From assembly GCA_946413245.1 (NCBI GenBank), contig CAMKJS010000029.1, forward strand, positions 1 through 34,602: 34,602 nt of DNA, given 5' to 3'. This document shows, one piece after another, positions 1-34,602 of the stretch. The notes beneath the pieces are model-generated. The model was not told where the DNA came from. It made no database searches and saw only the letters and a list, made by a program, of their open reading frames with translations. Made by a program: the position numbers and the translations under genes. The stretch comes from an uncultured Clostridia bacterium (GTDB lineage Bacteria; Bacillota; Clostridia; Christensenellales; Aristaeellaceae). Every line of letters starts with the position of its first letter. The stretch's first letter is position 1.

Positions 1-686
1 TGACTACCGCCGGCGAGGCGCTGAACCCCGAGGTGTACCGCCAGTTCGAAAAGGCCACCGGCCTGCAGATTATGGAAGGCTTCGGCCAGACGGAGACGAC
101 CCTGACCATCGGCAACCTGAGCGGCACCGTGCCGAAGGTCGGCTCCATGGGCAAGGCGAATCCGCAGTACGACGTGGACATTGTGGATCCGGAAGGAAAT
201 CCCGTCGCGAACGGCGAAGTCGGCGAGATCGTGATCCGGACGGACAAAAACACTCCCTGCGGTCTCTACCGTGAGTATTACCTGGACGGGGAGAAGACGA
301 AAGAAGCCTGGCACGACGGCATGTACCACACGGGCGACACCGCCTGGCGGGACGAGGACGGCTATTTCTGGTACGTCAGTCGGATCGACGACGTCATCAA
401 ATCCTCCGGCTACCGGATCGGGCCGTTCGAAATCGAGAGCGTCATCATGGAGCTGCCCTATGTGCTGGAATGCGGCGTATCCGCCGAGCCGGATGAAATC
501 CGCGGCCAGATCGTCAAGGCGTCCATCGTGCTGGTGAAGGGCACAGAAGGCACGGAGGAGCTGAAGAAAGAGATCCAGAATTACGTCAAGGCGCATACCG
601 CGCCGTATAAATACCCCCGGAAGATCGTCTTCCGCGAGGAACTGCCCAAGACGATCTCGGGCAAGATCCAGCGGAATCTGCTGTAA
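1..686 (+). CDS. Acyl-CoA synthetase (AMP-binding), 3' part only
   Basis: C-terminal portion of an ANL-superfamily enzyme that activates a carboxylic acid with ATP and transfers it to coenzyme A. The reading frame is open from base 3 and the start lies outside the window. Visible motifs in order are [16 protein letters not shown] (adenine and substrate binding), [20 protein letters not shown] (the A7/A8 region), [12 protein letters not shown] at the hinge, and [10 protein letters not shown] near the end with the catalytic lysine. The hinge wording and the KSSGYRIGP motif fit the acetyl/medium-chain acyl-CoA synthetase (AcsM-like) branch rather than long-chain FadD. The acid used cannot be read from this fragment. 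No hairpin terminator directly follows the stop; the nearest is at 1061. Confidence 0.93.
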
Positions 687-1060
687 AGGCGGATCTCACA
701 ACCGGAAAATAAAAAACAGTTCCCGATCTAGGTCAATGCTGCCTGCTCCCGCTGAACCGGCTAGCCGCAATGGAATTCGCTGCGGGGATTGCTGACAGCG
801 TCTCTGTAATGAATATGTACGTCAAAAACGGCAGCACTGGTGGAGCGCGAGCTCTTCGGAGCGCAAGTTGATGTTCCGGGAGTTTGCGGCTCCAGGACAA
901 AAGTGGAATTTTGTTTCCCAAACGGGTGATATGATGATGAAGAGCCTGATTGGGGAAGACGACCGGGAACCGGACGAAAATCTGACACCCGAAGAACTGG
1001 TCACCAGGCTGGAAAACGGGTGGCCATACCGCATACGACAATGCGGTCGGATGACCGTCA
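687..1060. other. Gene-poor stretch with no confident gene
   Basis: No frame here has a convincing ribosome binding site together with a recognisable product. A frame with three successive ATG codons at 931-939 runs to 1107 but reads straight through the terminator at 1061-1095, and its product is not recognised. A shorter frame at 771-872 is also unremarkable. A weak promoter-like pair, CTGACA at 792-797 and TATGTA at 814-819 with a 16-base spacer, could drive a short RNA ending at the terminator. The stretch may be the remnant of a decayed gene next to the accessory island. Confidence 0.4.
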
Positions 1061-1095
1061 GGCCCTGTGGAGCAATCCATAGGGCCGCTTTTTTT
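1061..1095 (+). terminator. Rho-independent terminator
   Basis: A ten-base arm, GGCCCTGTGG (1061-1070), pairs with CCATAGGGCC (1077-1086), with one G-T pair and a six-base loop. Two bases later comes a run of seven T (1089-1095). This isolates the accessory island transcript from upstream transcription. Confidence 0.9.
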
Positions 1096-1126
1096 CTGTC
1101 ACCCTGAGGAAAGGTTCGGGGAAACC

Positions 1127-1155
1127 TTGTAATCATATTACATTTGTGCTATGAT
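1127..1155 (+). promoter_or_regulatory. Sigma-A promoter of the accessory island, overlapped by a palindrome
   Basis: TTGTAA (1127-1132) and TATGAT (1150-1155) are separated by 17 bases, a good housekeeping promoter. The perfect palindrome TGTAAT-CAT-ATTACA (1128-1142) covers the -35 box and the spacer, and a further TGTAAT half-site lies just downstream at about 1171. The first gene read from this promoter encodes a ribbon-helix-helix protein, so the palindrome is a natural candidate operator for autoregulation. The promoter is read from sequence; the operator role is inferred. Confidence 0.75.
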
Positions 1156-1203
1156 TCAACACAATAGAACTGTAATTTCATAGTCTGAACGAGGTGGGTC
1201 AAG

Positions 1204-1395
1204 TTGGCGGATAAGAAATTAAGGATTCAGCCACACCGGTATGGAGGAGAATCTGCTGTCATCTCCTTGAGACTTCCTAAGGAAATGCTGGCAGTCATTG
1301 ACCGGGTGGCAACAGACACCGGAAGAACCAGAAACGAGATCCTGGTGCTCTCCATGGAGTATGCTTTGGAAAACATGGAGATCGAGGACAGATAA
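1204..1395 (+). CDS. Ribbon-helix-helix (CopG/Arc-type) DNA-binding protein
   Basis: A 63-residue protein starting with TTG, preceded by GAGGTGGG at 1190-1197 at suitable spacing; no ATG is better placed. Residues about 17-24 (SAVISLRL) form the predicted DNA-contacting beta strand. They are followed by helix PKEMLAVIDRVATDTG, the turn and RTRNEILVLSMEYALENM, the usual strand-helix-helix order and length of this dimeric family. It probably represses the promoter at 1127-1155, whose palindrome suits a two-fold symmetric dimer. Only 12 bases separate it from the SPFH gene, so it heads the operon. No toxin partner of the usual ParE/RelE type follows it, which argues for a dedicated regulator rather than an antitoxin. 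Confidence 0.85.
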   Translation: MADKKLRIQPHRYGGESAVISLRLPKEMLAVIDRVATDTGRTRNEILVLSMEYALENMEIEDR

Positions 1396-1407
1396 GGAGG
1401 CAATCTG

Positions 1408-3240
1408 ATGGCAAAGTTCGCAATCGCGTGCCCCGTGTGCGGGAAGTACGCTGAAGGAAAAACCGGATTCTTTGCAAGGAAGAAGATCGAATGCTCCTGC
1501 GGGAACATCATTGATATCAGGACAGACAAGCTGGCAGCTAAGGAATGCCCTTTTTGCGGCAACCAGGTTGTATTTGACCAGACGAAAGGCGCTGATGCAG
1601 CTTGCCCTGTTTGTCAAGGAAAGATCAATACAGTAGCGGATCAGCAGAGATTATATGTATTCTCCTGCAAGCAGTGTGGGATTCGTCTTTCGACTGCCGA
1701 CAGCGCTTCGGTATTTACCTGCCCTGTTTGCGATTTCCGGAATGACGTTCAGGAACGCCTGGTTTCTGAGAAGATCCGGAAAGACGGACTGGCCAGCATT
1801 ATAAAATATGAAGGTGACAATTCCACCTTTATCTGGAAGCACCCGATCGAGGACTTCAATTACGGTTCTCAACTGATCGTCCATGAGAGCCAGGAGGCTA
1901 TTTTCTTCAAAGATGGCCAGGCACTGGATCTGTTTGGACCGGGCAGATATACGCTGGAAACCCAGCAGCTTCCTCTCCTGGAGAAGACCTACAATCTTCC
2001 TACAGACACAGAGGGCACTTTCCATTCTGAAGTATATTTCATCAACAAAACTGTACAGATGGGAATCAAATGGGGTACTCCGGAGAAAGTGCGCTTCATT
2101 GATCCCCTGACTGGGACACCCCTCCAGTTAGGAGCATCCGGTGAGATGAACATGCAGGTTTCCAATTCCCGGAAGCTGCTTGTCAAACTGGTCGGCACCA
2201 TGAAGGGTATCTCATGGGAGGAAGGCCCTGGGTTTACGAAATCCCTGCAGGCATCCTTCCGTCCGTTGATTACCAGCGCTGTGAAAGTTAATCTGCCGAC
2301 GGTCATCAACAAGGAAGCTATTGATATCCTTGAAATTGACTCCAAGCTGGACATCATTTCCGCCAGCTTGCGGGAAGCGATTCTGCCCGGTTTTGACGAA
2401 TATGGCCTGGCGGTTCCGCAGTTTTATGTCACGAATGTTGTCCTTCCGGAAGAAGATCCGAATTTCAGGCGCATCCGTGAACTGCACACGATCACGCTTC
2501 AGACCAGGATTTATCAGGCTGAAGCGACTGTAAAGGCGGCAAAAGCGCAAAGTGAAACCCTGTACAGAACGGCGGAAGAACAGAGTAAGGCAGCCATTGA
2601 AGCTGCTCATCGTGAAGCGGAATTACAAAGGCAGACAACGGAAACCGAGATTGCAAAGCGTGAAGCCGAACGGAAGGTCATCGGAGCGCAGGCGGAGGCG
2701 CAGGCACAGAGGATGGCTGGTCTGACCGAAGCGGAAATCATGCGGGCTAAAGGCTACACCCAGAGAGATGTTCTGCAGGCGGAGGTACAGAAATCCTACG
2801 CAGAGGGCATTGGAAATATGGGCCCCGTTGTATCCGGCGGTGGCGGTGGAAGCAGTATTGTCGGAGATATGATGGGCCTGGGCGTCGGAATGGCCGCGGC
2901 AAGCACGATTGCTCCGCAGCTCGGGAATATGATGCAAGGATTCAATCCGCAGGGGCAACCGGCAGCTGTTCCCTTCGCAGGTGAGACCTGGGAATGCACC
3001 TGCGGTTTGAAGGGGATTACCGGGAATTTCTGCAGTAATTGCGGCAGCAGGAAACCAACGCCTGCAGCAGCTAATACATGGGATTGCGCATGTGGGCAAA
3101 AAGGGATTACCGGCAACTTCTGCTCCAACTGCGGGGCAAGGCGCCCGGAAGCAAAACCGGCAACATGGGATTGCACCTGCGGCAGAAAAGGCATCACCGG
3201 AAACTTCTGCGATAACTGCGGAAAGAAGAGGGAGGACTAA
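1408..3240 (+). CDS. SPFH-domain scaffold protein with N- and C-terminal zinc ribbons
   Basis: 610 residues, preceded by AAGGAGG. The first ~110 residues hold six cysteine pairs (C8/C11, C29/C31, C47/C50, C66/C69, C87/C90, C105/C108), forming about three zinc ribbons. An SPFH (stomatin/flotillin-like) domain of the YdjI or 'virion core protein' type follows at about 145-365. Then comes an Ala/Glu/Arg-rich coiled coil at about 370-470, a glycine-rich hydrophobic segment, and three copies of a CxCGxKGITGNFCxNCG zinc ribbon starting at W528, W558 and W587. Known background: in Bacillus subtilis YdjI helps bring PspA to the membrane together with YdjG and YdjH. SPFH proteins form membrane-bound oligomeric rings or microdomains, so this one may scaffold the TIR proteins that share its zinc ribbons; that link is inferred. 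Confidence 0.88.
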   Translation: MAKFAIACPVCGKYAEGKTGFFARKKIECSCGNIIDIRTDKLAAKECPFCGNQVVFDQTKGADAACPVCQGKINTVADQQRLYVFSCKQCGIRLSTADSASVFTCPVCDFRNDVQERLVSEKIRKDGLASIIKYEGDNSTFIWKHPIEDFNYGSQLIVHESQEAIFFKDGQALDLFGPGRYTLETQQLPLLEKTYNLPTDTEGTFHSEVYFINKTVQMGIKWGTPEKVRFIDPLTGTPLQLGASGEMNMQVSNSRKLLVKLVGTMKGISWEEGPGFTKSLQASFRPLITSAVKVNLPTVINKEAIDILEIDSKLDIISASLREAILPGFDEYGLAVPQFYVTNVVLPEEDPNFRRIRELHTITLQTRIYQAEATVKAAKAQSETLYRTAEEQSKAAIEAAHREAELQRQTTETEIAKREAERKVIGAQAEAQAQRMAGLTEAEIMRAKGYTQRDVLQAEVQKSYAEGIGNMGPVVSGGGGGSSIVGDMMGLGVGMAAASTIAPQLGNMMQGFNPQGQPAAVPFAGETWECTCGLKGITGNFCSNCGSRKPTPAAANTWDCACGQKGITGNFCSNCGARRPEAKPATWDCTCGRKGITGNFCDNCGKKRED

Positions 3241-3243
3241 TCC

Positions 3244-3930
3244 ATGACGAAGAATACGATGAGAGGCTTTTTCACACTTGTGATTTTGCTCGCAGTGTTC
3301 AGCGTAATTGCGTTTGTGATTCCGTTCCCTAAAAACACTGTGTTCTGGATCGCATATGCTTGCGGCATTTTTTCGATTCTTTTCCAGCTTTACATTTTCA
3401 AGTCATCTTTCGGTAAAGAAGATGCTAGAAGCAGATTCTATGGCTTCCCGATTGCTCGGTTGGGAATCTATTATCTGGTCGTTCAACTTATCGTAAGCAT
3501 TATAGAGATAGCACTTTCAAAGTTCCTCCCGACATGGGTCGTAATCCTAATCAATGTTTTGATCCTTGCTGCTGCACTAGTAGGCTGCATCACAACGGAA
3601 ACCATGCGGGATGAGATCGCAGCGCAAGATACGAAATTAAAAAAGAGTGTTTCCAACATGCGTGAACTACAGTCACTTACTGCATCTCTGGTCAACCAGG
3701 CAGATGATGCCGAGTTGAAAAAGTTACTGCAGAAAGTTGCTGATGAGTTTCGTTATAGTGATCCATTGACATCTGATAAAACAAGTGCGCTGGAAGAGGA
3801 TATGCATAGCCAGATTGGCGATCTGCAGCAAGCTCTTGTAGATGGTGATGTTGTTGGAACTAAGACGCTTTGTTCGAAACTACTGGACTGCTTGAGGGAA
3901 CGTAACAGGATCTGTTCTATCAACAAGTAA
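3244..3930 (+). CDS. Four-helix membrane protein with cytoplasmic helical tail, unknown function
   Basis: 228 residues, starting three bases after the SPFH stop, with the ribosome binding site inside the end of that gene (AGAGGGAGGA). Hydrophobic segments lie at about 8-27, 31-50, 72-92 and 98-117. The remaining ~110 residues are charged and helical, with likely coiled-coil stretches (KLKKSVSNMRELQSLTASL), and probably cytoplasmic. I do not recognise a named family. Tight linkage to the SPFH gene suggests a membrane partner of that scaffold, much as NfeD-like or YdjG/H-like proteins accompany SPFH proteins elsewhere. Base composition becomes clearly AT-richer from here to 5846 than in the flanking chromosome. 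Confidence 0.7.
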   Translation: MTKNTMRGFFTLVILLAVFSVIAFVIPFPKNTVFWIAYACGIFSILFQLYIFKSSFGKEDARSRFYGFPIARLGIYYLVVQLIVSIIEIALSKFLPTWVVILINVLILAAALVGCITTETMRDEIAAQDTKLKKSVSNMRELQSLTASLVNQADDAELKKLLQKVADEFRYSDPLTSDKTSALEEDMHSQIGDLQQALVDGDVVGTKTLCSKLLDCLRERNRICSINK

Positions 3931-3962
3931 ATATTTGTCAAAGGGTTAGGAGTTTTGCAACC

Positions 3963-5846
3963 ATGATCATCAAGTGTAAGATGTGCGGAGGCAACCTGAG
4001 TATTCAGGAAGGAAATCCGATATGTGAATGCGAGTTTTGTGGAACAAAGCAGACCATTCCTCAAGTAAATAATGAGAAAAAAGGGAATCTATTTAATCGT
4101 GCTAATCGTCTGCGCATGGGTGCAGAATTTGATAAAGCCGCGACTGTTTATGCTTCTATTGTTGCGGAATTTCCAGAGGAGGCGGAGGCTTATTGGGGCC
4201 TTTGTTTGTGCAAATACGGTATAGAATATGTTGATGATCCTGCTACAGGGGCTAAAATACCCACATGCCATCGTACATTATCTGCGTCGATAATGGATGA
4301 TAGCGATTTTATTCAAGCCTGTGAAAATGCAGACCCTATAGCAAAGAAATTCTATCGGGAAGAGGCAAAAACAATCGATCGCCTTCAGCAGGACATTTTG
4401 AGTATAGTTGCAAACGAAAAGCCCTATGATGTCTTTATTTGTTATAAAGAAACGGACGAAGAAGGGAATCGGACTGAAGACAGTGTCATTGCGCAGGATA
4501 TCTACGAGGCTCTAACTGGAAAGGGATTGAAGGTGTTTTTTTCCAGGATTACTCTGGAGGACAAACTTGGGCAGCAGTATGAACCATATATTTATTCAGC
4601 ACTTCATTCAGCCAGGGTTATGCTCGCTATAGGAACAAAGTATGAGTACTATGATGCAGTCTGGGTAAAGAATGAATGGGCGCGTTTCTTGGATATGATG
4701 CGCTCCGAAAAAGAAAAAACAATCATTCCATGCTACAAAGATATCGATGCATATGACATGCCTCGTGAGTTTAAAAATCTACAGGCACAGGATATGGGTA
4801 AGCTTGGCTGGCTACAGGATTTGACACGTGGTGTATTGAAACTGTGCGGAAAAGGACAACCAACCCAAGTGGTTCAGCAAGTAGTACAAACTCACGACCC
4901 ATCGGTAGAGAGCCTGCTTCGCAGAGCATTTGTATTCCTGGAAGATCATAAATGGGAAAGCGCCAAGGAATATGCGGAAAAAGTTCTTGATCATGAGGTT
5001 GAAAATAGTCGAGCATATCTGGTTGAGTTAATGGCTTCAAGAGAAGTGGGAACGGAATCCGAATGGAACGATCAGATTGTTCCGATAGACGATGATGAAA
5101 ACTATAGGAAAATAATACGATTTGGCGATGATGAACTCGTAAATTTCATAAAGCGAAAGAATGCTGAGATTAATGCAAGGCTTGCAGAGGAGAAGAGACG
5201 TGAAAGAGTAAACGAATTGCTTGAAAGAATCCGATTAGCAAGGACAGTAGAAGAATGTGCATCTATTATTACTGATGCCAAAGAAAATGATTATAATGAT
5301 TCCGAGTTGCAAGAAGCCCTTGGCGAAGTAGAAAAGAAAAGAAAAAAGTATGAAGCCAAACAGAAAGCAGAAGAACTCAGGAAAAAGAATAACGAACGCA
5401 AAGAAGATTGTTCTCGTTATCCAAGAGAATGCATTGGTGCAAAAGAATCCGTGAGGATTGCTCGTTTGCGGGTTGAAACATTGCAGCGCCAGATTAATCT
5501 CCGTAAAAAAGATCTTGAGAGTATCTGGGATATGTTTGGAGGGAAAAAGCGGAAAGCTGCCATTGAAGAAGAAATATGCAAACTTCAGCAAGAGCTCGAC
5601 CAAGCAAGAGAAAAGCATGAAGCGGAACAAAAAAAAATGAACGAATTGCTGGCACAGGAGTCCATCAGAACTGCACCACCATTAAGTTATAGTGAATTGA
5701 CATATCAGATAGCTCTGATTTTCTACGAAGCCCAGGATTACGAAAGTGCCTATCAGTATTATAACCAAATCAAAGGATATTCTGATGTTGATGAAAGATT
5801 GAGTAATGATCCTAATCTTCAGAAGATCAACATGAGCCGGCATTAA
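3963..5846 (+). CDS. Soluble zinc-ribbon/TIR protein with coiled coil (TIR-1)
   Basis: 627 residues. Domains in order: a zinc ribbon (C5/C8 with CxxC near residue 23), a TPR-like repeat around 45-85, and a TIR domain from about 152 to 290. The TIR has the strand YDVFICYKETD (D156), the loop region FFSRITLEDKLGQQYEPYIY and VWVKNEWARF, where E238 sits at the place of the catalytic glutamate of NAD-cleaving TIRs. A second TPR-like pair at about 315-350 and a long charged coiled coil at about 395-570 follow, with a final TPR-like element (YEAQDYESAYQYYNQI). Unlike the two later paralogues it has no transmembrane segment and no lectin-like C-terminus, so it should be cytoplasmic. It is markedly AT-rich. 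It could be a signalling partner or an ancestral form; the NADase activity is inferred from E238. Confidence 0.88.
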   Translation: MIIKCKMCGGNLSIQEGNPICECEFCGTKQTIPQVNNEKKGNLFNRANRLRMGAEFDKAATVYASIVAEFPEEAEAYWGLCLCKYGIEYVDDPATGAKIPTCHRTLSASIMDDSDFIQACENADPIAKKFYREEAKTIDRLQQDILSIVANEKPYDVFICYKETDEEGNRTEDSVIAQDIYEALTGKGLKVFFSRITLEDKLGQQYEPYIYSALHSARVMLAIGTKYEYYDAVWVKNEWARFLDMMRSEKEKTIIPCYKDIDAYDMPREFKNLQAQDMGKLGWLQDLTRGVLKLCGKGQPTQVVQQVVQTHDPSVESLLRRAFVFLEDHKWESAKEYAEKVLDHEVENSRAYLVELMASREVGTESEWNDQIVPIDDDENYRKIIRFGDDELVNFIKRKNAEINARLAEEKRRERVNELLERIRLARTVEECASIITDAKENDYNDSELQEALGEVEKKRKKYEAKQKAEELRKKNNERKEDCSRYPRECIGAKESVRIARLRVETLQRQINLRKKDLESIWDMFGGKKRKAAIEEEICKLQQELDQAREKHEAEQKKMNELLAQESIRTAPPLSYSELTYQIALIFYEAQDYESAYQYYNQIKGYSDVDERLSNDPNLQKINMSRH

Positions 5847-5865
5847 CTGCATGCAGGGAAAGGCA

Positions 5866-5931
5866 ATGAAAAGGTTTGCTGGAATCGTTCTTAGCGTCTG
5901 TATTCCAGTAGCATGTAAACAAAAATGCTAA
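5866..5931 (+). CDS. Possible 21-residue hydrophobic peptide in the TIR-1/TIR-2 gap
   Basis: A short frame, MKRFAGIVLSVCIPVACKQKC, follows a weak AGGGAAAGG site. It resembles a truncated signal-peptide or membrane-peptide start. It may be a gene remnant left when the island was assembled, or it may not be translated. There is no homology evidence. Confidence 0.2.
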   Translation: MKRFAGIVLSVCIPVACKQKC

Positions 5932-5968
5932 TGAAGTTTGTATAAGCTCACGGGGAGGGGCAACGAAA

Positions 5969-8929
5969 ATGATCATCAAATGCAAGATGTGCGGAGGGGA
6001 TATTCAGTTCAACCCCGGAGATACATGTGGCCAGTGCGATCATTGTGGGTGTACGACTACTTTCCCGAAACTTCCGGATGAACAAAGGACAAATCTGTTC
6101 AATCGTGCCAACCATTTCCGGCGTCAATGTGAATTCGATAAGGCTATGGCGGCATATGAGCACATCCTGGAAGTGGATGACACAGATGCAGAAGCCCACT
6201 GGGGTATTGTGCTCAGCAAGTTTGGAATCGAATATGTAGAGGATCCTGTCACACACGAACGGATTCCTACCTGCCATCGCGCTCAGGTCATCTCTATTCT
6301 CTCAGATGAAGACTACCAGAATGCGGTCAAGTACGCTCCAGACATGCAGTCCCGGGATATTTACGAACAGGAAGCAAAACGGATCGCCGAAATCCAGAAA
6401 GGGATTCTGGCGATCTCTTCTCAGGAAAAGCCGTATGACGTTTTCATTTGCTATAAGGAGACTGACGATAACGGGCAGCGTACACATGACAGCCAGTGGG
6501 CGCAGGAAGTCTATTATGGCTTAATAGAACAGGGCTACAAAGTGTTTTTCAGCCGGATCACCCTGGAAGATAAGCTGGGGCAGGAATACGAGCCCTATAT
6601 CTTCGCTGCGCTACAGTCTGCACGCGTAATGGTGGTGATCGGCAGCAAGCCTGAGTATTTCAATGCGGTGTGGGTGAAGAATGAGTGGAGCCGCTATCTC
6701 GCATTAATGGTACACGATCGCAAGCGGCTGCTGATCCCCTGTTACCGTGGCATGGACCCATATGATCTGCCGGATGAGCTGAGCAGCCTGCAGAGCCTTG
6801 ATATGAGCAAGATTGGCTTTATACAGGATCTGATCCGAGGCATCCGGAAAGTGCTGGATGCAGACAAAAAAACTGAGCAGCCTAAGGTTATTCAGCAGGT
6901 GGTGCAGACCACGGGATCCGATGCCGCATCACCCGGTGTGGCCAGCCTGATGAAACGTATTAAGCTCTTCCTGGAGGACGGCGATTTTAAGCAGGCTTCC
7001 GAGTACATCGACCGGGTACTTGATATTGATCCTGAGTATGCTCCCGCCTATGCCGCGAAGGTATGCGTAACCTTTGGCATGCGTAAGGAAGCTGATCTCG
7101 CGGAAACCACCTACCAGTATGAAGACAACCCGGACTGGCAGAAGGCCCTTCGCTTTGCGAACTCGCAGCAGAAATCGGACTATGAGGACTATGCTGCGAA
7201 GGTAAAAGGACGGGTTGACCGGCAGATCCGTGACTATGCCTGGGACTGTGCCATGGAGATGGCCGTTCTGCCAGGCGCCGACAGAGGAAAGCTGGATGCC
7301 GAACTTGCCGCTTACAAGGCTTCCTGCACCAGTTCCACAGGGAAGCGGGCAGACGGAAGCCGTCGGGCTGGCAGCCGGATGAAGGAAGATGCTTTCAATC
7401 AGGCGGTGAAGTCCAACGAGCCGGGTGATGTATCGGAATCCAGCCTGAAGACTGCCGCCGCCATGTTTGCGGCAATCGGAGACAGCGAAGCCGATGAACG
7501 CGCAAGGCAATGCAAGGCACTGGCGGAACAGGCCCGGCAAAAAGCAGTCTATCTGAACGCGGCCGGAATGCACAGTAGAGAGCAGCGCAGCCCCTCCGGC
7601 CTTGAAGAGATGGCCAGACTGTTCCTGACCGTACCGGATTATAAAGATGCCAGGCAGCAGGCGCAGGCCTGCGTCGATGCGGCGGAATCCATTCGCGCCG
7701 GCCTGTACGACAGCGCCGTCAGCGCCATGAACGCTGCAGGCGAAGAGAGCAGCAAATGGGATACAGCAAAAAAGAAGCTTGCCGGGACTGAATTGAACGA
7801 CTATCGCGATGTATCTCAGCTTCGCGTAAAAGCAGCCAAACGCTACGAAGAATGCGCGGCTGCCGAACAGGAAGCCAGGCGCCAGGCGGAAGAGAGACAG
7901 CACCGCGAAGCGGAAGCTGCGGCGGCAAAGAAGAAGCGCAACACACTTCTTGGTCTCCTGGCGGCTGTGGCTGTCGTTGCCGTCGTGCTTGTCGTGACGC
8001 TGGTCATTATACCTGGAAACAACTATCGGAACGCGGTGGCGCTGCAGCAAACGGGGAGATATGAGGAAGCGATAGAAGCATTCACAGCACTCGGGAACTA
8101 CTCAGATGCTGCGGCACAAATCACGGAGACACGATACCTGAAGGCGAAGGATCTGATGTCGAAGGGCGATTATGCTGGAGCCGTTGCAATCTTTATCGGG
8201 ATGAAAGGCTACAAAGATGTTGACAGCCTGCTTGTAAATGACCATGATCTTGCAGCAACAGCAGCAGTAGTAGCATCACGTGACGCGAAATATGCAGCAG
8301 GAAACCATGTAACCTTTGGCCATTATCCGCAGACGAGCGGAGGCAATGACAGCACAGAGATCGAGTGGCTGGTGCTGGCAAGGGATGGAAACAAAGCGTT
8401 GCTGATCAGCCGATACGGACTGGATGCAAAGCCGTACAACGAGGAATACGTGGATATCACTTGGGAAAAGTGCACACTGCGCACGTGGCTGAACGGGGCA
8501 TTCCTGAACAAAGCGTTTACCGCACAGGAGCAGACAGGCATCGTACTATCGAGCGTGGACAACAGCAGCACCCAGGGATACAGCAAGTGGAGCACGGGCG
8601 GCGGGAATAACTCACAGGACAAGGTCTTTCTGCTGAGCTATGCGGAAGCGAACAAATATTTCGGCGTCACAAACGAAAGCAGCAGCAACACGAAAACGAG
8701 AGTAGCGCCGACAGCGTATGCGATCAAGCAGGGAGCAAATACATCCAGCAGAAACAAAACAGTGGACGGGATAGACGCTGGGTGGTGGTGGCTGCGTTCC
8801 CCCGGCCTCATTCAGAGCTACGCCGCGCTCGTCTACTACTACGGCTCCCTCTACAGCAACGATGTCAACTATTTCAGCGGTTGTGTCCGCCCTGCTTTGT
8901 GGATCAATCTGGAATCTGATATCTTCTGA
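5969..8929 (+). CDS. Transmembrane TIR receptor with DUF6273/lectin-like variable C-terminus (TIR-2)
   Basis: 986 residues, start supported by GGGAGGGG. Order: zinc ribbon (C5, C8, C23, C26), TPR-like repeat at about 45-80, TIR at about 153-295 (YDVFICYKETD; FFSRITLEDKLGQEYEPYIF; VWVKNEWSRY with E239 at the catalytic glutamate position), TPR-like repeat at 324-365, and a long charged helical region to about 655. A single transmembrane helix at about 660-682 follows the basic cluster KKKR, predicting N-terminus inside and C-terminus outside. The outer part has two TPR-like units (YSDA, YKDV) at about 684-760 and a DUF6273-type domain at about 780-986. That domain ends with GWWWLRSPG (938-946) and GCVRPALWINL, a C-type-lectin/FGE-like signature. 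Residues 946-969 lie in a tract that differs from TIR-3 only at adenine-compatible sites (see 8780-8932). Confidence 0.9.
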   Translation: MIIKCKMCGGDIQFNPGDTCGQCDHCGCTTTFPKLPDEQRTNLFNRANHFRRQCEFDKAMAAYEHILEVDDTDAEAHWGIVLSKFGIEYVEDPVTHERIPTCHRAQVISILSDEDYQNAVKYAPDMQSRDIYEQEAKRIAEIQKGILAISSQEKPYDVFICYKETDDNGQRTHDSQWAQEVYYGLIEQGYKVFFSRITLEDKLGQEYEPYIFAALQSARVMVVIGSKPEYFNAVWVKNEWSRYLALMVHDRKRLLIPCYRGMDPYDLPDELSSLQSLDMSKIGFIQDLIRGIRKVLDADKKTEQPKVIQQVVQTTGSDAASPGVASLMKRIKLFLEDGDFKQASEYIDRVLDIDPEYAPAYAAKVCVTFGMRKEADLAETTYQYEDNPDWQKALRFANSQQKSDYEDYAAKVKGRVDRQIRDYAWDCAMEMAVLPGADRGKLDAELAAYKASCTSSTGKRADGSRRAGSRMKEDAFNQAVKSNEPGDVSESSLKTAAAMFAAIGDSEADERARQCKALAEQARQKAVYLNAAGMHSREQRSPSGLEEMARLFLTVPDYKDARQQAQACVDAAESIRAGLYDSAVSAMNAAGEESSKWDTAKKKLAGTELNDYRDVSQLRVKAAKRYEECAAAEQEARRQAEERQHREAEAAAAKKKRNTLLGLLAAVAVVAVVLVVTLVIIPGNNYRNAVALQQTGRYEEAIEAFTALGNYSDAAAQITETRYLKAKDLMSKGDYAGAVAIFIGMKGYKDVDSLLVNDHDLAATAAVVASRDAKYAAGNHVTFGHYPQTSGGNDSTEIEWLVLARDGNKALLISRYGLDAKPYNEEYVDITWEKCTLRTWLNGAFLNKAFTAQEQTGIVLSSVDNSSTQGYSKWSTGGGNNSQDKVFLLSYAEANKYFGVTNESSSNTKTRVAPTAYAIKQGANTSSRNKTVDGIDAGWWWLRSPGLIQSYAALVYYYGSLYSNDVNYFSGCVRPALWINLESDIF

Positions 8930-8932
8930 TCT
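8780..8932 (+). repeat. Putative DGR variable region, copy 1 (3' end of TIR-2)
   Basis: This tract aligns without gaps to 12749-12901 (offset 3969). Bases 8780-8805 and 8875-8932 are identical in both. Between them 14 positions differ: 8806, 8808, 8811, 8818, 8819, 8834, 8837, 8838, 8840, 8852, 8855, 8861, 8873 and 8874. Twelve are transversions, thirteen alter the amino acid, and nine have adenine in one copy. Just upstream the two genes differ in the normal scattered way. This is the pattern expected when two targets are overwritten from one template repeat with errors at adenines. Confidence 0.78.
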
Positions 8933-9041
8933 GAAATCAAAGAAAACGGACAAATCACCCGATCATTCGAACGTATTCTGCAACATGTGTCAGCCCCGGT
9001 ACAGAAGAAGCAGTAACATTATATTCAAAAGGAGTACAGCG

Positions 9042-9953
9042 ATGAAAAAAACGGAGCCAGGCATACTGTCCAATCGGCCTCAGTGCCTTCTCCTTGGGAA
9101 TGGCATTAACCTCCTGTTCAAAGATCCATCCTGGGAAATGCTGATCCGGGATGAACTGAACAAATCCGGATGCCCTTTGCCATATGAAGAAATCAAAAGC
9201 ATGCCGGCGACGATGCAGATTGTTGCGGCTACCGGTGACACCGTAGACAATCAGATGAAAGCCCTTGCCGGCAAGCTGGCGGTCCAGGATCTGACACAGG
9301 AGCGGATTGCTTTCCTGCGGAAAGTGCTGGAACTGCCGGTGGACGATATTATGACAGCCAATTACAGTTTTGAGCTCGAAACAGCGGACGGAATGAAGCA
9401 GGGTAGGAAACAGTACAGTTCTCGCCTTCAGGGTACATTTGATTTGCAGGCGAAGCATAAAGCATTCCGATTGTATCAGTTTTATGAAACAGGCATGGGG
9501 AAACGGATCTGGCATATACATGGAGACATTGCCAAACCGGATACGATGCTGATGGGGCATTACTACTATGCCAAGCAGCTGAAAGCCGTACAGGAATGCA
9601 TTGCGAAAACGGTCAGGAGGTATAAGACCTGCCAGCGGCAGAGTGAGGAATTCCGATCCTACAGCTGGGTGGATCAATTCCTGACAGGCGATGTCTATAT
9701 TCTCGGGCTTGGAATGTATCTGTGCGAATCAGACCTGTGGTATCTGCTGTGCTGCAAAAAGAGGAACTTTCCTGATACCAGCGTTTTCTTCTATGATAAG
9801 GAGTGCGGCGATCAGACGATCAGCACCATGTTGAGGACATACGGCGCCGAAATCATTGACGGAAAAGCCCTTGGAGCGGCCGGTGAATATATTGATTTTT
9901 ATGAGTGTGCGATGGCGGATATCAAAAGCAGGGCAGGAGGGAAACGGTCATGA
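9042..9953 (+). CDS. SIR2-like (sirtuin-fold) protein, candidate NADase
   Basis: 303 residues. The ATG at 9042 is preceded by AAAAGGAG; the frame is open further upstream, but that part overlaps the TIR-2 end and has no ribosome site. SIR2-type signatures occur in order: LLLGNGINLLF (residues 16-26, nucleotide-binding GxGxN), DIMTANYSFELE (N107, counterpart of the catalytic Asn of TNYD), RIWHIHGDI (H160, catalytic His), TMLMGHYYYAKQL, and GDVYILGLGM (the second Rossmann element). Known families: SIR2 proteins of this kind deplete NAD in bacterial defence systems such as Thoeris ThsA and DSR. This one lacks a SLOG domain and any extra sensor. It lies between two TIR receptor genes and overlaps the next start by four bases, so it is probably their effector or modulator (inference). 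Confidence 0.83.
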   Translation: MKKTEPGILSNRPQCLLLGNGINLLFKDPSWEMLIRDELNKSGCPLPYEEIKSMPATMQIVAATGDTVDNQMKALAGKLAVQDLTQERIAFLRKVLELPVDDIMTANYSFELETADGMKQGRKQYSSRLQGTFDLQAKHKAFRLYQFYETGMGKRIWHIHGDIAKPDTMLMGHYYYAKQLKAVQECIAKTVRRYKTCQRQSEEFRSYSWVDQFLTGDVYILGLGMYLCESDLWYLLCCKKRNFPDTSVFFYDKECGDQTISTMLRTYGAEIIDGKALGAAGEYIDFYECAMADIKSRAGGKRS

Positions 9954-12898
9954 TCATCAAATGCAAGATGTGCGGAGGAGATATCCTGTTTGCACAGGGC
10001 GACAGCGTCGGCCAGTGCGATCACTGCGGAAGCTCGAGCACGATTCCGAAGGTGGACGAGGAGCAGAAGCTGAACCGGTACAACCGGGCGAACCATTACC
10101 GGCGGCAGTGCGAGTTTGACAAGGCGATCACGGCGTACGAGCGGATTCTGGAAGAGGACGATACGGACGCGGAGGCCCACTGGGGCATTGTTCTGAGCCG
10201 TTATGGCATTGAATATGTGGAGGATCCGGCGACAAAGCGCCGGATACCGACCTGCCACCGGGTACAGGTGGAATCCATCCTGGCGGACGCGGATTACCAG
10301 GCGGCACTGAAGTATGCTCCGGACACCGTCAGCCGGAATCTGTATGAAGAACAGGCGAAGGAGATCGCGGAAATCCAAAAGGGTATCCTGGCGATTTCCC
10401 GGAATGAAAAGCCGTACGACGTTTTTATCTGCTACAAGGAGACGGATGAAAGCGGCCGGCGCACCCGGGATTCTGCTTTTGCGCAGGAAATCTATTACGG
10501 CCTGACGGAGCAGGGATATAAGGTGTTCTTCAGCCGGATCACCCTGGAGGATAAGCTGGGGCAACAGTATGAACCCTATATTTTTGCTGCACTGAACAGT
10601 GCCCGGGTCATGGTTGTCGTGGGAACGAAGCCGGAGTATTTCAACGCGGTCTGGGTGAAGAATGAGTGGAGTCGTTACCTCCACCTGATGAAATCCGACC
10701 GGCAACGTCTGCTGATTCCCTGTTACCGGGATATGGATCCCTATGACCTTCCGGAGGAGCTCAGCAATCTGCAGGCCCAGGATATGGGCCGGATTGGCTT
10801 TATCCAGGATCTGTTGCGCGGAGTCCGGAAAGTGTTAGACACTGAAAAGACCCATGAATCCGCACAAAAAGCGGAAGCGGTGAAAGCTGCGCCTCAAGCC
10901 GCTGGCGGCATTGCCCCGGGCGTTTCCAGCCTGATGGAAAGGGCACGACTGTTCCTGGAAGACGGAGATTTCCAGAGTGCGCAGGAATACTTAGACAGGG
11001 TACTGGACATTGATCCCAAATACGCTCCCGCTTATGCCGCGAAAGTCTGCGCTGCTTTCGGTTTGCGGAAAGAAGCGAACCTTGCCGGAACCACATTCCA
11101 GTATGAAGACAACCCGGACTGGCAGAAAGCGGTGCGGTTTGCCAATCCGCAGCAGAAAGATACCTATGAAGGATATATCGCAAAGGTAAGGGAACGGGTA
11201 CAGAAGCAGATCCGGGATTATGCATATGACTGCGCTGTTGAAATGGCTGTGAATCCGCGGGCGAACCGGGAACAGCTTAACAGCGAACTGGCAGTCTACA
11301 GAGAAACATGCCTCCGTTCTATGGGCAAACGAGCAAACGGAAGCCGCCGGGCAGACAGCCGGATGAAGGAGGATGCTTTCAACCGGGCAGTAAAAACTAA
11401 CGAGCCGGGCGATGTTTCAGGATCAGGGCTAATGTCTGCCGCCGGTATGTTTTCGGCAATCGGAGACAGCGAAGCCAATGAACGCGCAAAACAATGCAAG
11501 GCACTGGCGGAACAAGCCCGGCAAAAAGCAGTCTATCTGAACGCGGCCGGAATGCGCAGCAGAGAGCAGGGCAATCCTTCCGGCCTTGAAGAGGCGGCCA
11601 GACTGTTCCTGACCGTACCGGATTATAAAGACGCTAAGCAGCAGGCACAGGCATGCGCTGACGCGGCGGAATCCATCCGTGCCGGGTTGTATGACAGCGC
11701 TTTAGATGCTATGGACACGGCCGGCGAAGAGAGCAGTGGATGGGATATAGCAAAAAAGAGACTTGCCGAGATTGAATTGAACGGCTATCGTGATGTGGCC
11801 CAGCTTCGAGTAAAAGCAAAAAAACGTTATGAAGAATGTGTGTCTGCTGAACAGGAGGCCAGACGGCAGACAGAGGAAGCGGCCAGGAGAAAGGCTGAAG
11901 CAACAGCCAGAAAGATGAAGCGGACAATTCTGATCGTTAGCCTTGCCGCAGTCGTCGTTATCATCGCTGCCCTTGCTGTTACAAAGGTGATAATTCCGGG
12001 AACCCAGTATCAGAAAGCTATATCGCTCCGTGAATCCGGGCAATACTCGGAAGCGGTGAAAATCTTTACAGCACTCGGACAATACAGTGATGCCGCCGAG
12101 CAAAGTAAGGAAACAACGTATCAGGAAGCGAAATCCCTGATGGATGCTGGCTACTATGGCGGCGCTTTCGGAATCCTGACAAATCTCAAAGGCTATAAGG
12201 ACGTCGACAGCCTTCTAACGAATGATGATAATCTTTCTGCTGCCGCGTATCAGACACCGGGAAGCATGGTAAGCTTTGGAAAATACGAGCAGGATAATAA
12301 TTCCGCGAACGGCCCAGAGGAGATCGAGTGGATTGTGCTTGATTACGACATGCAGGCACAGAAGACACTACTGCTCAGCCGGTACGGATTGGATGCACAG
12401 CCTTACAACAAAGAGTATACAGACATTACTTGGGAAAACAGTACCCTGCGGGCATGGTTGAATGGAGAATTCCTGAATAAAGCGTTCAGTGAGGCCGAAC
12501 AATCTGAAATCCTGACGACGAAAGTGTACAATAGTCCATCCCAGGGATACAGCACATGGAACACGGAGGGAGGAAACAATACGCGGGACAAGATCTTTCT
12601 GCTGAGCTATGCGGAAGCGAACAAGTATCTTGGCGTCACACACGATAACAGCAGCAACACGAAATCGAGAGTAGCGCCGACAGCTTATGCGATCAAGCAG
12701 GGAGCATATATCTCTAGCAGCTACAAAACAGCGGACGGGGAAGCCGCCGGGTGGTGGTGGCTGCGTTCCCCCGGACGCAGTCAGAGACACGCCGCGCTCG
12801 TCAACATCGACGGCTCCCTCAACTGCAACAATGTCAACTATGACAGCGGTTGTGTCCGCCCTGCTTTGTGGATCAATCTGGAATCTGATATCTTCTGA
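9950..12898 (+). CDS. Transmembrane TIR receptor with DUF6273/lectin-like variable C-terminus (TIR-3)
   Basis: 982 residues. The ATG at 9950 overlaps the SIR2 stop (ATGA) and follows GGCAGGAGGG; it aligns exactly with the MIIKCKMCGG start of both paralogues, so an upstream GTG in the same frame is rejected. The domain order matches TIR-2: zinc ribbon, TPR-like repeat, TIR with E239 in VWVKNEWSRY, a second TPR-like repeat, long helical region, basic KMKR, transmembrane helix at about 660-679, two outer TPR-like units, and a DUF6273-type domain ending in GWWWLRSPG (934-942) and GCVRPALWINL. Similarity to TIR-2 is uneven, being higher in the helical region and almost complete at the 3' end. Coupling to the SIR2 gene suggests balanced expression of receptor and SIR2 protein. 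Confidence 0.9.
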   Translation: MIIKCKMCGGDILFAQGDSVGQCDHCGSSSTIPKVDEEQKLNRYNRANHYRRQCEFDKAITAYERILEEDDTDAEAHWGIVLSRYGIEYVEDPATKRRIPTCHRVQVESILADADYQAALKYAPDTVSRNLYEEQAKEIAEIQKGILAISRNEKPYDVFICYKETDESGRRTRDSAFAQEIYYGLTEQGYKVFFSRITLEDKLGQQYEPYIFAALNSARVMVVVGTKPEYFNAVWVKNEWSRYLHLMKSDRQRLLIPCYRDMDPYDLPEELSNLQAQDMGRIGFIQDLLRGVRKVLDTEKTHESAQKAEAVKAAPQAAGGIAPGVSSLMERARLFLEDGDFQSAQEYLDRVLDIDPKYAPAYAAKVCAAFGLRKEANLAGTTFQYEDNPDWQKAVRFANPQQKDTYEGYIAKVRERVQKQIRDYAYDCAVEMAVNPRANREQLNSELAVYRETCLRSMGKRANGSRRADSRMKEDAFNRAVKTNEPGDVSGSGLMSAAGMFSAIGDSEANERAKQCKALAEQARQKAVYLNAAGMRSREQGNPSGLEEAARLFLTVPDYKDAKQQAQACADAAESIRAGLYDSALDAMDTAGEESSGWDIAKKRLAEIELNGYRDVAQLRVKAKKRYEECVSAEQEARRQTEEAARRKAEATARKMKRTILIVSLAAVVVIIAALAVTKVIIPGTQYQKAISLRESGQYSEAVKIFTALGQYSDAAEQSKETTYQEAKSLMDAGYYGGAFGILTNLKGYKDVDSLLTNDDNLSAAAYQTPGSMVSFGKYEQDNNSANGPEEIEWIVLDYDMQAQKTLLLSRYGLDAQPYNKEYTDITWENSTLRAWLNGEFLNKAFSEAEQSEILTTKVYNSPSQGYSTWNTEGGNNTRDKIFLLSYAEANKYLGVTHDNSSNTKSRVAPTAYAIKQGAYISSSYKTADGEAAGWWWLRSPGRSQRHAALVNIDGSLNCNNVNYDSGCVRPALWINLESDIF

Positions 12899-12901
12899 TC
12901 T
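12749..12901 (+). repeat. Putative DGR variable region, copy 2 (3' end of TIR-3)
   Basis: Partner of 8780-8932. The encoded core reads GRSQRHAALVNIDGSLNCNN here against GLIQSYAALVYYYGSLYSND in TIR-2, while the framing residues (GWWWLRSP before, SGCVRPALWINLESDIF after) are the same. The Asn and Asp codons here (AAC, GAC) opposite TAC codons in TIR-2 suit AAC codons in the template, the usual DGR hot codon. The template itself is not in the window. Confidence 0.78.
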
Positions 12902-12910
12902 TTAATCAGA
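12894..12910 (+). promoter_or_regulatory. Hairpin directly after the TIR-3 variable region
   Basis: TCTGAT (12894-12899) and ATCAGA (12905-12910) form a six-pair stem with a five-base loop that includes the stop codon. TIR-2 has a degenerate counterpart at 8925-8941 (TCTGAT...ATCAAA). Some DGRs carry a small hairpin just downstream of the variable region that aids retrohoming; the same role here is conjecture. It has no T-run and is not a terminator. Confidence 0.35.
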
Positions 12911-13051
12911 TACGACATCCTTTCAGTAGGAATGGAGTTCCAGTGTTGTCCTAGCTATGTATACCAGCATGTTTGCAGGAGGGGAAGCGCTCTTTGACAC
13001 TCCGGAAAAAGACATGGAATTGCTTATCACGATAAAGGGGGACGACCATTC

Positions 13052-13708
13052 ATGAAGGTACTGCTGCTATGTGACGATTTCTGGCACCCGGCCGAAGTGA
13101 TTGAACGCGGTCTTCAAAGCATGGATCCTGAAGAACTGGAGTTTGATGTGGTCAAAACGGCAAAGGACATCCTGTCGCCTGCCTTCGTACGGCGGTACGG
13201 CGTGCTGGTCAACTGCCACGGCGACGGCGTCAACGCCTCCAATACCAATCCCTGGTTTGAGCCGGGCGTTACGGAATTCGGGCCTGAGGATTTCCAGGAT
13301 TACGTCCTCGGGGGAGGTGGGCTGGTGGTTGTCCATTCCGGCCTGACTGTCAGCGGGCCCGACCATCCGGAACCGGCATACACGGAAACCGTCGGCAGTT
13401 ATTTTCTGAATCACCCGGCGCGGGAAATGACGCACGTGAAAATAACCGCCCGGAATGAAATCACAGAAGGCGTTCAGGATTTTTCCGAGCGGGACGAGCA
13501 TTATCAGACGGCTGTTACGGCGGACGATATCGAGCCGTTTATGGAAACCACTTCGGAGCACGGCGGAACCAATGTCAGCGGTTACCGCAGGAGCTGCGGA
13601 AAAGGCCGGGTCGTCGTCCTGACGCCCGGACACACGCTGGCAGTGTGGGAAAACATTCATTTTCAAAAGTTGCTGAAAAACGCCGTCCGCTGGGCTGCCA
13701 AAGCGTAA
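13052..13708 (+). CDS. ThuA-like domain protein
   Basis: 218 residues after AAAGGGGGACG. The fold is that of the ThuA/trehalose-utilisation family, related to class I glutamine amidotransferases. It has strand MKVLLLCDDFWHP at the start, YGVLVNCHGDGV in the middle, GGGGLVVVHSGLT at the nucleophile-elbow position with Ser rather than Cys, HPAREMTHVKI, then DEHYQTAV and GKGRVVVLTPGHTLAVW. Members are found with sugar catabolism genes and are often assigned to disaccharide metabolism, but the biochemical role is not settled. No signal peptide. The neighbouring SIMPL gene is 106 bases downstream and may be separate. Confidence 0.8.
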   Translation: MKVLLLCDDFWHPAEVIERGLQSMDPEELEFDVVKTAKDILSPAFVRRYGVLVNCHGDGVNASNTNPWFEPGVTEFGPEDFQDYVLGGGGLVVVHSGLTVSGPDHPEPAYTETVGSYFLNHPAREMTHVKITARNEITEGVQDFSERDEHYQTAVTADDIEPFMETTSEHGGTNVSGYRRSCGKGRVVVLTPGHTLAVWENIHFQKLLKNAVRWAAKA

Positions 13709-13814
13709 CTTTTTTATGATTCGCTGCTTCGGACAGTATAAACCGACGGAACTTTTTTCATTCCGCCGCGTCTGTATAAGTGCGGCCGAAGCCGCAGAAA
13801 GGGAGGAAAGGAAA

Positions 13815-14522
13815 ATGAAAAAACGGTTTGCGTTGGTATTGGCTTTTGCGCTGGTGCTGGTAAGTGCAGTTGCCCTGGCGGAAAGCAGGATTACCGTCAA
13901 CGGTACGGGCGAGGTGCGCGTCAGCGCGGATACCGCTGTCATCTCCCTGGGTGTCAACGCCCGGGACAAGGACGTGCTGAAGGCACAGCAGCAGGTGAAC
14001 GAAACCATCGCCATGATCCGGAAGGCGCTGACGGAGCAGGGTGTGAAGGAAGAAAACATTAACACGGAGTTTATCAACATTTACGCGATCTACGACTACC
14101 GGGACGATCAGGAGCAGCTGGCGGCCTATAACGCCAGTTCCACCCTGGCGATTAAGGTTACGGATATGGAGAGCGTCGGAACGCTGATCGACGTATGCTT
14201 CGCGGCCGGGGCCAACACCCTGAACGGCATCTCTTTCTCCGCGGCGGACACGGAGGAAGCGAAGGCCGAAGCCATGAAGAAGGCTGTGGAGAACGCGAAG
14301 GAGAAGGCGGAGATCCTGGCGGGAGCCTCCGGACTGAAGATCACCGGCATCGAGATCATCTCCGAAGGCGGTGTATACAGCTATGAGAACAACATCGGAA
14401 ACGTGTACGCGAAAGGGATCGATATGCCCGCCGCGGAACCGGAAGAATTCGGCGGCACGGTCGTTCAGTCGGCAAAGCTGATCGTAAGCGCTTCCGTGAG
14501 CATTACGTTTACAGCGGAATAA
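13815..14522 (+). CDS. SIMPL-domain (DUF541) secreted or periplasmic-type protein
   Basis: 235 residues. The ATG at 13815 sits behind AGGAAAGGAAA and begins a classical signal peptide (MKKRFALVLAFALVLVSAVALA), so the longer frame from 13716 is not used. The mature part starts ESRITVNGTGEVRVSADTAV, typical of SIMPL/DUF541, followed by helices (LKAQQQVNETIAMIRKAL), the central VTDMESVGTLIDVCFAAGAN and the closing KLIVSASVSITFTAE strand. Proteins of this family are exported beta-rich oligomers; function is poorly defined. Its end is only six bases from the convergent phosphoesterase gene. Confidence 0.88.
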   Translation: MKKRFALVLAFALVLVSAVALAESRITVNGTGEVRVSADTAVISLGVNARDKDVLKAQQQVNETIAMIRKALTEQGVKEENINTEFINIYAIYDYRDDQEQLAAYNASSTLAIKVTDMESVGTLIDVCFAAGANTLNGISFSAADTEEAKAEAMKKAVENAKEKAEILAGASGLKITGIEIISEGGVYSYENNIGNVYAKGIDMPAAEPEEFGGTVVQSAKLIVSASVSITFTAE

Positions 14523-14528
14523 TACCGG

Positions 14529-15212
14529 TTACAGTTTCCCCAGCAATCCCATCTTCGTCATGATTCCGTCGACGGTCACGCCCGGATGGGTTACATAGAG
14601 CCTGACGATTTGCTCCACCAGCTCCGGATCGAGCCTGTGCTTCCGGGCGATGGAGTCAACCGACAGGCCTTTTTGTGTGTCCCGGACGATGACTTCAATC
14701 TGCCTGTGGATGTCTCCGCTGTCGGTTTTCGGCGCTTTCTCCCTGGCCGAATGCGGGATCTGAACCTGCTTCACAGTCCATCCGTCGGAGCCGATTGTCA
14801 GAATCGCCATGGTGACCGGCTGGACGAACCGGCGGGGTCCGCAGCTCCCGGGATTCAGTAACAGCGTCCGCTTTGGCCCGGCGGATTCCTGCCAGACGGA
14901 GGCATACTGATGGGAGTGTCCAAAGATCACGAGATCGTAAGGGCTCAGATCTTTCGGCAGGTCTTTCTTTTTATGGGTCATGTAAATATGCAGCCCACCC
15001 AGTTCAAAGTCCAGGAATAAGGGAAGATGTTCCGCCCATTCCTTGTCGTTGTTGCCCCGTACCGCCCTGACCGGCGCGATCTGTTCCAGCTGATCCAGAA
15101 TCTTCCGGCTGCTGATGTCTCCGCCGTGGAGAATGCAGCCGCAGCCCTGCAGGGCTGCAACGACTTCAGGCCGGAGGAGATCGTGGGTATCCGAAATGAT
15201 TCCGACCTTCAT
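14529..15212 (-). CDS. YfcE-family metallophosphoesterase with C-terminal helical domain
   Basis: 227 residues, start behind AGGGGGAATC on the minus strand. The metal ligands are all present: MKVGIISDTHD (D8, H10), LHGGDI, RGNND, MTHKK and FGHSHQ, with NPGSCGPRR near the end of the catalytic domain. Such enzymes are manganese-dependent phosphodiesterases. YfcE proteins usually end around residue 160-180; here ~60 more residues follow (DIHRQIEVIVRDTQKGLSVD, IARKHRLDPELVEQIVRLYV, VDGIMTKMGL) that read as a helix-turn-helix-like or helical bundle domain. A promoter is visible at 15284-15313. Confidence 0.87.
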   Translation of the reverse strand: MKVGIISDTHDLLRPEVVAALQGCGCILHGGDISSRKILDQLEQIAPVRAVRGNNDKEWAEHLPLFLDFELGGLHIYMTHKKKDLPKDLSPYDLVIFGHSHQYASVWQESAGPKRTLLLNPGSCGPRRFVQPVTMAILTIGSDGWTVKQVQIPHSAREKAPKTDSGDIHRQIEVIVRDTQKGLSVDSIARKHRLDPELVEQIVRLYVTHPGVTVDGIMTKMGLLGKL

Positions 15213-15283
15213 GAATGATTCCCCCTGATTCGAAGATCGTGAATGTAATCCATTGTAACTGCACCATCCTTTCCCGCAAGGGA

Positions 15284-15313
15284 AATATAATGAGATCGGT
15301 ACCTTGCTGTCAA
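15284..15313 (-). promoter_or_regulatory. Sigma-A promoter for the YfcE-like gene
   Basis: Read on the minus strand: TTGACA (15313-15308), 18-base spacer, TATATT (15289-15284). The start codon lies about 70 bases downstream. Confidence 0.7.
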
Positions 15314-15379
15314 GTGCCTGCCAGAAATGGGAACTGATATCAGAAACAGGACAAATACGAAAACCTGATTAAAAGAATC

Positions 15380-15407
15380 TTTACATCAGCTAAAAAAGGA
15401 TTATAAT
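15380..15407 (+). promoter_or_regulatory. Sigma-A promoter upstream of the FMN riboswitch
   Basis: TTTACA (15380-15385) and TATAAT (15402-15407) with a 16-base spacer. Transcription would begin just before the riboswitch aptamer. Confidence 0.8.
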
Positions 15408-15413
15408 AGCATC

Positions 15414-15580
15414 GTAATCTTCGGGGCAGGGTGAAATTCCCGACCGGCGGTGATGGGGTCTTATGATTCCGAGTCCGCAAGCCTTCGGGCATGAACCGGT
15501 GTGAATCCGGTACCGACAGTCAAGCCGTGCAGGCGCTGAACAGCGCATCGTGCGGTATACAGTCTGGATGGAAGAAGACG
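15414..15580 (+). ncRNA. FMN riboswitch (RFN element)
   Basis: Conserved RFN segments occur in order: ATCTTCGGGGCAGGGTGAAA, TTCCCGACCGGCGGT, GAGTCCGC, a GGTGTGAATCCGGTACCGAC block, and AGTCTGGATGGAAGAAGA at 15561-15578. The aptamer binds flavin mononucleotide and lies directly upstream of a RibU-type riboflavin transporter, its usual target. A variable arm around 15530-15555 is longer than the minimum. Confidence 0.96.
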
Positions 15581-15605
15581 GCCAAGCTGCCGGAAAGGTT
15601 GTTTC

Positions 15606-15644
15606 CACGCCCCGGGACATCATGCCCGCGGGCGTGTTTTGTTT
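15606..15644 (+). terminator. Expression-platform terminator of the FMN riboswitch
   Basis: CACGCCC (15606-15612) pairs with GGGCGTG (15630-15636), extended by an inner GGG/CCC pairing, followed by TTTTGTTT (15637-15644). The terminator lies between aptamer and start codon, so high FMN should end transcription before ribU. Confidence 0.85.
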
Positions 15645-15681
15645 GGCGGGCCGGCAGCTGACATGACAAGGAGGTTTTCTC

Positions 15682-16341
15682 ATGACAAAATCGATCCGTT
15701 CCGCCCGCAGCCTGTCGCTGATGGCCATGCTGGCCGCTATGGCCTATGTGGCCATGCTGATTACCCGTCCGCTGCCCAACGTAGCCGGCTTCCTCAGCTA
15801 TGATCTGAAGGACGCGGTCATCGCGATCGCCGGATTTGTCCTCGGCCCCGTCGCTGTGCTGCTGATTACGCTGGTGGTGTCGCTGATCGAGATGCTCACC
15901 GTCAGCACCACCGGCCCCATAGGCCTGCTGATGAACGTGCTGTCCACCATGGCCTTCGCCATGCCGGCAGCTGTCCTGTACAGCAGAAAGCGCACGCTGA
16001 AAACCGCAGCGCTGGGGATGACTCTGGGCGTGCTGCTGATGACTGTGCTGATGCTGGCCTGGAATTATATTATTACGCCGATGTATATGGGCGTGCCGCG
16101 GGACGTCGTGGCCGGAATGCTGATTCCGACCTTCCTGCCGTTCAACCTGGTTAAGGGAGCGCTGAACGCCGGTATCACCATGCTGATCTACAAGCCGGTG
16201 TCCAACATCCTGCGCCGCACGGGCATGATGCCGAGGGCGAGCGCCGGCAGCGCGAACAAGACGTATAAATCCAGCGTGACGCTGGTGTCCCTGTTTGTTG
16301 TGGTCACCTGTGTGGTTGTGCTGGTGCTGATGACGCGGTAA
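15682..16341 (+). CDS. ribU: Riboflavin ECF transporter substrate-binding subunit (RibU type)
   Basis: 219 residues behind AAGGAGG. Five to six hydrophobic helices follow the S-component pattern: SLMAMLAAMAYVAMLI, FLSYDLKDAVIAIAGFVLGP, VAVLLITLVVSLIEML, PIGLLMNVLSTMAFAM, a LGVLLMTVLMLAWNYIITP helix, and PTFLPFNLVKGALNAGITML. The YDLKD and NLVKG segments are typical of RibU. The FMN riboswitch fixes riboflavin or a relative as the substrate. An additional C-terminal hydrophobic helix (VTLVSLFVVVTCVVVLVLMT) is longer than usual. The energising ECF module is not in this window. Confidence 0.94.
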   Translation: MTKSIRSARSLSLMAMLAAMAYVAMLITRPLPNVAGFLSYDLKDAVIAIAGFVLGPVAVLLITLVVSLIEMLTVSTTGPIGLLMNVLSTMAFAMPAAVLYSRKRTLKTAALGMTLGVLLMTVLMLAWNYIITPMYMGVPRDVVAGMLIPTFLPFNLVKGALNAGITMLIYKPVSNILRRTGMMPRASAGSANKTYKSSVTLVSLFVVVTCVVVLVLMTR

Positions 16342-16368
16342 AGCATTTTTTGCCGCCGCGCCCGGAAT

Positions 16369-17637
16369 TCATTCTTTATTCTTTTTTCCGCTTTTCCGTT
16401 CCCGCAGCTTCTGCCGGATTCTGGCCAGATAGGATGCTTTCAGAGGCGCTTCCTGCTCCTCCTCCGCGGGGATCATGTCGTAACTGTGGGTGTCCGTCGG
16501 CAGTCCCTTCCGTGCCAGCTTCTCATCAATCAAGGTATGCACCAGCGCGTATAGCAGCGCGCATACCGGCACGGAAATGATCAGGCCCACGAAGCCCAGC
16601 AGCCCGGAACCGATCAGAATCGCCGCCATGGTCAGCAGGGGAGAAATCCCTACATAGTCGCCCAGAATCTTCGGCCCGATCAGGTTCCCGTCCAGCTGCT
16701 GCAGAATCAGGATGAAAATGGCGAACTTCAGCGCGGAAGGCGGATTGACGATTGCCAGAATCAGGATGCTGGGAATCGCGCCGATAAACGGCCCGAAGAA
16801 GGGCAGAACGTTTGTCACCCCGATGATGACGGAAATCAGCAGCGGGTATTCCAGCCCCATGATCAGCATCGCCAGATAGCAGAGGACGCCGACCACGATC
16901 GAATCCACGATTTTCCCGGTGGTGAATCCGGCGAACAGCCGGTTTGCTTTCCGGCTCCAGAGAATCAGCCGCTCCGCGCGGCTTTTTTCCATCAGCGCAT
17001 AGCAGGCGCGTTTGCATTTCCGGCTGATGCGCCGGGAGTCAATCAGCAGATAGAAGGAAATGATCAGCCCGATCAGCGTTTTGAAGACGACCGAATATAC
17101 CAGGTCATAAGAGGTCCTCAGCAGGGTCGGTACTACATCCATATACTGTGTCAGGGAAGAGAGGATATTCTGCCAGACGGAGTTCAGCGGATCCACGTCC
17201 GCGCTGATCAGCCCGGCCCGTTTCAGGAGGCTGTTGATCTGCTCGTCATTTTCGTTGACGAACGCGGTCACCTGCTTGACCAGGGTGCTTCCGGAGGCGA
17301 CGACCTGCGGCAGCAGGATGTTCAGAAAAATCAGCAGGGCCAGGATCAGCAGGGCGATGGAAACGATGGCGGAGATCACCCGCGGAGCCCGCGGCTTCCG
17401 GGAGCGCCGGAACAGGGTTCTGCAAAGCAAGCCTTCGATCCGCCGGGCGATCGGCATCTGGATGAACGCCAGCGCCCCTCCTACCAGAAAGGGGGACAGA
17501 ATTCCGATCAGAGAGGAAACAAACCCGGTAATCCGGTCCAGATAGATCAGCCCCGCCACAAGCAGCGCGGCGAAGAGCATCAGCGTAGTTATCAGCCTTG
17601 CTATCGGCCGGTATTCTTCCGGGATCCATTTTCTCAT
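16369..17637 (-). CDS. AI-2E-family (PerM/YdiK-type) membrane permease
   Basis: 422 residues from the ATG at 17637, behind GGGAGGGAGAG; the open frame extends upstream to 17787 but that part is basic, low-complexity and lacks a ribosome site. Seven or eight membrane helices with the family features: paired N-terminal helices, a central soluble segment (about 95-180), the sequence KIVDSIVVGVLCYLAMLIMG, GVTNVLPFFGPFIGAIP, and LQQLDGNLIGPKILGDYVGI near the end. Members export autoinducer-2 in Escherichia coli (TqsA) but others move ions or metabolites, so the substrate is open. The charged C-terminal tail ends in a lysine-rich stretch. Confidence 0.92.
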   Translation of the reverse strand: MRKWIPEEYRPIARLITTLMLFAALLVAGLIYLDRITGFVSSLIGILSPFLVGGALAFIQMPIARRIEGLLCRTLFRRSRKPRAPRVISAIVSIALLILALLIFLNILLPQVVASGSTLVKQVTAFVNENDEQINSLLKRAGLISADVDPLNSVWQNILSSLTQYMDVVPTLLRTSYDLVYSVVFKTLIGLIISFYLLIDSRRISRKCKRACYALMEKSRAERLILWSRKANRLFAGFTTGKIVDSIVVGVLCYLAMLIMGLEYPLLISVIIGVTNVLPFFGPFIGAIPSILILAIVNPPSALKFAIFILILQQLDGNLIGPKILGDYVGISPLLTMAAILIGSGLLGFVGLIISVPVCALLYALVHTLIDEKLARKGLPTDTHSYDMIPAEEEQEAPLKASYLARIRQKLRERKSGKKNKE

Positions 17638-17800
17638 GGGGCTCTCCCTCCCGCGTGGTTTTTCTGCCTTTTTTGCGGCTTTCCGCCCGCGGCCTGCTTC
17701 CCCGGAAATCCGTAAAGCGTGGGCCGCTGCCTGCGTGTCCGCATGAAAACCGCCCCCCGGAGGGGAACGGCTCCTGTCCTTTTTCATCAGAACTGATTTC

Positions 17801-17829
17801 AGTATACCATGGTTTTACTCATTTTTCCA
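17801..17829 (-). promoter_or_regulatory. Probable promoter of the AI-2E-family gene
   Basis: On the minus strand, TGGAAA (17829-17824), 17-base spacer and TATACT (17806-17801). It lies in the gap after the clostripain gene, which gives a leader of about 165 bases. Confidence 0.5.
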
Positions 17830-17886
17830 GTGGCGGGACAATACAGAAACCATACACGGAGGCCGGAAGGAATCCGCCGGCCGGTA

Positions 17887-19851
17887 CTACAGTTCAAAAG
17901 CGATCAGCTCGCTCATGGAATCTCCGCCGAAAATATCGTTGAAAACGAAGCAGAAGATCATCTCGGTGGTTTCGGTCTCATCGCTCAGATCCTCATAGGT
18001 GACGGTCATACCGTCCTGCCAGATGATTTCTTCCCCTTCGTATTCTGTCTCCTGAAGATCTTCCTTTCCTTCCTCTTCATAATACATGGTGTAAACCGGC
18101 GTAATCCTGTCGCCGGGGTTCAGCTTTGTCGTGTTCCGGATCGGGAGGCCGTTTTCGTCATACCCCGCATTTGCGCCGACGATCCGGCCCTCGCTGCTGC
18201 CGGCCGGGAATATGACGACAAGATAGGTATATTCGCCGTTCAGTTTTACGGGAATCAGGCTTCGGCGGCTGTGTTCGTTGCTGGTCTGATCGTAAAGCGG
18301 CACGGGCTGGTTTCCGAAGACAGGCCAGGTGCCGTCGTACAGGCTGATGACCGTACCGGTCTGCCAGTCGATCAGATTATTCTGCATCAGGCCAAAGTCG
18401 ACATAGGCTGTGATTTCATCATCGCTGATATCCATCAGCAGCATCCCTTCCACATAGTCCAGATTTGCGAGGTCTTCCAGGGGGAGGGTAGCCATGAACC
18501 CCTGATCGCTGTCTGAGATGGTGATTTCTTCCGCCCCGATCTCTTCTCCGTAGCTCCCGGTTTCATCATCCCATTGCAGGTATCCGGACGCGAAACCCAT
18601 TACCGGTGTAAAGGTATCCGTTATTCCGGAACCGGCGGTGATCTGAACGGTTTCGCCGGAACTGAAGTGATAGCTTCCGCCCAGCAGTTCACTGACATAG
18701 CCGTTCACAAAGTCAACCCAGTTGGGGATCACATCGGAAAGGCTAAATCCGGCCTGGTATTCATCAAAGGATTCCGCGGTATCCTGCGGCAACAGAATGG
18801 AGAGACCGCAGCAAGTGTCCAGGTTGTCCGTCTGACTGCTCAGAATCACTGCTCTGGACAGGCAGCGCTTCGCTTCGGCCGCGGTATCCGCGTCAAACTG
18901 CGCATAGGCATCCAGCATGGCGCCGAGGTCCACCATATCCCAGCTGCCGTCTGCGAAAGAACCAAAGGTATACATTCTGCTGCGGCCGCGCCGCACAGCG
19001 GACAGATTCCCTGCCTGAATCTGCCCGGCCATAACGGAAGCGAACTGCTCCATGCTGGTTTCCAGCGCGCTGATTTCAGACAGTTTTACGGCGCTGAGCG
19101 TCAGATAGTCATCCGGATCATTCTGCAGCCCGATGTCCATATAGCTTTCAATGATTTCCGCGCACAGGTCCTCGTCTGAAACAAAGGGGTCATTCAGCAG
19201 CGTTTCCAGCCAGGCGGTATAGTACCACCCGGTACCGGGCTCCAGTTCTTCGCTGGCGACGTAGTATCCGATCGGATGGTGGGACAGCATGGCGGCCATT
19301 TCATAGGTGCCCATCATGCAGGCGTCACACCCGAAGATGTTGATATGATAATCCGGAACGGACTGATCCAGGCTGTTCAGCGCTTCGTTGATTTCCACAA
19401 TGGTCAGGCTGTCGTCATCAGCCGTTTCATCAAAGCAGACTCCGCCTTCCGAACCCGCGCCGTGATCCCACAGCACCACGACCGTCCGGTCGGCCGGGAA
19501 TTCTGTCAGGCCGTACCGCAGGAATTCCTCCAGACTTTCTTCGCTTCCCATGGACTGACGTCCCCAGTCATCCAGCTGAATGAAATAACCGTCCTGGATG
19601 ACAGCCAGCGTACGGGAATTGCCTTTCAGATCCTCCAGATCCCATTCCTTGGCGCCGCCCGCCAGCACAACCACGTTAATGCTGTCCCCGGCTTCCACTT
19701 CAGCCATTTCCACCAGATCCTCACAGCCCGCGTCCTGAAGGTCGGTGCCGCACATGTACACCAGAAGGGTTGTCGTCGCGTTCCCGGCCAGCGCGCAGCC
19801 CAGCGTCAGAGCCAGCAGGAGAATCAGTCCGAAGCATACGATCTTTTTCAT
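17887..19851 (-). CDS. Secreted clostripain-family cysteine peptidase (C11)
   Basis: 654 residues. A signal peptide (MKKIVCFGLILLLALTLGCA) is followed by the caspase-like fold of peptidase C11: LLVYMCGTDLQD, INVVVLAGGAKEW, TVVVLWDHGAG with catalytic H130, and INIFGCDACMMG with catalytic C178. A long non-catalytic part of about 400 residues with beta-rich character follows (SGETVQITAGS, YLVVIFPAGSS and others), probably an extracellular accessory domain. Clostripains cleave after arginine or lysine and act outside the cell. The cysteine within a possible lipobox (ALTLGC) could make it membrane-anchored; this is not certain. The 3' gap to the AI-2E gene holds only that gene's promoter. Confidence 0.93.
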   Translation of the reverse strand: MKKIVCFGLILLLALTLGCALAGNATTTLLVYMCGTDLQDAGCEDLVEMAEVEAGDSINVVVLAGGAKEWDLEDLKGNSRTLAVIQDGYFIQLDDWGRQSMGSEESLEEFLRYGLTEFPADRTVVVLWDHGAGSEGGVCFDETADDDSLTIVEINEALNSLDQSVPDYHINIFGCDACMMGTYEMAAMLSHHPIGYYVASEELEPGTGWYYTAWLETLLNDPFVSDEDLCAEIIESYMDIGLQNDPDDYLTLSAVKLSEISALETSMEQFASVMAGQIQAGNLSAVRRGRSRMYTFGSFADGSWDMVDLGAMLDAYAQFDADTAAEAKRCLSRAVILSSQTDNLDTCCGLSILLPQDTAESFDEYQAGFSLSDVIPNWVDFVNGYVSELLGGSYHFSSGETVQITAGSGITDTFTPVMGFASGYLQWDDETGSYGEEIGAEEITISDSDQGFMATLPLEDLANLDYVEGMLLMDISDDEITAYVDFGLMQNNLIDWQTGTVISLYDGTWPVFGNQPVPLYDQTSNEHSRRSLIPVKLNGEYTYLVVIFPAGSSEGRIVGANAGYDENGLPIRNTTKLNPGDRITPVYTMYYEEEGKEDLQETEYEGEEIIWQDGMTVTYEDLSDETETTEMIFCFVFNDIFGGDSMSELIAFEL

Positions 19852-19934
19852 TCAGTTTACGTTCCTTTCCACGGTCGTTTTCTGCAGGATAATGATATTC
19901 CGGGCACAATCCCGGTCATGAGGAAAAGCGTATC

Positions 19935-19965
19935 AAAAAGACACGGTCCGGCGGCGGGCCGCGTC
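19935..19965 (-). terminator. Terminator of the adenylation-ACP-oxoamine synthase gene
   Basis: Read on the minus strand, a ten-base arm GACGCGGCCC (19965-19956) pairs with GGACCGTGTC (19949-19940) with one G-U pair and one mismatch, followed by five T (19939-19935). Confidence 0.7.
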
Positions 19966-19973
19966 ATTTTCCG

Positions 19974-22900
19974 TCAGTCGTAGGTGCGGCGGGGAAGGTC
20001 GATGCCGAACTCCCGGGCGGTGGCTTCCAGAATATCCAGCGCCTTTTCGATCTGCTCCGGTTTATGCTCGCTGATGACGCAGAAGCGGAGGCGGGCCTTG
20101 CCCTTGGGCACGGCGGGATACATGGCGGGAGGAACGCTGACGCCGCGCTTCTTCAGCTCGTTGGACAGGAGCCAGGCGTCCTCGTCCCGGCCGACCAGCA
20201 CGGGCAGGACGGCGGTTTCCCCGGCCAGACAGATGTCCAGGTGCCGGCGGCGGGCGCTGTCCGCGAAGGCGCGGATGGCGGTGCGCAGGTGCTCCATGAT
20301 CTCCGGATGCTGCCGCAGAGTGCGGAGCGCGGCCAGGGAAGCGGCGGCCAGGGGCGGAGACATGCCCACCGAGAAGACGAAGCCGGGCATGTTGTACCGT
20401 AGGTAATCGATCATGCACTTTTTGCCGGCCAGATAGCCGCCGCAGGTGCCCAGCCCCTTGGAGAGGGTGCCGTACTTGATATCGATGTCGTCGCCGGCCA
20501 GGCCGAAATACTCGTCCACGCCGCCGCCGGTTTCTCCGATGACGCAGGCACTGTGGGCCTCATCCACCATCAGGAAGCAGCCGTACTCCTTCTTGATCCG
20601 CACGAAATCCGGCACAGGAGCGATATCCCCGTCCATGCTGTAGGCGCCCTCAATGACAATCAGCACCTTTTCGTAATAGGCGCGCTGGGTGCGCAGGATG
20701 CCTTCCAGGGCGGCCACGTCACTGTGGGGGAAGGGCCGGGAAGTCGCCTCGCTGAGGCGGCAGCCCTGCTCGATGGAGTTGTGGGCCAGGGCGTCGTACA
20801 GGATCAGATCGTTTTTGCCGCAGAAGTTGCCCACGAAGGTTACGTTGGTGGAATGGCCGCCCACGCAGACGATGGCGTCCTCGGTATGCTTCCAGTCCGC
20901 GATTTCCCGCTCCAGATCCTTGTGAATCTGCTTTTCTCCGGCCAGCAGCCGGCTGCCGCTGGCGCTGGTGCCGTACTTGTCGACGGCTGCCTTGGCGGCT
21001 TCTTTCACTTCCTTCCGTCCGGACATGCCCACGTAGTTATAGCTGCCGAACTCCAGAATCTCCTTTCCGTCCACGATGCCGGTATCCAGCAGGGGGGATT
21101 CGTGACAGACGAAATAGGGATTGTCCCCGGAACCGATCAGGTCCTGCTGCCGCTTCACAAAATGATGGTATTCCGGCGTATCCTCGAAGCGGGTGATGGG
21201 CAGCACGGGTGTCCGTTCCGCCGGCTTCTCCTCCCGGGGACCTTCCAGCAGGGTTTCGACGACGCGGGTCATCCCCGCCACGGTGGCGCACTGCCCGTAA
21301 TCCTCAGCGGGAATCGTGATGCCCCATTCCTCTTCGGCCTTCAGGGCGATGCTCAGCACCTGGAGGCTATCTCCCTGCAGATCGTCGATGAAATGCGCGT
21401 TGTCGGTGATTTCACTCTCCGGAAGATCCAGCGCGTCCGCGTAGAAGGCGCGGACCTTGCGCCGGATTTCCTCCCGGACGTTCGCGGCGGTTTTCGAAGC
21501 GGGCTGAACCGCCGCCACCTCGGCGCCGGCGCTGCGGGCATGCAGGTCCAGCTCCCGGTAGGGCAGCTCGTTCTCCGCGTACATGCGCTTGAGCTCGATA
21601 CGCTTCACCTTGATGCCGCTGACCAGCGGCAGGGCAGCGGAGGTGACCAGGGCCCGGTCCACCTGGGCGTAAATCGGCTGGCGGTCGTTGATCTCGGCTA
21701 CCCGGGCGGCCAGGGCATTCAGCGCCTCCGGATCGCCGTAGGCGTCGCCGACATTCATGACCAGCACGATATCCTCGTTGTTGTCCCGCTTGTTGCGGCG
21801 GAAACCGACGATGCACATCTGCTCCACGCCGGGCAGGCCGGAGAAGGCGTCCTCCAGATCGTCCGGATAGACGTTTTCGCCGGATTCGTTGATGATGACG
21901 TCCTTCAGGCGGCCGCGGATATACACCCGGCCGGAGCTGTCCAGGCTGACCACGTCGCCGGTGGGATACCAGCCGCCGTCCAGCGTGTCCGGCGCCAGCA
22001 CCTCGCCGTGGACGACCCGGCCGCTGTGAATGCTGCGGCCCCGGATCTGCAGCTCGCCCCGGGCAGCGGGAACGCCGTCGTCCATGACCCGGTATTCGGC
22101 GGAATCCAGCGCCCGGCCTACGGAGCCGTTCAGCCGGTACCGGAGGCTCATGGACGTCTCGAAACCGGTGATGGCAGTCTCGGTCATGCCGTATCCGGTG
22201 ATGGTATAGTATCCAAGAGCGTTCAGGGTGCGCAGGGTTTCCGCCGGCGTATGGCTTCCGCCCAGAATAACGGCTTCCACCTCCGTGCCCAGCAGCTTCT
22301 CATTCACGGAGGCGAACAGTTTCCGCATGGCGAAGCGGAGGGCCTTTTCCGGCGCGACGCGCTGCATGGCCAGGGACAGGGCGCACATTACCTTGAACAG
22401 CGCCCGTTTGCCGGCCTTTTCCTTTTTCAGGTTCTTTTCCAGGGCCTTCACCAGGCTGTTGCCCACCAGGGGAACCACCACGACAAGCTGCGGGCGGAAA
22501 TGGCGGCAGACGTTCAGGATGGTGTTCGGCGTACGGTCCGCCAGGAAGAGGTTGGTCATGCCCATGAAACCGCCCCAGATGACGTTGGCCATGAAGCCCA
22601 TCACGTGATGGAAGGGCAGGAAGGCCAGGAAACGGCGGTTTTCATTGTCGATGATCCGGTGGTTGGCTTTGTAGATCTGGGTGGAGTTCAGGGCCTGCTC
22701 GCAAAGGGCTTCGCCGGAATAGGCGAAGATGCGGCTGCGCCCCGTGGTGCCGCTGGTGCAGATCGCCGTATACTCTCCCCACACGGGCTTGTAGCCGATG
22801 GTGCGGGGCGCTTCCGCTACGGTGCGGAAATCGATCTGGCGGCAGTCGCCGGAAAGGGCCCGGGGCTTTTTGGTGATGACCATTTTGCAGCCGGATTCAT

Positions 22901-23237
22901 CCAGCAGGCTCTGGAGAACCGCGTCCGGCGCGGACGCGTCCAGCAGGAGCACGTTGTGGCCGGAACGGATGGCGCCCCAATAGAGGGCGGGCCATTCCAC
23001 GCAGGTATCCACGGCGATCCCGAGCCAGCCGCGCTCCGGAGAGAGGGAAAACAGGCATGCCGCGTAATCATCCGCCCGGCGCGTCATCTCGGCGAAGGTC
23101 CAGGAACATTCCTGTTCCCCCTTCAGCCAGCACGCCGCGGGGACGTCACCATACTCCCGGAGCACGGAAAAAAGCGTGTCCAGGGTTTTGTCGGCCTCGA
23201 GCCTGGCGCTGACGCCCAGCGCGTCATAGTTGCTCAT
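19974..23237 (-). CDS. Fused acyl-adenylating enzyme, acyl carrier protein and alpha-oxoamine synthase
   Basis: 1087 residues behind ACAGGAGGC. Part 1 (about 15-565) is an acyl-AMP ligase with TSGTTGRS (161-168), GYGMTET, GGWYPTGD, RGRLKDVIINESGENVYP and a terminal SGIKVKR with K543. Part 2 (about 586-665) is an acyl carrier protein with DLQGDSLQ, S624 being the phosphopantetheine site. Part 3 (about 685-1080) is a PLP-dependent alpha-oxoamine synthase (AONS/KBL/serine palmitoyltransferase group) with GSYNYVGMSG, TSASGSRLLAGE, VDEAH (D892) and YGTLSKGLG (K927 for PLP). The expected chemistry is activation of a fatty acid, loading on the carrier, then decarboxylative condensation with an amino acid to a 3-keto amine. 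That would be a route to sphingoid-base-like or other aminolipids; the amino acid and end product are inference. Confidence 0.9.
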   Translation of the reverse strand: MSNYDALGVSARLEADKTLDTLFSVLREYGDVPAACWLKGEQECSWTFAEMTRRADDYAACLFSLSPERGWLGIAVDTCVEWPALYWGAIRSGHNVLLLDASAPDAVLQSLLDESGCKMVITKKPRALSGDCRQIDFRTVAEAPRTIGYKPVWGEYTAICTSGTTGRSRIFAYSGEALCEQALNSTQIYKANHRIIDNENRRFLAFLPFHHVMGFMANVIWGGFMGMTNLFLADRTPNTILNVCRHFRPQLVVVVPLVGNSLVKALEKNLKKEKAGKRALFKVMCALSLAMQRVAPEKALRFAMRKLFASVNEKLLGTEVEAVILGGSHTPAETLRTLNALGYYTITGYGMTETAITGFETSMSLRYRLNGSVGRALDSAEYRVMDDGVPAARGELQIRGRSIHSGRVVHGEVLAPDTLDGGWYPTGDVVSLDSSGRVYIRGRLKDVIINESGENVYPDDLEDAFSGLPGVEQMCIVGFRRNKRDNNEDIVLVMNVGDAYGDPEALNALAARVAEINDRQPIYAQVDRALVTSAALPLVSGIKVKRIELKRMYAENELPYRELDLHARSAGAEVAAVQPASKTAANVREEIRRKVRAFYADALDLPESEITDNAHFIDDLQGDSLQVLSIALKAEEEWGITIPAEDYGQCATVAGMTRVVETLLEGPREEKPAERTPVLPITRFEDTPEYHHFVKRQQDLIGSGDNPYFVCHESPLLDTGIVDGKEILEFGSYNYVGMSGRKEVKEAAKAAVDKYGTSASGSRLLAGEKQIHKDLEREIADWKHTEDAIVCVGGHSTNVTFVGNFCGKNDLILYDALAHNSIEQGCRLSEATSRPFPHSDVAALEGILRTQRAYYEKVLIVIEGAYSMDGDIAPVPDFVRIKKEYGCFLMVDEAHSACVIGETGGGVDEYFGLAGDDIDIKYGTLSKGLGTCGGYLAGKKCMIDYLRYNMPGFVFSVGMSPPLAAASLAALRTLRQHPEIMEHLRTAIRAFADSARRRHLDICLAGETAVLPVLVGRDEDAWLLSNELKKRGVSVPPAMYPAVPKGKARLRFCVISEHKPEQIEKALDILEATAREFGIDLPRRTYD

Positions 23238-23488
23238 AAAAGCCTCCTGTTCGGTTACCGCTCCGCGAAAAACCGAGGAACGGCCCCATATTGGCGGCGG
23301 GCGTGCGGGACGATGATAGCGTATAAATAAAAAAGCAAATACCCCGCGCGGTCAGCCGCGACAGAGAATTATATCATGTTTCATCCGAAAAGCATACAGA
23401 AAACCGAACTAAAAACAAAAAACAGATATCTTTGTACGGAAAGTGCGGAAGAGAGCAGGCTTGCGGGCGGAATTTCGTTCCGGAAGGG

Positions 23489-23509
23489 CCCGGAACCAAT
23501 TGTTCCGGG
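23489..23509 (+). promoter_or_regulatory. Perfect palindrome over the amylosucrase -35 box
   Basis: CCCGGAAC (23489-23496), five-base centre, GTTCCGGG (23502-23509). It overlaps the -35 element, so it could be an operator. TGG and a run of five T follow shortly after, so a rho-independent terminator or attenuator is an alternative reading. Confidence 0.5.
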
Positions 23510-23528
23510 CTGGTTTTTATGGTATGAT
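23500..23528 (+). promoter_or_regulatory. Promoter of the amylosucrase-like gene
   Basis: TTGTTC (23500-23505) and TATGAT (23523-23528) with a 17-base spacer, about 38 bases before the start codon. Confidence 0.65.
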
Positions 23529-23566
23529 CAGAAAAAAGGGTTTTATCGGAAAGGAGCGCGGCAGGC

Positions 23567-25432
23567 ATGGACAGAACGGCGTGGGACGGAGAATTTGCGG
23601 CGCGGTTTGCGCGCCATGAGGACGAGCTGAAGTGGCTGTACTGCGAGCTGTATCACAATAATATGCAGGCCTACGGCGATCTGGTCGGAATGCTGTACCG
23701 CGTCTGGGAGGAGCGGCCGGAGAAGCTGCGCCAGATCGACCGGGCCCGGGAAGCCTGTCCGGACTGGTACAAGGGCCATGACCTGGTGGGCATGCAGATG
23801 TATGTGAACGCCTTCGCGGGAAACCTGAAAGGCGTAAAGAAAAAGCTGGATTATCTGGAGGAGTGCGGGGTCAACTATCTGCACCTGATGCCGCTGCTGG
23901 AAAGCCCGGAGGGACGGAGCGACGGCGGATACGCCGTGAGCGATTTCCGGAAGGTGCAGCCGGGGCTGGGAACCATGAAGGATCTGGCCGCGCTGGCGGA
24001 CGCCTGCCACGAGCGGGGAATCTCCGTGTGCCTGGATTTCGTGATGAACCACACCAGCGAGGATCACGCGTGGGCGAAGCGGGCCCGGGCGGGAGACGCG
24101 GCGTATCAGCGCCGGTACTTCTTCTACGACACCTGGGATATTCCCAACTGGTACGAGCAGACCGTACCCCAGGTCTTTCCCACGACGGCGCCGGGGAATT
24201 TCACCTGGTGCGGGGAAGCGGGAAAAATCGTCATGACCACCTTTTATCCCTATCAGTGGGATCTGAACTACGCCAACCCGGCTGTGTTCAACGACATGAC
24301 GGAGAATATGCTGTACCTGTGCAACCGGGGAGTGGATATCATCCGGCTGGACGCCGTGCCCTATATCTGGAAGGCGCCGGGGACCAGCTGCCGCAATCTG
24401 CCGCAGGTGCATACCCTGGTGCGGATGATGCGCATGATCTGCGAAATCATCTGTCCCGGAACGCTGCTGCTGGGAGAAGTGGTGATGGAGCCCAGCAAGG
24501 TGGCGCCGTATTTCGGCACGGTGGAGAAACCGGAATGCCATCTGCTGTATAACGTGACCACCATGGCTACCCTCTGGCACACGGTCGCTACCCGGGATCC
24601 GCGGCTGCTGGCGCACCAGCTGGCGCAGGTGTTCCGCATGCCGAAGGAGTACGCTTTCCTGAATTACATTCGCTGCCACGACGATATCGGCTGGGGGCTG
24701 GACTACGGGTTCCTGAGCCGGTTCGGCTGGGGGGAAGTATCGCACAAGAAATTCCTGAACGACTACCTGACCGGGAAATGGAAGGGGAGCCCGGCCCGGG
24801 GCGAGCTGTACAACGACGACCCGCGGCTGGGGGACGCCCGGCTGTGCGGAACGACCGCCAGCCTCTGCGGCATTGAAAGCACCCGGGAAGCGGGAGATCC
24901 GGAGGGGCTGGAAAAAGCGATCCGGCTGGATCTGATGCTGCACGCCTTCATCTTCACCCTCAGCGGAGTGCCGATCCTCTACAGCGGGGACGAAATCGCC
25001 CGGGAAAACGATAACGGCTATCATCAGGACCCGGAGAAGCGGGAGGACAGCCGCTACCTGCACCGGGGAAACATGGACTGGGAAAAGGCGGAGAAGCGGA
25101 CGGATCCGGAAACGCCCGAGGGACAGGTGTTCGCCGGGATCCGGGAGCTGGAGACGCTCCGGGCCCGCTATCCGGTGTTCGACGACCGGGCGGACGTATG
25201 GCTGCCCGATACCGGAAACGAATCGATCCTGGGCATCGGCCGGTACTTTATGGGAGAGAAGCTGCTGGCCCTGTTCAACTTCGGTGACCGGGAGCATACC
25301 GCCTGGCTCCGGGACGAGAGCCTCTTTACCGATCTGGTCAGCGGGGAGGAGCGGGACGCCGGGGCCGTGCCGGTGAAGCCCGGCAGCTTCCGCTGGCTGT
25401 ATCAGGATATGCGGCGCATCACCGGGGACTGA
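23567..25432 (+). CDS. GH13 amylosucrase-like enzyme
   Basis: 621 residues behind AAAGGAG. A helical N-terminal domain (about 1-85) precedes a GH13 barrel: LHLMPLLESPEGRSDGGYAV, CLDFVMNHTSEDH, DIIRLDAVPYIWK (nucleophile D262), LLLGEVVM (acid/base E304), YIRCHDDIGWG (transition-state D372) and GVPILYSGDEIARENDN. A beta-sandwich closes the protein. The N-terminal helical domain, the length and the CHDDIGW motif match subfamily GH13_4, whose best-known member, amylosucrase, splits sucrose and transfers glucose to an alpha-1,4-glucan; related members hydrolyse sucrose. No signal peptide, so it acts in the cytoplasm. It stands alone, with its own promoter and terminator. Confidence 0.88.
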   Translation: MDRTAWDGEFAARFARHEDELKWLYCELYHNNMQAYGDLVGMLYRVWEERPEKLRQIDRAREACPDWYKGHDLVGMQMYVNAFAGNLKGVKKKLDYLEECGVNYLHLMPLLESPEGRSDGGYAVSDFRKVQPGLGTMKDLAALADACHERGISVCLDFVMNHTSEDHAWAKRARAGDAAYQRRYFFYDTWDIPNWYEQTVPQVFPTTAPGNFTWCGEAGKIVMTTFYPYQWDLNYANPAVFNDMTENMLYLCNRGVDIIRLDAVPYIWKAPGTSCRNLPQVHTLVRMMRMICEIICPGTLLLGEVVMEPSKVAPYFGTVEKPECHLLYNVTTMATLWHTVATRDPRLLAHQLAQVFRMPKEYAFLNYIRCHDDIGWGLDYGFLSRFGWGEVSHKKFLNDYLTGKWKGSPARGELYNDDPRLGDARLCGTTASLCGIESTREAGDPEGLEKAIRLDLMLHAFIFTLSGVPILYSGDEIARENDNGYHQDPEKREDSRYLHRGNMDWEKAEKRTDPETPEGQVFAGIRELETLRARYPVFDDRADVWLPDTGNESILGIGRYFMGEKLLALFNFGDREHTAWLRDESLFTDLVSGEERDAGAVPVKPGSFRWLYQDMRRITGD

Positions 25433-25460
25433 TTCCCGGAACGGTTGCAATCATACGAAA

Positions 25461-25498
25461 AGGGCTGTTTCCGGATTTCGGAAACAGCCCTGTGTTTT
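25461..25498. terminator. Bidirectional terminator between convergent genes
   Basis: AGGGCTGTTTCCG (25461-25473) and CGGAAACAGCCCT (25479-25491) form a perfect 13-pair stem with a five-base loop. TGTGTTTT follows on the plus strand, and AAA before the stem gives a short T-run on the minus strand, serving both the amylosucrase and the leucine-rich repeat gene. Confidence 0.88.
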
Positions 25499-25508
25499 GG
25501 CTTCGGTA

Positions 25509-26846
25509 TTATTTAAATACGGCGGTTTCGCTCAGGCCCCTGGCCAGGAGCAGGGTCTTGTATTCATCCGCCTTGCCCTTGGGGCAGGTGACCTCGATGT
25601 CGGCGGCGAGCCCGGAGAAGGCGCCGGCCTTCACGTTCTTCTCGGTCAGCTTGGTGGCCTTGATCACCAGTTTGTTCAGCTTTCCGCAGCCCTTGAAGGC
25701 GTTCTTGCCGATCTTCTTCACGTTCTTGCCGATGGTGACGGTGGTCAGCTTCTTCAGACCCTTGCAGGCGTTGGCCGCGATGGCGGTAACCTTCAGTTCT
25801 TTCCCGTCCACCTTGATCGTGGCGGGAATCGTGATCTTCTTCACGTTCTTGCTTTCCACGCCCTCGAGGGTGGCCGCGGTGGCGGTGACGCTGTAGCGGA
25901 GCCCGTCCACCATGATGGTGGAGGCTTCGACGATCATCACGGTGCTTTCATCCAGAATGATGTCGGCGTCGTCCCCGTTCCGGTAGACGATAAATCCGTC
26001 CGATTTGTCCGGCTTGACGGAGAGCACCAGATTCTTGAGCACGTCGCAGCTGCTGACGTCCAGGGAGGCCAGGCGGTTGAAGGCGCAGTCCAGGGTTTCC
26101 AGCGCGTCGTTCTCCGCCAGGATCAGGGTTTCCAGCTTATTGCTGTGGCAGACCAGTTCCTTCAGCTCCGGATTGGCGCTCACATCCAGGGACGTGAGGA
26201 TGTTGTTGCTGCAGTACAGCGTGGTCAGCGCGGGGTTGCCGCTCAGATCCAGCACGCTGATCTGGCAGGAGTAGCAGGACAGAGTCGTCAGCGCCGGGCA
26301 CCCGGCCAGATTCAGCGTTCCTACGCCGCTGCCGAAACAGAACAGCGTGGTCAGCGCGGGATTGCCGCTCAGATCCAGCACCGTCATGCCGTTGGAGCCG
26401 CAGTACAGCTCCTTCAGCGCGGGACAGCCGGAGAGATCCAGAGAGGTGAGCCAGTTGTTCTCGCAGGAGAGCACCTCCAGCGCGGGCAGGGAACCCAGTA
26501 CCAGGGTGTCCAGCTGGTTGGAATCACAGGCCAGCCAGACCAGCGAAGGAAGTCCGGAGGCGTCCAGACGGGTCAGGCTGTTCCCGGTGACGTTCAGATG
26601 TGTCAGCGCGGTGAAGGCGCCGATGCCGTCCAGGGACTCAATCCCCCGGCCGGCGACATCGATCCGGGTGACGGCAGCGATTTCAGCGCCGCTGAGTACT
26701 CCGTCCTGATCGGTGTCAAACTCCCGCACGGCAGCGAGAAACTGCGTGTCGGGGAAAACGGTCTCGTTCAGTACCGCGTCGGCGGAGGCGGCGGCGCACA
26801 GAAGCACCATGGCCAGAGCGAGAATCCAGAGCACATGCTTCTTCAT
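25509..26846 (-). CDS. Secreted leucine-rich repeat protein with N-terminal EF-hand-like motif
   Basis: 445 residues from the ATG at 26846, behind AAGGAGAT; a longer frame to 26996 is rejected because the signal peptide MKKHVLWILALAMVLLCAAA starts here. After cleavage comes a calcium-binding-like loop DTDQDGVLSGAE (DxDxDG). About ten repeats of the form LTSLDLSGCPALKELYCGSN follow (roughly 75-290). The last part (about 300-445) changes to a BspA-like type (TIGKNVKKIGKNAFKGCGKL). Extracellular leucine-rich proteins of gut Clostridia are assumed to bind host, plant or bacterial surfaces. There is no sortase motif or transmembrane anchor, so it is probably released. Confidence 0.9.
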   Translation of the reverse strand: MKKHVLWILALAMVLLCAAASADAVLNETVFPDTQFLAAVREFDTDQDGVLSGAEIAAVTRIDVAGRGIESLDGIGAFTALTHLNVTGNSLTRLDASGLPSLVWLACDSNQLDTLVLGSLPALEVLSCENNWLTSLDLSGCPALKELYCGSNGMTVLDLSGNPALTTLFCFGSGVGTLNLAGCPALTTLSCYSCQISVLDLSGNPALTTLYCSNNILTSLDVSANPELKELVCHSNKLETLILAENDALETLDCAFNRLASLDVSSCDVLKNLVLSVKPDKSDGFIVYRNGDDADIILDESTVMIVEASTIMVDGLRYSVTATAATLEGVESKNVKKITIPATIKVDGKELKVTAIAANACKGLKKLTTVTIGKNVKKIGKNAFKGCGKLNKLVIKATKLTEKNVKAGAFSGLAADIEVTCPKGKADEYKTLLLARGLSETAVFK

Positions 26847-26894
26847 GACGGATCTCCTTCCGATACATTTCGCGGGCAAAGCATACCCGCTTGT

Positions 26895-26923
26895 ATGATA
26901 CCCTGCCGGCCTGTATTTGTCAA
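26895..26923 (-). promoter_or_regulatory. Sigma-A promoter of the leucine-rich repeat gene
   Basis: On the minus strand, TTGACA (26923-26918), 17-base spacer, TATCAT (26900-26895), close to consensus. Confidence 0.85.
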
Positions 26924-26990
26924 CAAACAAGTTACGAAAATATGAAAAAATGTAACAAAAGATGAAATAGGGAAACCGGTCCGGAACCGT

Positions 26991-27019
26991 TTGCAATCCG
27001 GCCGGGAAAAGGGTATAAT
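26991..27019 (+). promoter_or_regulatory. Sigma-A promoter of the membrane protein-rsuA-lacZ operon
   Basis: TTGCAA (26991-26996) and TATAAT (27014-27019) with a 17-base spacer. The first gene starts at 27075 and the four genes downstream overlap or nearly overlap. Confidence 0.85.
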
Positions 27020-27074
27020 ATGCCCCGATTGCAAAAGGCAGCGGAAGAATGTTTCCGCGGACGGAGGTCTGGGA

Positions 27075-27917
27075 ATGAAGATTTCAAAGGCATTTCGGGA
27101 AGCGTTTCAGGTTTATTTCGGGGATCCGGGCGCTTCCTTCCGGTTTTTAATCACGGAGCTGTGCCTGGTGCTGGCGGTGCTGGCGCCGCTGCTGTTCCTG
27201 GCGGACAGCAAACTGCAGATGCTGGCGCTGCTGGCGGTGCCGCTGTTTGTGCTGATTCTGCTGCCGGCCCGCATGAACGCCGCGGCGGCCATGCAGGATT
27301 CCCTGCGGGGCGGAAGCCTGTTCAGCCGGCAGCTGGGGGAACTCCGGGGATACGGGAAGAAGCTGGGCTTCGGCCTGAGCCGCTGCATCCTGATCCTTCT
27401 GTGGGGCGCGCCGCTGATCGCCTGCCTGGTGATCGCACGGATTCATATTTCCGGTGATATGGACGGGTTTACGCTGCTGCGGATGATCAAATCTTTCGGC
27501 GGGGAAGACCTGCTGCAGGGCGTGATTTACCTGGGGCTGATTCTGGCGGCAGCGCTGCTGATTCTGGCGGTGGGATGCGGATTCCACTGCGGGGACAGGC
27601 ACGCCCTGGCACTGGGGCGGAAGGATCTGGTGAAGGGACGCCGGTGGAAGATGCTGGGCTGCTGGATCTGCTCCCTGATCGTGCTGCTGCCCCTGATCGC
27701 CGCGCTGATCGTGCTGTTTATCCGGTATCTGCCCGCGCTGGCGGACCTGAACGGACTGGTGATGGGCCTGCTGGAGCTGCCGTCGACCAAGGTATCGCTG
27801 ATCATTCTGGCGGTGGGGGTCGTGCTGACGGTGCCCCTGGTGCCTCTGCGCTCCCTGATCATCGCCGCCTGCGCCGGAGGAGACGGCAGCCGGCGGGCGG
27901 AGGAGGAAGACCGGTGA
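27075..27917 (+). CDS. Polytopic membrane protein of unknown function
   Basis: 280 residues from ATG 27075 behind GGAGGTCTGGG; the upstream part of the frame overlaps the promoter and is not coding. Hydrophobic segments fall at about 26-44, 47-65, 104-122, 150-170, 195-220 and 238-265, suggesting six helices. The N-terminus (MKISKAFREAFQVYFGDPG) is amphipathic and the C-terminus is short and charged. The layout resembles DUF975-like membrane proteins of Firmicutes, but I cannot assign a family. The stop overlaps the rsuA GTG start. Confidence 0.75.
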   Translation: MKISKAFREAFQVYFGDPGASFRFLITELCLVLAVLAPLLFLADSKLQMLALLAVPLFVLILLPARMNAAAAMQDSLRGGSLFSRQLGELRGYGKKLGFGLSRCILILLWGAPLIACLVIARIHISGDMDGFTLLRMIKSFGGEDLLQGVIYLGLILAAALLILAVGCGFHCGDRHALALGRKDLVKGRRWKMLGCWICSLIVLLPLIAALIVLFIRYLPALADLNGLVMGLLELPSTKVSLIILAVGVVLTVPLVPLRSLIIAACAGGDGSRRAEEEDR

Positions 27918-28648
27918 GGATCCGGCTGGACCGGTGGCTGGCTATGCTGGGCCTGGGCAGCAGAAGCCGGGTAAGGGAACGGATCCGGGACGGACAGATA
28001 TCAGTGGAAGGACAGGTGATTCAGGATCCTGCCCTTTCTTTTGAGACGGAAACCGCCGCGCTTCGGGTGTCCGGCGTTCCGGTGGACGGGCGGGTTACGC
28101 GGCATGTGATGCTGTACAAGCCCGCGGGCCTTCTGACCGCCGCGCGGGACGCGAAGCAGCCTACCGTGATGGACCTGCTGGATCCGGTGTACGCCGGCAT
28201 CGGCTGCATGCCGGTGGGCCGGCTGGACAAGGATACCACGGGCCTGCTGCTGCTGACCTGTGACGGGGAGCTGAATCACCGGCTGCTGGCGCCGGGGCGG
28301 CATGTGGACAAGCGCTACCGAGCCCGGGTGACGGGGAGGCTGGACGCGGAGGACGTGCGCCGTTTCGCGGACGGGCTGGAGCTGAGCGATTTCCGCGCGC
28401 GGCCGGCGGAGCTGCGGATCCTTTCGGCGGAAGAGGCGTCCTCGGAGGCGGAGGTCACGGTGACGGAGGGAAAATATCACCAGGTGAAGCGGATGTTTGC
28501 CGCTGCCGGCCATGAAGTGACGGCGCTGCACCGGTGTTCGTTCGGTCCCCTGGAGCTGGATCCGGCGCTGTCGCCGGGGCAGTGGCGGGAGCTGACGGCG
28601 GAGGAGCTGCGGAGCCTGCGGAAGGCGGCCGGGATGGAGGAAGCATGA
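27914..28648 (+). CDS. rsuA: 16S rRNA pseudouridine synthase (RsuA family)
   Basis: 244 residues starting with GTG at 27914, overlapping the previous stop (GTGA) and behind GGAGGAGGAAGA. The frame is open far upstream, but that part is the shadow of the membrane gene. An S4 RNA-binding domain (RLDRWLAMLGLGSRSRVRERI) is followed by the synthase domain with KPAGLLTA, GRLDKDTTGLLLLTCDG (catalytic D105), KRYRARV and KYHQVKRMFAAAGHEV. RsuA makes pseudouridine 516 in 16S rRNA; the related RluB/E/F act on 23S rRNA, so the target is probable but not certain. Confidence 0.93.
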   Translation: MRIRLDRWLAMLGLGSRSRVRERIRDGQISVEGQVIQDPALSFETETAALRVSGVPVDGRVTRHVMLYKPAGLLTAARDAKQPTVMDLLDPVYAGIGCMPVGRLDKDTTGLLLLTCDGELNHRLLAPGRHVDKRYRARVTGRLDAEDVRRFADGLELSDFRARPAELRILSAEEASSEAEVTVTEGKYHQVKRMFAAAGHEVTALHRCSFGPLELDPALSPGQWRELTAEELRSLRKAAGMEEA

Positions 28649-29319
28649 GCGGTCACGGAAACGACCATTATTATACGGCAGAGCCGCAGAGCGCGTCCCG
28701 GCCGGCGGAATGCGCCTTTACCTACCGGGGCGCGGCGCTGCGCTTTCAGACGGACGCGGGCGTTTTCTCCCGGGGAGAGCTGGATCCCGGCACCCGGCTG
28801 CTGCTGGAAGCGCTGCCGGAAACGATGACAGGGGATCTCCTGGATCTGGGCTGCGGCTGGGGGGCGATCGGCGTGAGCCTTGCCCGGACATGGCCGGAAG
28901 CCCGGGTGACGATGGCGGACGTGAACCGCCGGGCCCTGGAGCTGAGCCGGAAGAACGCGGCGGCGAACGGCGTAAGGGCTGAATGCGTGGAAAGCGACGG
29001 CTTCGCGGCGCTCCGGGAGCTCCGGTTCGACGCAGTGATCACGAATCCGCCGATCCGGGCGGGCAAGCAGGTGATCTACCGCATGTTCGCGGACGCGGCC
29101 GGGCAGCTGAAGCCCGGCGGCGCGTTGTATCTGGTGATCCGGAAACAGCAGGGGGCGGAAAGCTGCCTGCGGTATCTGGGGACCCTGTTTCAGACGACAG
29201 AAAAGCTGGACCGTTCTGGCGGCTACTGGGTGATACGGGCCCGGGATCCGCTGCGAGGGACAGAGAAGACGGAAGGCAATCATCCCGACACGACCGGAGA
29301 GGAAGAAAATCATGTTTGA
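28645..29319 (+). CDS. RsmC-like class I methyltransferase
   Basis: 224 residues; the ATG at 28645 overlaps the rsuA stop (ATGA) behind GGAGGAAGC. It contains LRFQTDAGVFSRGELDPGT, the SAM-binding loop LLDLGCGWGAIGV, acidic MADVNRRAL and the catalytic TNPPIRAGK, followed by LVIRKQQGAES. NPPI with an upstream substrate-domain remnant is the pattern of RsmC/RlmG-type guanine N2 methyltransferases of ribosomal RNA. Its coupling to rsuA supports rRNA modification. The last eight bases overlap the beta-galactosidase gene. Confidence 0.88.
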   Translation: MSGHGNDHYYTAEPQSASRPAECAFTYRGAALRFQTDAGVFSRGELDPGTRLLLEALPETMTGDLLDLGCGWGAIGVSLARTWPEARVTMADVNRRALELSRKNAAANGVRAECVESDGFAALRELRFDAVITNPPIRAGKQVIYRMFADAAGQLKPGGALYLVIRKQQGAESCLRYLGTLFQTTEKLDRSGGYWVIRARDPLRGTEKTEGNHPDTTGEEENHV

Positions 29320-32300
29320 TGAAAAGAAGCTCAGGGATCCCGGATACTATCGCGAAAACCGGCTGGACGCGCATTCCGACCACCGGTGGTACCTTTCCGA
29401 AGCGGAGGCGGAAGCGGGGGAAACCTGTCTGCGCCGGAGCCTGAACGGCCAGTGGAAGTTCTTCTACGCCAGGAACCCGGGTCAGGTGCTGCCCGGCTTT
29501 GAAGCGGCGGAATACGACTGCCATGACTGGACGGACATCCGAGTGCCTGCCCATATTCAGCTGGAAGGATATGACGCGCCGCAGTACGCGAACACGGAGT
29601 ATCCCTGGGACGGGCAGGAGAACCTGCTGCCCGGGGAGATCCCGGAGAAGTTCAATCCGGTGGCCTGCTACGTGAAGTACTTCCGCCTGCCGGAGGAGAT
29701 GCGGGACCGGCGGGTGTTCGTCTCCTTCCAGGGAGCGGAAAGCTGCGTGGCCGTATGGCTGAACGGGACGTACATCGGGTTTTCTTCCGACAGCTTCACG
29801 CCCCACGAGTTCGAGCTGACGGAAGCGCTGCGGGACGGGGAAAACAAGCTGGCCTGCCGTGTATATAAATGGTGCTCCGGCAGCTGGCTGGAGGATCAGG
29901 ATTTCCTGCGCTTCTCCGGGCTGTACCGGGACGTGTATCTGTACGCCCTGCCTGAAGCCCACGTATGGGATCTGAAGATCACCGCGGAGCCGGAGAACGG
30001 CGGAGAAACCGGCGTGCTGACCTGGCGGGCCAGGATCGACGCGCCGGAGGGAAGCCGCCTGACTGTGGCCCTGAAAGGCTGCGAAGGCGCGGTGGAGGAG
30101 GAAATCTGGCCGGAGGGCGGAAACGAGGCCCGGGGCCGGATCCGCGTGGCGAATCCCCGACTCTGGTCCGCGGAGGATCCTTTCCTATATGATCTGAACG
30201 TAACGCTGGCCGCGCCATCCGGGGAAACCGAATATATCCGGGAGCGGGTCGGCTTCCGGAAGATCGAGATCCGGGACAGCGTGATCCGGGTCAACGGCGT
30301 TCGGGTGGTGTTCAAGGGCGTGAACCGGCACGACTTCTGCGGGGAAACGGGCCGGGCCGTCACGGAGGAGAAGGTGCGGGAAGCGCTGCTGCTCATGAAG
30401 CGGAACAATATCAACGCTGTGCGCACCAGCCACTATCCCAACGCGAGTTTCCTCTACCGCCTGTGCGACGAGCTGGGCCTCTATGTGATTGACGAGAATA
30501 ACATGGAGAGCCACGGCATGTGGGACATGTACGCCCAGAAGCGAATTACCCGGGAGGAGATTTTTCCCGGCAACCGGACGGAGTGGCAGCCCCTGCTGCT
30601 GGACCGGGTGACCTCCATGGTGGAGCGGGACCGGAATCATCCCTGCGTAATCATCTGGAGCTGCGGCAACGAAAGCCTGACAGGGCAGGTGATCCTGGCC
30701 ATGAGCCGGGAGATGAAGCGGCTGGATCCCACCCGCCCCGTGCACTATGAAGGCGACTGCCACGCGGACAGCGACCTGCGCCTGCGGGAAATCACGGATA
30801 TCGAAAGTGAAATGTACACCCCGGCGGACCGGGTGCGCGCGTATCTGAAGGAGAACCGGGGCAAGCCCTTTATCCTGTGTGAATATACCCACTCCATGGG
30901 CAATTCCAACGGCGCTATGCACAAGTATACGGAACTGGCGTACGAGGAAGAGCTGTATCAGGGCGGATTCATCTGGGATTTCATCGATCAGGCGCTGGTG
31001 GGCCGGGACCGGTTCGGCCGGGAAACGCTGCAGTACGGCGGGGACTGGGACGACCGGCCTACGGACGGCATCTTCTGCGGAAACGGCATCGTGTTCGCGG
31101 ACGGGAAGGAAACCCCGAAGCTGCAGGAAGTGAAGTACAACTACCAGAATCTGCGGATCCGTGTATCGGAAGAGGGTATCCGGATCGACAACCGGCATAT
31201 GTTCACGTCCACGGCTGCGTACCGCTGCCTTGTCCGGCTGGAAAAGGACGGCCGGGAAACAGCCCGTACGGAAATGGAAACCGATATCGCCCCGCAGTCC
31301 TCCGCGACGCTGCCCCTGCCGTTTGCCATGCCGGAAGCGCCGGGTGAGTACGCCTGCACGGTGAGCTTCCATCTGCGGGAAGATACGGCCTGGGCAGCCG
31401 CGGGCTATGAAATCGCCTTCGGCCAGGGAGTCTGGACCGTGGAAGGAGAGCGGAAGGCCTGCGTTCCCGGAAAACTGCAGATGCTGGAAAGCGCCTGGAA
31501 CGTCGGCGCGCGGGGAGAGCACTTCTCCGTGCTGTTCAGCCGGGGTGCCGGCGCGCTGATCTCCTACCGCGTGGGAGACCGGGAATACCTGAAAGCGCCG
31601 CTGATGCCAAACTTCTGGCGGGCGCCCACCAACAACGACAACGGCAACAGAATGCCGCAGCGCTACGCCCAGTGGAAGGCGGCTTCCCTGTACTGCGGCA
31701 CGTGCCGCCCGGAAACCTTCCGGAAAAATGCGGAGATGCGGCCGGAACAGGAAGAGGACGGAAGCGTCCGCTTCACCGTGACCTACGACCTGCCGACCGT
31801 TCCGGTGGCGGAATGCCGGGTGACCTATCGGATCCGCCCCTGCGGACAGGTGGACGTGGTGCTGGCCTATGATCCCGTGGAAGGCCTGGGTGATCCGCCG
31901 GAATTCGGCATGCTGATGAAACTGGACGCGGATCTGGACCGGGTGCGCTTCTACGGCCTGGGGCCGGAGGAGAACTACATCGACCGCCGGGAAGGCGCGC
32001 GGCTGGGTATCTGGCAGTACCGGGCCGGTGAGAACATGACCCCGTACCTGCTGCCCCAGGAATGCGGCAACCGCACCGGCGTGCGCTGGGCGGAAATCAC
32101 GGACGCCCGGGGAAGCGGGCTGAAGCTGACGCTGAACGGCGGGGAGTTTTCCGCGCTGCCCTGGACGCCCCATGAGATCGAGAACGCTGCCCACGGATAC
32201 GAGCTGCCGCCGGTTTCCTATACGGTGATCAAGATGAGCAGCCGCCAGATGGGCGTGGGCGGAGACGACAGCTGGGGCGCCAGAACGCATCCGGAGTATC

Positions 32301-32353
32301 TGCTGGACGCGGACAAACCGCTGGAATTCCGTTTCTCCTTCTACGGCATCTGA
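29312..32353 (+). CDS. lacZ: GH2 beta-galactosidase, LacZ type
   Basis: 1013 residues, the usual length for long LacZ proteins. Domain order: sugar-binding jelly roll (about 50-220), immunoglobulin-like domain, TIM barrel, second immunoglobulin-like domain and the C-terminal beta-galactosidase small-chain domain. Catalytic motifs are VNRHDFCGETGRAV, ENNMESHGMWD, VIIWSCGNES with acid/base E454, and ILCEYTHSMGNSNG with nucleophile E524. The C-terminal WRAPTNNDNGN is also typical. No signal peptide, so it hydrolyses imported lactose or galactosides in the cytoplasm. The start overlaps the methyltransferase gene by eight bases, an unusual operon partner for a sugar hydrolase. Confidence 0.96.
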   Translation: MFDEKKLRDPGYYRENRLDAHSDHRWYLSEAEAEAGETCLRRSLNGQWKFFYARNPGQVLPGFEAAEYDCHDWTDIRVPAHIQLEGYDAPQYANTEYPWDGQENLLPGEIPEKFNPVACYVKYFRLPEEMRDRRVFVSFQGAESCVAVWLNGTYIGFSSDSFTPHEFELTEALRDGENKLACRVYKWCSGSWLEDQDFLRFSGLYRDVYLYALPEAHVWDLKITAEPENGGETGVLTWRARIDAPEGSRLTVALKGCEGAVEEEIWPEGGNEARGRIRVANPRLWSAEDPFLYDLNVTLAAPSGETEYIRERVGFRKIEIRDSVIRVNGVRVVFKGVNRHDFCGETGRAVTEEKVREALLLMKRNNINAVRTSHYPNASFLYRLCDELGLYVIDENNMESHGMWDMYAQKRITREEIFPGNRTEWQPLLLDRVTSMVERDRNHPCVIIWSCGNESLTGQVILAMSREMKRLDPTRPVHYEGDCHADSDLRLREITDIESEMYTPADRVRAYLKENRGKPFILCEYTHSMGNSNGAMHKYTELAYEEELYQGGFIWDFIDQALVGRDRFGRETLQYGGDWDDRPTDGIFCGNGIVFADGKETPKLQEVKYNYQNLRIRVSEEGIRIDNRHMFTSTAAYRCLVRLEKDGRETARTEMETDIAPQSSATLPLPFAMPEAPGEYACTVSFHLREDTAWAAAGYEIAFGQGVWTVEGERKACVPGKLQMLESAWNVGARGEHFSVLFSRGAGALISYRVGDREYLKAPLMPNFWRAPTNNDNGNRMPQRYAQWKAASLYCGTCRPETFRKNAEMRPEQEEDGSVRFTVTYDLPTVPVAECRVTYRIRPCGQVDVVLAYDPVEGLGDPPEFGMLMKLDADLDRVRFYGLGPEENYIDRREGARLGIWQYRAGENMTPYLLPQECGNRTGVRWAEITDARGSGLKLTLNGGEFSALPWTPHEIENAAHGYELPPVSYTVIKMSSRQMGVGGDDSWGARTHPEYLLDADKPLEFRFSFYGI

Positions 32354-32436
32354 AACGCAGGCGCGGACGCAGTAAAGCCGATCGCGGCTGCCGCTGCCCA
32401 TGATTTGCGAAATAATGAAGACGAAGGTGTGTTGAT

Positions 32437-33405
32437 ATGAGCTGGTTTTTCTTCGCGCTGATTTCCACCATGAGCTGGGGATTCGCCGATCTGTTCTATA
32501 AGAAATCCTCGGAGGAGGCGGACCGATATTCCCATCTGCGGATCGCGGTATGGGTCGGCTTGGTAATGGGCGTGTGCGCCTTTGCGCTGCTGCCCCTGGC
32601 GGAAACGAAAATGTCCGTGGCCGCGCTGGTGGAAAACGCGGTGAAGTATGCGCCGGCTTCCCTTTGTTACATTATCTCCATGGTGATCGGATACGCCGGT
32701 CTCCGGTATCTGGAACTGAGTATCGTTTCCCCGGTGCAGAACGCTTCCGGCGGGCTTTCCCTGATTTTCATGGCGGTGTATTTTCTGACGGTAGGACGTA
32801 TTTCCGATCTGTCTGAGGAGTTCAGCTCGCTGGAAATCGTCGGTACTGTACTGATCATTTTCGGCGTCATCGCGCTGGCGGTGGTGGAGCAGCGGCTGTC
32901 CCGGCAGGAACGCGCGCTGGCGCCGGCGGAGCGGAAATACCGGTTCGGCGCGCTGGCGCTGCTGTTCCCGATTCTGTACTGTGTCTTCGATACCCTGGGC
33001 ACCTCCGCGGACGGCATCATCCTGGACGAGGAGGTAGGCCTGGGCCTTGGCGAAATCGACGTGATCATTCTCTACGGCCTGACCTTCCTGCTGGCGGGGA
33101 TCGCGGCCTGGGTCTTCCTGTGGATCCGCGAGAAGAAGCCGTATAATCCCTTTATGCCGGGAGAGCTGAAGACCAAGGGGATCGCCGCCTGCTGCGAGGA
33201 GTTCGGCCAGGTGTTCTATGTTTACGCCATGGCACGGAATCCGATGCTGACGGCGCCGATGGTGGCCTCCTACTGCATCGTGTCCGTGATTCTCAGCCGG
33301 ATTTTCCTGAAAGAGAAGCTGAAGGCCTCCCAGTACGCCTGTGTGGCCGCCGTCGTCGTCGGCATCGTGATGATGGGCATCGCCGACGGGCTTTCCGAAG
33401 CCTGA
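32437..33405 (+). CDS. EamA/DMT-superfamily transporter
   Basis: 322 residues with ten predicted helices in two halves of five, as in drug/metabolite transporters: MSWFFFALISTMSWGFADLF at the start, YIISMVIGYAGLRYLELSIV, GTVLIIFGVIALAVVE, FGALALLFPILYCVFDTLGT, then a second half ending LKASQYACVAAVVVGIVMMG. A charged loop of about 30 residues joins the halves. The substrate is unknown. It is 83 bases after lacZ without a clear terminator, so it could belong to the same transcript. Confidence 0.87.
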   Translation: MSWFFFALISTMSWGFADLFYKKSSEEADRYSHLRIAVWVGLVMGVCAFALLPLAETKMSVAALVENAVKYAPASLCYIISMVIGYAGLRYLELSIVSPVQNASGGLSLIFMAVYFLTVGRISDLSEEFSSLEIVGTVLIIFGVIALAVVEQRLSRQERALAPAERKYRFGALALLFPILYCVFDTLGTSADGIILDEEVGLGLGEIDVIILYGLTFLLAGIAAWVFLWIREKKPYNPFMPGELKTKGIAACCEEFGQVFYVYAMARNPMLTAPMVASYCIVSVILSRIFLKEKLKASQYACVAAVVVGIVMMGIADGLSEA

Positions 33406-33447
33406 AAACCGTGCACACGACGGCCTGAGAAGCAGATAAAAAAGTGC

Positions 33448-33476
33448 TTGCCAAACCGCTGTGGTTCTGATATAAT
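33448..33476 (+). promoter_or_regulatory. Sigma-A promoter of the rpsF operon
   Basis: TTGCCA (33448-33453) and TATAAT (33471-33476) with a 17-base spacer, near consensus as expected for ribosomal protein genes. Confidence 0.9.
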
Positions 33477-33495
33477 CCTCAATTGGCACATCCTT

Positions 33496-33515
33496 GCGCT
33501 GCAAAGATGCAGTGC
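33496..33515 (+). promoter_or_regulatory. Hairpin in the rpsF leader
   Basis: GCGCTGCA pairs with TGCAGTGC around an AAGA loop (eight pairs, one G-U), with CCG shortly after at about 33522. In many bacteria S6 with S18 represses this operon by binding a leader structure with a CCG element; this short leader may be a version of it, which is not proven. Confidence 0.3.
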
Positions 33516-33540
33516 CATAAGTCCGTGAGGAGGTGAAAGA

Positions 33541-33981
33541 ATGATGAACAGGTATGAAATGATCTACATCATCGACACCGGTCTGGAGGAAACCGCCCGC
33601 AAGGAGCTGATTGAAAAGGTTTCCGCCCTGATCGCCAACAACGGTGGTGAGATCGAAAAGGTCGATGAAACGTGGGGCAAGCGCCGCCTGGCCTACGCCA
33701 TTGACTACAAGACCGAAGGCTGGTACGTGCTGGTGAACTTCAAGGCGCCGGCGGACCTGCCCCGTGAGCTTGAGCGCAACCTGCAGATCAACGAGAACGT
33801 GCTCCGCTATCTGGTGATTAAGCTGGAAGAGAAGCGTTCTGCTGTCAAGCCGCGCGCCATCAAGCCCGAAGCTGTCGAGGAGACTGCTCCTGCCGAGGAA
33901 GCCGTTCCCGCCGAAGAGCCCGCTCCCGCTGAGGAAGCCGCTCCTGCGGAAGAAGCTGCCCCCGCCGCTGACGCCGAGTAA
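33541..33981 (+). CDS. rpsF: 30S ribosomal protein S6 with long acidic Ala/Pro/Glu tail
   Basis: 146 residues behind GAGGAGGTG. The core (1-95) is a standard S6: MNRYEMIYIIDTGLEE, WGKRRLAYAIDYKTEGWYVL and NLQINENVLRYLVIKLEE. The remaining ~50 residues are repeats of PAEEA/APAEE type, probably disordered. S6 sits on the platform of the small subunit with S18. The operon order rpsF-ssb-rpsR is the common bacterial arrangement. Confidence 0.97.
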   Translation: MMNRYEMIYIIDTGLEETARKELIEKVSALIANNGGEIEKVDETWGKRRLAYAIDYKTEGWYVLVNFKAPADLPRELERNLQINENVLRYLVIKLEEKRSAVKPRAIKPEAVEETAPAEEAVPAEEPAPAEEAAPAEEAAPAADAE

Positions 33982-34004
33982 CGGCTGACAGAGGAGGTAC
34001 AGCA

Positions 34005-34436
34005 ATGAACAGGCTGACAATTATCGGAAACCTGACCCATGATCCCGAGCTGAGAACCACGCCCTCCGGGGACAGCGTCTGCAGCTTCAGCGTTGCGGTG
34101 AACCGCCGCGGACGCCGGGATGCCCAGGGCGGCCAGCCCGAAGCCGATTTCTTCCGCGTATCCGCCTGGCGCCAGCTGGGCGAAAACTGCCAGAAGTATC
34201 TGAGCAAGGGCCGCAAGGTTGCCGTGGTGGGTTCGGTCAGCGTGCGCACCTATCAGGCGAGTGACGGGACGACCCGGGCGAGCCTGGAAGTGAACGCGAC
34301 TGACGTGGAGTTCCTGTCTTCCCGCAATGATGACGCCGCGGGCGGTTATACCGCGCCCGCCGCTGCGCCCGCGCCTGCCGCGGAGCCCCAGTCGGCCGGC
34401 TTTACCGCAGTAGAGACCGATGAACTGCCCTTTTAA
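34005..34436 (+). CDS. ssb: Single-stranded DNA-binding protein
   Basis: 143 residues behind GAGGAGG. An OB fold (MNRLTIIGNLTHDPELRTTP, CSFSVAVNR, ADFFRVSAWRQLGENC, KGRKVAVVGSVSVRTYQ) is followed by a short Ala/Pro linker and the acidic tip VETDELPF, a variant of the usual DDDIPF interaction tail. It binds single-stranded DNA as a tetramer in replication and repair. The linker is shorter than in Escherichia coli SSB. Confidence 0.97.
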   Translation: MNRLTIIGNLTHDPELRTTPSGDSVCSFSVAVNRRGRRDAQGGQPEADFFRVSAWRQLGENCQKYLSKGRKVAVVGSVSVRTYQASDGTTRASLEVNATDVEFLSSRNDDAAGGYTAPAAAPAPAAEPQSAGFTAVETDELPF

Positions 34437-34463
34437 CGCTCAAGTGTAAGGAGGAAAAATCCC

Positions 34464-34602
34464 ATGTCTGAAGATCGTGGCGAAAGAAGGCCGCGCCCCC
34501 GCGCGGGACGTCGTCCCCGCCGGAAGGTTTGCAGCTTCTGCGTGGATAAGATCGAGTACATCGATTACAAGGATATCAATCGCCTGCGCCGCTTCACCAA
34601 TG
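34464..34602 (+). CDS. rpsR: 30S ribosomal protein S18, 5' part only
   Basis: The start is behind TAAGGAGG; the gene runs off the window. The visible 46 residues have a basic, Arg/Pro-rich beginning and then [20 protein letters not shown], the conserved S18 core with a CxxC pair. This is the third gene of the rpsF-ssb-rpsR operon. Confidence 0.96.

Follow-up and report, generated by a model that had tools for sequence, protein, structure and literature searches.

Among gut phages, DUF6273 is described as a target domain of diversity-generating retroelements (DGRs), in tentaclins and in Faecalibacterium prophages, in the openly available text of two papers (PMC10743442, PMC11792537). The corresponding text of other papers reports TIR domains within DGR targets or in neighbouring genes (PMC10907252), the membrane anchoring of cellular DGR targets (PMC8144416, where the term "TIR" is absent from the main text), and DGRs in ternary conflict systems (PMC7159879). 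Two further papers proved not relevant in their available text, since the sole TIR mention in PMC8867640 concerns retrons and the DGR mentions in PMC8195603 sit in the reference list. DGR targets with DUF6273, with TIR and at the membrane have each been described before; among the listed matches and passages of the openly available journal literature searched, no single-pass TIR receptor turned up whose DUF6273 ectodomain is diversified by a DGR.

The window analyzed here, 34,602 nucleotides long, is the entire contig C29 of an assembly that comprises 134 contigs and is 78.6% complete. We observed a distinctive pattern of differences between the 3′ ends of two genes in this window, determined the domain content of their products, and found homologous cassettes in related genomes, with targets built in the same way. 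It is likely, in our judgement, that the two genes encode paired single-pass TIR/DUF6273 membrane receptors, the tips of which (variable regions VR1 and VR2) were rewritten by a DGR.

Domain content of the putative receptors and their operon

The window presents, in order, genes for an SPFH protein, a 228-aa protein, a TIR protein, a receptor, an AbiH-like protein and a second receptor (Table 1). The TIR profile matched the two receptors at 51.7 and 51.3 bits, above its cut-off of 28, and the DUF6273 profile at 102.7 and 114.9 bits against a cut-off of 23.5. A hydropathy scan placed a single helix between TIR and DUF6273 in both proteins, with basic residues before it, from which the topology is predicted. 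The TIR of gene 2 showed weak sequence matches to the TIR structures of Toll-like receptors and of flax L6. A VWVKNEW motif in the TIR sequence contains a glutamate that is a candidate residue for NAD cleavage. We compared the modeled DUF6273 domain of gene 2 with the structures of Treponema denticola TvpA (PDB 2y3c) and Bordetella phage Mtd (1yu3), and obtained low VIA-align Z scores of 7.3 and 5.1, respectively. As expected of DGR targets, each gene has its variable repeat at the 3′ end, in a domain to which a lectin fold is assigned from these low Z scores and from PMC10743442. In total, the assembly to which the window belongs holds 10 DUF6273 domains.

Table 1. Positions of the operon genes, receptor domains and variable regions in the window.
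Feature	Position	Strand	Basis and remarks
SPFH/Band_7_1 protein with zinc-ribbon-like stretches	1408..3240	+	PF13421, E 1.7e-36; upstream of the receptors, co-directional
228-aa protein with four hydrophobic stretches	3244..3930	+	Homologues at the same place in L168, L143, L327
Third TIR protein (zinc ribbon, TIR, coil)	3963..5846	+	Pfam and hydropathy scan
Gene 1, zinc ribbon - TPR - TIR - TPR/coil - membrane helix - DUF6273, 986 aa, carries VR1	5969..8929	+	Pfam PF13676, PF19789, TPR; helix at aa 663; zinc ribbon judged from sequence
TIR domain of gene 1	6440..6811	+	PF13676, E 1.5e-13
Predicted membrane helix of gene 1	7955..8011	+	19-residue hydropathy 3.4; KKKR shortly upstream, N-terminus predicted inside
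DUF6273 domain of gene 1, C-type-lectin-like	8390..8908	+	PF19789
Variable region VR1	8780..8892	+	Stretch aligned to relatives' templates TR131 and TR053; core 8806-8874; 14 differences from VR2, all in the core
Constant 3′ tail of VR1, extending beyond the stop codon	8893..8932	+	Identical at 12862-12901 after VR2
303-aa protein, weakly AbiH-like, between the receptor genes	9042..9953	+	PF14253, E 1.4e-5, 25.8 bits, under the cut-off of 30.9; PADLOC LmuA, E 2.8e-4
Gene 2, architecture as gene 1, 982 aa, carries VR2	9950..12898	+	Pfam; helix at aa 659
TIR domain of gene 2	10421..10789	+	PF13676, E 2e-13
Predicted membrane helix of gene 2	11924..11980	+	19-residue hydropathy 3.0
DUF6273 domain of gene 2, C-type-lectin-like	12362..12877	+	PF19789; AlphaFold2 pLDDT 90.7
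Variable region VR2	12749..12861	+	Core 12775-12843; aligned like VR1

SPFH homologues also lie upstream of the TIR-DUF6273 genes in L131, L168, L143 and L327, while neither an SPFH gene nor the small-protein gene was found near the corresponding genes in L140 and L146. In the third TIR protein, Pfam and the hydropathy scan found no DUF6273 and no membrane helix. Defence-system models from PADLOC and NCBIfam matched the receptors weakly: the PADLOC matches were to PDC-S66 only (E 6.9e-5 and 5.1e-5), and gene 2 scored 22.1 bits for Thoeris III ThcB4 (cut-off 220) and 15.5 for a TIR retron model (cut-off 600). From the TIR domain and the weakly AbiH-like neighbour, we infer that the receptors may have a role in defence.

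Differences between the paired tracts and their adenine bias

In agreement with the first-pass annotation, realignment of the 153-base tracts at 8780-8932 and 12749-12901 was gap-free and gave exactly 14 differences, all within the 69-base core at 8806-8874, of which 12 were transversions and 13 altered the amino acid, the one at 8806 (GGC/GGA) being silent. The core was flanked by 26 identical bases on the 5′ side and 58 on the 3′ side; the probability that 14 random sites in 153 span no more than 69 bases is about 1e-4. The annotation had also described the genes as differing upstream of the tracts, which held: the two genes were 72% identical in aligned codons overall, and codons for the same residue carried a silent difference in 285/631 cases in the rest of the gene, before the variable region, compared with 1/23 within it. 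Directly past 8932 and 12901 the tracts diverged. There was a second patch of high identity between the genes, at codons 503-552 (92% of nucleotides; 40/43 same-residue codons identical). The constant 3′ tail was similar in many relatives' targets (23 of 33 tails were covered by this comparison), and was not continued in the L053 and L131 templates. In BPP-1, a conserved hairpin follows the variable region; we sought a conserved hairpin 3′ of the variable region here, and the two tails folded differently; no conserved structure emerged.

Two arguments in the annotation were true but carried little weight, and we dropped them as evidence for a DGR. Every variable site is indeed compatible with an A in a template, which holds for any pair of bases since a template A can become any base; and nine of the 14 sites do have A in one copy, as do 413 of the 800 sites that differ elsewhere in the gene.

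As the bacterium's own template was not located, we used templates from genomes of the same family, namely TR131 (from G295) and TR053 (from G053). VR1 differed from TR131 at 13/28 A sites versus 7/85 other sites (p = 2.6e-5), VR2 differed from it at 10/28 versus 7/85 (p = 0.0012), and VR1 and VR2 differed from one another at 9/28 of the TR131 A sites versus 5/85 of the others (p = 9e-4), or at 10/33 versus 4/80 when an A in either template was counted. The control comparison of TR131 with TR053 showed no such bias (2/28 A sites, 13/85 others). At the 14 variable sites, TR131, which adjoins a reverse transcriptase (RT) with the motif YMDD, has A at nine, and adding TR053 brings this to ten; at the remaining four (8806, 8818, 8840 and 8873) neither of these templates has A. 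The A bias was weak when only the core was counted (9/27 versus 5/42, p = 0.033). The 26 sites that are A in both templates comprised eight that differ between VR1 and VR2, 13 that are A in both and five that have the same non-A base in both, and because of these shared states the two regions are not clearly independent draws. The same sites were also hypervariable between genomes (0.63 vs. 0.17), a pattern that selection could produce too.

The codons gave a further signature. In 10/11 non-synonymous codon differences between the variable regions, the third base was an identical pyrimidine, compared with 49/274 (p = 7e-7) over the remainder of the gene and 13/56 (p = 4e-5) over the remainder of DUF6273, and a fixed pyrimidine third base is what template codons of the form AAY predict.

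Retroelement parts in the assembly and in relatives

The first-pass annotation suggested a search for a third near-copy of the tract beside a DGR RT elsewhere in the genome, and none was found in the 78.6% complete assembly. Searches of it with Pfam RVT_1, the G053 RT and a five-sequence RT profile found no RT, and neither Avd nor a template or other third close DNA copy of the tract was found there. Besides the two copies themselves, a DNA search of the assembly with the tract (E up to 0.001) gave a single match, on contig C20, at 66%. The tract was not found in the phage and plasmid records searched, nor an exact 20-base piece of it in viral contigs.

Some relatives carry these parts next to targets of the same kind. 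Within 4.4 kb, L167 holds a TIR-TM-DUF6273 gene (TM, membrane helix), an Avd-like gene, a template and an RT with YMDD, and all 21 of 21 mismatches between its template and variable region fall at template adenines. In L168, SPFH is followed in turn by a 232-aa protein, TIR-TM-DUF6273, an Avd-like gene and RT, and the variable region contains a run of N; the Avd-like genes of both loci score below the profile cut-off, at E about 1e-8. On contig C67 of G295 (isolate RUG11012; one contig, numbered L131 and L163) we found SPFH, a TIR-DUF6273 gene with a variable region, an Asn-rich template and an RT with intact YMDD; the same hydropathy scan predicted no membrane helix in this target. In G053 (L053), the DUF6273 target differs in kind and is accompanied by an Avd frame, a template, an RT with the motif YMAD and a protein with weak P-loop matches. 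The Avd frames of G053 and G295 are below the cut-off, and a stop interrupts each of them. Compared with their own targets, the G295 template (L163) differed at 16/28 A versus 11/85 other sites and the G053 template (L164) at 18/31 versus 14/82, changes at non-A sites being included. In G022, of the same genus as the window, SPFH, a 219-aa homologue and TIR-TM-DUF6273 are followed by a truncated RT remnant of 129 aa. An adenine search given 10 loci recovered pairs in six (L167, L171, L186, L187, L220 and L196), and no pairs under its thresholds in L163, L164, L168 and L173, the last of which has a short TIR-DUF6273 ORF of 346 aa.

We also compared variable regions within genomes. All 19 of the 19 pairs compared, from seven genomes including that of the window, showed excess differences at template-A sites. 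This count leaves out three further G305 tracts of L132 (575, 3695, 5042), one G217 tract of L136 (7062) and, from the window's genome, the tract on C20; G041, G344 and G053:C71 also have tract pairs, which stood outside the comparison. The cleanest pair was in G171, in which a kinase-TM-DUF6273 gene and a TIR-TM-DUF6273 gene differed at 22 of 33 template-A sites, always at codon position 1 or 2, and at 0 of the 80 other sites.

An RT-profile scan of genome contigs, in which the best 80 of 202 relatives were examined, found an ORF matching DUF6273 in 48/80 RT loci; it reached at least 150 aa in 38, and the 10 with a shorter ORF only can reflect the template's own translation. TIR and DUF6273 shared one ORF in 4/80 (L163, L167, L168 and L173). 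Across 308 genomes of the family, at least nine, that of the window included, have TIR and DUF6273 in one frame (two candidates were scored per genome); VR-like DNA (E up to 1e-10) occurs in 22, an RT related to that of G053 (E up to 1e-20) in 28, and both together in five. An RVT_1 search of 18 genomes gave no match in 14, among them G171, the assembly of which is 89% complete in about 20 contigs; the same search missed the G022 RT fragment. Orphan variable regions thus recur, and any of four factors could account for them: mobile DNA left unbinned, gaps in the assembly, loss, or the sensitivity of the search. A viral scan with a TIR-DUF6273 alignment gave one weak locus, and in this locus and the best 80 of 112 viral RT loci, DUF6273 occurred in seven and TIR plus DUF6273 in one ORF in none.

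Origin of the variable regions and comparison with known systems

The comparison with relatives strongly supports that the tracts are DGR variable regions. The first-pass annotation had proposed that both proteins are DGR targets fed by one template, and the two halves of this proposal fared differently: the first is upheld by a relative's template with A at 9/14 sites and by the 21/21 mismatches in L167, while the second stays at the level of a proposal, with no third close copy, RT or Avd found in the window's own assembly and with four of the 14 sites non-A in both relatives' templates.

Under the proposed mechanism, an error-prone RT would misread adenines as it copied a template RNA rich in AAY codons, and the resulting cDNA would replace the 3′ part of each receptor gene, which would alter mainly codon positions 1 and 2 and keep the constant flanks alike. 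One trans-acting template and RT, absent from the incomplete assembly, would presumably serve both genes. The lectin-fold domain would lie outside the cell and the TIR domain in the cytoplasm, such that binding of a ligand outside might signal to TIR inside, the purpose probably being defence or the recognition of other cells or phages.

A refinement of the DGR reading, compatible with it though in our view unlikely, is that a DGR made the tracts and that its RT and template have since been lost from the lineage, with the variable regions now changing by ordinary mutation and gene conversion. RT, Avd and template are all missing from the assembly, the same-genus operon of G022 has an RT piece of just 129 aa, and no RT was detected in 17 of the 22 family genomes with VR-like DNA; the four sites that are non-A in both relatives' templates and the five with the same non-A base in both variable regions point the same way. 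However, a missing cassette is unsurprising because the assembly is only 78.6% complete, and the constant codons of the variable regions are nearly free of silent change (1/23), which argues for recent homogenisation.

Considerably less probable is an origin that involves no DGR, in which gene conversion between the tandem paralogues evened out their 3′ ends, while the core differences arose by diversifying selection on codons of the lectin loops. Conversion may occur in this gene pair, as the patch at codons 503-552 (92% nt, 40/43) indicates, and the same sites are hypervariable across the family; but conversion would not leave 14 differences limited to a core between identical flanks, selection predicts neither the fixed pyrimidine third base (10/11 codons) nor the match to relatives' template adenines, and the TIR-TM-DUF6273 protein of L167 is a DGR target in cis. 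That one 3′ end was misassembled onto both genes is scarcely credible: the draft assembly to which the window belongs is in 134 pieces, but the tails carry 14 clustered differences and cease to match directly past 8932/12901, and similar pairs occur in six other genomes.

The DGR reading connects targeted hypermutation with TIR membrane proteins that are predicted to be single-pass, in bacteria of Clostridia type, to which L163, L167 and L168 are assigned. The 4.4-kb L167 locus is a compact natural cassette, with template, RT, Avd-like gene and TIR receptor together, and cassettes of this type would make the ligands of diversified bacterial sensors a testable question. The results also suggest that variable regions in draft genomes can stand apart from their RT, whether it has been lost or is missing from the assembly. 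A broader proposal, about which we are undecided and lean slightly to doubt, is that these proteins form a receptor family of Toll-like layout with anticipatory, retroelement-driven diversification, in which one trans-acting template would feed several different membrane-receptor ectodomains per cell (TIR pairs here, TIR and a protein kinase in G171) and so match extracellular ligands to intracellular TIR or kinase responses.

The available text of the papers on known systems allows the following comparison. As in the phage DUF6273 targets (PMC10743442, PMC11792537), the variable region lies inside DUF6273, for which a lectin-like fold is reported, and two targets at times occur; in the Faecalibacterium set it sits at the C-terminus of DUF6273, as it does here. 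The phage targets are phage-encoded proteins, whereas those described here are cellular TIR membrane proteins. The putative antigen sensors that DGRs diversify in Thiohalocapsa PB-PSB1 and further multicellular bacteria (PMC10907252) likewise join lectin-fold targets to conflict-system domains, some of them TIR, with several targets per system and membrane helices in some; their contexts are STAND/NACHT, CHAT and MoxR/vWA, in contrast to the zinc ribbon-TPR-TIR architecture, predicted single pass, SPFH operon and DUF6273 of the present receptors. Cyanobacterial DGR variable proteins (PMC7517822) also combine a signalling domain with a variable lectin domain and include targets remote from the cassette, but most are predicted to be cytosolic and kinases, not TIR, are their commonest domain. 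Vertebrate Toll-like receptors offer an analogy only, with TIR inside, a recognition domain outside and a weak TIR sequence match (E 0.0025). The ectodomain of Toll-like receptors is LRR. In the receptors described here, TIR instead lies towards the N-terminus, in reversed order, the ectodomain is lectin-like and the diversification would be retroelement-driven; we claim no common descent for the two.

Receptor types and fusions with a DUF6273 domain

In G171, a same-family genome, all differences between the kinase gene and the TIR gene across the 113-base region fall at template-A sites (A in either relative's template, TR131 or TR053), at 22 of the 33, as would be expected if a single template fed both receptor types. 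Two DUF6273 DGR targets carry fused regions that, by eye, look like P-loop/NACHT-type NTPases; template adenines account for 13/14 (L186) and 14/15 (L187) of their mismatches.

Locations outside the window
Feature	Location	Strand
Kinase with TM, FMN_bind, DUF6273	L145 (G171:C2)	
TIR-TM-DUF6273 protein	L146 (G171:C16)	
DUF6273 target, NTPase-like region	L186:6500-9073	
DUF6273 target, NTPase-like region	L187:6444-9077	
DGR RT, G053	L053:4440-5522	(-)
DGR RT piece, 129 aa	L143:6538-6927	(-)

Reverse transcriptase copies

Because its catalytic motif is YMAD in place of YMDD, the RT of same-family genome G053 may be inactive. In a same-genus genome, the 129-aa RT piece of L143 lies immediately after a TIR-TM-DUF6273 gene, which makes this a decayed cassette.

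Repeats within the window

An isolated patch at 7475-7624 (gene 1 codons 503-552) shares 92% nucleotide identity with its paralogue, gene 2, and 40 of 43 same-residue codons are identical, which together suggest gene conversion between the two genes there.

Elsewhere, 26149-26504 holds a five-copy head-to-tail repeat with 63-base spacing (61-78% identity to the reference copy).
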